Below are positions 1 to 64,000 of a stretch of 64,000 nt of DNA, piece by piece (the first letter of the stretch is position 1; each line of letters opens with the position of its first letter). Under the pieces are notes generated by a model. That model did no database searches. It saw nothing but the letters and a program-made list of their open reading frames with translations, and was not told the origin of the DNA. A program made the translations under genes and the position numbers. This DNA comes from Natronorubrum sediminis (lineage in GTDB: Archaea; Halobacteriota; Halobacteria; Halobacteriales; Natrialbaceae), in NCBI RefSeq assembly GCF_900108095.1, contig NZ_FNWL01000004.1, positions 62,001 through 126,000 on the forward strand, read 5' to 3'.

Positions 1-396
1 GCGGCCCGAAACGTCAACGGCGAGGTCGTCCTCTACGCCGACGAGCCCTCGAACGCGATGGAGTCTGCTATCGAGGAGACCACACGCCGCCGTGAAATTC
101 AGCGCGAGTACAACGAGGAACACGGCCTCGAGCCGACGACCATCGAGAAAGACGTCGGCGAGACCAACCTGCCCGGCAGCAAGACCGATACCTCGAGCGT
201 CTCCGGGAAGGACATCGCCGACGAGAACGAAGCCGAACGCTACATCACCGAACTCGAGGATCGAATGGACGAAGCCGCGAGCAACCTCGAGTTCGAACTC
301 GCAGCCGACATCCGCGATCGGATTAGAGAGGTACGCGAGGAGTTCGAACTCGCGGGCGACGACGAGGGGATCGCCCCGCCGACCGAGGAGTTCTAA
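1..396 (+). CDS. uvrB: UvrB, excinuclease ABC subunit B, C-terminal end (partial)
   Basis: The open frame enters from the left edge with no start in the window, leaving the last 131 residues. They begin with the end of the helicase domain ([16 protein letters not shown], resembling the conserved region after helicase motif VI) and end with a UVR motif (about residues 80-112, [20 protein letters not shown]), the coiled helical hairpin through which UvrB contacts UvrC. UvrB is the damage-verifying, ATP-driven component of bacterial-type nucleotide excision repair. The window also carries uvrC at 16174-17979, so both partners lie within 17 kb but are not in one operon. The family assignment is firm; the missing 5' part cannot be judged. 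Confidence 0.95.
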
Positions 397-429
397 CCGC
401 GAACGACGGTCGAGTCCTTCCTAGTGCCT

Positions 430-915
430 TCACAACTCGAGCGTGTAGACGACCTCCTGGCGCTCTTCGCCGCCGATTTCGACCGTCCCCTCGCCGGTCC
501 GCTCGAAGCCCTGTTTCTCGTAGAATTGCTGACCACCGTCGTTCGAGGCGAGGTCGATCGCCTGCATTCGCTCCATGTTGAAATCCTCCAAGTCCGCCCG
601 GAGTCGATCGTGGAGGGCCGTCCCGATGCCCTCGCCCTGGTGGTCGGGATGAACCGACATTCTGAGGACGTCGCCTTCCGCCTCGCTGACGACGCCGTGC
701 GTGAAGCCGACGACCCCTTCGTCGGCCGTCTCGGCGACGAGAAACGCCGTCCCCGGTTTCGAGAGGGCTGCCTCGAGTCGCTCGTCGCCGTACCAGTCGT
801 CGACCGTCTCGTCGATCGTCTCCCCCTCGAGTTCGTCGTACGTCTCGTGCCAGGTTGCTCGAGCGACCGTTCTGATCGCCTCGTAGTCGTCGACAGTCGC
901 TGGTCGGATCTCCAT
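430..915 (-). CDS. GNAT-family N-acetyltransferase (copy 1)
   Basis: A 161-residue protein of ordinary single-domain GNAT length. The acetyl-CoA pyrophosphate-binding motif A is visible (RMSVHPDHQGEGIGTALHDR, about residues 92-111; Q-x-x-G-x-G pattern), followed by the C-terminal FYEKQGF segment seen in many GNATs. The substrate is unknown. It is a clear paralogue of the next gene on the same strand (1052-1528): the two share the start (M-I/K-RPA), the W-H-[ED]-TYDELE segment and the FYE-QGF segment. This suggests a local duplication. The ATG at 915 is the only sensible start. A run of 17-bp tandem repeats lies just upstream. Confidence 0.9.
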   Translation of the reverse strand: MEIRPATVDDYEAIRTVARATWHETYDELEGETIDETVDDWYGDERLEAALSKPGTAFLVAETADEGVVGFTHGVVSEAEGDVLRMSVHPDHQGEGIGTALHDRLRADLEDFNMERMQAIDLASNDGGQQFYEKQGFERTGEGTVEIGGEERQEVVYTLEL

Positions 916-986
916 ACGCTAATCGAGGACCGCGAGTGACAAAGTGCTATCACCCACCACAGTTGGGTATCACGCGGCCGACAATG

Positions 987-1037
987 AAGCGCGACCGACG
1001 ACCAAGCGCGACCAACGACCAAGCGCGACCAACGACG
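987..1037 (+). repeat. 17-bp tandem repeat, three copies
   Basis: Three head-to-tail copies lie at 987-1003, 1004-1020 and 1021-1037. The consensus is AAGCGCGACCAACGACC; the first copy has G for A at its 11th base and the third ends in G. They fill most of the 136-bp gap between the two paralogous acetyltransferase genes, upstream of the start of copy 1. They may be a slipped-strand expansion in a promoter region or a protein-binding array; the sequence alone does not decide. Confidence 0.9.
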
Positions 1038-1051
1038 AATACCGTCGAACG

Positions 1052-1528
1052 CTACAGGTCCCGAGCGTAGACCGCTTCGTCGTAGAACTCGCCGTCGATT
1101 TCGACCTCGCCGGTGTCGGTCTGTTCGAACCCCTGACTTTCGTAGAACTGCCGACTGGTGTCGTTAAAGGCGAAGTCGAACGCCCGAATCCGTTCGACGT
1201 CGTAGACCTCGAGTTGTTCGATGAGGCATTCGTGGAGGTCGGTTCCGACGCCGTCGCCCTGACAGCCGGGTTCGACGTACATTCGGAGGATGTCGGCAGT
1301 TTCGCCCTGTGCCACTGCGTGGGTAAAGCCGACGACCGACCCGTCGATCTCGACGACGAGGACGACCGTTCCCGGAGCCCCGAGTGGCATCGAGTCGTCG
1401 GTGTACCACCTGTCGACGGTCCGGTCGATCAACTCGGCCTCGAGTTCGTCGTACGTATCGTGCCAGGTCGTTCGAGCGACCGCTTTGATGGCCGAAAAAT
1501 CGGCAGCCTCCGCCGGACGGATTTTCAT
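1052..1528 (-). CDS. GNAT-family N-acetyltransferase (copy 2)
   Basis: A 158-residue single-domain GNAT protein, paralogous to the gene at 430-915. Motif A is present but less canonical (EPGCQGDGVGTDLHECL, about residues 93-109), with the Q-x-x-G-x-G signature kept. The C-terminal FYESQGF element is also there. The start is the ATG at 1528; just upstream on this strand is an A/T-containing stretch that could hold the promoter. The substrate cannot be inferred. The pair appears to come from tandem duplication followed by divergence. Confidence 0.9.
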   Translation of the reverse strand: MKIRPAEAADFSAIKAVARTTWHDTYDELEAELIDRTVDRWYTDDSMPLGAPGTVVLVVEIDGSVVGFTHAVAQGETADILRMYVEPGCQGDGVGTDLHECLIEQLEVYDVERIRAFDFAFNDTSRQFYESQGFEQTDTGEVEIDGEFYDEAVYARDL

Positions 1529-1667
1529 ACGTGTACGTGGAGGGGGATACCATAAAGTGACTTCGATACGTTACCAGTTGGCATGCACTGATGGCGAGGT
1601 CGACTGAGCGGTCTGTGTCGTGGCTCACAGCCGCTTCAGACGATTCGACACGTCGAACGCGGCCGTC

Positions 1668-1964
1668 TCACCCCTCGACGTCGAACCCGCGCTCGCGAAG
1701 CAACGACGGAACGCGGTTGCGGTGGTCTCCCTGCAGTTCGATTCGCCCGTCGCTGACCGTGCCACCGGTCCCCAACGAGCGCTTGAGTTCCGACGCCGTC
1801 GACTGTAGATCGGCGGTCTCGAGGTCGAATCCCTCGACGATCGTCACCGGTTTGTCGTATCGTCGACGCTCCATTCGAATCGAGAGTTGCTGCTGTGACG
1901 TCTCGAGATCGCCCTGACTGTCGAGTTCGTCGAGTAAATCCTCGAGTTCGTCGTCACTTGCCAT
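1668..1964 (-). CDS. SUI1/eIF1-family translation factor
   Basis: A 98-residue protein with the SUI1 fold: an acidic N-terminal tail (about 20 residues), then basic segments around IRMERRRYDKPVTIVEGF and the glycine-rich RSLGTGGTVSDGRIELQGDH loop, which in eIF1 contacts the small ribosomal subunit near the P site. Archaeal aIF1 helps start-codon selection. Haloarchaea often have more than one SUI1 protein, so this may be the main factor or a YciH-like paralogue. The ATG at 1964 follows a region with TATA-like sequence on this strand. Confidence 0.92.
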   Translation of the reverse strand: MASDDELEDLLDELDSQGDLETSQQQLSIRMERRRYDKPVTIVEGFDLETADLQSTASELKRSLGTGGTVSDGRIELQGDHRNRVPSLLRERGFDVEG

Positions 1965-2563
1965 ATGTTGGCGTGGCGACGGACGAGGTTAGCCCTGACC
2001 TTGCGCTTGCAACGGATCGAGCGGAGCGATACTATCTATACGGCACACATGTTATTTGTCCGCCACTTCGACAACGTGTGCCTAGCACAGACGCTAAAAT
2101 GAATCGTGTCGGTGTGTCGGCGCGTCGACGCTTCGGCGGTCGACGCATACACGAGAAGCGTACGTATCCGAAATCGCTACGCATCAGGAGGTAATGTCCT
2201 ATTGAGGGCGGACTGTCGGTGTCGTGGGTCGACGAATTAGGTGGAGACGGCGAAATAACAACGCCACTGAGAGAGCGAGCAGGCTCACCCGTTAGAACAA
2301 CTCAAAGAGTGATATTAGTCGGTACACGAGCCTGTACGGACTGTCCGCAGTCAGATAGAATCCGTATTGGGTCGTTGACGCCGACGAGCCAGATAGTGTG
2401 GACAAGTAATTGTCACTATCCCTACACTATCTGCTATACATAATATAGGTAACAAATAGTCTCGAGGAACTGGTGGTGTGTCCCTTGCTGTGGCCGGTAT
2501 CGATCCGTGCTCAGTGTTCCCGGCTCACGTACATTGATATACCTCCGTTCATTGGTGGCTCAT
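1965..2563. other. Intergenic region upstream of the stress-protein gene
   Basis: About 600 bp without a convincing gene; the short open frames have poor codon use. The right half is AT-rich and holds a 9-bp inverted repeat (2391-2432) and TATA-like stretches near 2434-2455 and 2535-2541. The latter lies about 25 bp before the ATG at 2564, which fits a leaderless transcript. AGGAGGT at 2186-2192 looks like a Shine-Dalgarno sequence, but the ATG after it opens only a three-codon frame. Confidence 0.6.
2391..2432. promoter_or_regulatory. Inverted repeat in the uspA-type gene upstream region
   Basis: AGATAGTGT at 2391-2399 is the exact reverse complement of ACACTATCT at 2424-2432. Inside the pair a further CACTATC lies at 2414-2420 and a smaller GACAA/TTGTC dyad at 2401-2414. 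The heptamer CACTATC therefore occurs three times, once inverted. It lies 132 bp upstream of the universal stress protein start and could be an operator; no regulator is identified. Confidence 0.4.
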
Positions 2564-3004
2564 ATGTACCGCGTACTTGCGCCGATCGATTCGGACGAAC
2601 CGCGCACGCGTGCCCAGATCGAAGCCATTCGCGACCTGCCGGAGGCAGCCGAATCGGTCCGCGTCGATCTATTGCACGTTCACGAAGAGATCGACGCCCC
2701 GGGCGACGAAGCCGGAACGAGTTACATCCGCGAACTCAACGAGCGGATCGAAGATCTTCAGGGAACCCCGGATACGGTCGGAATCGCCGCCGAAGAACTC
2801 GAGAGCGCGGGAATCGAAGCGGAGATTCACGACATCACCGGCGAACCGGTCAGCGCGATTCTCGAGGTCGCCGAGGAGTTCGACGTCGATTCGATCGTCG
2901 TCGGAACGCGAAGCCAAACGCCAGTCGGAAAAGTGGTGTTCGGCAGCGTCGCACAGGGAGTAATCATCGATAGCGACCGTCCAGTACTGGTCGCCACCCC
3001 GTGA
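2564..3004 (+). CDS. Universal stress protein, UspA family
   Basis: A 146-residue protein with the UspA alpha/beta fold. The first strand reads YRVLAPIDSDEP, and the C-terminal ATP-binding signature is visible (VVGTRSQTPVGKVVFGSVAQ, G-x2-G-x9-G-[ST] type; about residues 111-130), suggesting an ATP-binding member. The ATG at 2564 is chosen because the family begins directly at the first beta strand and because a TATA-like GATATA sits about 25 bp upstream; the longer frame from 2507 adds unrelated residues. These are cytoplasmic stress proteins; the precise role is unknown. Confidence 0.92.
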   Translation: MYRVLAPIDSDEPRTRAQIEAIRDLPEAAESVRVDLLHVHEEIDAPGDEAGTSYIRELNERIEDLQGTPDTVGIAAEELESAGIEAEIHDITGEPVSAILEVAEEFDVDSIVVGTRSQTPVGKVVFGSVAQGVIIDSDRPVLVATP

Positions 3005-3464
3005 TCTGCGAGTGACAGATGCACGAGCGATTCCGAACAGCCACACACCACGCGCACACCGACACACGCTCGGCGTCGATCGTCGACAAACGATAGAACC
3101 GGACGTGTACCGGTAGAACTACCGTGGCCGTCTCGAGAGTCATCGACATCGATACCGACGTCGACGCCTCGCCGTCAGCGATGTTTGTCAGCGAAGCGGG
3201 CGGAGAGCAGGCGGTATACACACGAATGAGTGCAGAATACGAACGAGGCAGTGCATGGAATACGAACGAGACAGTCTAAGTCGCAGGTCAGATCGACCGA
3301 CACTCGAGACGACGAGCGGCCGAACTCCACGACGACGAGGAGAGACGGACACATGATCGACGGAGACGACAACACGACGGATGAATCGACTCGAGACGAC
3401 GACCGTCTCGAGCGCGACTATCGAACGCGTAGGCTCGGGCCTCGAGTGAGGCGATGATTCCTCG
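3005..3464. other. Intergenic region with an imperfect 18-bp direct repeat
   Basis: 460 bp with no gene I can support. It holds a direct repeat: GAATACGAACGAGGCAGT at 3235-3252 and GAATACGAACGAGACAGT at 3258-3275 (one mismatch, 23-bp period). The repeat lies about 190 bp upstream of the MFS gene. The open frame 3230-3457 is rich in Arg, Asp and Thr with no recognisable pattern, and I take it as non-coding. Confidence 0.5.
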
Positions 3465-4658
3465 ATGACCGCTGTTACCCAATCTGCTCACGGCCGTAGT
3501 TGGCAGGCCAATACGTTGTTGATCTTGCTCTGGCAGGTCTCTGCAAGCATCTGCTTTTATGCAGTCTACGCGGTCACGCCTTTCGTACGTGACGAGTTTG
3601 GCCTCTCCGCGACGCTCATCGGCGTGATGGTGACGGCGATGATGCTCGGCTACACGCTATTTCTCGTGCCGGCAGGGGCGATTATCGACACCTACGGCGA
3701 GGGACGAACGCTCGTCGTCGGCCTCCTCGGACTGGCCGGCGGCGCGGTCGGGATCACTGCTGCGCCGACGTACGCGACGGTCCTCGGCACGGTGTTCGTC
3801 ATCGGCGGCTTTTACGCGACTGCGATTCCCGGGACGAACAAGGCCGTCTTCAACGTGATCCCCGACGACCGCCTCAACACGTCGATGGGGATCAAACAAG
3901 TCGGCGTCACGGCGGGTAGCGGCATCAGTTCGATCGTTATCCCGTGGTTCGGCGCGACGCGATTCGGCTGGGAAGTCGGATTTCTGCTGACGGGGATCCT
4001 CGCGGTCGTCGTCACCGGCGTGTTCCGACTCATGTACGGCGCGGGGGGAGCCGGCAGTGACGCGAGCGCCCTCGATATTCGCGGCCACTTCGCGAAACCG
4101 GAGTACGCACTGCTCACCGCCGCCGGGTTCTTCCTCGGAGCGGGGCTCTTTACGACGACCGGATACACGATCCTCTTCGTCGAGGAGTCGATCGGCGCGA
4201 GCGTCGTCTTCGCCGGGATTACGCTGGCCGTCGCCCAGGGATCTGGCAGCGTCGGTCGGATCGCGTTCGGGTGGCTCGCGGACAAACTCGCCGCACCGCT
4301 CGCGATTTCGACGCTCCGTATCCTGCTCTTTCAGGCGGCCGGCGCGAGCGTCTTGTTCTTCCTCGCGACGCAAGTCCAGACGAATCTGACCTCGCTCGTC
4401 TACTTCGTCTTCCTCGGGTTCTTCGTCCTCGGGTTCACGGGAATTTACTACTCCTGTATCGGCTCGATGGTCGACGCAGACGAAATCGGGAGCGCGACTG
4501 CGGGGGGACAACTCGCCCTCAACGGCGGGGCATTACTCGCACCCCCAGTATTCGGATTCTTCGTCGACACGTCCGGATACGACACTGCGTGGGCAATGCT
4601 CGGTGTAAGTACCGTTGTCGCGTTCGCGCTCTTAGTTCTCGCTCGCCGTCAACTCTAA
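3465..4658 (+). CDS. Major facilitator superfamily transporter
   Basis: A 397-residue membrane protein with the 12-helix MFS layout. Hydrophobic segments start at about residue 17 (LLILLWQVSASICFYAVYAV) and recur to the end. A motif-A-like loop follows helix 2 (VPAGAIIDTYGEGRTLVVG, with the acidic and R residues of the D-R-x-G-R family pattern). Helix 5 has NKAVFNVIPDDRLNTSMGIK, a segment typical of the anion/organic-acid MFS group. The substrate is unknown. It lies just upstream of a TAXI-TRAP transporter on the same strand with a 213-bp gap, so it probably has a separate promoter. Confidence 0.9.
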   Translation: MTAVTQSAHGRSWQANTLLILLWQVSASICFYAVYAVTPFVRDEFGLSATLIGVMVTAMMLGYTLFLVPAGAIIDTYGEGRTLVVGLLGLAGGAVGITAAPTYATVLGTVFVIGGFYATAIPGTNKAVFNVIPDDRLNTSMGIKQVGVTAGSGISSIVIPWFGATRFGWEVGFLLTGILAVVVTGVFRLMYGAGGAGSDASALDIRGHFAKPEYALLTAAGFFLGAGLFTTTGYTILFVEESIGASVVFAGITLAVAQGSGSVGRIAFGWLADKLAAPLAISTLRILLFQAAGASVLFFLATQVQTNLTSLVYFVFLGFFVLGFTGIYYSCIGSMVDADEIGSATAGGQLALNGGALLAPPVFGFFVDTSGYDTAWAMLGVSTVVAFALLVLARRQL

Positions 4659-4800
4659 TGCAGTCGTGAGAATCACAGCCGTTGAACCGAACATAAAGGC
4701 AGTAATCTGTGATAAAAATTGTCGTCGTATATCGATCGTGAAAAAATCCATCAGACGGCCACCATGTTGCGTTAGCCGCCTCTATGGATCCATTACGAAC

Positions 4801-4813
4801 GATAATGATTATC
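4801..4813. promoter_or_regulatory. Fur/DtxR-like palindrome upstream of the TRAP operon
   Basis: GATAATGATTATC is a perfect 6-1-6 palindrome, 59 bp upstream of the binding-protein ATG at 4872. It matches the core of the bacterial Fur box (GATAATGATAATC-type half-sites). In archaea, metal-responsive repressors are mostly DtxR/SirR-like, so the match may indicate metal control or be chance in an AT-rich stretch. A TATA-like GGTTAAGTATC follows at about 4839-4849, placing the palindrome just upstream of the core promoter. Confidence 0.45.
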
Positions 4814-4871
4814 ATAGACTTTCGCCATAGTAGAAAGGGTTAAGTATCGGCCTTCGTAAGCATGGGCTTGT

Positions 4872-5915
4872 ATGCCAAGGGATGACAATGTTTCACGGCG
4901 AACTGTCTTGAAAGCTACTGCTGCAACAGGCGCAGTCGGACTCGCCGGCTGTCTTGGTGGGGGTGCAGATCACTCGGTCGCGATTGCCGGAACCTCGAGT
5001 GGGAGTGCAACGCAGGCGGCCGGACAGGCGCTCTCGCTCGTGGCGAACGACAGCGACGTCGTCGACGTCGACGTGCAGGTTACCTCAGGGTGGACGGCAA
5101 ACCTTACCGAGTTCGACGACGGCGAGTTCAGCACCATCGGCGTAGACAACAACTCGCTCGCAGCGGCACTCAACGACGAAGATCCGTTCGACGAGGACCC
5201 CGTCGACGACATGCCGATGCAGGGGTTCCTCTTCGACAGCCTCGAGATGCACTGGGTCGCGATGGACGGGTCGGGGATCGAGTCGACAGCCGACCTTCGT
5301 GACGGTGGCTACACCATCTACCCGATCGAACCAGGATTTGGGACGCGACTGATCACTGAAGAACTGCTCCGAGACGACGGTATCTGGGACGCAAACGATA
5401 TCAACAACGAGGACACCGACGACATTCCGGGCGTCGTCGAGGAGGGAACCGTCGACGCCCTCGTCCTCTACGGATCGAACCGCGTCGAACTCGCCGGTTG
5501 GTCCGCAGAGGTCGACGTTCGCAGTGACGGCCAACTGTACGGTGTCGATGTCGATGACGAGTTCCAGGAGACGCTCGAGGCGAACGACGGTGTTCGCGTC
5601 GAAACCCACGAACCGTACGGCTACGAGCAGGACCTCGAGACCGACGAGGTTACGAGTTGGGTCCTCGACGGTCAGTGGGCGTTCGGACCGGACGTGCACC
5701 CGGACGCAGTCTACGAGCTGTGTCGACTCGCCCACGAAGAACACGACGAGATGCGCGACTCCGACCCGACGACGCTCGATTACGACGACGTGGAAGTGAT
5801 GACCGAAGCAGTCCTGCCAGAGATCGACATTCACCCAGGAGCCGCCGAATTCTTCCAGGAGCACGACGTCTGGGACGACGAGTGGAGCGAGGGCGAAGCC
5901 GACACTGACGACTAA
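4872..5915 (+). CDS. TAXI-family TRAP transporter solute-binding lipoprotein
   Basis: A 347-residue exported protein. The N-terminus has a Tat motif and lipobox (SRRTVLKATAATGAVGLAGC, residues 8-27), so it should be a lipid-anchored protein facing outward. The mature part starts with VAIAGTSSGSATQAAGQALS, the TAXI (TRAP-associated extracytoplasmic immunogenic) signature, and continues with family blocks such as VTSGWTANL. TAXI proteins usually bind glutamate or other organic acids. It is followed 77 bp later by the matching fused permease, with which it should form one transport system. The start is the ATG preceding the Tat motif; an upstream ATG at 4862 opens a frame of seven codons only. 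Confidence 0.93.
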   Translation: MPRDDNVSRRTVLKATAATGAVGLAGCLGGGADHSVAIAGTSSGSATQAAGQALSLVANDSDVVDVDVQVTSGWTANLTEFDDGEFSTIGVDNNSLAAALNDEDPFDEDPVDDMPMQGFLFDSLEMHWVAMDGSGIESTADLRDGGYTIYPIEPGFGTRLITEELLRDDGIWDANDINNEDTDDIPGVVEEGTVDALVLYGSNRVELAGWSAEVDVRSDGQLYGVDVDDEFQETLEANDGVRVETHEPYGYEQDLETDEVTSWVLDGQWAFGPDVHPDAVYELCRLAHEEHDEMRDSDPTTLDYDDVEVMTEAVLPEIDIHPGAAEFFQEHDVWDDEWSEGEADTDD

Positions 5916-5992
5916 CTCGAGGGTACCACCGAATTGGTCCTCACTGCAACTTTCGTGCTACCAATATACGACGATATCTGGATTAAATAACT

Positions 5993-8155
5993 ATGGCAGA
6001 ACAACCACCGGCTGATGACACAGAAGACGCGGCAGATATCGATATTGATGGGAAAGGCATCGATATCGACGACGAGGTGACTGATCGCCCGATTAGAGAG
6101 GAGATTAGTAACCGTCTCTCGTGGGACCGTTTGCAATCGAAAATGACGTTGTGGAGCTTTTTGGCGCTCCTGTCCGTTCCGTTCTGGTTGTACGTCATGT
6201 GGATGGCGTACCTGCAGTCGGCGATTATCGGGACGGCACCGTCTCGAGCCCAGTTCGGTGCCGGGTTCCTCGGCGGAGTCATCGTGTTGTACGCGCTCTA
6301 CGAGATGATCCAACGCGTCGGTGGTGGGAAACGACACTACCGCAAGGACGTGAAAGAACTGGTTTCGAAAGAAAACCGGCTCGATACGTCGTTACTCCTC
6401 ATCTCGGTCGCTCTCATGGCGCCGACCGTCGTGTACATTTACATAAACGCCCTCGACCTCGCCGGGCGGGGTGGGGCGTCGACGCCGGAGGAGGTGATGG
6501 CACTGTCGTTCACGCTCGTGATGATCTACATCACGTGGCGAGCGTTCGGGGCCACGTTCCTCGCAGTCTTGTTGGCAGGAATAGCCTACGGCCTGTTTGG
6601 GTCCGTGGTTCCCGGGACGCTCAGCCACACCGGAATCTCGCCGGAGCGAACGCTCCGAATTCTGGTTATCAGCATGGACGGCTTCTTCGGCTTCCTGACG
6701 CAGTTAACGGCAGCCTGGATCGCCCTGTTCTTGCTCTACGCCGGGTTGTTGAAGTCTTACGGGGCGTTCGAACTCATCTTGCGCGTTGCGACTCGATCAG
6801 CGAAGTATATCGACTCCGGCGTCGCACAGACGGCGGTCATCGCGAGCGCGGTCATCGGGTCCGTTAACGGGAGTCAGACGGCGAACGCCGGCATGACCGG
6901 TTCGTTCACGATCCCGATGATGAAAAAGAGCGGCGTCAAGCCGGCTACTGCCGGCGGGATTGAATCCGTCGCATCCACGTCGGGCCAGGTTCTTCCGCCC
7001 GTCATGGGCGCCGGCGCGTTCGTCATGGCCCAACTCATTACGGGCGCATCGTACCTCGACGTCATCGTCGCCGGCTTGATTCCGGCGGCGATCCTCATGG
7101 TCACGGTCTTCGTCGCGGTCCACTACGCTGCCGGACCGCAGATCGAAGATCCGGATATGGACGAACTCTACGACCAATCACTCACCACGGGCGAAATGGT
7201 CCTCGAGGGGATCAAGTTCGGTGTCCCGATCGTGATTCTCGTCTACCTGCTCGGTGTCGTCGGCTGGACCGTCGGAACGTCGGCGTTCTGGACGGTCATC
7301 ACGATGATCACACTCGGGATGGCGATTCCGACGGTGAAGCGGGCGTACGAAACGACCGACGTTCGGGAAACGTTCTGGGCGTTCGTCTACACTGGCGGCC
7401 AGACGATCAACGGGTTCCGCGAAGGCGTCATCGTCCTCGCACCCGTCGCGATCATCCTGGCGTCCATCAACGGTGTCGTCGACATTTTCGAAGCGACCGG
7501 CGTTCCAGGATCGATCGCACTCGCGCTCATGGACCTCTCTGGTGGCGTACTGCTGATCGCGGCCATCCTGGCGATGATCATCTGTATCATCCTCGGACTC
7601 GGGATGCCGACGACGGCCGCGTACACGATCGTGGCGATGCTCGTCGCGCCGACGCTGGTCGAACAGTTCATGCTACCCGAGTTCTCCGGGCACTTCTTCG
7701 TCTTCTACGCCGCAATTCTGGCGGGGCTCACACCGCCAATTGCGACCTGTGTGGCAGTCGCTACGGGGATCGCCGGATCGAACTTCTGGCGAACGTGTTT
7801 CGAGGGCGTGAAAATCTCCGCCCCGCTGTTCGTCCTGCCATTCTCGTTCATCTACCACCCCGACATCGTCGACCACGGCGGTGACGTGTCGGCAACGGTG
7901 TTGATGACGAGTGCGATCATCCTCTTCGGCGGATTGCTCATCATCCACGGACTGAACTACCGGTTCGACCGCTCGAGAGTGACCGCCTACGGCCTCCGAG
8001 CCGTCTTCTTCGGTCTCGGTGTCACGGCGATGGTCTACCCCGAGACGGTCGTGCAACTCGGTGCGCTCGGCGTCGGGGTCTTCCTCTTCCTGACGCAAGC
8101 GGCCGTCGGTGAATCGAGTCCACTCGACAAACTCCGCGGTTCGCAATCGAACTGA
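5993..8155 (+). CDS. TRAP transporter permease, fused 4TM/12TM type
   Basis: A 720-residue multi-spanning protein in which the small (DctQ-like) and large (DctM-like) TRAP subunits are joined, the usual form paired with TAXI binding proteins. After a charged cytoplasmic N-terminus (about 50 residues) come about 18 hydrophobic segments. Typical DctM blocks are visible, including GSVNGSQTANAGMTGSFTIP, STSGQVLPPVMGAGAF and LGLGMPTTAAYTI. It should drive Na+- or H+-coupled uptake of an organic acid delivered by the protein encoded at 4872-5915. The length matches the fused family, with no sign of truncation. Confidence 0.95.
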   Translation: MAEQPPADDTEDAADIDIDGKGIDIDDEVTDRPIREEISNRLSWDRLQSKMTLWSFLALLSVPFWLYVMWMAYLQSAIIGTAPSRAQFGAGFLGGVIVLYALYEMIQRVGGGKRHYRKDVKELVSKENRLDTSLLLISVALMAPTVVYIYINALDLAGRGGASTPEEVMALSFTLVMIYITWRAFGATFLAVLLAGIAYGLFGSVVPGTLSHTGISPERTLRILVISMDGFFGFLTQLTAAWIALFLLYAGLLKSYGAFELILRVATRSAKYIDSGVAQTAVIASAVIGSVNGSQTANAGMTGSFTIPMMKKSGVKPATAGGIESVASTSGQVLPPVMGAGAFVMAQLITGASYLDVIVAGLIPAAILMVTVFVAVHYAAGPQIEDPDMDELYDQSLTTGEMVLEGIKFGVPIVILVYLLGVVGWTVGTSAFWTVITMITLGMAIPTVKRAYETTDVRETFWAFVYTGGQTINGFREGVIVLAPVAIILASINGVVDIFEATGVPGSIALALMDLSGGVLLIAAILAMIICIILGLGMPTTAAYTIVAMLVAPTLVEQFMLPEFSGHFFVFYAAILAGLTPPIATCVAVATGIAGSNFWRTCFEGVKISAPLFVLPFSFIYHPDIVDHGGDVSATVLMTSAIILFGGLLIIHGLNYRFDRSRVTAYGLRAVFFGLGVTAMVYPETVVQLGALGVGVFLFLTQAAVGESSPLDKLRGSQSN

Positions 8156-8335
8156 TCGGTCGCGAACTGTCGACGGCTCTGAGCCAATTTTTCTCCGCGT
8201 ATTGTCACGGTCTGCTAAAACGTGTCAGGTTCATCGAACCAACTGTGGCGACCGTCTCGCCGTCCGCTGGTTTGGTCGTCCAAATGCGCCGTGTGAGTGG
8301 GGAACAATTATTATACTCCCGTTCACTTACCCGAT

Positions 8336-8881
8336 ATGGCACGCGTTTCATACGTTCGCGCAGACGAACTCGAGTCCGAATACGAAGATCTGGTCGTCTC
8401 TTCGCTCCAGCCAGGAAAGGCGGTAAACGTCTACAGCGCAGTCGCGACGAATCCGCCGGTCTTACAGGGACTCAGGCAATTTCTGGGCTCGTTGTGGTCA
8501 CACTCGGGACTGAGCGACCGACAGCGAGAACTCGTGATCCTCACGGCAGCCCACGAAATCGGCGTCGGCTACGAGTGGCACCAACACGTCAACATCGCCA
8601 GAAACGCCGACATTACGGACGCGGAAATCGCCGCACTCGCTCGAGACGACCGGGAGCCGTTCGCGGAGGACGAGAAAGCCATCATCGCGTACGCTCGAGC
8701 GGTCGTGCGCGGACGCGTCACCGACTCCCTCCACGACGCCGTCGTCGAATACGTCGGCGAAGAGGCGACGGTCGGTGCCGCAACCGTCGCGGCAGGCTAC
8801 CTCGGTCTCGGACGCGTCATCGACGCCCTCGACGTCGACCTCGAGGACGGCGACGACTTCGTCGGCTGGGACCCTCGATAG
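8336..8881 (+). CDS. Carboxymuconolactone decarboxylase (CMD/AhpD-like) family protein
   Basis: A 181-residue, all-helical protein. The CMD core is seen in RQRELVILTAAHEIGVGYEW followed by H-Q-H, then a second helical half with AYARAVVRGRVTDSLHD. The AhpD-type C-x-x-C pair is absent (the only likely site has no Cys), so this is not a peroxidase reductase; the His/Glu pattern is closer to the carboxymuconolactone decarboxylase branch. The ATG at 8336 is preferred over the frame start at 8297 because the CMD homology begins shortly after it. It lies between a TRAP operon and an MFS gene on the same strand, so a role in the same catabolic pathway is plausible but unproven. Confidence 0.85.
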   Translation: MARVSYVRADELESEYEDLVVSSLQPGKAVNVYSAVATNPPVLQGLRQFLGSLWSHSGLSDRQRELVILTAAHEIGVGYEWHQHVNIARNADITDAEIAALARDDREPFAEDEKAIIAYARAVVRGRVTDSLHDAVVEYVGEEATVGAATVAAGYLGLGRVIDALDVDLEDGDDFVGWDPR

Positions 8882-9040
8882 AAACGCTCGAGAGCCCACG
8901 GGGCAATCGCTCACTGCACACCAGATTATCCGCCGCTGACTGTCGAACGCAGTAGACGGCGCGAAAAACAAAAGAGCCAACTTATGGTATACACCAACAT
9001 CCCCCAATGACTGGAACGACGCGCAACGGTGATCGAACGG

Positions 9041-10282
9041 ATGGACGATAACGACCGCTCGATCGTCACGTTCGTCTCGCTGTCGCACATGATGGTCCAC
9101 ACGTACGAGTTTGCCGTCCCGATTCTCATGACGGTCTGGCTGCTCGAGTTTTCCGTCACGGCGGCGACGCTCGGGGCCGTCGTCACGGTGGGATACTTCC
9201 TGTTCGGCGTGGGCGCACTTCCAGCAGGGATGCTCGTCGATCGATTCGGCTCGAGGCCGCTCATCTTCGCGTGTCTCATCGGGATGGCGCTCTCGTTTCT
9301 TTTACTCGGCATCGCGAGTAACGTCTACGTCGTCGCGCTCGCGCTCGGACTGTGGGGGATTGCCGCGAGCGTCCACCACCCCGCCGGACTGACGCTCATC
9401 AGCAAAGGCGTCTCGGATCCCGGGTGGGCGTACGCCTACCACGGCATGGCGGGCAACGTCGGTATCGCGTTCGGCCCGTTGGCGACCGCCCTGTTGTTGC
9501 TCGCGTTCGATTGGCGACTCGTCGCGGCGCTGCTCGTCGTCCCGACCGTGATCACGATCGGCATCGGACTCACGCTCTCGTTCGACGAGACGGCACAGGT
9601 GACGGCGACCGATGGCGGCGGAAAGCAGAGTAAAGGCGAGATTACTCCCTCGTCGTTCGTCTCCGATACGCGACTGTTAGTGACCGTCGGGTTTCTGACC
9701 GTCTTCGCGATCGTCATGTTCAACGGCCTCTACTACCGCGGCGTGCTCACGTTCCTGCCGGACATGCTCGGCGGGTTCTTGGCCGACCTCGACATCCATC
9801 TGGACCTCTTCGATCCCGACAGCCCCTACGCCGAAGAGTTCGACCTCGCGCAGTACGTCTACGTCGGCCTCCTGATGATCGGCATCCTCGGCCAGTACAT
9901 CGGCGGCATTCTGACGAGCAGGATTCCGACCGAACGAGGGCTCGTCATCGCACTGGGAGCACTCACGATACTCGGAATTACGTACGTGCCCGCTGCGACG
10001 GCCGGCTTCGGGCCGCTCCTCGTCGTCAGCGCGCTGCTCGGAATCTTCCTCTTTGCGATGCAACCCCTCACGCAGGCGACCATCGCGGCCTACTCGCCGG
10101 CGGAAGCCCGCGGCCTCTCCTTCGGCTGGACGTTCCTCGCTATCTTCGGCATCGGCTCGCTCGGCGCGACCATCGCCGGATTCGTGCTCACCTACGCGAG
10201 CGCGAACGCGTTGTTCCTCGTCCTCGCCTGTTTCGCCGGAACGGGCTGTCTACTCGCCCTCTCGCTCGTCGTGCGAAACTGA
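9041..10282 (+). CDS. Major facilitator superfamily transporter
   Basis: A 413-residue membrane protein with about 12 hydrophobic segments. The motif-A-like loop reads GMLVDRFGSRPLIFACLIGM (about residues 67-86), the classic G-x-x-x-D-R-x-G-x-R-x pattern. HHPAGLTLISKGV in helix 4 is also seen in a group of archaeal and bacterial organic-anion MFS carriers. The start could be the ATG at 9041 or the GTG at 9029; an ATG at 9007 opens only a 14-codon overlapping frame. A central hydrophilic loop (about residues 245-268) is rich in Asp. The substrate is not known; the context with CoA-ester genes suggests an organic acid. Confidence 0.9.
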   Translation: MDDNDRSIVTFVSLSHMMVHTYEFAVPILMTVWLLEFSVTAATLGAVVTVGYFLFGVGALPAGMLVDRFGSRPLIFACLIGMALSFLLLGIASNVYVVALALGLWGIAASVHHPAGLTLISKGVSDPGWAYAYHGMAGNVGIAFGPLATALLLLAFDWRLVAALLVVPTVITIGIGLTLSFDETAQVTATDGGGKQSKGEITPSSFVSDTRLLVTVGFLTVFAIVMFNGLYYRGVLTFLPDMLGGFLADLDIHLDLFDPDSPYAEEFDLAQYVYVGLLMIGILGQYIGGILTSRIPTERGLVIALGALTILGITYVPAATAGFGPLLVVSALLGIFLFAMQPLTQATIAAYSPAEARGLSFGWTFLAIFGIGSLGATIAGFVLTYASANALFLVLACFAGTGCLLALSLVVRN

Positions 10283-10426
10283 GTGGCTGCGTCGCACGGT
10301 GGCTGGGTGGGACAACATCTGTTCGCAAATCGAGACGGGTTCGATCGATCCCGACTCGAGACGTCGCCGTCGTCCATCGAGACGCGTCGCTCGTTCGACA
10401 GCTGACTAAAAGCGGGTAGATCGGGT

Positions 10427-11881
10427 CTACTCCTGCCAGGAGAAGGCCGTCTCGAGGTCGTGTGGTTCGTGGCCGCCGTTCGCGTCCGCTCGCTCGAGGG
10501 CGGACTCGAGGTCGGGTTCGAAGTCGGGGTGAGCACACGACTCGAGAATCACGCGGGCGCGTTCGCGCGGCGAGGTCCCGCGAAGGTCCGCGACGCCGCG
10601 TTCGGTGACGACGACGTCGACGTCGTGTTCGGTGTGGTCGACGTGTGGGGCCATCGGGACGATTCTCGAGATGTCCCCCTCCGCAGCCGTCGAGGGTAGT
10701 GTGATCACGGACAAGGGCGAGTTGCGGGTGAAGTCGCCGCTGCCGCCGATGCCGTTGAGCATCCGCGAGCCGTTGACGTGCGTCGAATTGACGTGTCCGT
10801 AGAGGTCGACCTCGAGCGCGCTGTTGACCGCGATGACGCCGAATCGGTCGACGAGCGTCGGACTGTTCGAGAGGTCGGCCGGCCTGAGGACGACGTCTTC
10901 GGCGTAGCGGGCCGCGTTCTCGAACAGACGCTCTTGACCGTCGCTCGAGAGCGCGAAGGAGGTCGCGCTCGCGGCGTGGAGTTGGTTCTCGTCGAGCAAA
11001 TCGAGCAGGCCGTCCTGAATCACCTCGCCGAAGTAGACGAGGTCTCGATCGCCGAAGTCCGCGTCGGCCAGCGCGCCCATGAGCGCGTTACCGAGGCTGC
11101 CGACACCGAACTGGATGCGAACCGAGTCGTCGTACAGCGACGACTCCCTGACTTCCTCGACGAGGAACGACTGCAGATTCGACGCGATCTCGAGGTCGTC
11201 GTCGGTCGGATCGCGGAACTCGTAGGGCGAATCCGGCGTCTCAGTTTCGACGACGGCGGTCAGTGCCTCCGAATCGAACTCGATGCGCGGGCCGCCGATT
11301 CGCCCGTCAGGAGCCGACAGTGGAACCGGCTCACGATTCGGCGGCGTTCCCGGTCGATAGTTGTCGTGGAAGGCCGTCAACTCGAGGGGCTGGGCCCGGT
11401 TTACCTCGACGATGATCTGGTCGACGCTCTCGACCCACGCCGGGGTGTGGCCGATCGAGGTCGAAGGGATCAGCCAGTCTTCGCCGACGGCGGTCGCCTC
11501 GACGATGGCGACGTCGGGGTCGACGAAACCACCGTACTGAACGTCGTCAGCGAGTGCGGCGATGTGTCGATCCGCGAACGCGACCGTCTCGTCGTTGACC
11601 GATCGTCGGACCGCGCCGGCGGATTGATAGGGGTAGCGCCGGTCGATCGCGCCCGCTTCGACCATCGCCTCGTCGATTTCGTCGCCGACGCTGCCGCCGC
11701 TGACGACCGTGAGCCCGAATTCCTCGTCGGCATCGGCGATGGCGAGTGGAATCGACTTCGGGTAGCCGACGCGGCCGAAGCCGCTGACGAGGACGGTTGC
11801 ATCGGGTTCGAGTTGGTCGACGACCGATTCGGCGTCGACGACGGGCAAATCGCCCGAGAGGCGTTCCGACGGGACCGTCAC
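10427..11881 (-). CDS. Acetyl-CoA hydrolase/CoA-transferase family protein
   Basis: A 484-residue enzyme of the Ach1/Cat1 class (succinyl-CoA:acetate CoA-transferase-like), near the usual family length. The second half carries IQFGVGSLGNALMGAL, the VYFGEVIQDG block containing the likely catalytic Glu, and a GIGGSGDFTRN block resembling the CoA-binding GxGG-DF signature. Such enzymes move CoA between carboxylic acids or hydrolyse acyl-CoA. The start is GTG at 11881, overlapping the stop of the upstream MaoC gene by four bases (GTGA), which implies translational coupling. It belongs to a three-gene minus-strand cluster with a dehydratase and an acyl-CoA dehydrogenase. Confidence 0.9.
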   Translation of the reverse strand: MTVPSERLSGDLPVVDAESVVDQLEPDATVLVSGFGRVGYPKSIPLAIADADEEFGLTVVSGGSVGDEIDEAMVEAGAIDRRYPYQSAGAVRRSVNDETVAFADRHIAALADDVQYGGFVDPDVAIVEATAVGEDWLIPSTSIGHTPAWVESVDQIIVEVNRAQPLELTAFHDNYRPGTPPNREPVPLSAPDGRIGGPRIEFDSEALTAVVETETPDSPYEFRDPTDDDLEIASNLQSFLVEEVRESSLYDDSVRIQFGVGSLGNALMGALADADFGDRDLVYFGEVIQDGLLDLLDENQLHAASATSFALSSDGQERLFENAARYAEDVVLRPADLSNSPTLVDRFGVIAVNSALEVDLYGHVNSTHVNGSRMLNGIGGSGDFTRNSPLSVITLPSTAAEGDISRIVPMAPHVDHTEHDVDVVVTERGVADLRGTSPRERARVILESCAHPDFEPDLESALERADANGGHEPHDLETAFSWQE

Positions 11882-12450
11882 TCTAACTCCTCCGGTTGCG
11901 TGCCGACCCCCTCCGGCCAGCCCGTCGGCTGTGCCGCGGATGGTTGTGCGTACTCGCGTTTCAAGACCATCGGCGTCCGCTCGAGCGAGAGTACCTGCTC
12001 GCCGTCCTCGTTGTACGCTCGGAGTTCGGTCGTTACGATTCCCACGTGATCTCGAGAGTCGCTCTCGCGTTTCTCGATGACTTCGCTCTCGGCGAAGAGC
12101 GTGTCGCCGTGGTAGACGGGACCGTGGTGGCGGATCTTGTCGTATCCGAGGTTCGCGGTCGCGTTCGCCGAGATGTCGATGACGCTCATCCCGACGGCGA
12201 GAGCGATAACGAACGTCCCGTCGACGAGGCGCTCGCCGAACTCGGTCTCGGCGGCGTAGGCCTCGTTGAAATGCATCGGATTGAGGTTCATCGTGATATT
12301 GGTGAACCAGACGTTGTCCGTCTCGGTGACCGTCCGGCCGTAGGGGTGTTTGTACACGTCACCGACGGTGAAATCTTCGTAGTAGCGGCCTTCCCAGCCG
12401 GAAACAAGTCGTCGATCCTGTTCGCCTTCTGCAGTGTTATCGTTTGTCAT
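11878..12450 (-). CDS. MaoC-like hot-dog dehydratase
   Basis: A 190-residue single hot-dog-domain protein. The (R)-hydratase 2-like signature is visible: YYEDFTVGDVYKHPYGRTVT near the N-terminus, and LNPMHFNEAYAAETEFGERL (about residues 56-75), containing the usual N-P-x-H catalytic region. It probably adds or removes water at an enoyl-CoA. The gene overlaps the downstream CoA-transferase by GTGA and lies 105 bp from the acyl-CoA dehydrogenase. The C-terminal 25 residues are proline/glycine-rich and probably disordered. The substrate is unknown. Confidence 0.9.
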   Translation of the reverse strand: MTNDNTAEGEQDRRLVSGWEGRYYEDFTVGDVYKHPYGRTVTETDNVWFTNITMNLNPMHFNEAYAAETEFGERLVDGTFVIALAVGMSVIDISANATANLGYDKIRHHGPVYHGDTLFAESEVIEKRESDSRDHVGIVTTELRAYNEDGEQVLSLERTPMVLKREYAQPSAAQPTGWPEGVGTQPEELE

Positions 12451-12555
12451 GGTATGTGTTCGGTCTGCGGTGGTGGTTTGCGTGCCGATTCTGGCTTCGG
12501 TCGCACTGCGCGTCCGTTAGCACTGCGTTCGCTCGCTACCTCGGTCGTTGAATCC

Positions 12556-13758
12556 TCAGTACGAACGCGGTAGCCCCAGCACGTTCTCCCCAACGTAGTT
12601 GAGGACGAGTTGCTGGGTGATTGGCACCAATCGAGTCAGCCGCGCCTCGCGGAAGTACCGTTCGACGTCGTACTCTCGAGCGACGCCGAAGCCACCGTGA
12701 GTCTGGACCGCCGCGTCGGCGGCGTCGAAGGCCGCGTCGGCCGCGAGGAACTTCGACATGTTCGCTCGAGCGCCGATCGCTTTCGGATTGGCGTCGTTCT
12801 CGACGGCGCTCGCGGCGGTGTAGACCATCTGCTTTGCGGCCTGCACCCGCGCGTACGCTTCCGCGAGTGGATGTTGGATCGCCTGATTCTGGCCGATCGG
12901 GTTACCGAAGACCTCTCGTTCCGAAGCGTACTCGACGCCCGCCTCGAGTGCGGCCTCGCCCAAGCCGACGCACTCCGCGGCGATGACGAGTCGCTCCTCG
13001 TTGAGGCCGTCGAGCATCTGGTAGAAGCCCTCGCCTTCCTCGCCGATGACGGCGTCTTCAGCGAGACGGAGGTCCTCGAACCACATCTCGTAGGAGTGGA
13101 CGAGGTTACTCGCCGTCTTCTCGATCTGTTCGATCTGGAGGGCTCCCTGATCGTAGGCGTCCTCGAGGTTGACGAGGAACATGGTCATGCCCTGCGTGCG
13201 TTTCTCGACCTCGGACTTCGGCGTCGTTCGCGCCATGAGCACGATGTAGTCGCTGGCGTCGACGCGCGAGATCCAGATCTTCTGACCGTTGACGACGAAC
13301 TCGTCGCCGTCTCGCTCGGCCGTGGTCTCGATCGACGTCGAGTCGGAACCGGCGTTTGGCTCGGTGAGTCCGAACGCCTGAATCGACGTCTCGCCGCGAG
13401 CGACCTTCGGGAGGAGGTCCGCCTTCATCTCCTCGTGGCCGTACGTGACGAGAGGGACGGAGTTGTAGATCCCGCCGTGAATGGCCTGGGCGGCGCTGAA
13501 GCCGCCGCCATTGGCGGCAATCTCTTCCATCATGACGACGACTTCCTCCGTCGACATGCCGGCACCGTCGTACTCTTCGGGGATCAACGCGCCGAACCAG
13601 CCGTTCTCGGAGAGTTGGTCCACGAACTCCTGTGGATACTCGCCGGCCGCTTCGTGTTCGCGCCAGTACGCGTCATCAAAATCTGCACAAATGTCTCGGA
13701 TCGAGTCTCGGACCAGTTGCTGTTGGTCGGTCAACGAGACCGTATCTCTCTGTACCAT
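12556..13758 (-). CDS. Acyl-CoA dehydrogenase
   Basis: A 400-residue flavoenzyme of normal length. The ACAD signatures are present: GLTEPNAGSDSTSIETTA (FAD/substrate region, about residues 130-147), an ERL-containing segment (LNEERLVIAAECVGLGEAAL) and the C-terminal QTHGGFGVAREYDVERYFRE block with the conserved flavin-contact glycines. It oxidises an acyl-CoA to the 2-enoyl-CoA. The ATG at 13758 is preferred to the frame start at 13803, since a TATA-like CTTTAATAC (minus strand, about 13788-13796) would then give a leaderless transcript. It is transcribed divergently from the IclR gene, probably its regulator. Confidence 0.92.
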   Translation of the reverse strand: MVQRDTVSLTDQQQLVRDSIRDICADFDDAYWREHEAAGEYPQEFVDQLSENGWFGALIPEEYDGAGMSTEEVVVMMEEIAANGGGFSAAQAIHGGIYNSVPLVTYGHEEMKADLLPKVARGETSIQAFGLTEPNAGSDSTSIETTAERDGDEFVVNGQKIWISRVDASDYIVLMARTTPKSEVEKRTQGMTMFLVNLEDAYDQGALQIEQIEKTASNLVHSYEMWFEDLRLAEDAVIGEEGEGFYQMLDGLNEERLVIAAECVGLGEAALEAGVEYASEREVFGNPIGQNQAIQHPLAEAYARVQAAKQMVYTAASAVENDANPKAIGARANMSKFLAADAAFDAADAAVQTHGGFGVAREYDVERYFREARLTRLVPITQQLVLNYVGENVLGLPRSY

Positions 13759-13989
13759 TCGAGCGTGTGAACCTGTGGGAGTCTGCGTATTAAAGCTATG
13801 CACTCATCGGCTACGGACCGTCTCGTACGTGCTCATATCCGGCGTTTGCTGGCGAGGGCGCTCTCGAGGGGACGAACCGACGGTCCCCCACTCCGATCCC
13901 TTGCAAAGTACTGTCACGATCCGGGCCAGTGATGATCTTCGTTCCGTATAATCGAACGATATTTACCCGTTCTCGACGACTGTGTTGAC

Positions 13990-14766
13990 ATGCCAGAGGA
14001 CGACGGGGGACAGACAGCAGGGACGGTACAGACGTCACAAACGATGTTCGTGATCGTCGAGTACATCAAAGAACAGGATGGAGCCACGATCACGGAGGTG
14101 GCGAACGAACTCGGCTACGCGAAAAGCACCGTTCATCGCCACCTCTCGACGCTGACCGAGATGGGCTACGCCGTCAAGGAGGGCAACGAGTTTCACGTGG
14201 GGTTACGGTTCGTCGACCTCGGCCAGCACGCCCGCACGCGCCGAAACGGGTACGAGCTGGCCAGAGAGAAAGTCGACCAGATCGCCGCTGCAACCGGTGA
14301 GCGAGCACAGTTTATCGTCGAAGAACACGGCGAAGGCGTCTACTTGCACCGCTCGTTCGGTGAACACGCCATCCGAACCGACCCCGGAATCGGCAGTCGA
14401 ATCCCGCTTCACGCGACGGCCGCCGGAAAGGCGATTCTCGCGAACCTCGAGGAATCCCGCCGGTTCGAAATAATCGAACAAACCGACTTCGATTCGCTCA
14501 CGGAGCATACGATAACAGATACCAAATCGTTGTTCGAGGAACTCGAGACGATCCGCGAACGCGGGTACGCGTTCAATCGACAGGAGAATCTCAACGGACT
14601 CTACGCCGTCGGTGTCGCCGTCAAAAGCCCCACAGAAGGCGTTATCGGCGCGTTCAGCGTCTCCGGTCCGATTCACCGACTCAAAGGCGAGCGTATTCAA
14701 TCGGAGCTACCGGATCGGTTGTTGGGCACGGCAAACGAACTCGAACTCAACATCACGCACTCCTGA
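13990..14766 (+). CDS. IclR-family transcriptional regulator
   Basis: A 258-residue regulator of standard IclR length. The winged helix-turn-helix is at about residues 25-60 (ITEVANELGYAKSTVHRHLS). The C-terminal effector domain contains the family hallmark around RIPLHATAAGKAILANL and RGYAFNRQENLNGLYAVGV. IclR proteins sense small carboxylates and control catabolic operons. It is divergent from the acyl-CoA dehydrogenase cluster across a 231-bp shared promoter region. A TATA-like GATATTTAC at about 13967-13975 precedes the ATG by some 15-23 bp. Regulation of the neighbouring cluster is inferred from position only. Confidence 0.92.
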   Translation: MPEDDGGQTAGTVQTSQTMFVIVEYIKEQDGATITEVANELGYAKSTVHRHLSTLTEMGYAVKEGNEFHVGLRFVDLGQHARTRRNGYELAREKVDQIAAATGERAQFIVEEHGEGVYLHRSFGEHAIRTDPGIGSRIPLHATAAGKAILANLEESRRFEIIEQTDFDSLTEHTITDTKSLFEELETIRERGYAFNRQENLNGLYAVGVAVKSPTEGVIGAFSVSGPIHRLKGERIQSELPDRLLGTANELELNITHS

Positions 14767-15550
14767 AGTTCGAACATATCGAACGGCCTGTTCGGCCAAT
14801 CGAACGTTCCCCACGTATCGTTTTTCGTTACGATAGGCACGAACGCTCCCAACTTGACCATGTTCAGTCGACGTCGGTTCTCGCAAGAAAATTCGAATCC
14901 GTCGTTCTCGGCCAGCATATCGCAGTTACCGGCCGCTCCCGTCTCGTCGGAAGAGCCGAGCATCGTCGTTCCGCGTGTTCGAAAGTCGTTCATCAACATC
15001 GGTAGCTCTGGCAAAAGTCCGGCAAACAAGCCAACAACCGCGTTATCGGCCAAAAATCGAACGACGCGGGTGCGATTACAACCATAGAAATGTAATCCCC
15101 AGATGAAGCGCAAGTAGATTTAAAAGTATATACACATACATCAGCTATACTGGGGAAGACGGCGGTGATACTGACTAATTCGAGAGTTGCTTGCTCGTGG
15201 ACGAATGTGCGGGCAGTTCGATGGATACCGATGAAATAGCCGAGTACCGAGACCAACCGTCGACAATCAGACGAGTTCGAGCGGCTTTCAAGAACGAAAC
15301 GTGACTCGAGCGACGGTTCGCGCGGGCTAAAGTGGCGAATCGGACGCTGTCGCGTATTTCGTCGATTAACGCCGGCCGAGTACAAACGTGTGTCGAATGT
15401 ACCGGTTACAGCCCTCGAGAGAGCACAGTAGTAAGAGCAGGTGGCCATACCGAAGTGCCAGCGCACTCGATCGGGGAGATAGTGTAATCATTTCTAATCA
15501 CGCTGGTCCGAAGACGAAATTGATACCTTCCCTCGTGGGAAGTGTCCTCT
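14767..15550. other. 784-bp gap without a recognised gene
   Basis: No gene supported. Just after the IclR stop, related TCGAAC words recur (ATCGAACGG near 14780 and ATCGAACGT near 14799). From about 15115 to 15160 the DNA is AT-rich. A minus-strand open frame (14697-15113) overlaps the IclR gene end and has no recognisable motif, so I left it out. The right end contains the promoter of the PfpI-type gene. Confidence 0.5.
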
Positions 15551-16120
15551 ATGAACATTGCATTTTGTCTCTACGATGGCATGACGGCCCTCGATTTCGT
15601 CGGCGCGTACGACGCGATTACCCGCCTTGAGCGAATGGATCTCAGTCCGCTCGAGTGGGACGTCTGCGCCCCGACGGCGTCGGTGACGGGGACCCAACTC
15701 ACGCTCGAGGTCGACCGCGTCGAGCCCGATCTAGGCGAGTACGACCTGGTCTTCCTGCCCGGTGGCTACGCGACCCGTGAGCTTCGACATGATGGGGACT
15801 TCCTCGAGTGGATTCGGACGGCTGCGGAGTGTGAGTACCTGACGTCCGTCTGTACCGGCTCACTGTTGCTCGGCGGTGCGGGCCTGTTGGAAGGAAAGCG
15901 AGCGACGACGCACCCCGGCGAGTTCGAGACGCTTGCCGAGTACGCGACCGTCGTCGAGCAACGAGTGGTGCAGGACGGAAACGTGATCACGGGCGGCGGC
16001 GTCGCGGCGAGCGTCGACCTCGGGCTGTATATCGTGGAAGAGCTCACGGACCGAGAGACACGGGAAACGGTCGCAGCGCAGATGGATTACCCCTACGGCG
16101 AGGCCGTCTTCGAACAATAG
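15551..16120 (+). CDS. DJ-1/PfpI family protein
   Basis: A 189-residue class I glutamine-amidotransferase-like protein. The elbow nucleophile is Cys in SVCTGSLLLGGAGLLEGKRA (about residues 99-118), followed by the TTH histidine. The N-terminus (NIAFCLYDGMTALDFVG) is typical of the isonitrile-hydratase/AraC-N-terminal branch. No regulator domain is fused. The function could be hydratase, glyoxalase-like or unknown. The ATG at 15551 is taken over the GTG three codons upstream. It is convergent with uvrC; a GGAGGTGA sequence in the 53-bp gap faces no gene. Confidence 0.9.
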   Translation: MNIAFCLYDGMTALDFVGAYDAITRLERMDLSPLEWDVCAPTASVTGTQLTLEVDRVEPDLGEYDLVFLPGGYATRELRHDGDFLEWIRTAAECEYLTSVCTGSLLLGGAGLLEGKRATTHPGEFETLAEYATVVEQRVVQDGNVITGGGVAASVDLGLYIVEELTDRETRETVAAQMDYPYGEAVFEQ

Positions 16121-16173
16121 GCGATGACGCCGTCTGCAGATATCAGGAGGTGAATCCGTTTTCGAACGGCAGG

Positions 16174-17979
16174 TCAGAGCCGCGATTTGAGGGTCTCAGC
16201 CGTTTTCGTTCCGATTCCGGGAATACTCTCGAGGTCGTCCAGACTCGCCTCGCGAACGTTCTCGACGCTGCCGAAGCGTCCGAGTAGTCGCTTTCTGGTT
16301 TCGGGGCCGATGCCGGGCACGTCGTCGAGCACAGTCTTGACCTCGTCGCGCACGGTCTGGTGGTACTGGACGGCAAAGCGGTGGGACTCGTCGCGAACGC
16401 GCTGGAGCAGGTGCAGGTGGGGCGCGTCGCTGGGCCACGAGTACTCTCGGTCCGGCGTTACGACGCGTTCTTCGGCCTTCGCGAGGGCGATGGTCGGGAC
16501 GTCCCATCCGACTTCCGAGAGCGCGTCTCTGGCGGCCTCGAGTTGGCCCTCGCCGCCGTCGATCACCAGCAGATCGGGATCCGGACGATCGTCTCGCCCC
16601 TCGACGGCGCGGCTGGCCCGCCACTCGAGGAGGGCGCGCATGTTGTCGTAGTCGTCGTTCTGGTCGGTCAGCTTCTTTCGGCGGTAGTGGGCTTTCTCTG
16701 CGCTTCCCTCGACGAAGGTGACGTTGCTGCCGACCGCCGCTTTCCCCTGGGCGTGGCTCACGTCGAAGCCCTCGATTCGCCGGGCAGCGTCGATCTCGAG
16801 TGCGTCGGCGAGCATCCCACACTCGTCGCGCCCGCCGACGTTTCGTCGGGCGTTCTTGAGCGCGAGTTCGACGAGTTTGGCCTCCCGACCCGCACCCGGG
16901 ACGCGCACCGAGACGCCTTCGGCCTCGAGCCAGGCTTCGACTTCGCTGTCGCCGTGGCGTTCGGGCAAGAGGAGCGCGTCGGGTAGCTCTCGTTCCGCGT
17001 AGTACTGGACGATGAACGCGGCGAGCACGGCGGGAACGCCCCCCTCCGCAGCCCCGTCGGCCGTCCCGTCGTTCAGCTGTCCCGCGGTTTCAGCGCCCGG
17101 TGCCTCGAGCGTGTGGCGGTCTCTGTCGACCAGTTTGCCGGTTTCGGCGCGCAAGCGAGCGACGGTAGCGTCCTCGCCTTCGATGGCGACGCCGAGGACG
17201 TCGACGGCTCGCTCGTCGCTTCGCGTCTGGACCGCCTCGCCGCCCTCGCCGTGGAACGCTTCGACGGTCTCGAGTCGATCGCGGAGGTTCGCCGCGCGTT
17301 CGAAGTTCTGTTCCTCGGCAGCGGCCTCCATCTCGCGGCGCAACGGGTCCGCGAGAATTCCCGTCTCGCCCTCGAGGAAGCGTTCGACCAGACTCACGTC
17401 TTCCGCGTAGGACTCGAGGTCGATCTCTCGCGTACAGGGGGCCGTACAGAGGCCCATCTCGTAGTCGAGGCAGGGGCGATCCCGACCCGAGTACTTGTGA
17501 TCCGAGCAGCCTCGAACGCCGTAGGTCTCTCTGAGCGCCTTCACGACGGTTTCGACCTGTCCCTTGTTCGTGTAGGGACCAAAGACGGTCGGCCCGCTCG
17601 CCGCAGCCGAACTCCCCGCTTCGCCGTCCGGGTCACGAGTGATCTCGATCCGCGGCGCGTCGTGAGCCGTCAGCTGCACCATCGGATACGATTTGTCGTC
17701 TTTGAGCCGGACGTTGTAGCGGGGCTGGTGGCGCTTGATGAGGTTCGCCTCGAGCAACAGCGCCTGCGTCTCGGTGTCGGTGACGGCGAGTTCGATTTCG
17801 TCGGCTCGCTCGATCATGCGCCGGATTCGGGCGCTCCGCGGGTCGGCGTAGGAGCGAACGCGACTGCGTAGGTCGACCGCCTTGCCGACGTAGAGCGTGG
17901 TCCCGTCGACTCGAAACTGGTAGACGCCGGGCTCACGTGGCAACGATTTCGCCCGCTCGCGTACCTCCTCGGCGTTCAT
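16174..17979 (-). CDS. uvrC: UvrC, excinuclease ABC subunit C
   Basis: A 601-residue nuclease. Domains in order: the GIY-YIG endonuclease (residues 10-95, [20 protein letters not shown] with catalytic region RSRVRSY), the Cys-rich segment [20 protein letters not shown], a UVR motif (about 205-240, [20 protein letters not shown]) that pairs with UvrB, the RNase-H-like nuclease half ([36 protein letters not shown]) and a C-terminal tandem helix-hairpin-helix ([35 protein letters not shown]). It makes both incisions in nucleotide excision repair. A poorly conserved low-complexity stretch lies at about 300-315. The start is the ATG at 17979. Confidence 0.96.
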
Positions 17980-18130
17980 CGGCGGCCCTAGTTCCTCAGT
18001 GGCTTTCAGCCTGACTCATCGGGGTCGGCCGCTGAGTTGCGTCCGCTTCTCCCCTCATCGCGGTCCCCAGGTCGGTTCTCGCGTTCGTTGGGTCGATTCG
18101 CTCGGTCGTCGAGTTCGTTCGTCGCTCGAG

Positions 18131-19048
18131 TCAGTTCGCCCGGTCGTCGCTCGAGTCGCGTCGGTCGTCGGGTGCGTCACCCTCCTCGAAATCTCCCCGC
18201 TCGTCGCTCCCTTCGGAGTCGGCGAGCGATTCGTCTTCTGATTTCGTTTGTGGGTCGCTCCCCATCGTCGTTTCACCCTCCGGATCGTCCAACAGGAGGG
18301 ACTCCGATCCGGCTGTCTCGTCAGCGTCGTCGGTGGACGGATCCTCGTCGGACGCGACATCGTCAGCGCTCGCGTGCTCGTCGGCATCGCCCGTCGACTC
18401 GCGGGAACCGACAGCAGCTTCCGGAGGGGCGTCGTCCACACCGTCCGATCCGGGGCCGATCGCCTCGTGCAAGTCGACCGGTCGGTCGGCTTCGATGTCC
18501 GCGTCGGTGACCGGCAAGACGATGTCGTCGTCACCGGAGACGCGAAGGACGAGGTGGCGCGAGCGCGAGCGGATGTATCGGACGAAGAAGATCGCGCCGA
18601 TCAGAGCCACCACGCCACCTGCTGCGAACACCGTCAGGTCGAAGACGGTGAGCAGTGTTTCGACGACATCGATCACACTGCCGGCGAGACCCGTTGAATC
18701 CCCAGGGTCGACGCCATCGACGGCGTCGGCGAGGTCGTACGTCGCTGCGAGCAGGAATAACCCGATCGCGAGAAACAGAACGATCGTTCCCCAGATGAGG
18801 TGTCCGAGTTCGCTTTCGTTTTCGACCGACACCCGCCCGACGTTCGGGCGGTCAACGTGCGTGTAGTTCGACCCGTTGCCGCCTTCCGTGAACACAAGCG
18901 CGCGCTCGTTCGTGACCACGATGGTCGCCGACTCGAGGTCGACGCGCTTTCGGACGCGCTCGCCATCGTAAAGCAACTCGTCGACGTGTTCGCTCCAAGT
19001 CCCGAGCATCAGTAGGTCGTCTTCGAAGTGTTCGTTCTCGAGTGGCAA
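18131..19048 (-). CDS. Membrane protein with N-terminal PH-like region and acidic tail, function unknown
   Basis: A protein of about 305 residues. The first 80 or so are soluble and beta-rich (LLYDGERVRKRVDLESATIV, then VTNERALVF), resembling bacterial PH-like modules. Two strongly hydrophobic segments follow (about 85-106 and 139-158), then a short domain and a very acidic, Ser/Asp/Glu-rich tail of about 110 residues that is probably disordered. The frame begins with TTG at 19048; the first ATG is at 19009, and I cannot tell which is used. I do not recognise a function. Codon use is normal for the window. Confidence 0.7.
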   Translation of the reverse strand: MPLENEHFEDDLLMLGTWSEHVDELLYDGERVRKRVDLESATIVVTNERALVFTEGGNGSNYTHVDRPNVGRVSVENESELGHLIWGTIVLFLAIGLFLLAATYDLADAVDGVDPGDSTGLAGSVIDVVETLLTVFDLTVFAAGGVVALIGAIFFVRYIRSRSRHLVLRVSGDDDIVLPVTDADIEADRPVDLHEAIGPGSDGVDDAPPEAAVGSRESTGDADEHASADDVASDEDPSTDDADETAGSESLLLDDPEGETTMGSDPQTKSEDESLADSEGSDERGDFEEGDAPDDRRDSSDDRAN

Positions 19049-19165
19049 GTAGCTCGCGGCGTCTCTCGTGCACGGCGAATGTACTATGGAAACTCACCAC
19101 ACAGCCAAGCGTTGCATCGAATCGGACACGGTACTTTCTCGAGTCTCGAGGCCGAAACGACCGCT

Positions 19166-19435
19166 ATGAGTGATTCGACAGTCCGATGCTGGCTGGTCGA
19201 GCGGACGTTCGACGATCGGAATCTCGTGACGATCGTCTACGCGACGCCGGACGGATCGCGATACCAACAACGCGAACGGTCGGCGACGTCGCTTCGCACC
19301 GGTGCCCCCGTCACCGCAGCGACCTCGATTCCCGAGGACGAACTCGAGGGGGTTCCCGACGAGGAGACTCAGACGCGCTACGCGACGGAAGCCGAACGGG
19401 TCGCCGAGCAGTACGATCCAGACGACGAACTGTAA
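19166..19435 (+). CDS. Small conserved-type haloarchaeal protein, unknown function
   Basis: 89 residues starting with MSDSTVRCWLVERTFDDRN. It looks like a compact beta-rich domain (CWLVERTF; NLVTIVYATPDGSRYQQRER) with an acidic C-terminal helix (ATEAERVAEQYDPDDEL). There are no catalytic motifs or membrane segments. The ATG at 19166 is preferred to the frame start at 19028 because codon use and composition become haloarchaeal only from here. It stands 117 bp divergent from the membrane protein to its left and 132 bp upstream of an ABC exporter, without an evident link. Confidence 0.75.
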   Translation: MSDSTVRCWLVERTFDDRNLVTIVYATPDGSRYQQRERSATSLRTGAPVTAATSIPEDELEGVPDEETQTRYATEAERVAEQYDPDDEL

Positions 19436-19567
19436 CCGACGAAGAGACCGGACTCACTCCACCAATTGTACGAACGCGGGTCCAAAATTCGGTCTCATCG
19501 ACGGACGTGTCACAGCAAGTATCAATGAGTGACAACGTTTATCGGCCAACGCCGAGAGCACACAGCC

Positions 19568-20494
19568 ATGCCAGCGATCACAGTCGATGGCTTGAGCAAA
19601 TCCTACGGTCGAACCCTCGCACTCGAGGACCTCTCGTTTCAGGTCGAAGAGGGCGAAGTCTTCGGGTTTCTGGGACCTAACGGAGCCGGCAAGTCGACGA
19701 CGATCAACGTCATTCTGGACTTCATCCGCCCGACGAACGGGCAGGTCACGGTCCTCGGGATGGACGCACAGGCACACAGTCGCGACATCCGCGCGCGAAC
19801 TGGCGTCCTCCCCGAAGGCGTCGAAACGTACGACCGCCTGACCGCGCGCCAACACCTCGAGTTCGCCATCGACTCGAAGGGGACGACGGACGATCCCGAA
19901 GCACTCCTCGAGCGCGTCGGCCTGCTCGATGCGATCGACAAGAAGGCCGGCGGCTACTCGAAAGGGATGTCACAGAGACTCATGCTCGCGATGGCACTCG
20001 TCGGCGAACCCGACCTCCTCATCTTGGACGAGCCGTCGACGGGGCTCGACCCCAACGGGGCCCGCGAAATGCGAGAAATCGTCCGCGAGGAGAACGCTCG
20101 CGGGGCGACCGTCTTCTTCTCGAGTCACATCATGGAGCAAGTCGAAGCGGTCTGTGACCGCGTCGGCATTCTCCGGAACGGCGAGATGGTCGCCGTCGAC
20201 ACCGTCGAAGGGCTTCGCGACTCCGCGGGCGGTGCGACGACGCTGCGAGTGACCGTCGACCGGATCGACGACGACGCGTTGCAGGCAGTTCAGTCACTCC
20301 CCGACGTCACCACCGCCACCGTCGACGGCCAGGACCCACCGGTGCTGGTCGCCCAGGTCGACGGCTCGAAGACCGCCGTCCTCGGTGAACTCGAAGATCG
20401 AGGCATCGAGGTTCGTGACTTCTCGACGCGGGAGGCCTCCCTCGAGGACGTCTTCCAGTCGTACACCACGGGTACGGAGGTGGAAGCGCAATGA
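19568..20494 (+). CDS. ABC-2 type transporter, ATP-binding subunit
   Basis: A 308-residue ATPase with all nucleotide-binding elements: Walker A GPNGAGKS (about residues 36-43), a Q-loop region, the signature YSKGMSQRL (about 136-144), Walker B LLILDEPSTGLDPNG (about 155-169) and a switch His in FFSSHIMEQ. The C-terminal 85 residues form a regulatory domain typical of the NatA/NosF-like export ATPases. It overlaps the permease gene by ATGA, so the two form one exporter. The ATG at 19568 is chosen because the family begins at AITVDGLSKSYG. Confidence 0.93.
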   Translation: MPAITVDGLSKSYGRTLALEDLSFQVEEGEVFGFLGPNGAGKSTTINVILDFIRPTNGQVTVLGMDAQAHSRDIRARTGVLPEGVETYDRLTARQHLEFAIDSKGTTDDPEALLERVGLLDAIDKKAGGYSKGMSQRLMLAMALVGEPDLLILDEPSTGLDPNGAREMREIVREENARGATVFFSSHIMEQVEAVCDRVGILRNGEMVAVDTVEGLRDSAGGATTLRVTVDRIDDDALQAVQSLPDVTTATVDGQDPPVLVAQVDGSKTAVLGELEDRGIEVRDFSTREASLEDVFQSYTTGTEVEAQ

Positions 20495-21480
20495 GCACGG
20501 ATACGGGAACCGGAACCGATACTGAAGCGGCGAGTTCGGGAAGTGGATCTCCCTCGAGTTCGATCAACCTCGAGAGCGTCCGCGCGATCGCGAAGAAGGA
20601 CTTTCAGGATTCGGTCCGTTCGTGGATGTTCTGGGGCCTGAGCCTCTTTTTCTTCTTCCTCTTGGTCTCGGTAACGGGGGGAATCTCGTATTTCAACGAA
20701 GAGATCGCCGCTGAAGGGGTGACAACGGAGGTTCTGGTTCTGTACGTCAGTCAGATTACGCGACTCGCGATCCCGCTAATCGCGTTGCTCCTCGGCTGGA
20801 AGGCGATCGCCGGCGAGCGAGAGACGGGGAGCATCAAGATTCTGCTCTCGTTGCCACACTCCCGAAAAGACGTCTTGCTCGGCAAACTCATCGGACGGTC
20901 GGCGGTCCTCTCGCTGTCGCTCGTCGTCGGATTCGTCCTCGCGGCCGCCATCGTCGCAATCCTCCTCGGCGGCTTCGACATCGTCGACTACGGCAGCTTG
21001 TTGCTCATGGCGATCGTCTACGGCATCGCTTACACGAGCATCGCGGTCTCGCTCTCGTCGATCACTCGATCCACGACCGTCGCCGGAGCCGCAATGTTCG
21101 GCGTCTTCCTCACCTTCTACCTCGTCTGGAACATGATTCAGGAAGTGTTCCGAATGCTGATGAATCGAGGCACGATCGACGGCGTCACCTATACGGGAGA
21201 GGTGCCCGGCCCCGATGGAATGACCGAACAGACGATGGAGCGACTGCCCGACTGGGTCCTGTTCATCGACATGATCGATCCGGGGAACGCGTTCCAGAAC
21301 GTGATTACCATGCTCAGTTCCGCCGGCGGCGACGAACTGGGCACGGCCTACCCATCGACCTGGTTCGCCGACGGCGTGCCGTTCTACCTCGAGAACTGGT
21401 TCTCGATCATCATCCTGCTCGCCTGGATCGTCGTGCCGACCGCCATCGCGCTCTATCGGTTCGATCGCGTCGATCTCTAA
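20491..21480 (+). CDS. ABC-2 type transporter, permease subunit
   Basis: A 329-residue permease with six or so hydrophobic segments. After a Ser/Gly-rich cytoplasmic start comes the family opening VRAIAKKDFQDSVRSWMFW, and then GWKAIAGERETGSIKILLSL, a well-known NosY/ABC-2 coupling segment in which E-R-E-x-G-[ST]-[IL] is conserved. A long outward loop between helices 5 and 6 (about residues 225-300) is specific to this haloarchaeal group. It works with the ATPase at 19568-20494; the start codon overlaps that gene's stop. The cargo is unknown. Confidence 0.92.
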   Translation: MSTDTGTGTDTEAASSGSGSPSSSINLESVRAIAKKDFQDSVRSWMFWGLSLFFFFLLVSVTGGISYFNEEIAAEGVTTEVLVLYVSQITRLAIPLIALLLGWKAIAGERETGSIKILLSLPHSRKDVLLGKLIGRSAVLSLSLVVGFVLAAAIVAILLGGFDIVDYGSLLLMAIVYGIAYTSIAVSLSSITRSTTVAGAAMFGVFLTFYLVWNMIQEVFRMLMNRGTIDGVTYTGEVPGPDGMTEQTMERLPDWVLFIDMIDPGNAFQNVITMLSSAGGDELGTAYPSTWFADGVPFYLENWFSIIILLAWIVVPTAIALYRFDRVDL

Positions 21481-21544
21481 GAACGTAGCCACTATTTTCG
21501 CTCGTTGCTCGAACGCTTCGGTAGCGCTCTAACGCCTCGAGTCG

Positions 21545-23680
21545 CTATTCGAGAGCGATTCCGTACGCCGCTAATAGCTCGCGGAACTCGTCTTCGTCGA
21601 CGATCGGGACGTCGTTCGCGTCGGCGTCGTCGCGTTTCGTCTGGCCGGGACTCTCGCCGACGACGAGGTAGTCCGTGTTCCCCGAAACGCTGCCCGTCGC
21701 GTTCGCGCCGTGGGCTTCGACCGTCTCCTGTGCCTCGCCGCGAGTGACCTCGGAGAGCGACCCCGTGAAGACGAACGTCAGATCCTCGAGTTCTGTGCCA
21801 CCTGCGTCGGTGTCCGCCTCCTGTGGCGAGACGTGCTCGAGCAGGTCGTCTACGGCCTCGGCGTTCGCCTCGCTCGTGAAGAATTCGTGGATCTGTGTCG
21901 CGACGGTTTCGCCGACGTCGTCGACTCCCTCGAGTCGCTCCGGGTCGGTTTCAGCCGTCTCGCGAAACGCTTCGAACGTGGCGAACTCGCGGGCGAGTTC
22001 GCGGGCCGTCGTCGGGCCGACGTGGGGAATACCGAGCGCCGAACAGAAGTCGGCGAGGGGCGGCTCACGGGCGGCCTCGAGTTCCGAGCGTAGGTTCTGG
22101 GCACTCGTCTCACCCCACCCCTCGAGGTCGGTGAGGTCCTCGTGCTCGAGTTCGTAGAGGTCCGCGACGGATTCCAACAACTCGGCGTCGACGAGTTGAC
22201 GAACGCTCTTCTCTCCGAGCCCCTCGAGGTCCAGCCCGTCGTCGCTCGCGTAGTACTCGATGGATCGACGGAGTTGGGCGTCACACGCTAAGCCGCCCGT
22301 ACAGAAGGCCATCGGGCCGTCTCGTTCGACAGCGCTGTCACAGACGGGACAGTGCTCGGGGAACTCGTAGTGACCCTCGCTCCCCTTCTCGACGACTTCC
22401 TCGACGTAGGGGATCACGTCGCCCGCACGCTGCACGCGAACGGTATCTCCGACGTTGACGTTCTTCTCCGCGATCTCCTCGGGGTTGTGCAAACTCGCTC
22501 GAGAGACCGTCACTCCGCCCACGTCGACCGGCTCGAGCAAAGCGACGGGCGTGAGCCGACCAGTTCGGCCCACCTGAACGGCCACGTCGACGATCGGCGT
22601 CACTTCGGCGCGGGCGGGGAACTTGTAGGCGAACGCGTAGCGGTCGTGGCGGGCCGTTCGACCCAGTTCTTCGCGGGCCTCGCGGTCGTCGACCTTGATA
22701 ACGGTGCCGTCGATCTCGTAGTTGAGGTCGTCGCGCAACTCGAGCATTCGGTCGCGGTAGTCGATGGCCTCGTCGATTGCGTCTCGCGGCTCGTCGCCGC
22801 TCGACTGATTCGCGGAACGTGGTTCCGCGCCCTCCGCAAATTCGACGTACTCAGTCACCCGCAGCCCCCACTCGGGGAAGCGCTCGAGTTCCGCGCTGTG
22901 GCTATCCTCGAGGTCGCTGGCCTCGAGCACGTCGAAGTAGAACACCTCGAGGGGCCGGTCGGCGACGATCGAGGGGTCGAGCTGACGGATCGTCCCAGCG
23001 GTCGCATTTCGGGGGTTCGCGAACGGCTCCTCGCCGCGTTCGATTCGCTCGCGATTGTGCGCCTGAAAGGCGTCCTTGGGCATGTACACCTCGCCGCGGA
23101 CGGCGAGAAAGTCTGGATAGTCGCCGTGGAGCTGTTGGGGAACCGACCCGATCGTCCGGGCGTTTCGCGTCACGTCGTCGCCCTCGCGCCCGTCACCGCG
23201 GGTGACCGCCCGCTCGAGCGAGCCGTCCTCGTAGACGAATTCCATCGAGACGCCGTCGAACTTGGGTTCACAAACGTATTCGACGGATTCTACTTCCCGG
23301 CGAACGCGCTCGTCGAACTCCCGTACGTCCGCGGCCTCGCCGCTCTGGTCGATCGAGAGCATCGGCGCGACGTGTTCGACCGTCTCGAACGCCTCGATCG
23401 GTTCGCCCCCGACGCTTCTGGTCGGGCTGTCGGGATGGGAAAGGTCGAACGCGTCCTCGAGGTCCTGCAGCCGTGCGAAGAGGGTGTCGTAGGTTCGATC
23501 GGCGATAATCGGGTCGTTCTCCACGTAGTACCGGCGGTCGTGCTCGCGGATCGCCTCGCGCAACAGTTCGACCTGACGTTCGGCGTCGGCCGCCGAGAGT
23601 TCGTCGACCGGGTCGAACTCGGTCGGGGGATCTCTCACGTACGGGTTGGCTTCCTCCGCGCTCTCGTCGGCAGCAGGCAT
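21545..23680 (-). CDS. ligA: NAD+-dependent DNA ligase LigA
   Basis: A 711-residue bacterial-type ligase. Domains in order: the Ia region that binds NMN (HDRRYYVENDPIIADRTYD), the adenylation domain with the KxDG lysine (CEPKFDGVSMEF, about residues 140-151), an OB fold (GRTGRLTPVALLEPVDVGG), a Cys4 zinc finger (CPVCDSAVERDGPMAFC followed by a fourth Cys), helix-hairpin-helix repeats (LEGLGEKSV; LGIPHVGPTTAREL) and a C-terminal BRCT domain (LTFVFTGSLSEVTRGEA). The ATG at 23680 is used; the frame also has a TTG nine codons earlier. Archaea normally rely on ATP-dependent ligase; a NAD+ ligase is known in haloarchaea as a bacterial acquisition. Confidence 0.95.
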   Translation of the reverse strand: MPAADESAEEANPYVRDPPTEFDPVDELSAADAERQVELLREAIREHDRRYYVENDPIIADRTYDTLFARLQDLEDAFDLSHPDSPTRSVGGEPIEAFETVEHVAPMLSIDQSGEAADVREFDERVRREVESVEYVCEPKFDGVSMEFVYEDGSLERAVTRGDGREGDDVTRNARTIGSVPQQLHGDYPDFLAVRGEVYMPKDAFQAHNRERIERGEEPFANPRNATAGTIRQLDPSIVADRPLEVFYFDVLEASDLEDSHSAELERFPEWGLRVTEYVEFAEGAEPRSANQSSGDEPRDAIDEAIDYRDRMLELRDDLNYEIDGTVIKVDDREAREELGRTARHDRYAFAYKFPARAEVTPIVDVAVQVGRTGRLTPVALLEPVDVGGVTVSRASLHNPEEIAEKNVNVGDTVRVQRAGDVIPYVEEVVEKGSEGHYEFPEHCPVCDSAVERDGPMAFCTGGLACDAQLRRSIEYYASDDGLDLEGLGEKSVRQLVDAELLESVADLYELEHEDLTDLEGWGETSAQNLRSELEAAREPPLADFCSALGIPHVGPTTARELAREFATFEAFRETAETDPERLEGVDDVGETVATQIHEFFTSEANAEAVDDLLEHVSPQEADTDAGGTELEDLTFVFTGSLSEVTRGEAQETVEAHGANATGSVSGNTDYLVVGESPGQTKRDDADANDVPIVDEDEFRELLAAYGIALE

Positions 23681-23785
23681 TGTACCACCGTTTCTACTCT
23701 CGCTCAAAAAGGGTTACCACCTCCTCGAGGTGCGGACAACAGATCAATCGGAAAACATATTACGCGACTCCCAAAACCCGATTCA

Positions 23786-24583
23786 ATGCGATCCGCCCGG
23801 ACCGTCTACCGAACATACCGCGTCCACCTCTTGCTCGGCCTCGGTGTCCCACTCTTGCTCGCGAGTGCCCTCTACGCGCCGGGTATCACGCTCACCGACG
23901 ACTACTATCAGTACGACGCGATCGAGGTCGACCACGACGAGGACGGGTTGAGCACCGTACACGCTGAACGCGAGAGCGAGATCGATCCGCCAGAAGGAAT
24001 CGACGGCGTTCTGTGTGGCGACTATCAAGACGGAAACGGACAACTCTGTTCGTTCGTGCACGCACTCGACGACGGCGCGGAGATCGAAACGGAGAGAATG
24101 GGCATCACCGAACCGACGGAGTACGGGTACAACTGGAACGAGTCGGAGTTCGTCGTACTCACTACCGACGAGGTCGACGACGAGACGGTGATGGCACTCG
24201 AGTCCGTCGACGCGGAAACCGTCTTCAACGACCTCGCAGTCGACGAGGCGCGACTGACCGACGACGAACGATCGGTCATCGAAGACGGGCAGGCGCGAAC
24301 GACCGATCGACTGTCGGAGAATCAACTGCTCGAGTCCGACGACGAGTACTACCTGCTCGCACAGAACGACTCCTACAGCGGATCCCTCGCCGAACCCGAC
24401 TGCGGAATCACCCTCGGGAGCGACGAATCGTTCTGCGAAGAACTGCGCCCGTGGCTCTGGCTCGAGTCCGGAGCGACGGTTCTCGGCTTCGTCCTCGGCG
24501 GCGGCCTCGTCGTCCAAGGCTACCGTCGCGCCGTCGGTCACGAGTTCGACCCGGAGCGCTGGCGAAAACTGAACGAAAAGTGA
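23786..24583 (+). CDS. Membrane-anchored extracellular protein, unknown function
   Basis: A 265-residue protein with one hydrophobic segment near the N-terminus (about 14-32, VHLLLGLGVPLLLASALYAP) and one near the C-terminus (about 230-251, ESGATVLGFVLGGGLVVQGY). The 195 residues between are acidic and include four Cys in two pairs, suggesting disulphides outside the cell. No catalytic motif is seen. The ATG at 23786 was chosen: the frame stays open far upstream only because it runs antisense to ligA. It may be a haloarchaeal-specific family. Confidence 0.75.
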   Translation: MRSARTVYRTYRVHLLLGLGVPLLLASALYAPGITLTDDYYQYDAIEVDHDEDGLSTVHAERESEIDPPEGIDGVLCGDYQDGNGQLCSFVHALDDGAEIETERMGITEPTEYGYNWNESEFVVLTTDEVDDETVMALESVDAETVFNDLAVDEARLTDDERSVIEDGQARTTDRLSENQLLESDDEYYLLAQNDSYSGSLAEPDCGITLGSDESFCEELRPWLWLESGATVLGFVLGGGLVVQGYRRAVGHEFDPERWRKLNEK

Positions 24584-24639
24584 CGCGTCGAGCGACCAGC
24601 CCCAGCACTTTACCCGTCAGGCCGCCTACGGTCGGATAG

Positions 24640-25521
24640 ATGGGACAGGGAACGGATTCGGAGTTCGGACTGGTCGACCTCGATGAGGCAGAAACCCCCG
24701 GCGACGAGTGGGAGGAGATCGACATCTCGGAGACCGAGGCCGATCGGATCGCTCGTAAGCGTGACCGCGAGTTCGAGCAGTTCGAAGAGCGGATCAAGGA
24801 CGCCGATCAGTTCAAAGTCGAGCAGTCGGTGTTCGACGACGCGACGCTGGCGGCGCTGTACAAACTCGTCCAAGACGGCTACGTCGAGGCCTTCGGCGGC
24901 CCGCTCTCGACGGGCAAGGAGGCCAACGTCTATCACGCCCTCGGCGACGACCGCGAGGTTGCCGTGAAGATCTACCGAATCAACGCCTCGAACTTCCGCC
25001 AGATGCGCGACTACCTCGAGGGCGACCCGCGCTTCGAGGGCCTCGGCGGCAAGAAGAAAGACGTCGTCCTCGCGTGGACGAAAAAGGAACTCGCGAACCT
25101 CGAGCGAGCGAGAAAGGCGGGCGTCCGGGTTCCGGAGCCACTCGCAACGGAGCGCAACGTCCTCGTCATGGAGTACATCGGGACCGACGACGGCCGCGCG
25201 AAGCGACTCGGCGAGGTCCACATCGAGAATCCCGAGACCGCCTACGGAGTCATGCGCGAGTACATGCGCCGACTCTACTCCGCCGGGATTATCCACGGCG
25301 ACCTGAGCGAGTACAACGTCGTCTTCGACGAGGACGAAGGTCAACTCGTCGTCATCGACGTCGGCCAGGCCGTCACCGTCCACCACCCCAACAGCCGCGA
25401 CTTCCTCGAGCGAGACTGCGAGAACGTCGCGAGTTTCTTCTCCCGACAGGGCGTCGACACCGACGCGGACGAGTTACTCGAGTTCGTCACGAGTCCCGAA
25501 CCGGACCCCTCGCGAGACTAA
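24640..25521 (+). CDS. rio1: RIO1-family serine/threonine kinase
   Basis: A 293-residue atypical kinase. The RIO ATP-binding loop is visible as PLSTGKEANVYHAL (about residues 88-101), followed by the VAVKIYRI lysine, and the catalytic loop reads IIHGDLSEYNVVF (about 218-230) with the metal-binding VVIDVGQAV. RIO1 kinases act in late small-subunit ribosome maturation. The long acidic N-terminal extension (about 45 residues) is typical of haloarchaeal versions. In many archaea this gene sits beside a KH-domain gene; here that gene is at 27971-28528, separated by two phosphoesterase genes. Confidence 0.95.
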   Translation: MGQGTDSEFGLVDLDEAETPGDEWEEIDISETEADRIARKRDREFEQFEERIKDADQFKVEQSVFDDATLAALYKLVQDGYVEAFGGPLSTGKEANVYHALGDDREVAVKIYRINASNFRQMRDYLEGDPRFEGLGGKKKDVVLAWTKKELANLERARKAGVRVPEPLATERNVLVMEYIGTDDGRAKRLGEVHIENPETAYGVMREYMRRLYSAGIIHGDLSEYNVVFDEDEGQLVVIDVGQAVTVHHPNSRDFLERDCENVASFFSRQGVDTDADELLEFVTSPEPDPSRD

Positions 25522-25548
25522 CGGCGAAAAACGACTCCTGCGACCGAC

Positions 25549-27129
25549 TCAGACCGTCTCGATTCGTCCCTCGAGTTCGGGCGAGATCGTACCTTCGTCC
25601 TCGAGTCTGTTCATGGCGAGCGCCGAGATGACGGTGCCTTCGTCAGGCGGCACGATGACCTCGCCCTCCGTGAGCGACTCGTATCCGTCGCCACCCTCCA
25701 TGAGGAAGTCGTTCGTTCCGAGTTCGTACGTCGCTTCGGGGTCGACGTCCTCGCCGCCGACCGTGATCTCCTCGACCCGCTCGCCCGCCTCGGCGTCGGC
25801 GTCGTAGGTGAACGACATTCCGCTGACCTGCGGAAATCGACCGTGCCCGTCTTCGACCGAACTCACACCGGTTTCGATGGCCTCCTCGAGGTTCTCGCCG
25901 GTGATCTCGATCTTCACCGTCTCGTTGGGGAACGGCAGAATGTCGACGACGACGCCGCGGGTCAAGTCGCCGGCGTCGTACAGTTCGTCGCTGCGGATGC
26001 CGCCGCCGTTTTGGATAGCGATCTCCGCGTCGACGTCCTCGCGAATCACGTCGGTCAGCCAGTTGCCGAGGTTCGACTCCTCGCTGCGGACGGTGTCGTT
26101 TCTGGCGTCTAACTCCTCCGTCGTCTCGCCGATGACCTCCTCGAGTTCGTCGTCGAGTTCGTCCTCGTACTCGAGGAGGCGGTCCTCGATTTCATCGTGG
26201 GGATCGACTTCGTCCGCGTCGACCAGTTCCTCGAGGTCGTGTTTCTCGAACGCATACTCCGAAATTTTGTCGCCCGCGATCTCGAGGTCGAGTTGGCCGA
26301 CGTAGTCGAACTCGTCGCCGACGACCGAGATGATCGTCTCGTTCTCCTCGAGTGGCTCCTCCTCGACGAACGCCGCGTGGTCGCCCACGACGGCGTCGAT
26401 GCCGTCGACTTCGGCGACGAGATCCTCGGCGACCGGACTCGAGAGGTGTGAAAGCAAGATGACGATGTCAGCTCCCTCCTCCTCGAGGTCAGCGACGACG
26501 TCCTCGGCTGCGGTCACCGGATCGATCACCTCGACATCGTCGCCGACGGACGTGATCTCCGGCGTGTCTTCGGGTGCGAGACCGGTGAAGCCGACGTCGA
26601 CGCCGTCGATTGCTTCGACGACGTACCGGGCCGCGCCCTCCTCGCTGGCGAACGCCTCGCCCGTCTCGTCCTCGAGGACGTTGGCGCTCAGCCACGTGAA
26701 CTCGCTGTCCGCGATGTTCTCGCGTAGGCTCTCCGGGCCGTTGTCGAACTCGTGGTTCCCGATGGCGTTGTGCGAGACCGGGCTCTCGTTGAGCACGCTC
26801 GTGATGTGTTCGCCCTCGAAGACGGAGGACTCGACGGACATGTGCAGGTCGTCGCCGTTGCCGACCGCGAACGCGTTCTCTGTGTCCTCGTACAGTTCCT
26901 CCATCAGGCCGAAGTAGTTCGCGACGTTCAGTGGCTCCTCGGACTCTCCGAGCAGGCCGTGAAAGTGCGTATCGTGGATGATTCGAAGACTCGTCGTCTC
27001 CTCGTCACCGTCGCCGTTTTCGTCGTCGGAACTCGCGTCCGAACAACCGGCGAGTGCGGCCACGCCAGCCACGCCCGCGTACTGTAGTACTCCTCGTCGG
27101 TCGATTTCGTTGGGTAACCCCTTCGACAT
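25549..27129 (-). CDS. Secreted 5'-nucleotidase/metallophosphoesterase, Tat lipoprotein
   Basis: A 526-residue protein. A Tat signal with lipobox is present (DRRGVLQYAGVAGVAALAGC, residues 10-29), so it is probably anchored outside the cell. The metallophosphoesterase half follows: IIHDTHFHGLLGE, GNGDDLHMS, AIGNHEFDNGPES and an HxS/H-type metal segment VILLSHLSS. The 5'-nucleotidase C-terminal domain has SNLGNWLTDVIREDV and AIQNGGGIRS, the substrate-binding signature. It probably releases nucleosides and phosphate from extracellular nucleotides. A highly acidic linker follows the lipobox. The start is the ATG at 27129. Confidence 0.92.
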   Translation of the reverse strand: MSKGLPNEIDRRGVLQYAGVAGVAALAGCSDASSDDENGDGDEETTSLRIIHDTHFHGLLGESEEPLNVANYFGLMEELYEDTENAFAVGNGDDLHMSVESSVFEGEHITSVLNESPVSHNAIGNHEFDNGPESLRENIADSEFTWLSANVLEDETGEAFASEEGAARYVVEAIDGVDVGFTGLAPEDTPEITSVGDDVEVIDPVTAAEDVVADLEEEGADIVILLSHLSSPVAEDLVAEVDGIDAVVGDHAAFVEEEPLEENETIISVVGDEFDYVGQLDLEIAGDKISEYAFEKHDLEELVDADEVDPHDEIEDRLLEYEDELDDELEEVIGETTEELDARNDTVRSEESNLGNWLTDVIREDVDAEIAIQNGGGIRSDELYDAGDLTRGVVVDILPFPNETVKIEITGENLEEAIETGVSSVEDGHGRFPQVSGMSFTYDADAEAGERVEEITVGGEDVDPEATYELGTNDFLMEGGDGYESLTEGEVIVPPDEGTVISALAMNRLEDEGTISPELEGRIETV

Positions 27130-27364
27130 AGCTCCACACTTCTATACAAGTTACATATAAGTGCGGGTTGGATCAAACGCTACCGAGACTCTCCCACGAC
27201 CTGAAACAATTCGAACCCCCGGCTGTCGCCGGTGGAACGTCCGAATTCGAGGGGATCGCCGAACTCGAGGGGATGCTCGAGTATGGACGGGACGGCCACA
27301 GTCGACCGTCTCGACGAGCACCCTCTCCCGAACGCCTTTGGTGCTCGCAGTCGCGTCATCCATC

Positions 27365-27868
27365 ATGAACATCGGAATCATCTCCGACACGCACGACAAC
27401 GTCGAGGCAATCGAACGCGCGATCGAGATTTTCGAGGAGGAAGGCGTCGAAATCGTCCTCCACTGCGGGGATTTCGTCGCCCCCTTGATGCTCAACTACT
27501 TCGGCCAGTTCGAACTCCACGGCGTCCTCGGGAACAACGACGGCGACGCCGCCACCCTCCAGTCGGTCTTCGACGACCTCGGCGACGAGAGCGAACTCCA
27601 CGGCCGATTCGCCAGCCTCGAGTTCGACGGCCTCTCGTTCGCGATGCTTCACGGCGAGCACAAAGACGAGGTCGAGGCGATTGCGGCCGGCGAGACGTTT
27701 GACTTCGTCTGTTACGGCCACCACCACGAACGCGAGTTGTCGGAGGAGGGGCGAACGACGGTCCTCAACCCCGGCGCGCACGTCCTCGCGAAGTCCGAGG
27801 CGGACCGAACGGTCGCCATCGTCGACACCCGCACGGAGTCAGTTCAGTTCCGATCCGTCCTCGAGTAA
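27365..27868 (+). CDS. YfcE/MJ0936-type metallophosphoesterase
   Basis: A 167-residue phosphodiesterase of the small calcineurin-like class. Metal-binding motifs are MNIGIISDTHDNVE (D-x-H), LHCGDFVAP (G-D), LGNNDGD (G-N-N-D), MLHGEHKDE (H-G) and YGHHHERE (G-H-x-H), the full five-motif set. MJ0936-type enzymes hydrolyse phosphodiesters in vitro; the natural substrate is unclear. The ATG at 27365 is fixed by the first motif; the upstream part of the open frame has no homology-like features. The KH-domain gene follows after 102 bp on the same strand. Confidence 0.94.
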   Translation: MNIGIISDTHDNVEAIERAIEIFEEEGVEIVLHCGDFVAPLMLNYFGQFELHGVLGNNDGDAATLQSVFDDLGDESELHGRFASLEFDGLSFAMLHGEHKDEVEAIAAGETFDFVCYGHHHERELSEEGRTTVLNPGAHVLAKSEADRTVAIVDTRTESVQFRSVLE

Positions 27869-27970
27869 GGCCCTCGAACTCGAGTGGAAACGAAGGGGTT
27901 GCGTGGGGTGGGGACGTGGCACAGACGGGTGGACAAAGGTCTTAACCTCACCCAGCCAGTAGCGTGGAGT

Positions 27971-28528
27971 ATGCAACACGTGAAGATTCCGCAGGACCGC
28001 ATCGGCGTTCTCATCGGAGAGGGTGGCGAGACGATGCGTGAAATCGAGGCTGAAGCCGAGGTGCGACTCGATATCGACTCTGAGAACGGCTCCGTCGCGA
28101 TCGAGACTGTCGGCGACCCCGTTCGCGGCCTCAAAGCGCCGGATATCGTTCGCGCAGTCGGTCGCGGCTTTGCACCCGACGCGGCGCTTCGCTTGCTCGA
28201 CGACGATATGATGATGTTCGACATCGTCGACATCGACAGCGTTGCCCGAAACACGAACGATATGAAACGCAAGAAGGGCCGACTCATCGGCGAGGACGGG
28301 CGCACGCGAGAACTCATGGAAGAGCTGGGAGGTGCCGACGTCGTCATCTACGGCTCGACGCTCGGCATCATCGGCGCACCACAGGAGGTCGACGCCGTTC
28401 GAACCGCTGCCGAGATGCTCCTCGACGGTGCACCCCACGGGACCGTCTACTCCTTCTTAGAGGAGCGACACAACGAGATGAAACACCAGGGGATGCAGTA
28501 CCACCGCTACCCTGGCGGCGAATCGTAG
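27971..28528 (+). CDS. KH-domain RNA-binding protein (archaeal Pno1/Dim2 type)
   Basis: A 185-residue protein with two KH domains. KH1 carries the GxxG loop in DRIGVLIGEGGETMREIE (residues 9-26); the second repeats as RLIGEDGRTRELMEEL (about 101-116) and ends with the long helix EEVDA-type segment VDAVRTAAEMLLDGAPHG. This matches archaeal Dim2/Krr1-like proteins that act with RIO1 and aIF1A in small-subunit rRNA processing. A TATA-like CTTAACC lies close to the ATG at 27971. It is convergent with the next MFS gene, whose stop lies 22 bp inside this frame. Confidence 0.92.
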   Translation: MQHVKIPQDRIGVLIGEGGETMREIEAEAEVRLDIDSENGSVAIETVGDPVRGLKAPDIVRAVGRGFAPDAALRLLDDDMMMFDIVDIDSVARNTNDMKRKKGRLIGEDGRTRELMEELGGADVVIYGSTLGIIGAPQEVDAVRTAAEMLLDGAPHGTVYSFLEERHNEMKHQGMQYHRYPGGES

Positions 28529-29784
28529 GCCGTCTCTAGCGTTCGACTCTGTGCGAGTCGGTCAGCGAGCACGATCAATCCTGCTCCGCCAACGGCGGCG
28601 ATTCCGGCTGCGATGAAGACCGGATTATACGTCCCGATCGAATCGTACCCGAGTCCGGCGATATACGGTGCGATAAGGCCAGAAATGGCAAACGACCCGG
28701 AAATCAGGCCGAACACCGCGTTGATGTTTTCTCGACCGAACAGGTCCGCGGTCAACGGCGACAGCAGCGCTCCGTTCCCACCGTAGCCGATGCCATAGAC
28801 GAACGCGAAGGCGAGGAGTGCCCAACTACTCGTCGCGAACGGCAGTGCAACCGTCGCGAGACCCATAACCGCCGAGCAGATTCCGAACACCGCCGTGCGG
28901 CCGACTGCGTCCGCGATGTGACCGATTCCGACTCGAGCGACGGCACTCGCGCCGCCGATGATCGCGATCACCATCGCGCCGACGGCCGCCGAAATCCCTA
29001 GGTCCGTCACGTGCACGACGATGTGCGAGAACACGACGTACAACGTGGTGTAGATGGCGACCCAGCCGACGAACAAGCAAAAGAACGACGGCGTGAACGC
29101 GATTCGCCGGACGGCCTCGAGTTGCTCACGTAAGCTCTCGTCGGTGGCCGGCGTCGGCTCGCCGACGAACTCGTCTTCCGGCGGCGTCACGTCGGCAGTG
29201 AGTGGATCGTCCCGGATTAAGACGGCCGCGACGAGCAGTAACGCGGTCGCGCCCGCGGCGAGGAGTACAAACGCCGTTCGCCAGCCCGTTTCTTCGATGA
29301 GCGCAGTCGACGCCGGCGCGACGAAGAGCATTCCCGCACCGAGGCCGGCGGAGGCGATACCGCCGGCGAGGCCGACGTGTCGATCGAACCAGCGCGGAAC
29401 CGTCGCGTACGAGACGACGTACACTGCACACATGCCGAAACCGGTGATGACACCGTAGAAGAGAAACAGTGCGAGCAACGACTCGGCCTGACTGGTTCCG
29501 AGGAGTCCGACGCAGAGGAGTCCCGTTCCAGCCAGCAGAATCTGACGCGTTCCGTATCGATCGACGAGCGCACCGACGAGTACCGCGCCGATGTAGAGCG
29601 TGAACGTCTGGAGACCGAACGCGATCGACGTGACGCCTCGAGAGTGGCCGAACTCGGCGAGTATTCGCTCGAAGAACACGCCGAAGGAGTACGAGAGTCC
29701 GAAGACGACGAACGTTCCGATAAAACACGCGACGACGACGATCCAACCGTAATAGAACCCATCTTCGTCGCTCTCGCTAGGCAT
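28507..29784 (-). CDS. MFS transporter, OxlT/monocarboxylate type
   Basis: A 425-residue, 12-helix carrier. It starts with YYGWIVVVACFIGTFVVFGL, a hallmark of the oxalate:formate antiporter/monocarboxylate MFS group. The motif-A-like loop is GALVDRYGTRQILLAGTGLL (about residues 60-79) and the second-half equivalent is GHIADAVGRTAVFG. A hydrophilic loop (about 185-215) separates the two halves. The ATG at 29784 is preferred to the GTG at 29799. The 3' end overlaps the convergent KH-domain gene by 22 bp. The probable substrate is a small carboxylate. Confidence 0.92.
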   Translation of the reverse strand: MPSESDEDGFYYGWIVVVACFIGTFVVFGLSYSFGVFFERILAEFGHSRGVTSIAFGLQTFTLYIGAVLVGALVDRYGTRQILLAGTGLLCVGLLGTSQAESLLALFLFYGVITGFGMCAVYVVSYATVPRWFDRHVGLAGGIASAGLGAGMLFVAPASTALIEETGWRTAFVLLAAGATALLLVAAVLIRDDPLTADVTPPEDEFVGEPTPATDESLREQLEAVRRIAFTPSFFCLFVGWVAIYTTLYVVFSHIVVHVTDLGISAAVGAMVIAIIGGASAVARVGIGHIADAVGRTAVFGICSAVMGLATVALPFATSSWALLAFAFVYGIGYGGNGALLSPLTADLFGRENINAVFGLISGSFAISGLIAPYIAGLGYDSIGTYNPVFIAAGIAAVGGAGLIVLADRLAQSRTLETAYDSPPG

Positions 29785-29931
29785 AGGTGTGAATGTCACG
29801 CAGTATTCTTAAAGGATCAGTTAGCGGTTAGGTGTGAGTCGAAACTGAGCGGTGACGAGACGATGCCAGCGAAAGAAGTGTTGTGAACGGCAACGGCGGT
29901 GCCGCCTCGGTCGACGGCAGTGTTCGAGTGA

Positions 29932-31446
29932 TCAGTACGGGACGACGTACAGCGCGATCGCCAGGAACGGCGTCAGCAGGATCATCATCGTGATCGCGTA
30001 GCCGAACATATCACGTGCACGAAGTCCGGTGATCGCGAGCAGCGGAATCGCCCAGAACGGGTTCAGCAGGTTCGTGTGAGCGTCACCCACTCCGTAGGCG
30101 GCGATCGTCTGGCCGTGTGGAATGCCCAGTTCCGCACCTGCACTCATCATTGGCCCGCCGACGATGGTCCACTCGCCGCCCGCAGACGGCACGAACACGT
30201 TGAGGATACCGGCAGTGATCCAGGCGATGACCGGGAACGTCGCCGGCGTCGCGATCGACAGCAGGAACTCCGTCATCGTATCCACCAGCCCGGTCCCTTC
30301 CATGATCCCGATGATCCCCGCGTAGAACGGGAACTGCAGGATGATCCCGGAACTCGAGTGGACCGCGTCGTAGAACTCCTCGAGGTAGTCGATCGGACTC
30401 GTGTACAGGATGAGTCCGACCATAATGAATCCGAAGTTGAGCACGTTCAGATCCAGTGCGTCGAGTCCTTGCACGAAGAACGCTCGAACGAACAGCGCGA
30501 CACCCGTCAGCGCGAGTACCCCGCCGATTACCTTGCTGTTGTTGATTTTGTCCGCCGGCGCTGACGACTCCTCTTCCGGACGCATGTCGCCCTCATTCGG
30601 CGATTCTTTGTCCGCGAGGTCAGCCTGCTGGCTCCCGCCATCAGCCGCTACGTCGGCATCCCCGTCAGCGTCCGCACTCGAGTCGTCCGAGGACTCCTCC
30701 TCGCCATCGTTCATCTCTTCGCGACTGAGGTACTGGCTCATCCCTCGTGCGTACTCCCCTGGTGGAGTGAGCAAGTAGAGACAGATCGACGCGTAAACGA
30801 TGGCGAGAACGGTCAACATCAACGGGTACGGGTGGAAAACCCACTCCGTCGCCGGGATGACGGTGTCGACGACACCCTGTTCCATGAAGACGTTACCCTC
30901 CGTCGCCTGGAGCAGTCCCGCCGAACTGGACATCCCCCACCCCCAGGTGAGGCTCATGCCAAGGTAACCGGCGACGGCGACGAGCGGGTAGTGCAGTTGC
31001 ATCCCGTTCTGTTCGGCGTACTTCCCCATCTCTCGAGCGAGAATCGCACCGAAGATGAGTCCGAGCCCCCAGGAGATCCACCCGACCATCATCGCGCCGA
31101 CGCCGACCACGACGACGGCCTGTTTTCCGTTGTTGGGGAGCCGAACGATTCGGTCGATTACTCCCTTTACCCACGGATGGTACGCGACGACGAACGCGGT
31201 TACCAGAATCAACACCATCTGCATCGCGAAGTCGAGCAGATCCCAGAATCCGCCGTACCACGAGAGTGCGATTTCCGTCGCGCCTGCGCCCTCGGATAGG
31301 AAAGCGATCACCGCCGCGACGTACGTGAGCAGTATCGCGAACAGAAACGGACTCGGCATCCATCGTTCCACCCTGTCAGCGATCCCTTCCCCGAACCGTT
31401 GAACCGGGGTCATCTGTGCCTCTGAAGACTCCTGTATGTCAGACAT
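29932..31446 (-). CDS. AtoE-type short-chain fatty acid transporter (high-GC copy)
   Basis: A 504-residue membrane protein of the short-chain fatty acid carrier family. Family blocks include VERWMPSPFLFAILLTYVAA near the start, GYLGMSLTWGWGMSSSAGLL, FAGIIGIMEGTGL-like FPFYAGIIGIMEGTGLV and FVPSAGGEWTIVGGPMM. An unusually long acidic cytoplasmic loop (about residues 255-310, rich in Asp, Glu and Ser) interrupts the middle of the protein. A TATA box on this strand (31472-31480) lies 26-34 bp before the ATG, as for a leaderless mRNA. A divergent low-GC paralogue sits at 57308-58672. It probably imports acetoacetate, butyrate or similar acids. Confidence 0.93.
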   Translation of the reverse strand: MSDIQESSEAQMTPVQRFGEGIADRVERWMPSPFLFAILLTYVAAVIAFLSEGAGATEIALSWYGGFWDLLDFAMQMVLILVTAFVVAYHPWVKGVIDRIVRLPNNGKQAVVVVGVGAMMVGWISWGLGLIFGAILAREMGKYAEQNGMQLHYPLVAVAGYLGMSLTWGWGMSSSAGLLQATEGNVFMEQGVVDTVIPATEWVFHPYPLMLTVLAIVYASICLYLLTPPGEYARGMSQYLSREEMNDGEEESSDDSSADADGDADVAADGGSQQADLADKESPNEGDMRPEEESSAPADKINNSKVIGGVLALTGVALFVRAFFVQGLDALDLNVLNFGFIMVGLILYTSPIDYLEEFYDAVHSSSGIILQFPFYAGIIGIMEGTGLVDTMTEFLLSIATPATFPVIAWITAGILNVFVPSAGGEWTIVGGPMMSAGAELGIPHGQTIAAYGVGDAHTNLLNPFWAIPLLAITGLRARDMFGYAITMMILLTPFLAIALYVVPY

Positions 31447-31912
31447 ACACTCACAAGATAAAAGCATTCATTATTATATAAGGTGAAAGCAGAAGAAATG
31501 TCCTATATACAATAGATTATATAGTATTCGTAGAGCCAGGATAGGCATGCGTCTATACCCACAGCTGACGGGGAACGAACGACAATGCGAACGCGTCCCG
31601 CAGTTATCGATCGGTTTTTTATAAATATAACTCCCACTGGACAAGTTCATAGCTCGGAGGAGTCGGCGCAATTGTCAGCAGTTGCTAATCGTGGTCTCAG
31701 ATTCCACACCGCTGTCGGCGACTCGACAGCCCCAACTCGACCGGAGACGACTCGAGCGAGCACAAACGCACTGCTTGGGCAAGCACAAACGTAGTACACT
31801 GATTAGTGTTACCGAGCGGTTAGCGAGCGTGGGCGACCGCCAGAAGGGAGGCAAACGAAACCACACGTTACGAAAGCTTTTTATAGAACCCCAAACAATC
31901 CTTCGTCTGACT
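31447..31912. other. AT-rich divergent promoter region (fatty acid transporter / thermosome)
   Basis: 466 bp with two outward-facing core promoters and no gene. The left end holds the minus-strand TATA box at 31472-31480. The middle is very AT-rich (about 31488-31530 and a TTTTTTATAAATATAA run at 31615-31630), far below the GC of the window. The thermosome reading frame stays open to 31682, but the extra residues look random. Confidence 0.6.
31871..31886 (+). promoter_or_regulatory. BRE/TATA core promoter of the thermosome gene
   Basis: CGAAAG (31871-31876) followed by TTTTTATAG (31878-31886) is a textbook haloarchaeal purine-rich BRE plus TATA element. Its distance to the ATG at 31913 (about 27-33 bp) predicts a transcript that starts at or just before the start codon. 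The strength of the match fits a highly expressed, heat-inducible chaperonin gene. Confidence 0.75.
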
Positions 31913-33583
31913 ATGGCACAACAGATGGGCAACCAGCCTCTCATCGTTCTCTCGGAGGATAGCCAGCGGACGTCCGGCAAAGACGCACAGTCGATGAACG
32001 TACAGGCCGGCAAGGCCGTTGCCGAGTCCGTCCGGACCACACTCGGTCCGAAAGGAATGGACAAGATGCTTGTCGATTCCTCGGGCAACGTCATCGTCAC
32101 GAACGACGGTGTCACCCTCCTCTCGGAGATGGAGATCGATCACCCAGCCGCCGACATGATCGTCGAAGTCGCCGAGACTCAGGAGGACGAGGTTGGCGAC
32201 GGCACCACGAGCGCCGTCGTCATCTCCGGTGAACTCCTCAGCCAGGCCGAAGAACTCCTCGAGCAGGATATCCACGCGACCACGCTCGCACAGGGATACC
32301 GTCAGGCCGCCGAGGAAGCCACTGAAGCCCTCGAAGAGATCGCCATCGACGTCGACGAGGACGACACCGAAATCCTCGAGCAGATCGCCGCGACCGCGAT
32401 GACGGGCAAGGGCGCGGAGAACGCCCGCGACCTCCTCTCGGAACTCGTCGTCGAGGCCGTCCAGTCGGTCGCCGACGGCGACGACATCGACACGGACAAC
32501 ATCAAAGTCGAGAAGGTCGTCGGCAGTTCCATCGACGAGTCCGAACTCGTCGAGGGTGTCATCGTCGACAAGGAGCGCGTCTCCGACAACATGCCGTACT
32601 TCGCGGAAGACGCCTCCGTCGCCATCGTCGACGGCGACCTCGAGATCAAAGAGACCGAAATCGACGCCGAAGTCAACGTCACCGACCCCGACCAACTCGA
32701 GCAGTTCTTAGAGCAAGAGGAGACCCAACTGCGCGAGATGGCCGAGCAGGTCGCAGACGCCGGTGCCGACGTCGTCTTCGTCGACGGCGGCATCGACGAC
32801 ATGGCCCAGCACTACCTCGCACAGGAGGGAATCATCGCCGTCCGCCGCGTCAAATCCAGCGACCAGAGTCAGCTGGCACGCGCGACCGGCGCGACGCCCG
32901 TCACCAGCGTCGACGACCTCAGCGAGGACGACCTCGGCTTCGCCGGTAGCGTCGCCCAGAAGGAGATCGCTGGCGATCAGCGCATCTTCGTCGAAGACGT
33001 CGACGACGCCAAGGCCGTCACCCTCATCCTCCGCGGTGGCACCGAGCACGTCATCGACGAGGTCGACCGCGCCATCGAGGACTCGCTGGGCGTCGTGCGC
33101 ACGACCCTCGAGGACGGCAAAGTCCTCGCCGGCGGCGGTGCCCCAGAGGTCGACCTCTCGCTCGCACTTCGTGACTACGCAGACTCCGTCGGCGGCCGCG
33201 AGCAACTCGCCGTCGAAGCCTTCGCGGACGCACTCGAAGTCATCCCACGAACGCTCGCCGAGAACGCTGGCCTCGATCCCATCGACTCGCTCGTCGAACT
33301 GCGCGCCGACCACGACGGCGGCGACACGGCCTCCGGTCTCGACGCCTACACCGGCGACACGATCGACATGGGTGAGGAAGGCGTCTACGAGCCGCTTCGC
33401 GTGAAGACACAGGCCATCGAATCCGCAACCGAAGCTGCAGTCATGCTGCTTCGCATCGACGACGTCATCGCTGCCGGCGACCTCGCCGTCGCCGACGACG
33501 ACGACGGCGAAGACATGCCACCAGGCGGTGGCATGGGCGGCGGTATGGGCGGTATGGGCGGTGGCATGGGCGGCATGATGTAA
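31913..33583 (+). CDS. Thermosome subunit (group II chaperonin)
   Basis: A 556-residue chaperonin of usual length. The ATPase signatures are [20 protein letters not shown] (about residues 39-58), VTNDGVTLL and the strictly conserved [10 protein letters not shown] (about 91-100); GGG-A-E is seen in [15 protein letters not shown] near the C-terminus. The tail is Gly/Met-rich ([15 protein letters not shown]), as in haloarchaeal thermosomes and bacterial GroEL. It forms a double-ring ATP-dependent folding chamber in the cytoplasm. The start follows a clear BRE/TATA element. Haloarchaea have two or three paralogous subunits; which one this is cannot be told here. Confidence 0.97.
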
Positions 33584-33587
33584 GGGA

Positions 33588-33818
33588 GGTTCGGAGGTCG
33601 TAGACCGAGAACCTCCGAACACGAGCGGGGAACGTAGTGACCCGCGATGTAAAACTAAATTTTGCTCTGCAGGCCGCCTTCGGCGGCCCTCGGCAAAATT
33701 TAGTATAAAAGCCTCCTCCGTCCGTTACGGGACGCAAAGCGTCCCTTCACATCAGTCGTCGGCCCGAGCGCGGCTCTGCCGCGCTCGGGGAACGGCTTCG
33801 TTCGGGTTCTCCGAACCG
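33588..33818 (+). other. Array of perfect hairpins downstream of the thermosome gene
   Basis: Beginning 5 bp after the thermosome stop are successive inverted repeats: a 10-bp stem at 33589-33598/33611-33620; a 5-bp stem GCGGG/CCCGC at 33625-33645; an 11-bp AT-rich stem CTAAATTTTGC at 33655-33665 with GCAAAATTTAG at 33693-33703, enclosing a 7-bp GC stem with a TTC loop (33672-33688); a 7-bp stem with an AAA loop (33729-33745); a 12-bp stem CCCGAGCGCGGC with a TCT loop (33763-33789); and TTCGG/CCGAA at 33801-33815. TATAAAA at 33704-33710 could start a transcript inside the array. It may be a stacked terminator or a structured RNA. Confidence 0.7.
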
Positions 33819-34086
33819 CTCACTCGCCGACAAACCGCTGTGGAGTGATTTACAGATCGCTGGCTGAGGGAGGTTCGTTCACTACCACTCGAGCACCCGT
33901 TCACGACTCGAGTCGGCCCAATACCGCTACGTTGGACCTGCAGATTCGTTATCGATCTTTCGTTCTCACTCGAGTTGGACCAAATTTAGACTCGAGACAC
34001 GCGTTCGACACCAGTTTGTCACTCGCAGAACCCATTTGTCCGACCAATCAGGACGAATTAAGTAGGTTCCCGCAATATTCGCCACC
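33819..34086. other. Spacer before the alanine dehydrogenase-type gene
   Basis: No gene. Together with the hairpin array this makes a 503-bp gap. A TATA-like TTAAGTAG at 34056-34063 precedes the ATG at 34087 by about 27 bp, consistent with a leaderless mRNA for the next gene. Confidence 0.5.
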
Positions 34087-35085
34087 ATGAACACGCTTCT
34101 GCTGGATAGCGAGGACGTCGAGGAGTACGCACGCCTCGAGGACGTCATCGACGCCGTCGAGCAGGCCTTCGCGGCCTTCGAGCGCGGTGATACACAGATG
34201 CCTGCGAAGTCCTACATCGACTTGCCACAGTACAACGGCGACTTTCGGTCGATGCCGGCGTACCTCGAGACTGGGGAGTGGGACGCCGCCGGGTTGAAGT
34301 GGGTCAACGTCCACCCCGACAACCCGACGGATCACGACCTGCCGACCGTGCTGGGGACGATGATCTACTCAGATCCCGAGACGGCCTTCCCGCTCGCGGT
34401 GATGGACGGCACGACGCTGACGATGAAACGAACCGGCGCGGCGGCCGCCGTCGCCACCGACTACCTCGCCGTCGACGACGCCTCGAGTCTCGGCCTCGTC
34501 GGCGCTGGCGTTCAGTCCTACACGCAACTGCGAGCGATTACCGAAATTCGGGACATCTCGACGGTCGTCGTCTCCGATCCGGACGAAGCGCGTGTCGAAC
34601 GATTCGTCGACACCTTCGAGGACCAATTTGACGTTCGAGCCGGCTCCATCGAAGACGCTGGCCACTGTGACGTTCTCTCGACAGTGACACCGGTCGAAGA
34701 CCCGATCGTCGGCCTCGACGACATCGGCGAACGCACGCACGTCAACGCGATCGGTGCCGACGCCGAGGGAAAACACGAACTGAGCGACGACCTCCTGTCC
34801 GAGGCGGCGATCGTCATCGACGACCACGAACAGTGCACTCACTCCGGCGAGATCAACGTCCCCTACAGCGAGGGGGCGCTGACCGACAACGATCTTCACG
34901 GCGAGATCGGCGAAGTCGTCGTCGGCTCGAAGCCGGGTCGAACCGATGAGACCGGCGTCACCGTCTTCGATTCGACGGGGCTCGCGATTCAGGACGTCGC
35001 CGCCGCCCACGTCGTCTACGAGAATGCGAGCGAGGCGACGGACGGCCACCCATTCGACCTCGTCGGCGTCGGTTCCTCGACGTAA
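34087..35085 (+). CDS. Ornithine cyclodeaminase / alanine dehydrogenase family (mu-crystallin fold)
   Basis: A 332-residue NAD(P)-dependent enzyme. The nucleotide-binding loop is GLVGAGVQSYTQLRAI (about residues 138-153), and the N-terminal substrate part shows MPAKSYIDL and GLKWVNVHPDNP with the Lys expected for catalysis. MKRTGAAAAVATDYLA is a family-diagnostic helix. Archaeal members such as the Archaeoglobus enzyme are alanine dehydrogenases; others are ornithine cyclodeaminases or ketimine reductases, and the sequence alone does not separate these. It is a stand-alone gene with its own promoter. Confidence 0.93.
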   Translation: MNTLLLDSEDVEEYARLEDVIDAVEQAFAAFERGDTQMPAKSYIDLPQYNGDFRSMPAYLETGEWDAAGLKWVNVHPDNPTDHDLPTVLGTMIYSDPETAFPLAVMDGTTLTMKRTGAAAAVATDYLAVDDASSLGLVGAGVQSYTQLRAITEIRDISTVVVSDPDEARVERFVDTFEDQFDVRAGSIEDAGHCDVLSTVTPVEDPIVGLDDIGERTHVNAIGADAEGKHELSDDLLSEAAIVIDDHEQCTHSGEINVPYSEGALTDNDLHGEIGEVVVGSKPGRTDETGVTVFDSTGLAIQDVAAAHVVYENASEATDGHPFDLVGVGSST

Positions 35086-35103
35086 CCGTTCTTCTCCCCT
35101 CAC

Positions 35104-35919
35104 TCAGCGATCGCGAAGTCGTCGAGGAATCGATCCCGTCATCGGTAGTTCCTCACAGTAGTAAGCGACCGGCTCACCCGTCGGCTCCGGCAGTCCGTTC
35201 GCCTCGAGCATCGTGTTTTCTTCGATCGTCACGTGTGCGGGCTGTAACGGCCAGGGGTCGTGTGCGATTTCACCGGCCAACACGCCACCGGCTTCGGGGG
35301 CGTAGAACCGACGGCGCTCGACGAGCCAGTGTGCGAGCGAGCCCGGCTTTGGCTCGAACACGTCCCCCTCGGGCCGGTAGCTGGCCGAGAACCGAGCGGC
35401 GGTCGTTCGCTCGAACTGTGGACGAGCACCCGCTGCGAGTTGACTCCGCACGCTCGAGAACGCGACCGACTCCTCGGTCGCCCCGACTCGCATGTGCGCG
35501 TGAAAGACCGGGAGTCTGGTCGTGCGACCGACCACACCCGCGACGAGTGGCGTTCCAACGTCAATACTGAAGAAAAACAGCGCGGGGTCGCCGCGATATC
35601 GAACGTACGTCCGTACGTTGAGTTCGGCGACCGCCGTCCGAAGCGCGGGCGGCGTTCCACGAATCCCTGCGTTCGTGAGGACGAACGGCAGGACGCTCAC
35701 CCAGGCCTCGCCATCGCGCGTCTCGAGTGTCAACTCGTCGGGGACGTGTGGACGCAACGCGTCGGGATCGACGGGCCAGTTGACGAACAATCCATTTCGC
35801 CACGTCATCGAGACGACGTGCGGTGTGATCGGTGACGATCCGTCTGCGAACGTCCATCGGAACGGGCTGGTTCGCTTCCGTGTCGGTCGTCGTGTCCGTA
35901 TCTCTTCTTGATATGTCAT
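35104..35919 (-). CDS. DUF2071 (YqjF-like) family protein
   Basis: A 271-residue protein matching the DUF2071 pattern: MTWRNGLFVNWPVDPDALRP near the start, AWVSVLPFVLTNAGIRG, then AELNVRTYVRY (the most conserved block) and FFFSIDVGTPLV. The family has an acetoacetate-decarboxylase-like beta-barrel fold, but no reaction is established. The first 25 residues are basic and Arg/Thr-rich. It is convergent with the mu-crystallin-type gene (18-bp gap). The start is the ATG at 35919. Confidence 0.88.
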   Translation of the reverse strand: MTYQEEIRTRRPTRKRTSPFRWTFADGSSPITPHVVSMTWRNGLFVNWPVDPDALRPHVPDELTLETRDGEAWVSVLPFVLTNAGIRGTPPALRTAVAELNVRTYVRYRGDPALFFFSIDVGTPLVAGVVGRTTRLPVFHAHMRVGATEESVAFSSVRSQLAAGARPQFERTTAARFSASYRPEGDVFEPKPGSLAHWLVERRRFYAPEAGGVLAGEIAHDPWPLQPAHVTIEENTMLEANGLPEPTGEPVAYYCEELPMTGSIPRRLRDR

Positions 35920-36074
35920 CCTCGAGTGTGAACAGACGTGCTGTCAGCGACACTACGACGGGAACGAGCATAAAGAAGCCAGCTACCAGTCAGTTCTTGT
36001 GGCGGAGTTCGAGTAGACACGCGACCGAATCCGACCACTCGAGTCGAACGAGCGGATTCGGTCCGCTGTCCGCC

Positions 36075-36860
36075 TCAGTCGGCCGGTTCGATGTCGGGGT
36101 CGCTACCGGAGCCAATCTCGGTGTCCGTCGCACTCGAGTCCGAGAACGTGACGTCGGTGCCGTCGGAGTCCCCACCCGTTCTGGCGTCTCGCAGGTCGAC
36201 CATCGCGTCCGTCGCCCGGAGGACGAGGATGCCAAATCCGATCCGCGTCGCGATGTCGAGGTACGCACCGACGAAGATGCCGCCGAAGGCGTCGAGCAAG
36301 CCAATTCCCTGCCGAGAGATGACGCCGATCACGAGGTAGCCGACCCAGAGCAACAACAACAGGTTGCGGAGCTTTCCGAAGAGCAATACCCGTTCGCCGC
36401 TCGTCTGGCCCGAACGTGCCGTTATCGGCCAGACGAGCGTGTAGATGAGCACTCCGAGGACGACGACTGTCAGTCCGTTCAGCACCAGCGCCTCCGGTGG
36501 CGTCTGGAAGACGCCGACGATCGTCACGCTGATCCACGCGAACACGAGAACGACGAGCGTGACGAGTTGTCGCCGACTCGCGCCGGCGATCATACCGGCG
36601 AGGACGACCATGATCGGCGTCGCGACGTAGTATTCGACGTACCGCGTCAACGCGACCGGCTCGCCGTCAGGCGTTGTAAACCGAAGCAACTCGAGTGACA
36701 TCCCGAGGTACGCGAGCGAGAGCGTTCCACAGATGATCGGCACCGGCAGGTAGTACCGACGGAGGCCCGCCGGCTTGCGGGCGACCCACACGAGGAACGC
36801 GACCGTCGCGAGCGCCGTGATTGCCGCACCGATTCGGTACATCTCGAGTTCGGGAATCAT
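36075..36860 (-). CDS. Sensory-rhodopsin-II-like protein lacking the retinal lysine
   Basis: A 261-residue seven-helix protein that aligns by eye with sensory rhodopsin [10 protein letters not shown] (helix B start), [10 protein letters not shown] (residues 73-82, helix C), [13 protein letters not shown] (163-175, helix F) and [18 protein letters not shown] (199-216, helix G). Where light-sensing rhodopsins have the Schiff-base Lys in LD-x-x-[TA]-K-[VI]-GFG, residue 206 is Arg (codon complement 36243-36245). The counter-ion Asp is Glu76, and helix-C Trp and helix-F Trp become Tyr77 and Gly179. Kept are Arg73, Trp172, Tyr175, Tyr200, Asp202 and Thr205. A 40-residue acidic tail follows. The gene overlaps the upstream transducer by ATGA. 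Covalent retinal binding looks impossible; transducer signalling may persist. Confidence 0.9.
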
Positions 36861-39118
36861 CGGTCCTCACCTCCGGCGTCGGAAAAGACGAGGTGTGAAC
36901 CGTCGTCGTCGCCTTCGTCTGCAGAAACGCTGAACTGGTCGACGGCGTCGGCGAGTTCCATTGCTCGGTCGTCGAGTCGAGTCGCTTCTGCGGAGACGTC
37001 GGTGATCGTCGCCGTCGTCTCTTCGGCCGCAGCAGCGACTTGCTGGGCCTGTGAGGTCGTCTCTGCGGCCACGCTCGCGACGTCTTGAACGATCGTCGCG
37101 AGCTCCTCGGTGGATGTCGCCTGTTCGTCCGTCGCCTGGTCGATTTCCTGAACACCCGCAGTCACCTGTTCGATCTCCAAGGCGATCCGATCGAGGCCGT
37201 CCGCGAGCGTTTCGACCTGGTGGGTCGCAGCGCCGATCGTTTCCTCGGTCGCCTCGATCTGTTCGACACTGGTCGTCGCCCGCTGTTGTACCGATTCGAT
37301 CATTGCTTCGACGTCGTCGACTGCTTCTTGGGTCTGCTCTGCGAGTTCCTTGACCTCGTCTGCGACGGCCTGGAATCCCTCGCCGTCTCCCGACGCGCTC
37401 CCAGAGCGGGCGGATTCGATCGCCGCGTTCAACGCCAGCATGTTCGTCTGCGCCGCGATGTCGTCGATCAGTTCGACGACCTGTTGAATCTGCTCGGCCT
37501 CGCGCTCGAGGTCGTGAATCGTCGACGCGACGGTGTCAGTTCGCTCGCCGGCATCGTGCATCTCGTCGGTGAGCTCCGTCGCCGCCACCTGGCCGTCCGT
37601 CGCCAGGTCGTCGACCTGACTCGACTGGTCTGCGATCGTACTCGTCGCCGCGGCGACTTCCTCGACGGTCGCCGACAGCTCCTTGACTTCCGTCGTCGCC
37701 GTCTCGAGGTCCTCAGCCTGCGCGGAGGACCCGTCCGAAATTTCCTGAATCGACGCGCTGACTTCCTCGCTGGCTCGGCTAATCTCCTCGGAACTCGTCT
37801 GAACTTCGGTGCTCGTGTGCGCGACATCCTGGGAGATGCGCTCGACCTGGGCCACCGCCCGTTCGAGATCCGTAATCATCTCGTTGAACGAGTCGGCGAT
37901 CTCGACCATCGCCTCGTGGTCCGTTTCGGCCTCGAGTCGCTGCTGAAGGTCCCCGCCAGCGCACGCGGACATCACGTCGCCAAAGCGCTGGGCTTCGGCC
38001 TCGAGTTCGCGGTTTCGCCGCGCGGTCTGGCGCTGGGCCTCGCGTGCGCGTTCGCGTTCGTCCTCGAGGTCTGCCATCGTCGTGTCGAGGTCGTCACGCA
38101 TCGTGCCGAAGGAGTCATAGAGACTGCCGACCTCGTCGATCCGGTTCGTCTCGAGGTCGACTGTGAGGTTGCCATCACCCATCTGTTCGGCCTTGTCTGC
38201 GAGGCGGCGGAGTTTCAGCGAGAGGTTGCCGCCGAGGACGATGCCGACGAAGCCGAGGTTGATGACGAAGATGAACGCGAGCGTCGCAACGCTCGCCGTC
38301 GCGACGTTGTGCGCGCCGAAGACGTCCGCTTCAGCGCCGTAGGTCGTGAGCTGAAGGGGTGTGTCGCCGTCTGTGATGGTCGCCGTCGTGCCAGCGTACT
38401 CCTGAGTCGCGTCGTCGGGCATGCCAGTGGCGATATCGGCGTCGTCACCCGAGAGTGCGGCGAGCACGGTCTCGTCACCCACGTCGGCTTCGGTACCGGC
38501 CGTGAGGAGCACCTCGCCGTCTCCGTCGGTGACGACCGTTCGGTAGTCGTCGTTCGGTTCGATCACGGACTCGAGGCCACTCGCCGGTGCAGAGAGGGCG
38601 ACGTATCGGTCCTCACCATCGTCCGCGGGGGCACTCACGACGTGTGAGAGGACGTCCTCGTCACTCGAGAGCGAGTCGTGTGGCGCAGTTGGTCCGTCCG
38701 TTTCGCCGTCGACGCTAATGGCGAAATCCTCGCCGGTCGCGTCGCTTGCACTGCTGGCGAGGACCTCGCCGTCGCCGTCGAGATAATGTAATTCGGTGAT
38801 TCGATCGTCGCGATCGGTTTGCACGTCTGCAAAGCGGTCGTCTATCGCGTCAGTATCACCGTCGTCGACGCTCGCGTCCGCAGCGAGACCGTCGGCCGTC
38901 GCGGCGTTCGTCTCGAGCCACTCGTCCGCGACGTCGCTTCGATCCGCTGCGTGATCGGTGAACTGCTGTTCGGTCGTCGCGCCGACTGCGCCCGACGCGT
39001 GAGCGAAAAAGAGCGCGGAGACGAAAATCGTCAACACGGCTACCGCGACGAATATCACGCCGATTTTCACACTGTACGATCGTCTGAGTCGGTCTGGGGT
39101 GTAGTCCTCGAGTGCCAT
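36857..39118 (-). CDS. HtrII-like methyl-accepting transducer
   Basis: A 753-residue receptor. Helix TM1 is at about residues 18-42, followed by an acidic outward-facing domain of about 225 residues and TM2 at about 271-297. Then come a HAMP domain ([20 protein letters not shown]), a second HAMP-like unit (about 375-430) and a long coiled-coil signalling domain whose tip reads [20 protein letters not shown], continuing to [15 protein letters not shown]. This layout and length resemble HtrII of Halobacterium (phototaxis plus chemotaxis) more than HtrI. It shares an operon with the lysine-less rhodopsin, in the usual htr-then-sop order, with ATGA overlap. It should signal through CheA/CheW, whose genes are not in this window. 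Confidence 0.92.
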
Positions 39119-39130
39119 AGTGGTCCGTGG

Positions 39131-39153
39131 CCGTATCGATCAACCCGATACGG
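39131..39153. promoter_or_regulatory. 8-7-8 dyad just upstream of the transducer operon
   Basis: CCGTATCG (39131-39138) and CGATACGG (39146-39153) form a perfect 8-bp inverted repeat with a 7-bp spacer, 13-35 bp upstream of the transducer ATG (minus strand, 39118). At this position a bound protein would sit on the transcription start or early leader. A weaker CGATAA/TTATCG pair lies at about 39181-39205. No regulator is known from the sequence. Confidence 0.5.
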
Positions 39154-39520
39154 AAACGTATCATCTGTACTAGACAGTCACGATAAGTTAATGTATCGAT
39201 TATCGTAAACGACCGCTGCATCGAGAGTCGCATTCGCGATTAGATGGGACCAATAAGAGAGATGAACGATCGGCACGTACCCAGAAATAGAACTCGAGAA
39301 CCCCTCTCCGTCGAAGATAGTCGACCGTCGGTCAGAGACGGGACGCGTCGTCGCCGGGGTCCACGGTACAATTGGGAACCCGACACACATGTAACCGAAC
39401 CGGAGGTTCCGGTGAATTTCGTTGAAAATCGTTTATTTGCGATGGCCGGGATGGCGGGGCGCGAGAAGACAGGGAAGACGGCGGGTGACACAACGGTGGA
39501 GATCGGGCGGGGGAAAACGC
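39154..39520. other. Gap between the transducer operon and leuS
   Basis: About 370 bp with no supported gene. The left part should hold the core promoter of the transducer operon, which reads leftward; the right part is downstream of leuS. Frames crossing it on either strand are extensions of shadows in leuS. Confidence 0.5.
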
Positions 39521-42172
<2,652 letters not shown>

Positions 42173-42408
42173 TCTTGTATGCGTGTCCGGGCGTCGTCGC
42201 CCTATAGCTTTCCATACCACTATCGACACAGCAGGTCGCGACTGCTCGAAATTCGTGAAATCCGACGAACGGGTTCCGTCTCAGCATCCTCACTCGAGTC
42301 GAGACTGTCCCAAAGTAATTTATTTTGACAAGTAGTTGCCCCTTAAACTCACAATCTGAGGGACGGGGTAATCACCATGCCTACACACCTATTTTGTTTC
42401 TACCCGCC

Positions 42409-43947
42409 ATGTCAAATGGTGGTAAAAACTCAGAGAGTGTGGAATTAAGCGAGTGTCAGTCCTGTCCAAGTGAGAAACGGACAAGCCCCATAGCGACGGA
42501 CGGAGCAGCCGTCAGTTCGTCTACCCGACGATATGTCTTGGGGACACTGGGCACACTTTCGGCGACTTCGTTCATGACGGGTACCGGGAGTGCGGACTCC
42601 AGCGACGAATCCATATCAGGTGCGAACGAGGGACCACCGAAGGGACCAGCGCCAAAGGTCGATGGCCCGATCAGTGGTGGAAGTGCGACCGGCGAGCCAC
42701 AGCTGGCGGCTGTCACTGATCTGTCGAAATATGGCTACGTCGAGGAGGAGTACTTCATCTCCGGCCGTGCTCACGGCCTCGAGTCGCTTTCTGGTGGGAA
42801 GCGAGACGACGCGTCGTACACGACCCGAATCGTCGTCTGGCGGCCGGCCCACCGCTCGAAGTTCAACGGCACGTTGCTGGCCGATTGGCCGAACGTCTCG
42901 ACGCAAGTCGATGTTCCCGTCACCTGGATCAACGCCGACGACTACCTCATGCGCGAGGGCTACGCGGTCGCGATGATCTCGGCACAGGAAGTCGGCGTAC
43001 AGGACTCCGCCGAGGAGATGGACCTCATGACGTGGGATCCCGAACGCTACGGCGACCTCCACCATCCGGGCGACGACTACGCGTTCGACATCTTTTCGCA
43101 GGCGATCCGGACGCTGCGGGGCGACCCGAAGCGCCGAAAGGGCGATCCGGATCCGATGGCCGGACTCGAGCCGAAACGAGTGCTCGCGACGGGCGTCTCC
43201 CAGTCGGCCGTTTACCTGCACACCTACATCAACGCGCTCCAGGAGCACCTCGGCCTGATCGACGGCTTCCTGCCCACCACGGCGGGCACGATCATCGACG
43301 AACAGCCGGTGCGCGACGACGTCGCCCCCGTGTTGTGGCTGAACTCCGAGGACGAGGCCGACACAGAGCAACGACCCGACGAGGGCCAGTTCCGGCTCTG
43401 GGAAGTCGCCGGAGCCTCTCACGTCAACCGCTGGCTCTCGGCCTACGTCGAGATCGCCCTCGCCCGCGACCTCGAGGGCGAAGCGATCCCGTGGGAGCCA
43501 GCCATCGCGGGCCAGTACGGCGAACTCGAGGACGGCGTCTACGGCGAGTGTGAGTACAACTACTTCCCGATGCGCTACGCCTATCGGTCGGCCCTCGAGC
43601 ACCTGAACGAGTGGGTGAAGACCGGCGAGAAGCCGGAGAGAACGCCAAAAATCGAGCGAGCGGACGACGGCGTCGCCCGCGACGAGTACGGCAACGCCAG
43701 GGGCGGCGTTCGCCTGCCGCCGATCGACGTCCCCGTCGCGGAGTACGACGCGATGAGCTGTGAGCTGTTCGGGCAAACGCACCGATTCGACGAGCAGACG
43801 CTCTCAAAGCTGTATCCGACGCCTCATAAGTACCTGACAAAAATGGCGACAGCAACCGACAAAGCCGTCGAGAACGGCTATCTGCTTCCGGCGGACGCAG
43901 CCGACCTCATGCGCCGCGCAAACGACTCACCGATCGGCCACGACTGA
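42409..43947 (+). CDS. Tat-exported alpha/beta hydrolase domain protein
   Basis: A 512-residue protein. An N-terminal polar stretch (about 40 residues) precedes a twin-arginine signal, SSTRRYVLGTLGTLSATSF (about 40-58), so it is probably secreted without a lipobox. The catalytic domain resembles the large alpha/beta hydrolase family that starts EEYFISGRAHGLE, with a nucleophile elbow ATGVSQSAVYLHTYI (Ser in G-V-S-Q-S) and a late His in VAGASHVNRW. The substrate is unknown. The ATG at 42409 follows an AT-rich region. The long stretch before the Tat RR is longer than most signal peptides, so a later start is possible, but the next in-frame Met lies after the RR pair. Confidence 0.82.
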   Translation: MSNGGKNSESVELSECQSCPSEKRTSPIATDGAAVSSSTRRYVLGTLGTLSATSFMTGTGSADSSDESISGANEGPPKGPAPKVDGPISGGSATGEPQLAAVTDLSKYGYVEEEYFISGRAHGLESLSGGKRDDASYTTRIVVWRPAHRSKFNGTLLADWPNVSTQVDVPVTWINADDYLMREGYAVAMISAQEVGVQDSAEEMDLMTWDPERYGDLHHPGDDYAFDIFSQAIRTLRGDPKRRKGDPDPMAGLEPKRVLATGVSQSAVYLHTYINALQEHLGLIDGFLPTTAGTIIDEQPVRDDVAPVLWLNSEDEADTEQRPDEGQFRLWEVAGASHVNRWLSAYVEIALARDLEGEAIPWEPAIAGQYGELEDGVYGECEYNYFPMRYAYRSALEHLNEWVKTGEKPERTPKIERADDGVARDEYGNARGGVRLPPIDVPVAEYDAMSCELFGQTHRFDEQTLSKLYPTPHKYLTKMATATDKAVENGYLLPADAADLMRRANDSPIGHD

Positions 43948-43972
43948 GTCGAGACGTCCGAAGACTCGTCGT

Positions 43973-43990
43973 CCTACGAGTTCGAGCAGG
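43973..43990 (+). repeat. 18-bp direct repeat, left copy (flanks hsp20)
   Basis: CCTACGAGTTCGAGCAGG at 43973-43990 recurs exactly at 44463-44480. The two copies bracket the hsp20 gene (44033-44455) with a 490-bp period. This could be the footprint of a recombination or duplication, or chance in a TCGAG-rich genome. Confidence 0.7.
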
Positions 43991-44032
43991 GTAGTGACTC
44001 GAGGTCGATCGCTGGACGCGGCGCTCTCTCGA

Positions 44033-44455
44033 TTACTCGATATCGATCTCTTTCGACGTCTCGGTGCCGGTCACTTTCGGGAGTCGGACGGTCAGCACGC
44101 CGTTTTCGAAGCCGGCTGAGACCTCGTCTTCTTCGACGGGCTCTGGTAGACGGATGCGCCGACTCGCGGACGTTCGCGTCCGTTCGCGACGGAGGAATCG
44201 GCCGTCGACTGACGCTTCCGATTCGTCCTCCCGGTCGGCCTCGAGGCGAAGCGTCCCCTCCGAGAGCGTCAGTTCGATATCGTCCGTATCATAGCCGGGC
44301 AGATCGGCCGTCACGAGGTACTCCTCGCCGGTGTCGACGACGTCGGCCGGGACGGAGCCCGGGACCTGCAGCCCACCGCTGGTCATCCCCGATTCGACCT
44401 GTTTGCTGACGCGGTCGAGCATCTCCTCGATTTCGTCGAACGGATTTCCTCGCAT
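44033..44455 (-). CDS. hsp20: Hsp20/alpha-crystallin small heat-shock protein
   Basis: A 140-residue small chaperone. After a short N-terminal arm (NPFDEIEEMLDRVSKQVESG) the alpha-crystallin domain runs from PADVVDTGEEYLVTADLPGY through a basic FLRRERTRTSASRRIRLPEP loop, ending in the signature G-V-L-T-V-R-L-P (AGFENGVLTVRLPK). It holds unfolded proteins in ATP-independent oligomers. A TATA-like ATAAATT (minus strand, about 44481-44487) lies 26-32 bp upstream of the ATG at 44455, next to the right copy of the 18-bp repeat. Haloarchaea carry several paralogues. Confidence 0.95.
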   Translation of the reverse strand: MRGNPFDEIEEMLDRVSKQVESGMTSGGLQVPGSVPADVVDTGEEYLVTADLPGYDTDDIELTLSEGTLRLEADREDESEASVDGRFLRRERTRTSASRRIRLPEPVEEDEVSAGFENGVLTVRLPKVTGTETSKEIDIE

Positions 44456-44462
44456 ACGCGAA

Positions 44463-44480
44463 CCTACGAGTTCGAGCAGG
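44463..44480 (+). repeat. 18-bp direct repeat, right copy (flanks hsp20)
   Basis: This is the exact second copy of CCTACGAGTTCGAGCAGG (first at 43973-43990). It lies between the hsp20 start codon and its TATA-like box, so it would form the 5' end of the hsp20 transcript or its initiation region. Confidence 0.7.
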
Positions 44481-44575
44481 ATAAATTCTGCCCGCGACGG
44501 AAGGTCAGAACACGACCTTGAGGCGGCAACCCGTCCGCGCCTCGAGTCGGTCGATTTCGAGCGTAGAGACGAGAG

Positions 44576-45034
44576 CTACTCTGGAAGCGTTACGAGGCCG
44601 TCCTCGAGTGCGTCGAACAGGACGTCTCGTGCGTGGCCGTCGGGATCGACGTTCTCGTAGACCGACTTCACCTCGCCGTCGGCGAGGACGAACGTCGTCC
44701 GCGACGTCACACCGCTGTCGCGCAACGCCACGTCGAACGCCTCGGCGACCTCGGCGTCGGGGTCGGCCAGCAAATCGAACTCGAGGCCCTCCTGCTCGCA
44801 GAAGTCCTCGTGCGAGTCGACGTCGTCGATCGAGACGCCGTAGACCTCGACGCCGGCGTCCTCGTAGCTCTCGCGTTCGCGCTGGAACTGGTTCGCCTCG
44901 ATCGTACAGCCGGGCGTGTCGTCTTTCGGGTAGAAATAGACGACCGTCGGCTCCTCGAACTCGAGGGTTACCTCCGCTGCGTCCTGGTTCTGTGCGGTCA
45001 CGGTCGGCGCGTCGGCTCCGTCCTCGAGTGGCAT
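44576..45034 (-). CDS. Peroxiredoxin, Bcp/PrxQ type
   Basis: A 152-residue thiol peroxidase. The peroxidatic Cys is in PKDDTPGCTIEANQF (about residues 36-50). The +5 resolving Cys of E. coli Bcp is replaced by Asn; a second Cys in SHEDFCEQEGLEFDLL (about 76-91) suits the alternative resolving position in helix 3. LRDSGVTSRTTFVLADG carries the conserved Arg. It reduces hydrogen and organic peroxides with thioredoxin-like donors. The ATG at 45034 follows a region with two 21-bp tandem repeats. Confidence 0.93.
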   Translation of the reverse strand: MPLEDGADAPTVTAQNQDAAEVTLEFEEPTVVYFYPKDDTPGCTIEANQFQRERESYEDAGVEVYGVSIDDVDSHEDFCEQEGLEFDLLADPDAEVAEAFDVALRDSGVTSRTTFVLADGEVKSVYENVDPDGHARDVLFDALEDGLVTLPE

Positions 45035-45064
45035 ACGTGTATACTCCCGCAGGGGGGAGAAAAG

Positions 45065-45106
45065 TCGTTTGTGGTGGACCGGTCGTCGTTTGTGGTGGAA
45101 CGGTAG
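45065..45106 (+). repeat. 21-bp tandem repeat, two copies
   Basis: GTCGTTTGTGGTGGACCGGTC (45065-45085) is followed directly by GTCGTTTGTGGTGGAACGGTA (45086-45106), with three differences near the 3' end, and then a partial GTCGTCTGG. It lies 31-72 bp upstream of the peroxiredoxin start, so it overlaps the expected core promoter on the minus strand. Confidence 0.8.
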
Positions 45107-45188
45107 TCGTCTGGGTTACACGGGGGCGTCGCGTCGTCGCCACTGATCGGGACAGTACTGAAGAACTCGTTCAGGTGTCCATCCGTTC

Positions 45189-46001
45189 CTACCCGACTAC
45201 GTGTTCCGTATCGTACGATCCCAGTCGCCGCACCCAGCCCTTCTCGGTCAATCCCTCGAGGTCCTCGATCGCTTCCTTCGTCCGAGCCTCGTACAGGCCC
45301 GCTTCGATGTCGATGTGGAAGACGTAATCGCCCAGTCGCTGGCCGCTGGGGCGGGACTCGACGCGCGTCATGTTGATGTCGCGGTCGGCGAACGGCTCGA
45401 GGAGTTCGAGGAGCAATCCGGGGTAGTTCGCGTTGGGGTAGACGACGAGCGAACTCTTGCCGCCGCCCTTCGAGCGCTCCTCGGCCGGTGCAAGCGCGAA
45501 GAACCGCGTCGCATTCGAGTCCTGATCCTGAATGTCTTCGGCGAGGACCTCGAGGCCATCGCCGCCGTTGTCGGGGTGGCCGATCCCGGCGATCGAGGCG
45601 TCGCCACGGGCGAATTCGACGCCCTGTGCGGTGCTCGCGACGGCCTCTACGGTGGCATCGGGGTGTTCTCGCTCGAGGTAGGATCGACACTGCGCGAGCG
45701 CCTGAGAGTGGCTGGCGACGGTGTCGAACTCGTCGGATTGGGCGAGCAACGCGTGTTTGATCGGGGTGACGACCTCGCGAACGACGGCGACGTCGTACTC
45801 CGAGAGGGCGTCGAGGCTCTCGGTGACGCTGCCCTCGATGCTGTTCTCGATCGGGATGACGCCACGGTCGTACTCGCCGCCGGCGACGGCGTCGACGATG
45901 GCCGTCACCGACTGGCGAAAGTCAATCTCGTCGCCGTTCGCGACAGCCGTCGCCGCACGATGCGAGTAGGTTCCTTCGGGACCCAACGTAACTGCGACCA
46001 T
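45189..46001 (-). CDS. pheA: Prephenate dehydratase
   Basis: A 270-residue monofunctional enzyme for phenylalanine synthesis (prephenate to phenylpyruvate). The catalytic domain begins VAVTLGPEGTYSHRAA (residues 2-17) and includes VIPIENSIEGSV and the TRF motif in SNATRFFALA (about 169-178). The C-terminal ACT domain carries ESRPSGQRLGDYVFHID, the Phe-binding ESRP element, so feedback control by phenylalanine is expected. The ATG at 46001 is fixed by the family start; the open frame extends upstream without meaning. The truncated haemoglobin gene lies 49 bp upstream on the same strand. Confidence 0.95.
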   Translation of the reverse strand: MVAVTLGPEGTYSHRAATAVANGDEIDFRQSVTAIVDAVAGGEYDRGVIPIENSIEGSVTESLDALSEYDVAVVREVVTPIKHALLAQSDEFDTVASHSQALAQCRSYLEREHPDATVEAVASTAQGVEFARGDASIAGIGHPDNGGDGLEVLAEDIQDQDSNATRFFALAPAEERSKGGGKSSLVVYPNANYPGLLLELLEPFADRDINMTRVESRPSGQRLGDYVFHIDIEAGLYEARTKEAIEDLEGLTEKGWVRRLGSYDTEHVVG

Positions 46002-46050
46002 TGGGTGTCGATAGCAGGGTCGGGATGAAAAGACCGTCGGGTTTTCCCTG

Positions 46051-46416
46051 TCAAGCCGTGACAGTGACGATGTCGTCTTCGTACTCACCGACTGCAGCGA
46101 GAACGGCGTCTCGGTCGTCTGCGTCGACCTCGAACGCCTCGAGCGTCGCCTCGAGGTGAGCGGCGATCGCGTTGAAATCGGCCGTCGTAATGCCGAGGTC
46201 CTCGTGTGCTGTCTCCATATCCTCGCCGGAGTAGTCGACGGGACCACCGGCAACGGCGCTGATGAACTGGGTCTGGTGGGCGCGTTGGTTCTGCATGTCC
46301 ACGTCGTCGAAGTAGTGGGCTACCTGCTCGTCTGCCAGCACGCGTTCGTAGAAGCGCTCGACGACGGCACCGATCGCGTCTTCGCCTCCAAGTCGGTCGT
46401 ACAGTGTTTCGCTCAT
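46051..46416 (-). CDS. Truncated haemoglobin, group I
   Basis: A 121-residue 2-on-2 globin. The N-terminal SETLYDRLGGEDAIGAVVER, the B-helix Tyr in RFYERV, the GGP turn (AVAGGPVDYSG) and the proximal His in DMETAHEDLGI (about residues 67-77) are all where group I members have them. Roles in this family are O2 or NO binding and NO detoxification. It may be co-transcribed with pheA (49-bp gap), with no obvious functional link. The start is the ATG at 46416. Confidence 0.93.
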   Translation of the reverse strand: MSETLYDRLGGEDAIGAVVERFYERVLADEQVAHYFDDVDMQNQRAHQTQFISAVAGGPVDYSGEDMETAHEDLGITTADFNAIAAHLEATLEAFEVDADDRDAVLAAVGEYEDDIVTVTA

Positions 46417-46652
46417 CTACACGCGACTACGGACAGATGCGCTATAAGTCTCCATCGACATCTAACGGAGTTGGAAGTGACACAACATATATCTCGACGG
46501 AGATTCGTAAACCCACCTCGAGCACCCCCTCCAGCGGCGAACGATAGGTTCGACCGATCGCTCGAACGTATCCGACGAACAGCATAAGCCACACGACCAG
46601 TCAGCGGGCGTCAAGCGTGCGCTTTTCATACCCGAGGCGATGACCCATAGTC

Positions 46653-47786
46653 ATGAGAACGCGCGGGACGCTACGACTGGCGACACGGGGGTCCGCACTC
46701 GCTCGGCGGCAGGCCTCGCTGGTGAAAGAGGCCCTCGAGAATCGACGGTACGAGGTCGAACTCGTCTCCGTCGAGACGACGGGCGATCAGATCAGAGACG
46801 AACTGATCCATCGATTGGGGAAGACCGGCGCGTTCGTTCGCGAACTCGACGAACGCGTCCTCGAGGGCGACCTCGACGGCGCGATCCACTCGATGAAAGA
46901 CATGCCGACCGAACAGCCCGAGGAACTCGTCACGGCCGCCGTTCCCGAGCGCGGCCGGCCGGGGGACCTCCTCGTGACCCCCGACGGATCGTCGCTCGAG
47001 GAACTCCCAGACGGCGCGACCGTCGGCACCTCGAGTCTCCGCCGTCGCGCGCAACTGCTCTCCGAACGGCCGGATCTCACGGTCGAACCGCTGCGCGGAA
47101 ACGTCGATACGCGACTCGAGAAACTCCTCGCGCCCACCCTGCAGGCGGAACACGAGGAGCGGACGGAGGCAGACAAGGAGCGCAAAGGAAAGACGGGTGA
47201 CGAAGACTTCGAACCCGAATTCGACCAGACCGTCGACGACTGGTTCGACGGCCTCTCCGAACTCGAGAAGCAAGCTCTCGGCCGCGAGATCGAAACTGAG
47301 TACGACGCGATCGTACTCGCGGAAGCGGGCCTCGAGCGAAGCGGCCTCGCTCACTACGTCGATACACACTCGCTCTCGACGAACACGTTCGTCCCCGCAC
47401 CGGGCCAGGGTGCACTCGCGGTGACCGCGATCGACGGCGAGACCGCCCGCGACATACAGTCCGCGATCGATCATCCGCGCAGTCGCGTCGAGACGACGGT
47501 CGAGCGAACGGTTCTCGCCGAACTCGGCGGCGGCTGTATCGCCCCGGTCGGAATCTACGCCGTCGTGCAGGGCGAGTACGTCCACACCAGCGTCAGCGTC
47601 TTCGACCGCGACGGCGAGGAGTCGGTCGCCGCCAGCCGAGACCTCCCCGCCGATAACCACGCCGTGGCTGCTCGCGAGTTCGCACAGGATCTCGCCGACC
47701 GCGGCGCTGCTGCGTTGATCGAACAAGCCAGCGAGAACGGCGGTGACGGACCCGTCTCCGAGCAAGATAAGCCGGAGGGGAAGTGA
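46653..47786 (+). CDS. hemC: Porphobilinogen deaminase (hydroxymethylbilane synthase)
   Basis: A 377-residue enzyme that polymerises four porphobilinogens. RLATRGSALARRQASLVKEA opens the protein, HSMKDMPTEQP and GTSSLRRRAQL are the active-site blocks, and the cofactor-attachment Cys is in LGGGCIAPVGI (about residues 290-300). Between LRGNVDTRLEKLL and EYDAIVLAEAGLERSGL an insertion of about 60 mostly charged residues (roughly 155-215) replaces a short loop. It is first in the operon hemC-cobA-hemD, with the next start just after its stop. Confidence 0.95.
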   Translation: MRTRGTLRLATRGSALARRQASLVKEALENRRYEVELVSVETTGDQIRDELIHRLGKTGAFVRELDERVLEGDLDGAIHSMKDMPTEQPEELVTAAVPERGRPGDLLVTPDGSSLEELPDGATVGTSSLRRRAQLLSERPDLTVEPLRGNVDTRLEKLLAPTLQAEHEERTEADKERKGKTGDEDFEPEFDQTVDDWFDGLSELEKQALGREIETEYDAIVLAEAGLERSGLAHYVDTHSLSTNTFVPAPGQGALAVTAIDGETARDIQSAIDHPRSRVETTVERTVLAELGGGCIAPVGIYAVVQGEYVHTSVSVFDRDGEESVAASRDLPADNHAVAAREFAQDLADRGAAALIEQASENGGDGPVSEQDKPEGK

Positions 47787-47800
47787 GGGGACACACGGAC

Positions 47801-48652
47801 ATGTCAGATCAGTCCCCCGACTCCGAATCCGACGCGACCGCCGCCTCGGAGGCCGACGCCACCTCCGGCGCCGACCTCGAGACCGGTACCGTCTCCCTCG
47901 TCGGCAGCGGCCCCGGCGACCCGGAGCTGTTGACCGTCAAGGCCAAGCGGCTGCTCGAGACGGCCGACGTGGTTCTTCACGACAAGCTCCCGGGCCCGAA
48001 AATCATCGAGATGCTCCCCGAGGACCGACGCGAAGACGTCGGCAAGCGCGCCGGCGGCGAGCGAACGTCCCAGCCAGAAATTAACGAGCGACTGGTCGAA
48101 CTCGCCCGAGAAGGCAAGCGCGTCGTTCGACTCAAAGGCGGCGACTCGTTCGTCTTCGGCCGCGGCGGCGAAGAGGCGGAGTACCTCGCGGCCCACGACG
48201 TGCCGTTCGAGGTCGTCCCCGCCGTCACGTCTGCTATCGCCGCCCCCGCCGTCGCCGGTGTTCCGGTCACCCACCGCGATCACGCCTCCTCGGTCTCGTT
48301 CGTCACCGGACACGAGGACCCGACGAAAGACGAGTCGTCGGTCGACTGGGACGCGCTCGCGGCGACGGGTGGAACCATCGTCGTCCTGATGGGCGTCGGT
48401 CGACTGCCCGACTACACGACCGAACTCCTCGAGGCCGGGATGGCCTCCGAAACACCCGTCGCGCTCGTCGAACGTGGCACCTGGCCCGGCCAGCGCGTCG
48501 CGACCGGGACCCTCGAGACCATCGTCGACGTTCGCGACGAACACGACATTTCGCCGCCTGCCGTGACTGTCATCGGCGACGTCGCCGGCACCCGCGAGTC
48601 GGTCGTCGAATTGCTCCAAAACGAGTACAGCGTCGAGAGTGAGGATACCTAA
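47801..48652 (+). CDS. cobA: Uroporphyrinogen-III C-methyltransferase
   Basis: A 283-residue SAM-dependent enzyme converting uroporphyrinogen III to precorrin-2, the branch to sirohaem and cobalamin. [20 protein letters not shown] (about residues 32-51), [29 protein letters not shown] and [20 protein letters not shown] are the diagnostic blocks. The first 28 residues are an acidic Ser/Asp/Ala-rich extension. The start may be the ATG at 47801 or the GTG at 47783, which overlaps the hemC stop (GTGA). It is the middle gene of the tetrapyrrole operon. Confidence 0.95.
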
Positions 48653-48664
48653 GTGAGCCAAACG

Positions 48665-49408
48665 ATGAGCGAAACACCAACCGTCGCCGTCTTTCGTCCC
48701 GACGATGAGCGACTCGAAGCCGCCGTCAGCCTGCTCGATGACCTCGGATCCGACCCGGTGACAGATCCGATGCTCGCCGTCGAGGCGACCAACGCGACCC
48801 CACGAACCGACGCGGAGTACGTCGTCCTCACGAGCAAGACCGGCGCGGAACTCGTCTCCCAAGCGGGCTGGGATCCCGGCGAACAGACCGTCTGTGCGAT
48901 CGGTCCCGCGACGGCCGACGCGCTCCGTACGGAGGGGTACGCCGTCGACGTCGTCCCCGAGGAGTACACCTCGAGCGGTCTCGTCGCCGAGTTAGCCGAC
49001 GACATCGACGGCGCTCGTATCGAGGTCGCCCGCAGCGACCACGGCAGCCCAGTCCTGCTCGAGGGGTTCGAGAACGCCGGGGCCTACGTCCACGAGACGA
49101 TCCTCTACCGGCTGATTCGACCCGAGGGAAGCGGTAGATCGGTCGAACTGGCCGCCAACGGAGCACTCGACGCCGCGTGTTTCACCTCGTCGCTGACCGT
49201 CGAGCACTTCCTCGAGGCAGCCGACGAACGCGGCGTTCGCGAGGACGCGCTTGCAGGACTCGCTGACGCGACCGTCGGCGTCATCGGCGAGCCGACGGCC
49301 GAGACCGCTCGATCGCTGGGGATCGACGCCGACGTGATCCCCGACGACGCGATGTTCGACGCGCTCGCCCGGGAGACGATCGCGGCCGTTAGTCGCGCCA
49401 GTCAGTGA
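48665..49408 (+). CDS. hemD: Uroporphyrinogen-III synthase
   Basis: A 247-residue two-lobed protein. HemD families are poorly conserved; here EYVVLTSKTGAELVSQAG, TVCAIGPATADALRTEGYAV (both with the typical T-[SA] and G-x-x-T-A patterns) and DAACFTSSLTVEHFLEAA with VGVIGEPTAETARSLG in the second half support the call, together with its place after hemC and cobA. It cyclises hydroxymethylbilane to uroporphyrinogen III. The ATG at 48665 is taken; a GTG four codons upstream lies two bases after the preceding stop. Confidence 0.92.
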   Translation: MSETPTVAVFRPDDERLEAAVSLLDDLGSDPVTDPMLAVEATNATPRTDAEYVVLTSKTGAELVSQAGWDPGEQTVCAIGPATADALRTEGYAVDVVPEEYTSSGLVAELADDIDGARIEVARSDHGSPVLLEGFENAGAYVHETILYRLIRPEGSGRSVELAANGALDAACFTSSLTVEHFLEAADERGVREDALAGLADATVGVIGEPTAETARSLGIDADVIPDDAMFDALARETIAAVSRASQ

Positions 49409-49527
49409 TCGACGAGCAGCCTGAACCACACTGCGAGACTCGGGCCACTCGAGCGTGGGAGAGTGTTACAAACCGGAGTTGGCAAGGTCAATAGCTACAC
49501 GCGAGAGAACCGCGGTTTGTAGTGTGC

Positions 49528-49887
49528 ATGGAAGTTGGATCATTTCGTAAGCGAGCTCCAGATCCGCCGAACTCTGTTGGGCTTCGCATCACGTTTTTCG
49601 TCCTCTGGGCGATGGACACCATCGCCGCAACGCTGTTTTTCGTCGTCCCGCATGCAACCGAATTGAATCCCGTGACCGTCTTCTTTTACCACGTCTTCGG
49701 TCTACCGGGCGTCGTCCTCGCAGCCGCCTGCTACGCTGCGCTCGTCGTTTTCATCGGTCACATCCTCTCCGATCCGTTGGACATCAAATTCGTGGGGCTT
49801 GTCGTCCTCCTTTACATCGTCTTCGTCACGAACAACGTCCTCCTCCTGGTGTTCCACGAGCCGTTACCGGAGTTTCTCGGCGTGTGA
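49528..49887 (+). CDS. Small membrane protein with three predicted helices, unknown function
   Basis: 119 residues. Hydrophobic segments are at about 20-40 (ITFFVLWAMDTIAATLFFVV), 49-80 and 86-107. The TELNPVTVFFYHVFGLPG loop (N-P followed by F-G-x-P-G) resembles haloarchaeal DUF5658-like proteins, but I cannot confirm this. The ATG at 49528 is preferred; a GTG two codons upstream is possible. It is a single gene 119 bp after hemD and 102 bp before the DHH nuclease gene. Confidence 0.75.
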   Translation: MEVGSFRKRAPDPPNSVGLRITFFVLWAMDTIAATLFFVVPHATELNPVTVFFYHVFGLPGVVLAAACYAALVVFIGHILSDPLDIKFVGLVVLLYIVFVTNNVLLLVFHEPLPEFLGV

Positions 49888-49989
49888 GTCTCACGTTCGA
49901 AATGACTCATTTTTGCCCCCAGCCTCGCACTCCGCCCTCGAGGCCAGAGGTTTATCCCGGATGCCGCCCCAGTATCGAGCGATGAACCG

Positions 49990-51546
49990 ATGACCGGGCC
50001 GGTGCCAGCACTCGAGGATCGAGCCGTCGCGTGTGCAAATCGACTTCTCGAGGCCGACAGCGTCCTCCTCGCCTCGCACATCGACGCCGATGGCCTGACC
50101 AGCGCCGCCGTCGCCGCGCAGGCGCTCGAGCGTGCTGAGATTCCATTCGAGACCGTCTTCGAGAAGCAACTCGACGAGGCGGCGATCGCCCGAGTCGCGG
50201 CGACCGAGTACGACACCGTCCTGTTCACCGACTTCGGCAGCGGCCAACTCGACGTTATTGGCGAACACGAAGACGCGGGGGCGTTCACACCCGTCATCGC
50301 GGACCACCACCAGCCTGCAGATCGCGACACGGAGTTCCACCTCAATCCGCTCCTCTTCGGGATCAACGGTGCTTCGGAACTCTCCGGTGCGGGTGCGAGT
50401 TACGTCCTCGCGCGGGCGCTCGCCGATGTCTCGTCGACAACAGCGACCGACGGCGGCACGAAGCCGGCCGAAACAGCTACGACGGCGACGAATCCACGTG
50501 CGGACAATCGGGATCTCGCCGCACTGGCCGTCGTCGGTGCCGTCGGCGACATGCAAGCCTCGGGCGGTGAACTCCACGGCGCGAACGCGAAGATCGTCGA
50601 GGAGGGCGTCGACGCCGGCGTCCTCGAGACCGGAACCGACCTCGCGCTCTACGGCAAACAGACCCGTCCCTTGCCGAAACTCCTCGAGTACGCGACCGAC
50701 GTACAGATTCCGGGAATCTCGAACAGCGAACGCGGCGCACTACGATTTTTGGACGAACTCGACCTCGAGTTGAAACGCGACGGCGAGTGGCGACGGTGGT
50801 CCGGCCTCTCGAGCGACGAGAAGCAGACGATCGCCAGCGCGCTCGTCCAGCGTGCCGTCTCGAAGGGCGTTCCAGCCTCGAAGATCGACCAACTCGTCGG
50901 GACGGCGTACGTCCTCCCCGAGGAACCCGTCGGCACCGAACTCCGGGACGCCAGCGAGTTCTCGACGCTGCTCAACGCGACCGCCCGCTACGAACGTGCC
51001 GACGTCGGCCTCGGCGTCTGCCTCGGCGACCGAGACGGGGCGCTCGAGCGCGCGCGAAAACTCCTGCGGGACCACCGCCGAAACCTCTCGAACGGCATCG
51101 ACCTCGTCACCGAAAAAGGCGTCACCCACGAGGACAACCTCCAGTGGTTCGACGCGGGCGACGAGATCCGCGAAACCATCGTCGGCATCGTCGCCGGCAT
51201 GGCGATGGGAAATCAGGGAATCAGTCGCTCGAAACCGATTCTCGCGTTCGCGGAAAAGAGCGCGAACCCACGATCCGCGGGAAAAAGTGCGGACGCCCAG
51301 GCAGCGGACCAAAGCGGCGAAGCCACGACAGAGAACGACGGGGGCAAACTGAAAGTCTCGGCGCGCGGGACGCACGCGCTCGTCCGGCAGGGACTCGATC
51401 TCTCCGTCGTCGTCGGTGAGGCCGCTCGAGCGGTCGGCGGCGATGGCGGTGGTCACGACGTGGCCGCCGGCGCGACGGTACCGAAAGGTGACGAAATGGA
51501 GTTTCTCGAGCGTGCAGACGAAATCGTCGGCGAACAACTCTCCTGA
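49990..51546 (+). CDS. DHH-family phosphoesterase, archaeal RecJ-like
   Basis: A 518-residue protein. The DHH catalytic motifs are visible: SHIDADGLTSAAVAAQAL (about residues 29-46), FTDFGSGQLD (D-motif, about 79-88) and VIADHHQPADRD (D-H-H, about 101-112). The C-terminal half has a DHHA1-like region ending with the GTHALVRQGLDLSVV block. Archaeal RecJ homologues (GAN and RecJ-like) are 5'-3' or 3'-5' exonucleases acting with the replisome or on RNA. The sequence does not say which. An ATG at 49982 opens only a two-codon frame, so 49990 is used. A disordered Ala/Asp/Gly-rich insert lies at about 150-170. Confidence 0.9.
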   Translation: MTGPVPALEDRAVACANRLLEADSVLLASHIDADGLTSAAVAAQALERAEIPFETVFEKQLDEAAIARVAATEYDTVLFTDFGSGQLDVIGEHEDAGAFTPVIADHHQPADRDTEFHLNPLLFGINGASELSGAGASYVLARALADVSSTTATDGGTKPAETATTATNPRADNRDLAALAVVGAVGDMQASGGELHGANAKIVEEGVDAGVLETGTDLALYGKQTRPLPKLLEYATDVQIPGISNSERGALRFLDELDLELKRDGEWRRWSGLSSDEKQTIASALVQRAVSKGVPASKIDQLVGTAYVLPEEPVGTELRDASEFSTLLNATARYERADVGLGVCLGDRDGALERARKLLRDHRRNLSNGIDLVTEKGVTHEDNLQWFDAGDEIRETIVGIVAGMAMGNQGISRSKPILAFAEKSANPRSAGKSADAQAADQSGEATTENDGGKLKVSARGTHALVRQGLDLSVVVGEAARAVGGDGGGHDVAAGATVPKGDEMEFLERADEIVGEQLS

Positions 51547-51555
51547 ACCGGGCGG

Positions 51556-52323
51556 TTAGCTCCGACGAGGTTCGGATCGATCCATCGACGACGGAATCGT
51601 CGGGATGAGCGGCGTTCGCTTGGTCACCAGATACGACGACTTGCGGATCGCCCCCTTGGTGTACTGAATCGTGCTCTTGTGAATCGGCGTGCGTTTGCCC
51701 CGGATTTGAGTTCGACCCTCGAGGATGGCGTCGACGAGGGCGTCGCCGTCGATGTCTGCTTTCGTCGCCGAAGCGTCCTCGGAGGCGACGATGATTTCGG
51801 TGTAGGCCTTCCCGACGTTCGGGAGATAGTGAGCGTCGCTCGCACCGATCTCCGGATAGTTGCGACGGCGAGCGAACGTCCGTGCGCGGCGATTTCGGTA
51901 GCCGGTAAAGACCATCGAGTTGTACGTCTCGATCGCGTCGGCATCCTCGATATGTCGCTTACGGACGCCGTGGCGACTGCGTTGAAACGGGTGGGGAACG
52001 ATCGCGATACCGCCACGCGCCCGGACGGCTTCGACGGTATCCATAAACGGCTGGCCGGGGTCCGGTCGTTCTTCGACACCGATTGCCAACAGGTGACCGT
52101 GGCGAGTCGAGACTTCGACGCCGGGAATGCCGATCAGGCCGTACTCGGGCGCAATTTCGGCGGCCCGGAGCGACTCGCTGATCTCGTCGTGGTCGGTGAT
52201 AACGACCCCGTCGAGCCCGATGTCGGCCGCGTGCTCGAGAATGAGTTCGATCGGTTCGTGACCGTCGTAGGAATCGTCTGAGTGGACGTGAAAGTCGATA
52301 GCGAAGGGGAGCAACGTTGTCAT
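51556..52323 (-). CDS. PHP-domain metal-dependent phosphoesterase
   Basis: 255 residues. PHP metal-binding motifs: FAIDFHVHSDDSYDGHEP (H-x-H, about residues 7-24), VVITDHDEISE (D-H-D), GIPGVEVSTRHGHLLAIG (E and H), IVPHPFQRSRHG and IGASDAHYLPNVGKAYT (D-x-H). Related proteins (TrpH/RNase AM type) hydrolyse 3'-phosphates or degrade short RNA 5' to 3'. The C-terminal 45 residues are basic and probably contact nucleic acid or membrane. The ATG at 52323 is set by the first motif. It is convergent with the DHH gene (9-bp gap). Confidence 0.92.
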   Translation of the reverse strand: MTTLLPFAIDFHVHSDDSYDGHEPIELILEHAADIGLDGVVITDHDEISESLRAAEIAPEYGLIGIPGVEVSTRHGHLLAIGVEERPDPGQPFMDTVEAVRARGGIAIVPHPFQRSRHGVRKRHIEDADAIETYNSMVFTGYRNRRARTFARRRNYPEIGASDAHYLPNVGKAYTEIIVASEDASATKADIDGDALVDAILEGRTQIRGKRTPIHKSTIQYTKGAIRKSSYLVTKRTPLIPTIPSSMDRSEPRRS

Positions 52324-53061
52324 GGGACCACTGGGGGACTTCGTGAACCATCCATTCACGGACGAGCGTATAAGCACTCTGTTGAGCGCCGCGGTGTGGC
52401 GAGTTAGAGCATTCCATATCCCGGCATAGAGTTTATCACCCGGGAATCGGGAGTTCTGACTCACACCATGGCGAACGCACAACACCTTCTGCTGGCGACC
52501 TGTAACTGCTGACAGCGGTGATTCCGGTTTCGAGACTGGCCACAATATGATCCGATCTGTCACAGAACGCGACGACGAGTACGCGACACTCGAGTCACAA
52601 CTCCGGAGGGACAATTCGCGTCTCGTAGCCGGGCTTCAACCGAGCGAATCGTCCGCGCCCCGAGAGTCTCATCCTCCGGTTTAGTACTCGAGTTCGAGAA
52701 CCCGGTCAAGAAACGCTTCGCACACGCCATACAACACGATCCCGGACGAGAGCGGACTCGAACCAGTGGTGAACAGATACATCAAGGGACCAGCAACGAT
52801 GGAACGCGCGTTTGGCCAGGAGAGATTCCAGAACACACCACCCTCATCGCAGGTGTACGAACAGGACACGAGTAGTCACCAAAGCCAGTCGAACCGGCCG
52901 TCGACGCAACCTGTCGGCTTCGAACGTGATCGGTAGAAAGTCCACACTCACTGGCCCGTTCGTTTCGAAGTCACTCGATATGGCCTAATAAACCATATAC
53001 TGCAATACAAAATTCGAGGGTGTCGAGTCGCCACGGACACAGTAGCGTCACTGGAGAGCGC
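52324..53061. other. Gene-poor stretch with only tiny candidate frames
   Basis: 738 bp without a convincing gene. Three tiny frames are worth noting: 52468-52512 (+), a 14-codon peptide ending Cys-Asn-Cys; 52547-52684 (+), 45 codons starting MIRSVTERDDEYATLESQ, whose composition is plausible for a haloarchaeal protein; and 52681-52869 (-), 62 codons with a hydrophobic middle. None has family features. The region may be decayed sequence between functional genes. Confidence 0.4.
52681..52869 (-). CDS. Possible 62-residue small protein (uncertain)
   Basis: A frame of 62 codons with ATG, beginning MSCSYTCDEGGVFWNLSWPN and containing one moderately hydrophobic stretch (about 24-50, SIVAGPLMYLFTTGSSPLSS onward). 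Cys-x4-Cys near the start and several Trp/Phe are unusual for a random antisense frame here, which is why I list it. I recognise no family and there is no clear promoter. It may be a remnant of a larger membrane protein or a chance frame. Confidence 0.25.
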   Translation of the reverse strand: MSCSYTCDEGGVFWNLSWPNARSIVAGPLMYLFTTGSSPLSSGIVLYGVCEAFLDRVLELEY

Positions 53062-53487
53062 CTATAGCTCCGGAACGCCATCCGAAAGGCGAACTCGAGA
53101 GAGCAGGTCGTGCAATGCCACCGGATCGGCGATATCGTCGATCGACGCGTTGATGAGTTCCATACACTCGAGAATCCCGTCGACGGCAGCCCGACGAGTC
53201 GCAACGCGACCGATCGGTTCGACGACGAACTGTTCGCCGAGTTCGTACCGGTACCGAAGTGCCCAGCATCGACACAACCCCAATCTGGGATGGGAACGAT
53301 CCGCCGGCGTAGACTCTGCGACGAGGTCGATGAGAGGGTTTCTGTGACGGTAGATCACTTCGTCGTCACAGAACGACGTCAACCCCCATCCCGGCGGCAA
53401 GGCTTCACGCGGGATTGGTGGGTGATCGGGGAGCATATCGATTTGTGATGGTGGTCGCGCGAGTGTTGGTTCCGCTTGCGTACGCAT
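53062..53487 (-). CDS. Conserved-looking haloarchaeal protein, unknown function
   Basis: About 141 residues from the ATG at 53487. The body (PREALPPGWGLTSFCDDEVI, then YRHRNPLIDLVAES, LGLCRCWALRYRYELGEQFV and RVATRRAAVDGILECMELIN) reads like a compact alpha/beta domain with consistent haloarchaeal composition. I believe it is a real gene. No catalytic motif is identified. The N-terminal 30 residues are less convincing, and an internal ATG at MLPDHPP (about 53439) could be the true start. Confidence 0.65.
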   Translation of the reverse strand: MRTQAEPTLARPPSQIDMLPDHPPIPREALPPGWGLTSFCDDEVIYRHRNPLIDLVAESTPADRSHPRLGLCRCWALRYRYELGEQFVVEPIGRVATRRAAVDGILECMELINASIDDIADPVALHDLLSRVRLSDGVPEL

Positions 53488-53645
53488 CGTCCGTATAGGG
53501 GGGCCTCTCCGAATCAGTCTAGATATCACGTTCGGCTGCTAACCGAGTGACTCGACGAGAGAGTCGGTACAACCGGTGAACGACCTGGAGCAAGCAGGCA
53601 ACACCGATCGTCCGACTTTTGTCTTCGCCACCCCTCACAATGGGT

Positions 53646-53978
53646 ATGGCCGATTTCGATCCCGAGAAGTTCGAAGACAAGTACGCGAATTATTTCCCCG
53701 AGCTCCAGCAAGCGTACAAGAACGCATTCAATCGAATGAACGATCGCTACGACTCGGAACTGGTCCACGCGATCGACCAACAGGTGCTCAACGAGAGCGA
53801 ACCGTTCTACGTCGGCGACGACGATGACTACGAGAGCGCGTTCCGTATCGAACTTCCAGATCAACCCCACGATCGCCTGTCAGGGGTCGTCGTCGAAAAA
53901 GAACGATTCGACCAACTCCTCGAGCGACACGTCGAGGAGATCGAAACCGAATTGGAGCGCGTCTTCGGTCTCCAGTGA
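53646..53978 (+). CDS. Small acidic haloarchaeal protein, DUF5783-like
   Basis: 110 residues starting MADFDPEKFEDKYANYFPEL. It is mostly helical and strongly acidic, with a short beta part (FYVGDDDDYESAFRIELPDQ) and a C-terminal helix (FDQLLERHVEEIETELERVF). It matches my memory of the haloarchaeal DUF5783 family; no function is known. An ATG two codons upstream (53640) is equally possible. A TATA-like CTTTTGT lies about 27 bp upstream. Confidence 0.78.
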   Translation: MADFDPEKFEDKYANYFPELQQAYKNAFNRMNDRYDSELVHAIDQQVLNESEPFYVGDDDDYESAFRIELPDQPHDRLSGVVVEKERFDQLLERHVEEIETELERVFGLQ

Positions 53979-54077
53979 GGACTTCAGAGACTAATATGGG
54001 TCGACGACGGAGAAACGTGTCGTCTAACAAACAGAGATGACGGAAGGTTTAGGGGCACTCGTACCCAACCGTGGCGT

Positions 54078-54440
54078 ATGAGTACCGAGACCCAAAACGA
54101 CGGGGACGACCTCGAGGACCGCGTCGCGAACTTCCTGCGCCGGAACTTCCCACAGATTCAGATGCACGGCGGCAGTGCAGCGATTCAGGATCTCGATCGC
54201 GAGAGCGGTGAGGTCACGATCGCACTCGGCGGTGCCTGCAGTGGCTGTGGTATCTCGCCGATGACGATTCAGGCGATCAAGAGCCGGATGGTCAAAGAGA
54301 TCCCCGAGATCGAGCAGGTCAACGCCCACACCGGTATGGAAGGTGGCGACGAAGGCGACATGGGTGGAATGAGCCCATCATTCCCCGGTGAAACCGTCGA
54401 CGACGGCGAAGCAGACGAAGGTCCCGAAGCACCGTTTTAA
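54078..54440 (+). CDS. NifU-like iron-sulphur cluster scaffold protein
   Basis: A 120-residue NifU C-terminal-domain protein. The helix LEDRVANFLRRNFPQIQMHG is followed by the cluster-binding C-x-x-C in IALGGACSGCGISPMTIQAI (about residues 49-68), the defining motif of the Nfu family. The C-terminal 30 residues are a Gly/Met/Glu-rich acidic tail. It probably carries a 4Fe-4S cluster to client enzymes in the cytoplasm. It is a single gene with its own promoter. Confidence 0.93.
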   Translation: MSTETQNDGDDLEDRVANFLRRNFPQIQMHGGSAAIQDLDRESGEVTIALGGACSGCGISPMTIQAIKSRMVKEIPEIEQVNAHTGMEGGDEGDMGGMSPSFPGETVDDGEADEGPEAPF

Positions 54441-54678
54441 TCGGTCACCCCTGATTCTCGAACACGTTTCGCTGTAGATCGATTCTCGCTCGCGTAGTCA
54501 CGCGTGCGCACTGAAACTGCCATTACTCGATGCCATTACTCGAGCGAAGTGGCCGTAATTCGACGACAGTGACCGTGAGCCTGTTCGTCCCGACAAGCCA
54601 CAGCAACCGTCACGAAGAAGTTCGATAGTAGCGATCGAGGAACAATTCTATATATCGTAATATGGTTTAGAGGCTGCG

Positions 54679-55584
54679 TTAGCGAAGACCCTGTCCTCGT
54701 TCCCACGTTCGAACGAGGGACGTGAGGGAGTGGTTCATCGGGGTTTCCACACCAACTTTGGCGGATTGATCGACGACATAGCCGTTGAGCGAATCGATTT
54801 CGGTACGTTGGCCAGCGAGGACGTCCTGATGCATCGAAGACGTGTTCGCAGCGGTGTCACTCGCGACCGATTCCAGTGCAGCCAGCGCCTCACGATTCGA
54901 GAGCGAAATACCAGTGGCTCGTGCGGTACGTGCAGTTTCACGAACGGCGGCACGTGCGAGAGGACGAGCCTCGTCCTCGAGCACCGCTGCATTGTCAGTT
55001 CGCGTTAGTGCCGTCACGGGGTTGATACCGGTGTTGACGGCGAGTTTCTCCCAGAGGCGACGGGGCATCTCCTCGTCGACCGTCGTTTCGAGACCGGCCG
55101 AATCGAACAGTGCCCCGACTTCGTCTGCACGCCGCGATTTCCCCCCGTCTCGAGGCCCGAGAACGACCTCCCCGATACCAGTACACTCGACGAGACCCGG
55201 TTCGACCAGCATCGCCCCGTAGGAAGCCGTTCCGGCGAGAATTGGACACTCGAGGTGTGTTTCGATCGTCGCTTCGTTCCCCAGTCCGTTTTGCAACGAC
55301 AGAACGGCGTCGAACGAGCCCGTCGCGAGTGTGCGGGCGGCAGCGACCGTGTCGAACGATTTGACCGTCACGATCGCGAGGTCACCTTCGAGGTGTCGGC
55401 CGTCGGTGGTTGCAGCCGGGGCCGTCGATGCCTCGAGTTCGCCTCGGATCTCGAGTCCCGAGCGTTGAATCGCACTAACATGGGGGTCTCGGCCGACGAG
55501 CGTGACGTCGTTCGATCGTTCGCGCGCGAGAAGCCCCCCGACGAGGCTCCCCACACTCCCGGCTCCGAAAACGACGATGTTCAT
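54679..55584 (-). CDS. panE: 2-dehydropantoate 2-reductase (ketopantoate reductase) family
   Basis: A 301-residue NADPH-dependent reductase. The Rossmann loop is NIVVFGAGSVGSLVGGLLAR (residues 2-21), then LAIVTVKSFDT and LSLQNGLGNEATIETHL, followed by the catalytic Lys block LWEKLAVNTGINPVTALT (about 189-206) and the C-terminal SMHQDVLAGQRTEIDSLNGY, diagnostic for the family. It reduces ketopantoate to pantoate for CoA synthesis, or a related 2-oxo acid. The ATG at 55584 is set by the Rossmann fold; the frame's upstream part overlaps the next gene's 3' end. Confidence 0.93.
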   Translation of the reverse strand: MNIVVFGAGSVGSLVGGLLARERSNDVTLVGRDPHVSAIQRSGLEIRGELEASTAPAATTDGRHLEGDLAIVTVKSFDTVAAARTLATGSFDAVLSLQNGLGNEATIETHLECPILAGTASYGAMLVEPGLVECTGIGEVVLGPRDGGKSRRADEVGALFDSAGLETTVDEEMPRRLWEKLAVNTGINPVTALTRTDNAAVLEDEARPLARAAVRETARTARATGISLSNREALAALESVASDTAANTSSMHQDVLAGQRTEIDSLNGYVVDQSAKVGVETPMNHSLTSLVRTWERGQGLR

Positions 55585-55645
55585 GGACCAACCACTGCAA
55601 GTACGATAAAAACGATTTGCGTCTTCGCGTCGGAGTGTTACCGCG

Positions 55646-55957
55646 TCAGTCTTCGGTCCAGTAGTAGAGGTCTTCCCGACCGGTTCCACAGGAGGGGCAC
55701 GTGTCGGGAAAGTCAGTGTCGAGTGGGCCCATCTCGCCGCACTCGAGACACCGCCACATCAGGTGTGCCTCGCCGAATTCGTGGCCCGAACGGACGTGTT
55801 CGACACTCATTCCCTCGAAACCGTCGCGTAGCGTGACGTAGAAGCCGTCTTCGGAGAAGCCACGGATGTGGCCGATTTTCTCTCCGTCGTCGGTGTAGAC
55901 GGCCGTTCCGAACCCGAGGTCTGGGCGGTCGCGTTCTATGGCCATGTGTGCCCCCAT
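55646..55957 (-). CDS. Small protein with PRC-barrel-like and rubredoxin-like parts
   Basis: About 103 residues (ATG at 55957; the alternative ATG at 55945 gives 99). The first half (FGTAVYTDDGEKIGHIRGFS, then EDGFYVTLRDGFEG) has the beta pattern of PRC-barrel modules. The second half is a zinc-ribbon/rubredoxin-like WRCLECGEMGPLDT with CPSCGTGRE: two C-x-x-C pairs about 18 residues apart. I recall similar haloarchaeal proteins, but no function is established. Its 5' end faces the hydrolase gene across a 281-bp gap. Confidence 0.8.
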   Translation of the reverse strand: MGAHMAIERDRPDLGFGTAVYTDDGEKIGHIRGFSEDGFYVTLRDGFEGMSVEHVRSGHEFGEAHLMWRCLECGEMGPLDTDFPDTCPSCGTGREDLYYWTED

Positions 55958-56238
55958 GCCGAGGGAGGTAATAAAGGCGATACGGTGTTCAGGCAGGCTG
56001 TAGGACACGTTTTCGTGAGTGTCGTGTGTAACGATGGAACGGGTTAGTAAACCCCTATATGCGATATGCAATCGTGACGTCTGGGAATGGCTTGCGAACG
56101 AGTCATCGATAGAAACAGCCACAAGTGACCAGCCCAACTGCTGGACATGCGCCCTCCATCACTTACTACAGTTCGACTCGAGGAGCCGTCGTACGTCGTT
56201 CGGGCTCTCGAATCGCTCTCGACCGACACAACGACACG

Positions 56239-57156
56239 ATGACGGGAACCGGCGTCGCTACCGTTCGTGGGTGTCGACTCTCCTACCGACGGGCCGGGAC
56301 GAGTGGCCCCCCGATTGTGCTCTGTCACGGTGCCGGAGTCGACGACGCGAGTATATCGTGGCGTCACACGGTCGATGCTCTCGCCGAGGATTATCGCGTC
56401 TACGCACCGGACTGGCCGGGATACGGAGAGAGCACGGGGGACGTGACACACACGACCGAGTCCTACGTCGACGTACTCGAGGGGTTCGTCGAAACAATCC
56501 CCGGCGAAATGGTATCGCTCGTCGGCATTTCGATGGGTGGTGGTGTCGCGCTGGGCTACGCCCTCGAACACCCCGACCGAGTCGACCGGTTGGCGCTCGT
56601 CGACAGCTACGGCCTCGGTGAGAAATTGCCGTCCGCCTTGTCCTGGAAACTCCAGTCACAGGTGCCCGGTATGACCGAATTCGGAAAATTTGCCGCGGGG
56701 GTCACGCCGGGTACGGCACGACTGGTCCTCGACAATCTCGTTGCCGACGCCAGCGAACTCCCCGAACCGTTCGTCGAAGACGTGCGAACGAAGCTGAGAG
56801 AGCCCGGATCGATGCGAGCGTTTAGCGCGTTTCAGCGAAACGAACTCGCATTCGACGGACGCGTCGAGACGAACTACGTCGACGACCTCGAGTCGCTTTC
56901 CATCCCGACGCTGCTCGTCCACGGCAAAGAGGATCCACTCGTGCCCCCCGAGTGGTCGGTCAGAGCGGCAGATCGGATCCCGAACGCGACGCTCGAAATC
57001 GTCGACGACTGCGGTCACTGGGCACCTCGAGAGCGACCCGAGGCGTTCAACGAACGCTTGATGCGGTGGCTCTCGGAGACTCGAACGCAATTACGTGATT
57101 CAGAGGAGGCGTATCCGAAAGCTGGGATACCGGGAGTGACTCGAACGAGAGAGTAA
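56239..57156 (+). CDS. Alpha/beta hydrolase
   Basis: A 305-residue hydrolase with all canonical parts: oxyanion region PIVLCHGAGVDDASISWR (about residues 25-42), PDWPGYGESTGD, nucleophile elbow VSLVGISMGGGVALGYAL (Ser in G-I-S-M-G), acid in LLVHGKEDPLVPPEW and His in VDDCGHWAPRERPEAF (about 255-270). The substrate is unknown; the sequence resembles epoxide-hydrolase/meta-cleavage-hydrolase-type enzymes. The ATG at 56239 follows the basic, poorly matching upstream part of the frame, which is excluded. The C-terminal 25 residues are polar and variable. Confidence 0.9.
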   Translation: MTGTGVATVRGCRLSYRRAGTSGPPIVLCHGAGVDDASISWRHTVDALAEDYRVYAPDWPGYGESTGDVTHTTESYVDVLEGFVETIPGEMVSLVGISMGGGVALGYALEHPDRVDRLALVDSYGLGEKLPSALSWKLQSQVPGMTEFGKFAAGVTPGTARLVLDNLVADASELPEPFVEDVRTKLREPGSMRAFSAFQRNELAFDGRVETNYVDDLESLSIPTLLVHGKEDPLVPPEWSVRAADRIPNATLEIVDDCGHWAPRERPEAFNERLMRWLSETRTQLRDSEEAYPKAGIPGVTRTRE

Positions 57157-57307
57157 ACGACCCAACGTGGCGAGCGATGGGTGTGTAATTTTCGAGCAGA
57201 CATCTCGAATTGCTCGAGTCGTTTGTGGCCGACGGAGGTCAGTAACTAGACCAAAGAGATTTTGTTAGGAACTCAACATAATATTTAATAGCAACGGTAA
57301 TAGTTCC

Positions 57308-58672
57308 GTGGTTGTGACAAACATACTCAAGAGAATGACAAGCCGTTTGAGTGTTGGCGTAGAAAAATACATGCCTCATTCGTTTGTTTTTGCGATAATT
57401 CTCACGTTCATCGCATGTATTGCAGCACTCTTGATGACATCTACTGGCCCGTCAGAAATTGTCATAGAATGGAACAATGAGTTTTGGGGCTTTCTCGAAT
57501 TCGCGATGCAACTTGTCATAATAATTGTGACAGGATACGGAATTGCGTCTGCGCCCGTGACGAGACGCGGGATCAATCGGTTAGTTCGCATTCCAAATAC
57601 TCCCCTCCAGGCGTACATCTCGATCGCTATCTTCGGATTTCTTGTTACCCTCATCCACTGGGGACTCGGACTGGTTGCCTCAGCCCTCTATGCAGTGTTC
57701 CTCGGTAAAGAGCGAGACGACGTCGATTTCGGGTTTACCGTTGCCATGGCTTACGCCTCAGCGACGGTTGGGTCTGCAGGATCAATATCACAGACAGCAC
57801 CACTGTTGGTCAACACACCCGATCATTTCATGGAAGATCATATCGGGCTGATCCCACTCAACGAAACGGTGTTCAGTCTCTTCCACCTCTCGATGGTCTG
57901 GGGAGCGTTCTTCATCCTATTAGTCATCATATATTTCATCTATCCAACGCAGGAGAACACGGAACCACTCCCAGACGACGAAGTGGACGATTTACTCCCA
58001 GAGTATCAGATGGAGTTCGACTCGGCGTCGCTCGCAGATCGTTTCAACGGCTCGCGACTATTCAACATCATTATCGTTCTATTGGGAGGGTCAGTTTCAC
58101 TGTGGCTCATACTATCTGAGGGCGCACTCGAGATGTTGGAACTCAATACCATGAACCTGATATTCCTCACGATAGGTATCGCCCTTCATGGTAACGTAGT
58201 CAGCTACGCCAAGGCAATAACAGATGGCGCAGAGCGGTGTGGACAGGTGATTCTCCAATTCCCGTTTTACGGTGGGATTCAAGGGATCCTGATCGGAACT
58301 GGGCTGACAGCAGTACTCATCGATTCCATCACCACAGTGTCTTCAGCAGAAACGTTCCCGTTCTTCGTGTGGGTGATAACTGGAATCATTAACGTGTTCG
58401 TGCCATCGGGAGGCGGCCAGTATATCGTGACTGCGGAAGTGATACACCCTGTCGCAGAGAGTATGGGTGTTTCACACGCAGCGATCGTCTCAGCCTATAC
58501 CGTGGGTGACGTGTGGACAAACTTGCTCAACCCCTTCTGGGCACTACCGGTTCTCGGTATTGCCGGGTTACAGGTTCGCGATGTGTGGGGATACGTCATA
58601 ATGGTCCTGATCGGTTACGGGCTAGTCGCTGGGAGCATTGCGTTGCTATTTCCAGCACTCGGGCTCGTCTGA
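57308..58672 (+). CDS. AtoE-type short-chain fatty acid transporter (low-GC copy)
   Basis: 454 residues and about ten hydrophobic segments, of the same family as 29932-31446: VEKYMPHSFVFAIILTFIAC, FPFYGGIQGILIGTGLTAVL, FVPSGGGQYIVTAEVI and GDVWTNLLNPFWALPVLGI. Codon use is strikingly different from its neighbours: many ATA, AGA, TTA and A/T third positions, hence lower GC. The acidic cytoplasmic loop of the paralogue is replaced by a shorter one (about 215-245). A TATA box, TATTTAATA (57282-57290), predicts initiation right at the GTG at 57308; ATG at 57335 is the alternative. Its base composition suggests recent transfer. Confidence 0.9.
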   Translation: MVVTNILKRMTSRLSVGVEKYMPHSFVFAIILTFIACIAALLMTSTGPSEIVIEWNNEFWGFLEFAMQLVIIIVTGYGIASAPVTRRGINRLVRIPNTPLQAYISIAIFGFLVTLIHWGLGLVASALYAVFLGKERDDVDFGFTVAMAYASATVGSAGSISQTAPLLVNTPDHFMEDHIGLIPLNETVFSLFHLSMVWGAFFILLVIIYFIYPTQENTEPLPDDEVDDLLPEYQMEFDSASLADRFNGSRLFNIIIVLLGGSVSLWLILSEGALEMLELNTMNLIFLTIGIALHGNVVSYAKAITDGAERCGQVILQFPFYGGIQGILIGTGLTAVLIDSITTVSSAETFPFFVWVITGIINVFVPSGGGQYIVTAEVIHPVAESMGVSHAAIVSAYTVGDVWTNLLNPFWALPVLGIAGLQVRDVWGYVIMVLIGYGLVAGSIALLFPALGLV

Positions 58673-58754
58673 CCCCGTATATTGCTAGTTCTGTGAATCA
58701 AACGGCGAGATCACGCTATCGTTCACTGCTATGGAGAAGTTACCGCGTGGTTCA

Positions 58755-61700
58755 CTACATGAAGTCCTCAATTCCCGACTGTTTGTTCTTGTCGTTCTCG
58801 AAGATGCTCTCGAGCGAGCGTTCTAGGACCTCGAGTCGCTGTTTCGTGTAGTCTCGACAGTCGTACTCGTCGGCGACCTGAATCGCGGTCTGCATGTACT
58901 TGTTCACGGACCCTTTGTGGACGGTGAGGTTGACTCGGCCGCCACACTCTCTGCAGTCGCCGGTCAGGGGCATCCGGCGGAACTTCTCGCCGCAGTCGAG
59001 ACAGCGAGTTTCCTGGCGAGAGAAGGCCCGAAGGTTCCCGATCAGGTCCGGCAGGAAGTGGTACTCGATGACTCGTTCGGCGACGTCCGTCTCGTCGACA
59101 GACTCGAGTTTCCGCGCGATCTCGAGTTGGGCGTCCATCTTGTCCATCATCGAGCCGAGCGTCTTGTACGCCGAGAGGTCGGGCCCCATGGCAATGTCGG
59201 TGGTGTCGTGGGTGTGCTCGAAACCGGTGTACTCGCCGTCGGTGCCGAGCGTGTCCTCGCCGAGTTGAATCTCGACCGATTCGGGGTCGGCCTGATCTAG
59301 GGTGGCGAGGTAGAATTCGCGTGGATACTGGCTCGCGATGTCCATGTTGTGGGCCTCGTCGTCGATTTCGGAGGGATCGATTCGCGAGGACATGACGAGC
59401 GGGGCGTCCATCCGCCCGCCTCGCTTGTCCGGCAAGAAACTTCTACTGAAATTGAGAAGTCCGTCCATGAGGAGCATAACGCAGTCTTCGTCACCGTCAC
59501 AATTACGCCGTTTCGCGGCGTGAAAGTACGGGTGTGCGTATCCGACTGCGGCACTCGTGAATCCAATCACTCTTCCGACAGTTGCGGCACTCGTGTGCGG
59601 TGCCATCCCGAACACTAACTCGCCGACGAGGTCCTGTCGATCCTCGAGTTCGTAAAAGGGCTCGAGGCCGTAGTACTGCGCCAGAAGGTCGTCGATGAAG
59701 TCGGCCGTCTGCATCATGTGCTCGGCCGCGCCGTCGGAGAGGACGATGTCCTGCACGTTGAGTTCGACCAGTTGATCCTCGTGGGTCAGCGGGTCGCCGT
59801 GCATGTCCTCCTCGTAGCCGAGAGCCTGGAGTTGGCCGACGTCGATGTCGAGTTCGCGCGCGCGGACCGACGTGACGGGGAGGTCGGTCATGTCGTAGCG
59901 GACGGTTCCGTCTTTGAACGACGAGACGTCGTGTTTCGCCCGAAGGACGCCTTTCTCGATCGGTTCGGGGATCTTGGTCGTCGAGGTGAGCCCCTTGACC
60001 CCTTTCAGAATCTCGAAGGCGTTCTCGCGTTCGCCGACCGACTCGAGGGCGTCACGGTACTCCTCGTGGATGTCGACTTCGCGGATTTCGACGCAGGTCG
60101 CCTCGCGTTCGCAGTGGCCACACTCGACGCGGCCCGCTTCGTCCGGTTCGATCCGTTCGTCACAATCCGGGCAGCGATAGTCCGGTTTCGTTCGAGTCTC
60201 GCACTCCGGACAGCGGTTTTTGAACGTCTCGGTGGCGCAGGACGGACAGTACGTCCGTCCGATCTGGACCTCGACGACACCCGGCGTGTCGGCCATCGTC
60301 TCCGCGTGCGTGGCCGCATCCGCGACGTTTCGCTGTGCGCCGCCGGCTTCGCCGATCGGAAAGAGGGTGTGGACGGGGGGACTCAGGTCCCGGCGCTCTG
60401 ACTTCTCGGGGCGACCCATCCGATTGCCGACGCGCGTCGGTGCACGCTCGCGGACCTCGAAGGGAGCGACCTCGTTGAGCGCTTCGATGGCGTTGTCCCC
60501 CTCGGTTTCGTGGCCCCACGTCCGAGCGCGCTCGGAGAGGTCGTCGTCGGCCCACGTTCGCTCGAGTTCGATCTGGGGCGTCTGTGCGTCGGGTTCGAGC
60601 GTCGCGCCGTCGGCGACCGCCTGCCGGGGCTCACAGCCGAGCGTGCTGACGAACGGCCGCCAGTCGTCGACCTCGAGTCGCCCCTCGTCCGGGCGCTGGC
60701 GGTGTTCGACGATGATCGTCTCGAGGGCCTCGGCAGTCGATTCGTCGTATTCGAGAACGAGCGTATCACCCGTCTCGCCAGCGGCCTCGATTCGGCCCTC
60801 GGCGACGGTGGCCGCGAGGGCACAGAACGCGTCGACCGAGAGGTCGTGCCAGGTGTACGTGTACTGTGGGTGAAGCGGTGCGTCGTACTCGAGGGCCCAC
60901 TCGAGGGCGTTCTCGGGTGCGGGGAACTCGAGGTCGATTCGCGGATCGTCCTCGAGGGCCTGGACGTCTGCGCCGGCGGCCTTCAGGTCCTGAATCCACC
61001 ACTCGTAGACGTATGAGGCGGGTGCGAGTGGATGGTTGTTCTCGACGAACTCGCCGTAGTTGACGAGGTACTCGCCGGCGTCCAAGATGGCCTCGACGCC
61101 GTTTCTGATCTCGAGGGCTTCCTCGGGGTCGTCGATCCGGCGGACGTCGCCGTTTGCGAGTTTGACGGTCGGACCGTCGATGCTGTCGACGGGGATGATT
61201 CCGTGGGCCTTCCCGGGCCGTTCGGTCTTGATCTGGGTTCCCGTTGCGAGGAAGTCGTCGACGAGGTGCATCGTTGCGGGATGGATTCCGCCGGTCGCGA
61301 ACCCGTGATTGCGTGCGCGGCCGTAGCGGAGGCGAAATCCGCCTTCGGCGCTGGGATGTGAGAAGACTGGCCGGCCGGCGATCAGGTCCCGAAGGAACTT
61401 CTTCGAGGGATCCGCTCGCGGGGGGCCCGACGGGCCGTCGACACCGGCTTCATCGGCGTCGGGGTCCGCGGCGTCTTCGGGTGTCGCATCCGCGTCGTCG
61501 CCGTCCGTCGACTCGTCGGCCGCGTCACCGTTGTCGCCGTCGCTGTCACTGTCGCCTGTTGGGTCGTCCCCAGTAGAATCGTCCGCCGACTTGTCGGCGT
61601 AGTTGCCGTCGATCAAGTCCTGGAGCCACGGCCAGTCGATCTCGTCGAGATTGCGGGTGTAGCGCTGGATCTTCGGTGCCTTGAGCGCGATACCTTCCCC

Positions 61701-62435
61701 GAGGACCAGACACATGCCACCGCGGGCGCTATTGGTGTCGACGCGCTCGAGGTCTCGGAATCCCGACACCTCCTCGTCGCCGGTGGCCTCTCCGTCCAAC
61801 ATGATCGGGAGGTGTTTGGCGATGAACTTGGCCTCCTTCGCCTTCGGCGTGTACTGAAGGCCCGTTTCCTTGTCGTAGAGTGCGATCTCTTCGGCGTAGC
61901 GTTCGACTTCCTCCTGGCGCGCGTTGAACTGTTCGATGCCGACCAACGCGCGCGTGTAGTCCGCGACGAGGACCGACAGCGCCTGTGCCGTCCCGCCCGC
62001 GGAGCGGATCGGACCGGCGTAGTAGACGTTGACGAACTCGCTCCCGTCGTCGTTCGTGAGGAGTTCGACCCTGTCGATCCCCTCGATGGGCGCGGCGACG
62101 ACACCTTCGGTCAGCAAGGCGACCGCGGTCCTGACTGCACCCTCGATCTTGCCCGCTTTCGTCTCGTAGTCGCCGACGCGGCCTTCGGCGAAGTCTTCGG
62201 CGAGGGCGAGGGCCGCCTCCTCGCGGGACATCTCGCCCTCGAGTTCGCGGACGCGTTCGGCGACGCCGTCGATGCCGAGGATGTTCTCGACACGGTCGGC
62301 CATGTCCTTTGCGACGGGAATCTCGACTTCGGGTTCGGGATCCGCGCCGCGTTCTTTGGCGGTTTCGGCGACCTCGAACGCCTCGTCTAACTGTGACTCG
62401 AGTCGGGTGAAGTACTGGCGGTCCTCCTCGCGCAT
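58755..62435 (-). CDS. polC: DNA polymerase D large subunit DP2
   Basis: The 1226-residue catalytic subunit of the archaeal replicative polymerase D. The N-terminal block VYYAGPIRSAGGTAQALSVL, central Cys-rich zinc segments (YCPSCATETFKNRCPECETR; CPDCDERIE), the catalytic RNCDGDEDCVMLLMDGLLNF (aspartates 980 and 982) and a C-terminal Cys4 element (CLDCGEKFRRMPLTGDCREC) are all present. An acidic low-complexity insert (about 285-345) follows the N-terminal domain. No intein interrupts the catalytic motif, a site occupied in some archaea. The small subunit DP1 is not in the window. The upstream PPC gene stops one base before this ATG. Confidence 0.97.
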   Translation of the reverse strand: MREEDRQYFTRLESQLDEAFEVAETAKERGADPEPEVEIPVAKDMADRVENILGIDGVAERVRELEGEMSREEAALALAEDFAEGRVGDYETKAGKIEGAVRTAVALLTEGVVAAPIEGIDRVELLTNDDGSEFVNVYYAGPIRSAGGTAQALSVLVADYTRALVGIEQFNARQEEVERYAEEIALYDKETGLQYTPKAKEAKFIAKHLPIMLDGEATGDEEVSGFRDLERVDTNSARGGMCLVLGEGIALKAPKIQRYTRNLDEIDWPWLQDLIDGNYADKSADDSTGDDPTGDSDSDGDNGDAADESTDGDDADATPEDAADPDADEAGVDGPSGPPRADPSKKFLRDLIAGRPVFSHPSAEGGFRLRYGRARNHGFATGGIHPATMHLVDDFLATGTQIKTERPGKAHGIIPVDSIDGPTVKLANGDVRRIDDPEEALEIRNGVEAILDAGEYLVNYGEFVENNHPLAPASYVYEWWIQDLKAAGADVQALEDDPRIDLEFPAPENALEWALEYDAPLHPQYTYTWHDLSVDAFCALAATVAEGRIEAAGETGDTLVLEYDESTAEALETIIVEHRQRPDEGRLEVDDWRPFVSTLGCEPRQAVADGATLEPDAQTPQIELERTWADDDLSERARTWGHETEGDNAIEALNEVAPFEVRERAPTRVGNRMGRPEKSERRDLSPPVHTLFPIGEAGGAQRNVADAATHAETMADTPGVVEVQIGRTYCPSCATETFKNRCPECETRTKPDYRCPDCDERIEPDEAGRVECGHCEREATCVEIREVDIHEEYRDALESVGERENAFEILKGVKGLTSTTKIPEPIEKGVLRAKHDVSSFKDGTVRYDMTDLPVTSVRARELDIDVGQLQALGYEEDMHGDPLTHEDQLVELNVQDIVLSDGAAEHMMQTADFIDDLLAQYYGLEPFYELEDRQDLVGELVFGMAPHTSAATVGRVIGFTSAAVGYAHPYFHAAKRRNCDGDEDCVMLLMDGLLNFSRSFLPDKRGGRMDAPLVMSSRIDPSEIDDEAHNMDIASQYPREFYLATLDQADPESVEIQLGEDTLGTDGEYTGFEHTHDTTDIAMGPDLSAYKTLGSMMDKMDAQLEIARKLESVDETDVAERVIEYHFLPDLIGNLRAFSRQETRCLDCGEKFRRMPLTGDCRECGGRVNLTVHKGSVNKYMQTAIQVADEYDCRDYTKQRLEVLERSLESIFENDKNKQSGIEDFM

Positions 62436-62436
62436 A

Positions 62437-62856
62437 TCAGAGCCAGAGGTCGAGGTCGGTCGTCTCGTCGTGTTCGCGCACCAGGTCGTCCTCGAAGACG
62501 CGCATGTACACTTCGCCGGCCCAGACGGTCGCCTCGTTCAGGTGGCCGGAGATCGTCTCGCCGTCTGGTCCCGAAAGGACCGCGTGCGTGTGCGCGAACC
62601 GTTCGTCGTCGAGCCAGGAAACGTTGCCAATGCAACTCGCGACCTCGAGGGGTTCGTCCGCGTCGATCGCGTAGTACTCGAGATCGTCCTGATCGTAAAA
62701 GGCGAGTTCGGCGTCCTGGACAGCACCGAGTGCGCTAAACCAGGCCCCACCGGCGTCGACCTCGCGTGCGAGTGACTCGATTTGGGCCCGCCAGTCGGCC
62801 CCGGTCTCGAGGCGAGCGACATACTCGGACGTAGTTTCGACAGCGCGATAGTTCAT
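62437..62856 (-). CDS. PPC/DUF296-domain protein
   Basis: 139 residues of the plants-and-prokaryotes-conserved domain. YVARLETGADWRAQIESLAR and GGAWFSALGAVQDAELAFYD near the start, then VASCIGNVSWLDDERFAHTH and the metal-binding HAVLSGPDGETISGHLNEAT block with its conserved His residues, are diagnostic. PPC proteins trimerise; plant ones are DNA-binding, prokaryotic functions are unsettled. The gene ends one base before the polC start, so the two are surely co-transcribed, hinting at a link to DNA metabolism that is only positional. Confidence 0.92.
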   Translation of the reverse strand: MNYRAVETTSEYVARLETGADWRAQIESLAREVDAGGAWFSALGAVQDAELAFYDQDDLEYYAIDADEPLEVASCIGNVSWLDDERFAHTHAVLSGPDGETISGHLNEATVWAGEVYMRVFEDDLVREHDETTDLDLWL

Positions 62857-63134
62857 AGGAAGGCACTGTACCCCCAGGAGAAAAATACTACTGGTCGTGG
62901 CGTTCGAGCGGACGACGGCTCGCGACGATCGGTGCACGCGCGGGATGTCGCCAGAGCGATATCACCCTCGAGCAACGATAAACCCGATGTATATTGTTGG
63001 GCAATAGTGTACAAATGGACTCGTTGTTGATAATATGCAAATCTCACGAGGATTGTTATTCAATGATCGATGGTGTAAAGTAAGTGCAAACTGGGTGAAA
63101 AACCAAAACTAATAAGAGTTTTGCCATCGGCAGG
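62857..63134. other. Divergent promoter region between the PPC-polC operon and the ABC binding protein
   Basis: 278 bp with no gene. A minus-strand TATA-like GTATTTTTC (about 62883-62891) sits 27-35 bp before the PPC ATG. The right half (63000-63125) is AT-rich and probably carries the promoter for the binding-protein gene, for example around AAACTAATAAG at 63105-63115. Confidence 0.5.
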
Positions 63135-64000
63135 ATGAGTAGTATGAGAGGTAACAACAAGGGTGCAACTCGACGGCGAGTACTTGTCACTGGAGCGTCC
63201 GCAGGGGCAATTGCGCTCGCAGGGTGTATTGGTGGGAACGGCGATGACGATGGCGACGGTGAAATCATCGATCCGGACGAGTACGACTACGAGCGAGACG
63301 AACCGGACGACGAAGACGCTGCGATGGAGAGCACGATGGTCTACACGCAGGAACTCGAGCGAGACGACGACTTCGATCCGGTCGTCTCGAACGACGCATA
63401 CAGTATGCAAGTCGCTAACCTCCTCTACGACAGCCTCTACGAGTTCGACTACGAGTACGAACTCCAGCCGAAGGTTGCCGTCGACTTCCCGGACGTCGAG
63501 CGTGACGATACGCGATTCATCTACGAGATCCACGACGGAATCGAGTTCCACAATGGCGACGAACTGACCGCCGACGACGTGGCACACTCGTTTTTGGCTC
63601 CCGTCGAAGAAGAGACGCCGAACATGTCGTCCTACGACATGATCGATGACATCGAGATCATCGACGACACTCAGTTGCAAGTCGATCTCGAGTTCCCCTA
63701 CGGACCTTGGGAGATGTTCAATCAGGGAGTCAACATCGTTCCGGAAGACGCCCGAACGGACGACACCGAAGCGTTCAACACCGATCCGATCGGCTCCGGG
63801 CCGTTCATGTGGAGCGACTACCAGATGGGCGAGTACGTCGAACTCGAGCGAAACGACGACTACTGGGACGACCCGCTGCCGTACCTCGCGGAGATTCGAT
63901 TCGAGGACAACGTCGACGACTCGAGTCGCGTTGGTGAGATTCTGGCTGGGGACACGGACGCGATCGGTGACGTGCCAAACGCCGACTGGGACGAAATCGA
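63135..64000 (+). CDS. Peptide/nickel-type ABC transporter substrate-binding lipoprotein (partial)
   Basis: The frame runs off the right edge after 288 codons. A Tat lipoprotein signal opens it (ATRRRVLVTGASAGAIALAG then Cys, about residues 11-31), followed by an acidic linker. The mature part has the SBP_bac_5 signatures NDAYSMQVANLLYDSLYEFD, FIYEIHDGIEFHNGDELTAD and NTDPIGSGPFMWSDYQMGEY, as in oligopeptide/dipeptide-binding (DppA-like) proteins. It should deliver peptides or similar solutes to permeases presumably encoded beyond the window. ATG at 63135 or 63144 are both possible starts. Confidence 0.92.
   Translation, partial: MSSMRGNNKGATRRRVLVTGASAGAIALAGCIGGNGDDDGDGEIIDPDEYDYERDEPDDEDAAMESTMVYTQELERDDDFDPVVSNDAYSMQVANLLYDSLYEFDYEYELQPKVAVDFPDVERDDTRFIYEIHDGIEFHNGDELTADDVAHSFLAPVEEETPNMSSYDMIDDIEIIDDTQLQVDLEFPYGPWEMFNQGVNIVPEDARTDDTEAFNTDPIGSGPFMWSDYQMGEYVELERNDDYWDDPLPYLAEIRFEDNVDDSSRVGEILAGDTDAIGDVPNADWDEI

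Follow-up and report, generated by a model that had tools for sequence, protein, structure and literature searches.

The opsin gene and its place in the locus

The window, by which we mean the whole 64,000-nucleotide stretch of Natronorubrum sediminis DNA analysed here, carries on its minus strand an opsin gene and the gene for its transducer, flanked by genes for leucyl-tRNA synthetase (LeuRS) and a DUF2071 protein (Table 1); an Rfam search of the window gave zero matches. The opsin frame translates with zero internal stops and matches Pfam Bac_rhodopsin (PF01036; E 2.8e-23), its closest solved relative being sensory rhodopsin II (SRII) of N. pharaonis (NpSRII; E 1.6e-20). An AlphaFold model built on an alignment of 72 diverse opsins reached a pLDDT of 92.7 (an earlier run on the 23 close orthologues, with pLDDT 59, was dropped in its favour), and its best Foldseek matches are NpSRII–HtrII complexes (target TM 0.91-0.94), with SRII and bacteriorhodopsin (BR) on top. 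Domain match, model and structural search thus agree on the seven-helix bacteriorhodopsin fold of type-1 rhodopsins; the helix-G lysine that forms the Schiff base is replaced by Arg206 in all 23 orthologues.

A first-pass annotation of the stretch had read an arginine at the retinal-lysine position, and this reading holds: the plus strand has CCG at 36243-36245, hence a CGG codon, and in a gap-free alignment Arg206 pairs with Lys205 of NpSRII (protein numbering here is NpSRII numbering plus one at the sites cited, as for Arg206 versus 205 and Glu76 versus 75). A one-base sequencing error is excluded, because a lysine codon (AAA or AAG) is two base changes away and CGG also stands at this site in a second species, whose protein is 97% identical. 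The annotation had also allowed that another lysine might bind retinal, which fails at the sequence level—no second usable lysine was found in the transmembrane (TM) helices of the 261-aa opsin, whose only lysines, K29 and K163, both lie outside them.

Upstream, the transducer gene ends in a stop codon that overlaps the opsin start (ATGA), and TM1, TM2 and the HAMP domain of its product match NpHtrII. An HtrII-type transducer lies directly upstream of the opsin in 23 of 23 genomes, the co-encoded arrangement by which SRII is recognised.

Table 1. Features of the opsin–transducer locus (window coordinates)
Feature	Coordinates	Strand	Evidence
DUF2071 gene, downstream locus edge, outside the receptor	35104..35919	(-)	23/23 genomes
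Lys-less SRII-like opsin (opsin-related protein, early-branching Arg clade), 261 aa, seven helices	36075..36860	(-)	PF01036, AlphaFold, Foldseek
Arg206 codon (CGG), retinal-lysine position	36243..36245	(-)	Arg in all 23 orthologues
Glu76 codon, equivalent of counter-ion Asp75	36633..36635	(-)	Acidic (Asp/Glu) in all 23
Cognate HtrII-type transducer, 753 aa (TM1, ectodomain, TM2, HAMP, MCP signalling domain)	36857..39118	(-)	NpHtrII 2f95_B, E 1.6e-20
Transducer MCP signalling domain	37070..37570	(-)	Domain search
Transducer HAMP domain	38087..38236	(-)	Domain search
Transducer ectodomain, about 220 aa, putatively and distantly Cache-like	38333..38998	(-)	Sequence matches
LeuRS gene, upstream locus edge, outside the receptor	39521..42229	(-)	Adjoins DUF2071 in 19 relatives

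Conservation and loss of the pair

Orthologues were found in 23 genomes (the window's included) from three Natrialbaceae genera, with Haloterrigena salina, Natrinema salsiterrestre, N. ejinorense and N. gelatinilyticum as named hosts; searching genome contigs with the single opsin recovered no relative, and searching with the orthologue alignment recovered the four named ones. The gene order LeuRS-transducer-opsin-DUF2071-AlaDH is kept in all 23. Among 22 congeners examined, 19 have LeuRS adjoining DUF2071 at a clean empty site with no opsin or transducer remnant, so the pair is either kept whole or lost whole (the remaining three did not yield the neighbouring locus).

The gene's absence from these 19 congeners is what one might expect of plain decay of a dying rhodopsin gene, but absence always takes the form of a clean removal of both genes, and the copies that are present look anything but decayed. 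None of the opsins from the 23 species has a frameshift or internal stop, such as the first-pass annotation had named as the mark of decay; dN/dS lies below 0.5 (0.15-0.48 in eleven pairs), in line with the purifying selection that it proposed to look for in close relatives; and the arginine is invariant through silent codon changes (CGG in 15, CGA in six and CGC in two orthologues). An arginine retained in this way is hardly a matter of chance. Judged from these coding-sequence comparisons, the opsin is under purifying selection, and decay is scarcely credible.

Placement among lysine-less opsins

The opsin set comprised 130 frames from Halobacteria together with NpSRII and BR, and the tree was built from 74 rows with the column of residue 205 left out. 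On this tree the Lys-less opsins form one clade (100/100), the Lys/no-Lys label needing a single change, and the window opsin does not branch among Lys-bearing sensory rhodopsins, as an SRII would. It belongs instead with haloarchaeal opsin-related proteins (ORPs)—the Lys-less, transducer-linked opsins described as a class by Becker et al. (2016, PLoS One; PMC4915679)—in one clade with ORP groups A and B that is related to the sensory opsins. Among these Lys-less haloarchaeal opsins the first to diverge is the window's Arg clade (96/94), whose sister (96/86) unites the His, hydrophobic and Halorubrum Arg groups. A Lys-to-Arg event shared with Halorubrum group A goes against the best tree, on which that group and the Arg clade are separate (starred support), although this rejection is not firm, as joining them gives an AU p of 0.0716.

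Several other opsins in the set are unusual in their own right. Four (L054, L058, L063 and L064) have His at the retinal-Lys position, Asp75 in three of the four and Tyr174 in all, and lie upstream rather than downstream of a transducer bearing the window transducer's ectodomain. A single opsin at L053:3540-4301 (-), with His205, Ala75 and Tyr174, falls on the tree between groups A/B and the early groups and is a possible intermediate. The transducer-linked opsin at L152:3485-4171 (-) is an odd canonical sensory rhodopsin that keeps Lys205 alongside Gln75 and Lys72.

A conserved charged core and signalling relay

Aligned with NpSRII, the window opsin has Glu76 for Asp75, Tyr77 for Trp76 and Gly179 for Trp178, and keeps Tyr175, Thr205 and Tyr200, all as first annotated; Arg73 is kept too. 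Across the Arg clade (NpSRII numbering), Arg72, Tyr174, Tyr199, Asp201 and Arg205 are each present in 23 of 23 members, position 75 is Asp or Glu in every one, and Thr204 is found in 20, with Ala in three species. The clade thereby retains the residues by which SRII signalling is judged, namely the Tyr174-Thr204 pair required for it and Tyr199, which forms a bond with Asn74 of HtrII between the two partners (PMC3274258).

Around this relay, the former retinal pocket has changed. Trp76 is replaced by Tyr, Trp178 by Gly, Pro175 by Leu and Val108 by Trp, each in 23/23; Phe127 is also replaced in all members, and Trp171 is mostly kept. Pocket entropy in the Arg clade is 0.75 versus 0.94 at other TM sites (P 0.14), compared with 0.68 versus 1.48 in Lys opsins (P<1e-4), indicating from residue variation that the pocket is no longer specially conserved. 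The altered pocket was considered as a conserved new ligand site and rejected as such, its conservation not exceeding that of other TM sites. Summed side-chain volumes over 16 pocket positions (2396 cubic angstroms in NpSRII, 2373 in the window opsin) would suggest remodelling rather than emptying, but this measure is crude and we set it aside as evidence.

The core sites 72/75/201/205, by contrast, are more conserved than random TM sites (entropy 0.19, P 0.019), and charge at 205 covaries with charge nearby: all Arg-205 opsins bear an acid, at 75 in the Arg clade (23/23) and at 76 in group A (13/13), whereas hydrophobic-205 opsins have Gly75/Tyr76 in 39/39 and an acid in none. From this pairing, which rests on few independent events, and from conservation and homology we infer that Arg206 has taken over the salt bridge of the protonated Schiff base.

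A cluster of this kind might itself be the sensor, titrating with pH or ions or shifting in the membrane field so as to flip the relay without any ligand. Sensing of pH, ions or membrane voltage would suit its standing as the most conserved functional feature of the protein, and also the fact that both Arg groups pair the arginine with an acid, at 75 or 76. Hydrophobic-205 ORPs, however, have lost the acid at 75 and many are still transducer-linked, so charge is dispensable for ORP signalling in general, and we consider such a sensor quite unlikely.

Retinal supply

The window's genome and 15 others encode a single PF01036 opsin, and the other seven of the 23 encode three or four. Blh (PF15461) follows this division exactly, being absent from all 16 single-opsin genomes and present in all seven multi-opsin genomes, and a tandem CrtY ORF shows the same split (0/16 versus all seven). 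The discriminating feature is the tandem form beside Blh, as TIGR03462 alone does not discriminate, matching a short single-domain ORF in 23/23. That short ORF, with a single CarR domain (about 117 aa; G000:C2:174796-175038), occurs in all 23 genomes and is distinct from the tandem CrtY beside Blh. Genomes in which the Arg-clade opsin is the only opsin therefore lack these retinal synthesis genes, and Becker et al. describe the same link for eight ORP-only species (PMC4915679). Loss of Blh and CrtY may nonetheless be compatible with retinal uptake from neighbours or with another pathway (PMC7734400).

These patterns bear on whether the protein could still be a photoreceptor, binding retinal or another carotenoid-derived chromophore non-covalently, an option that the first-pass annotation had left standing. 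Work cited by Becker et al. shows that Lys-less BR and bovine rhodopsin can function with aminated retinal compounds (PMC4915679), and the retention of Tyr174 and, mostly, of Trp171 is in keeping with this idea. The missing synthesis genes argue the other way, as do the five invariant pocket changes (Trp76, Phe127, Trp178 and Pro175 replaced, a new Trp at 108), the relaxed pocket constraint and the lack of retinal absorbance in two related ORPs that Becker et al. expressed (PMC4915679). Taken together, they make a non-covalent photoreceptor very improbable.

The transducer ectodomain and the site of sensing

All 23 Arg-clade transducers have the ectodomain, for which no family is named in Pfam or NCBIfam. 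Among the opsin-linked transducers examined, it matches only those of the four His-205 opsins (E 2e-22 to 6e-17), with no match in canonical SRII transducers or in those of groups A and B. Large MCPs whose ectodomains have sub-threshold dCache/Cache hits match it weakly in those ectodomains (down to 6e-8), and on this basis we call the ectodomain putatively Cache-like. The complex may sense via the ectodomain, the opsin or both.

If sensing were entirely the ectodomain's, the opsin could be a mere membrane scaffold that stabilises or biases the transducer. The universal presence of an ectodomain remotely resembling those of stand-alone MCPs, the ordinary conservation of the opsin pocket and the precedent of H. 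salinarum HtrII, itself a serine receptor (PMC3274258), all lend this some weight, but a scaffold would not account for the strict retention of relay residues and charged core within the opsin, and groups A and B keep their opsins although their transducers (529-614 aa) lack the ectodomain. A scaffold is, on balance, unlikely.

At the opsin–transducer contact, the equivalent of HtrII Asn74 is Asn in eight transducers and His in 15, and some members hence lack the Tyr199-Asn74 bond described for SRII. At this position (transducer residue 287), Asn is found in the window's genus and Haloterrigena and His in Natrinema, and the partner Tyr199 is invariant.

A probable retinal-independent receptor

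We consider it rather probable that the window opsin is a retinal-independent, SRII-derived receptor subunit acting with its HtrII-type transducer, with Arg206 in the role of the protonated Schiff base, the relay kept and a stimulus other than light. The first-pass annotation had seen a former photoreceptor that may now sense a ligand, membrane state or non-covalent retinal. Descent from a photoreceptor accords with the retained relay and transducer and with the purifying selection; independence from retinal and non-light signalling are what we infer. The permanently charged Arg206 would stand in for the protonated Schiff base by pairing with Asp/Glu76 and Asp202 in a buried salt bridge close to Arg73, and the core would thereby hold together even with no chromophore present. 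The stimulus would not be light but a ligand, bound either in the opsin's remodelled cavity or by the transducer's Cache-like ectodomain. It would shift helices F and G via Tyr175-Thr205 and Tyr200, and this shift would turn TM2 of the transducer and drive HAMP and CheA.

The window's genome has a CheB-CheA-CheC-CheR cluster. No archaellin match was found in this genome or in seven other clade genomes, so in archaellin-less species the output is probably other than archaellum-driven swimming. Next to the Che genes is an operon for type IV pili with T2SSF, PilB3-like T2SSE and DUF7287-7289 (L156:8419-17486 and L157:1782-8119, contig C1), and a chemosensory system without swimming possibly drives pili. 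The CheA frame (L156:9476-14230) is 1584 aa long, with a very long acidic low-complexity stretch between its phosphotransfer and kinase parts that contains repeats such as ASDDSFAEEAASDDPFGDK. The clade includes species with and without archaellins, a natural contrast for finding both stimulus and output.

More speculatively, and with considerable doubt, the Arg clade could preserve the first step from light sensor to general seven-helix receptor: the change from Lys to Arg would have frozen the charged core in a Schiff-base-like state with the relay intact, the complex would integrate an opsin-side signal with an ectodomain ligand, and later ORP groups would have lost the charges and the ectodomain. 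If true, archaea would have a GPCR-like receptor whose signalling output is known and which does without a chromophore. Because the Arg clade is the most SRII-like and earliest-branching of the haloarchaeal ORPs, with a well-mapped relay, one partner and one locus, it is the best place to test chromophore-free signalling by a type-1 opsin, a matter that bears on how a retinal photoreceptor becomes a receptor for another stimulus.

Comparison with known systems

Lysine-less opsins had been noted as known in the first-pass annotation, which left open whether a transducer-linked version was; as a class, these are the ORPs of Becker et al. (PMC4915679). According to that paper, ORP genes are transcribed in four hosts, and native ORP protein was not detected by LC-MS/MS. 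Its text describes two groups that both carry Y174L, one having Arg together with W76D and the other being hydrophobic (PMC4915679). Its tree legend lists Haloterrigena, so Arg-clade members may have been in its set, but the clade fits neither group as described in the text. As far as we found in the literature, no ligand or function has been reported for any haloarchaeal ORP. What sequence comparison adds here is the earliest ORP branch, an apparently intact relay and an ectodomain-bearing transducer.

Like other ORPs (PMC4915679), the window opsin lacks the retinal Lys, is SRII-derived, lies beside a HAMP/MCP transducer and occurs in genomes without retinal synthesis genes. Unlike them, the Arg clade combines a retained counter-ion acid with Arg72 and Tyr174, branches first, has a transducer ectodomain of roughly 220 aa and occupies one fixed chromosomal locus. 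With group A (Halorubrum) it shares Arg at 205 and a transducer directly upstream, but group A has W76D, Y174L, R72Q and W178A, where the Arg clade has Tyr76, Tyr174, Arg72 and Gly178 in 23/23, and its transducers (533-614 aa) are without the Arg-clade ectodomain. Group B (Natrialba and relatives) resembles the Arg clade in W178G, W76Y and a retained Arg72; it has Leu, Phe or Val at 205, Gly75, Y174L and a large residue at 204, so that its defining combination of hydrophobic 205 with Y174L differs from the Arg and Tyr of all 23 Arg-clade members.

Bacterial Rh-noK and freshwater FArhodopsins (PMC10308929) are likewise type-1 opsins without the retinal Lys, but they are kin to xanthorhodopsin and proteorhodopsin and have no chemotaxis transducer link, in which the window opsin differs. 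With SRII–HtrII of N. pharaonis the window pair shares the fold, the Tyr174-Thr204 relay, Tyr199 and homology in TM1, TM2 and HAMP of the transducer, and it departs from that pair in lacking the retinal Lys, in its remodelled pocket and in the large ectodomain of its transducer.
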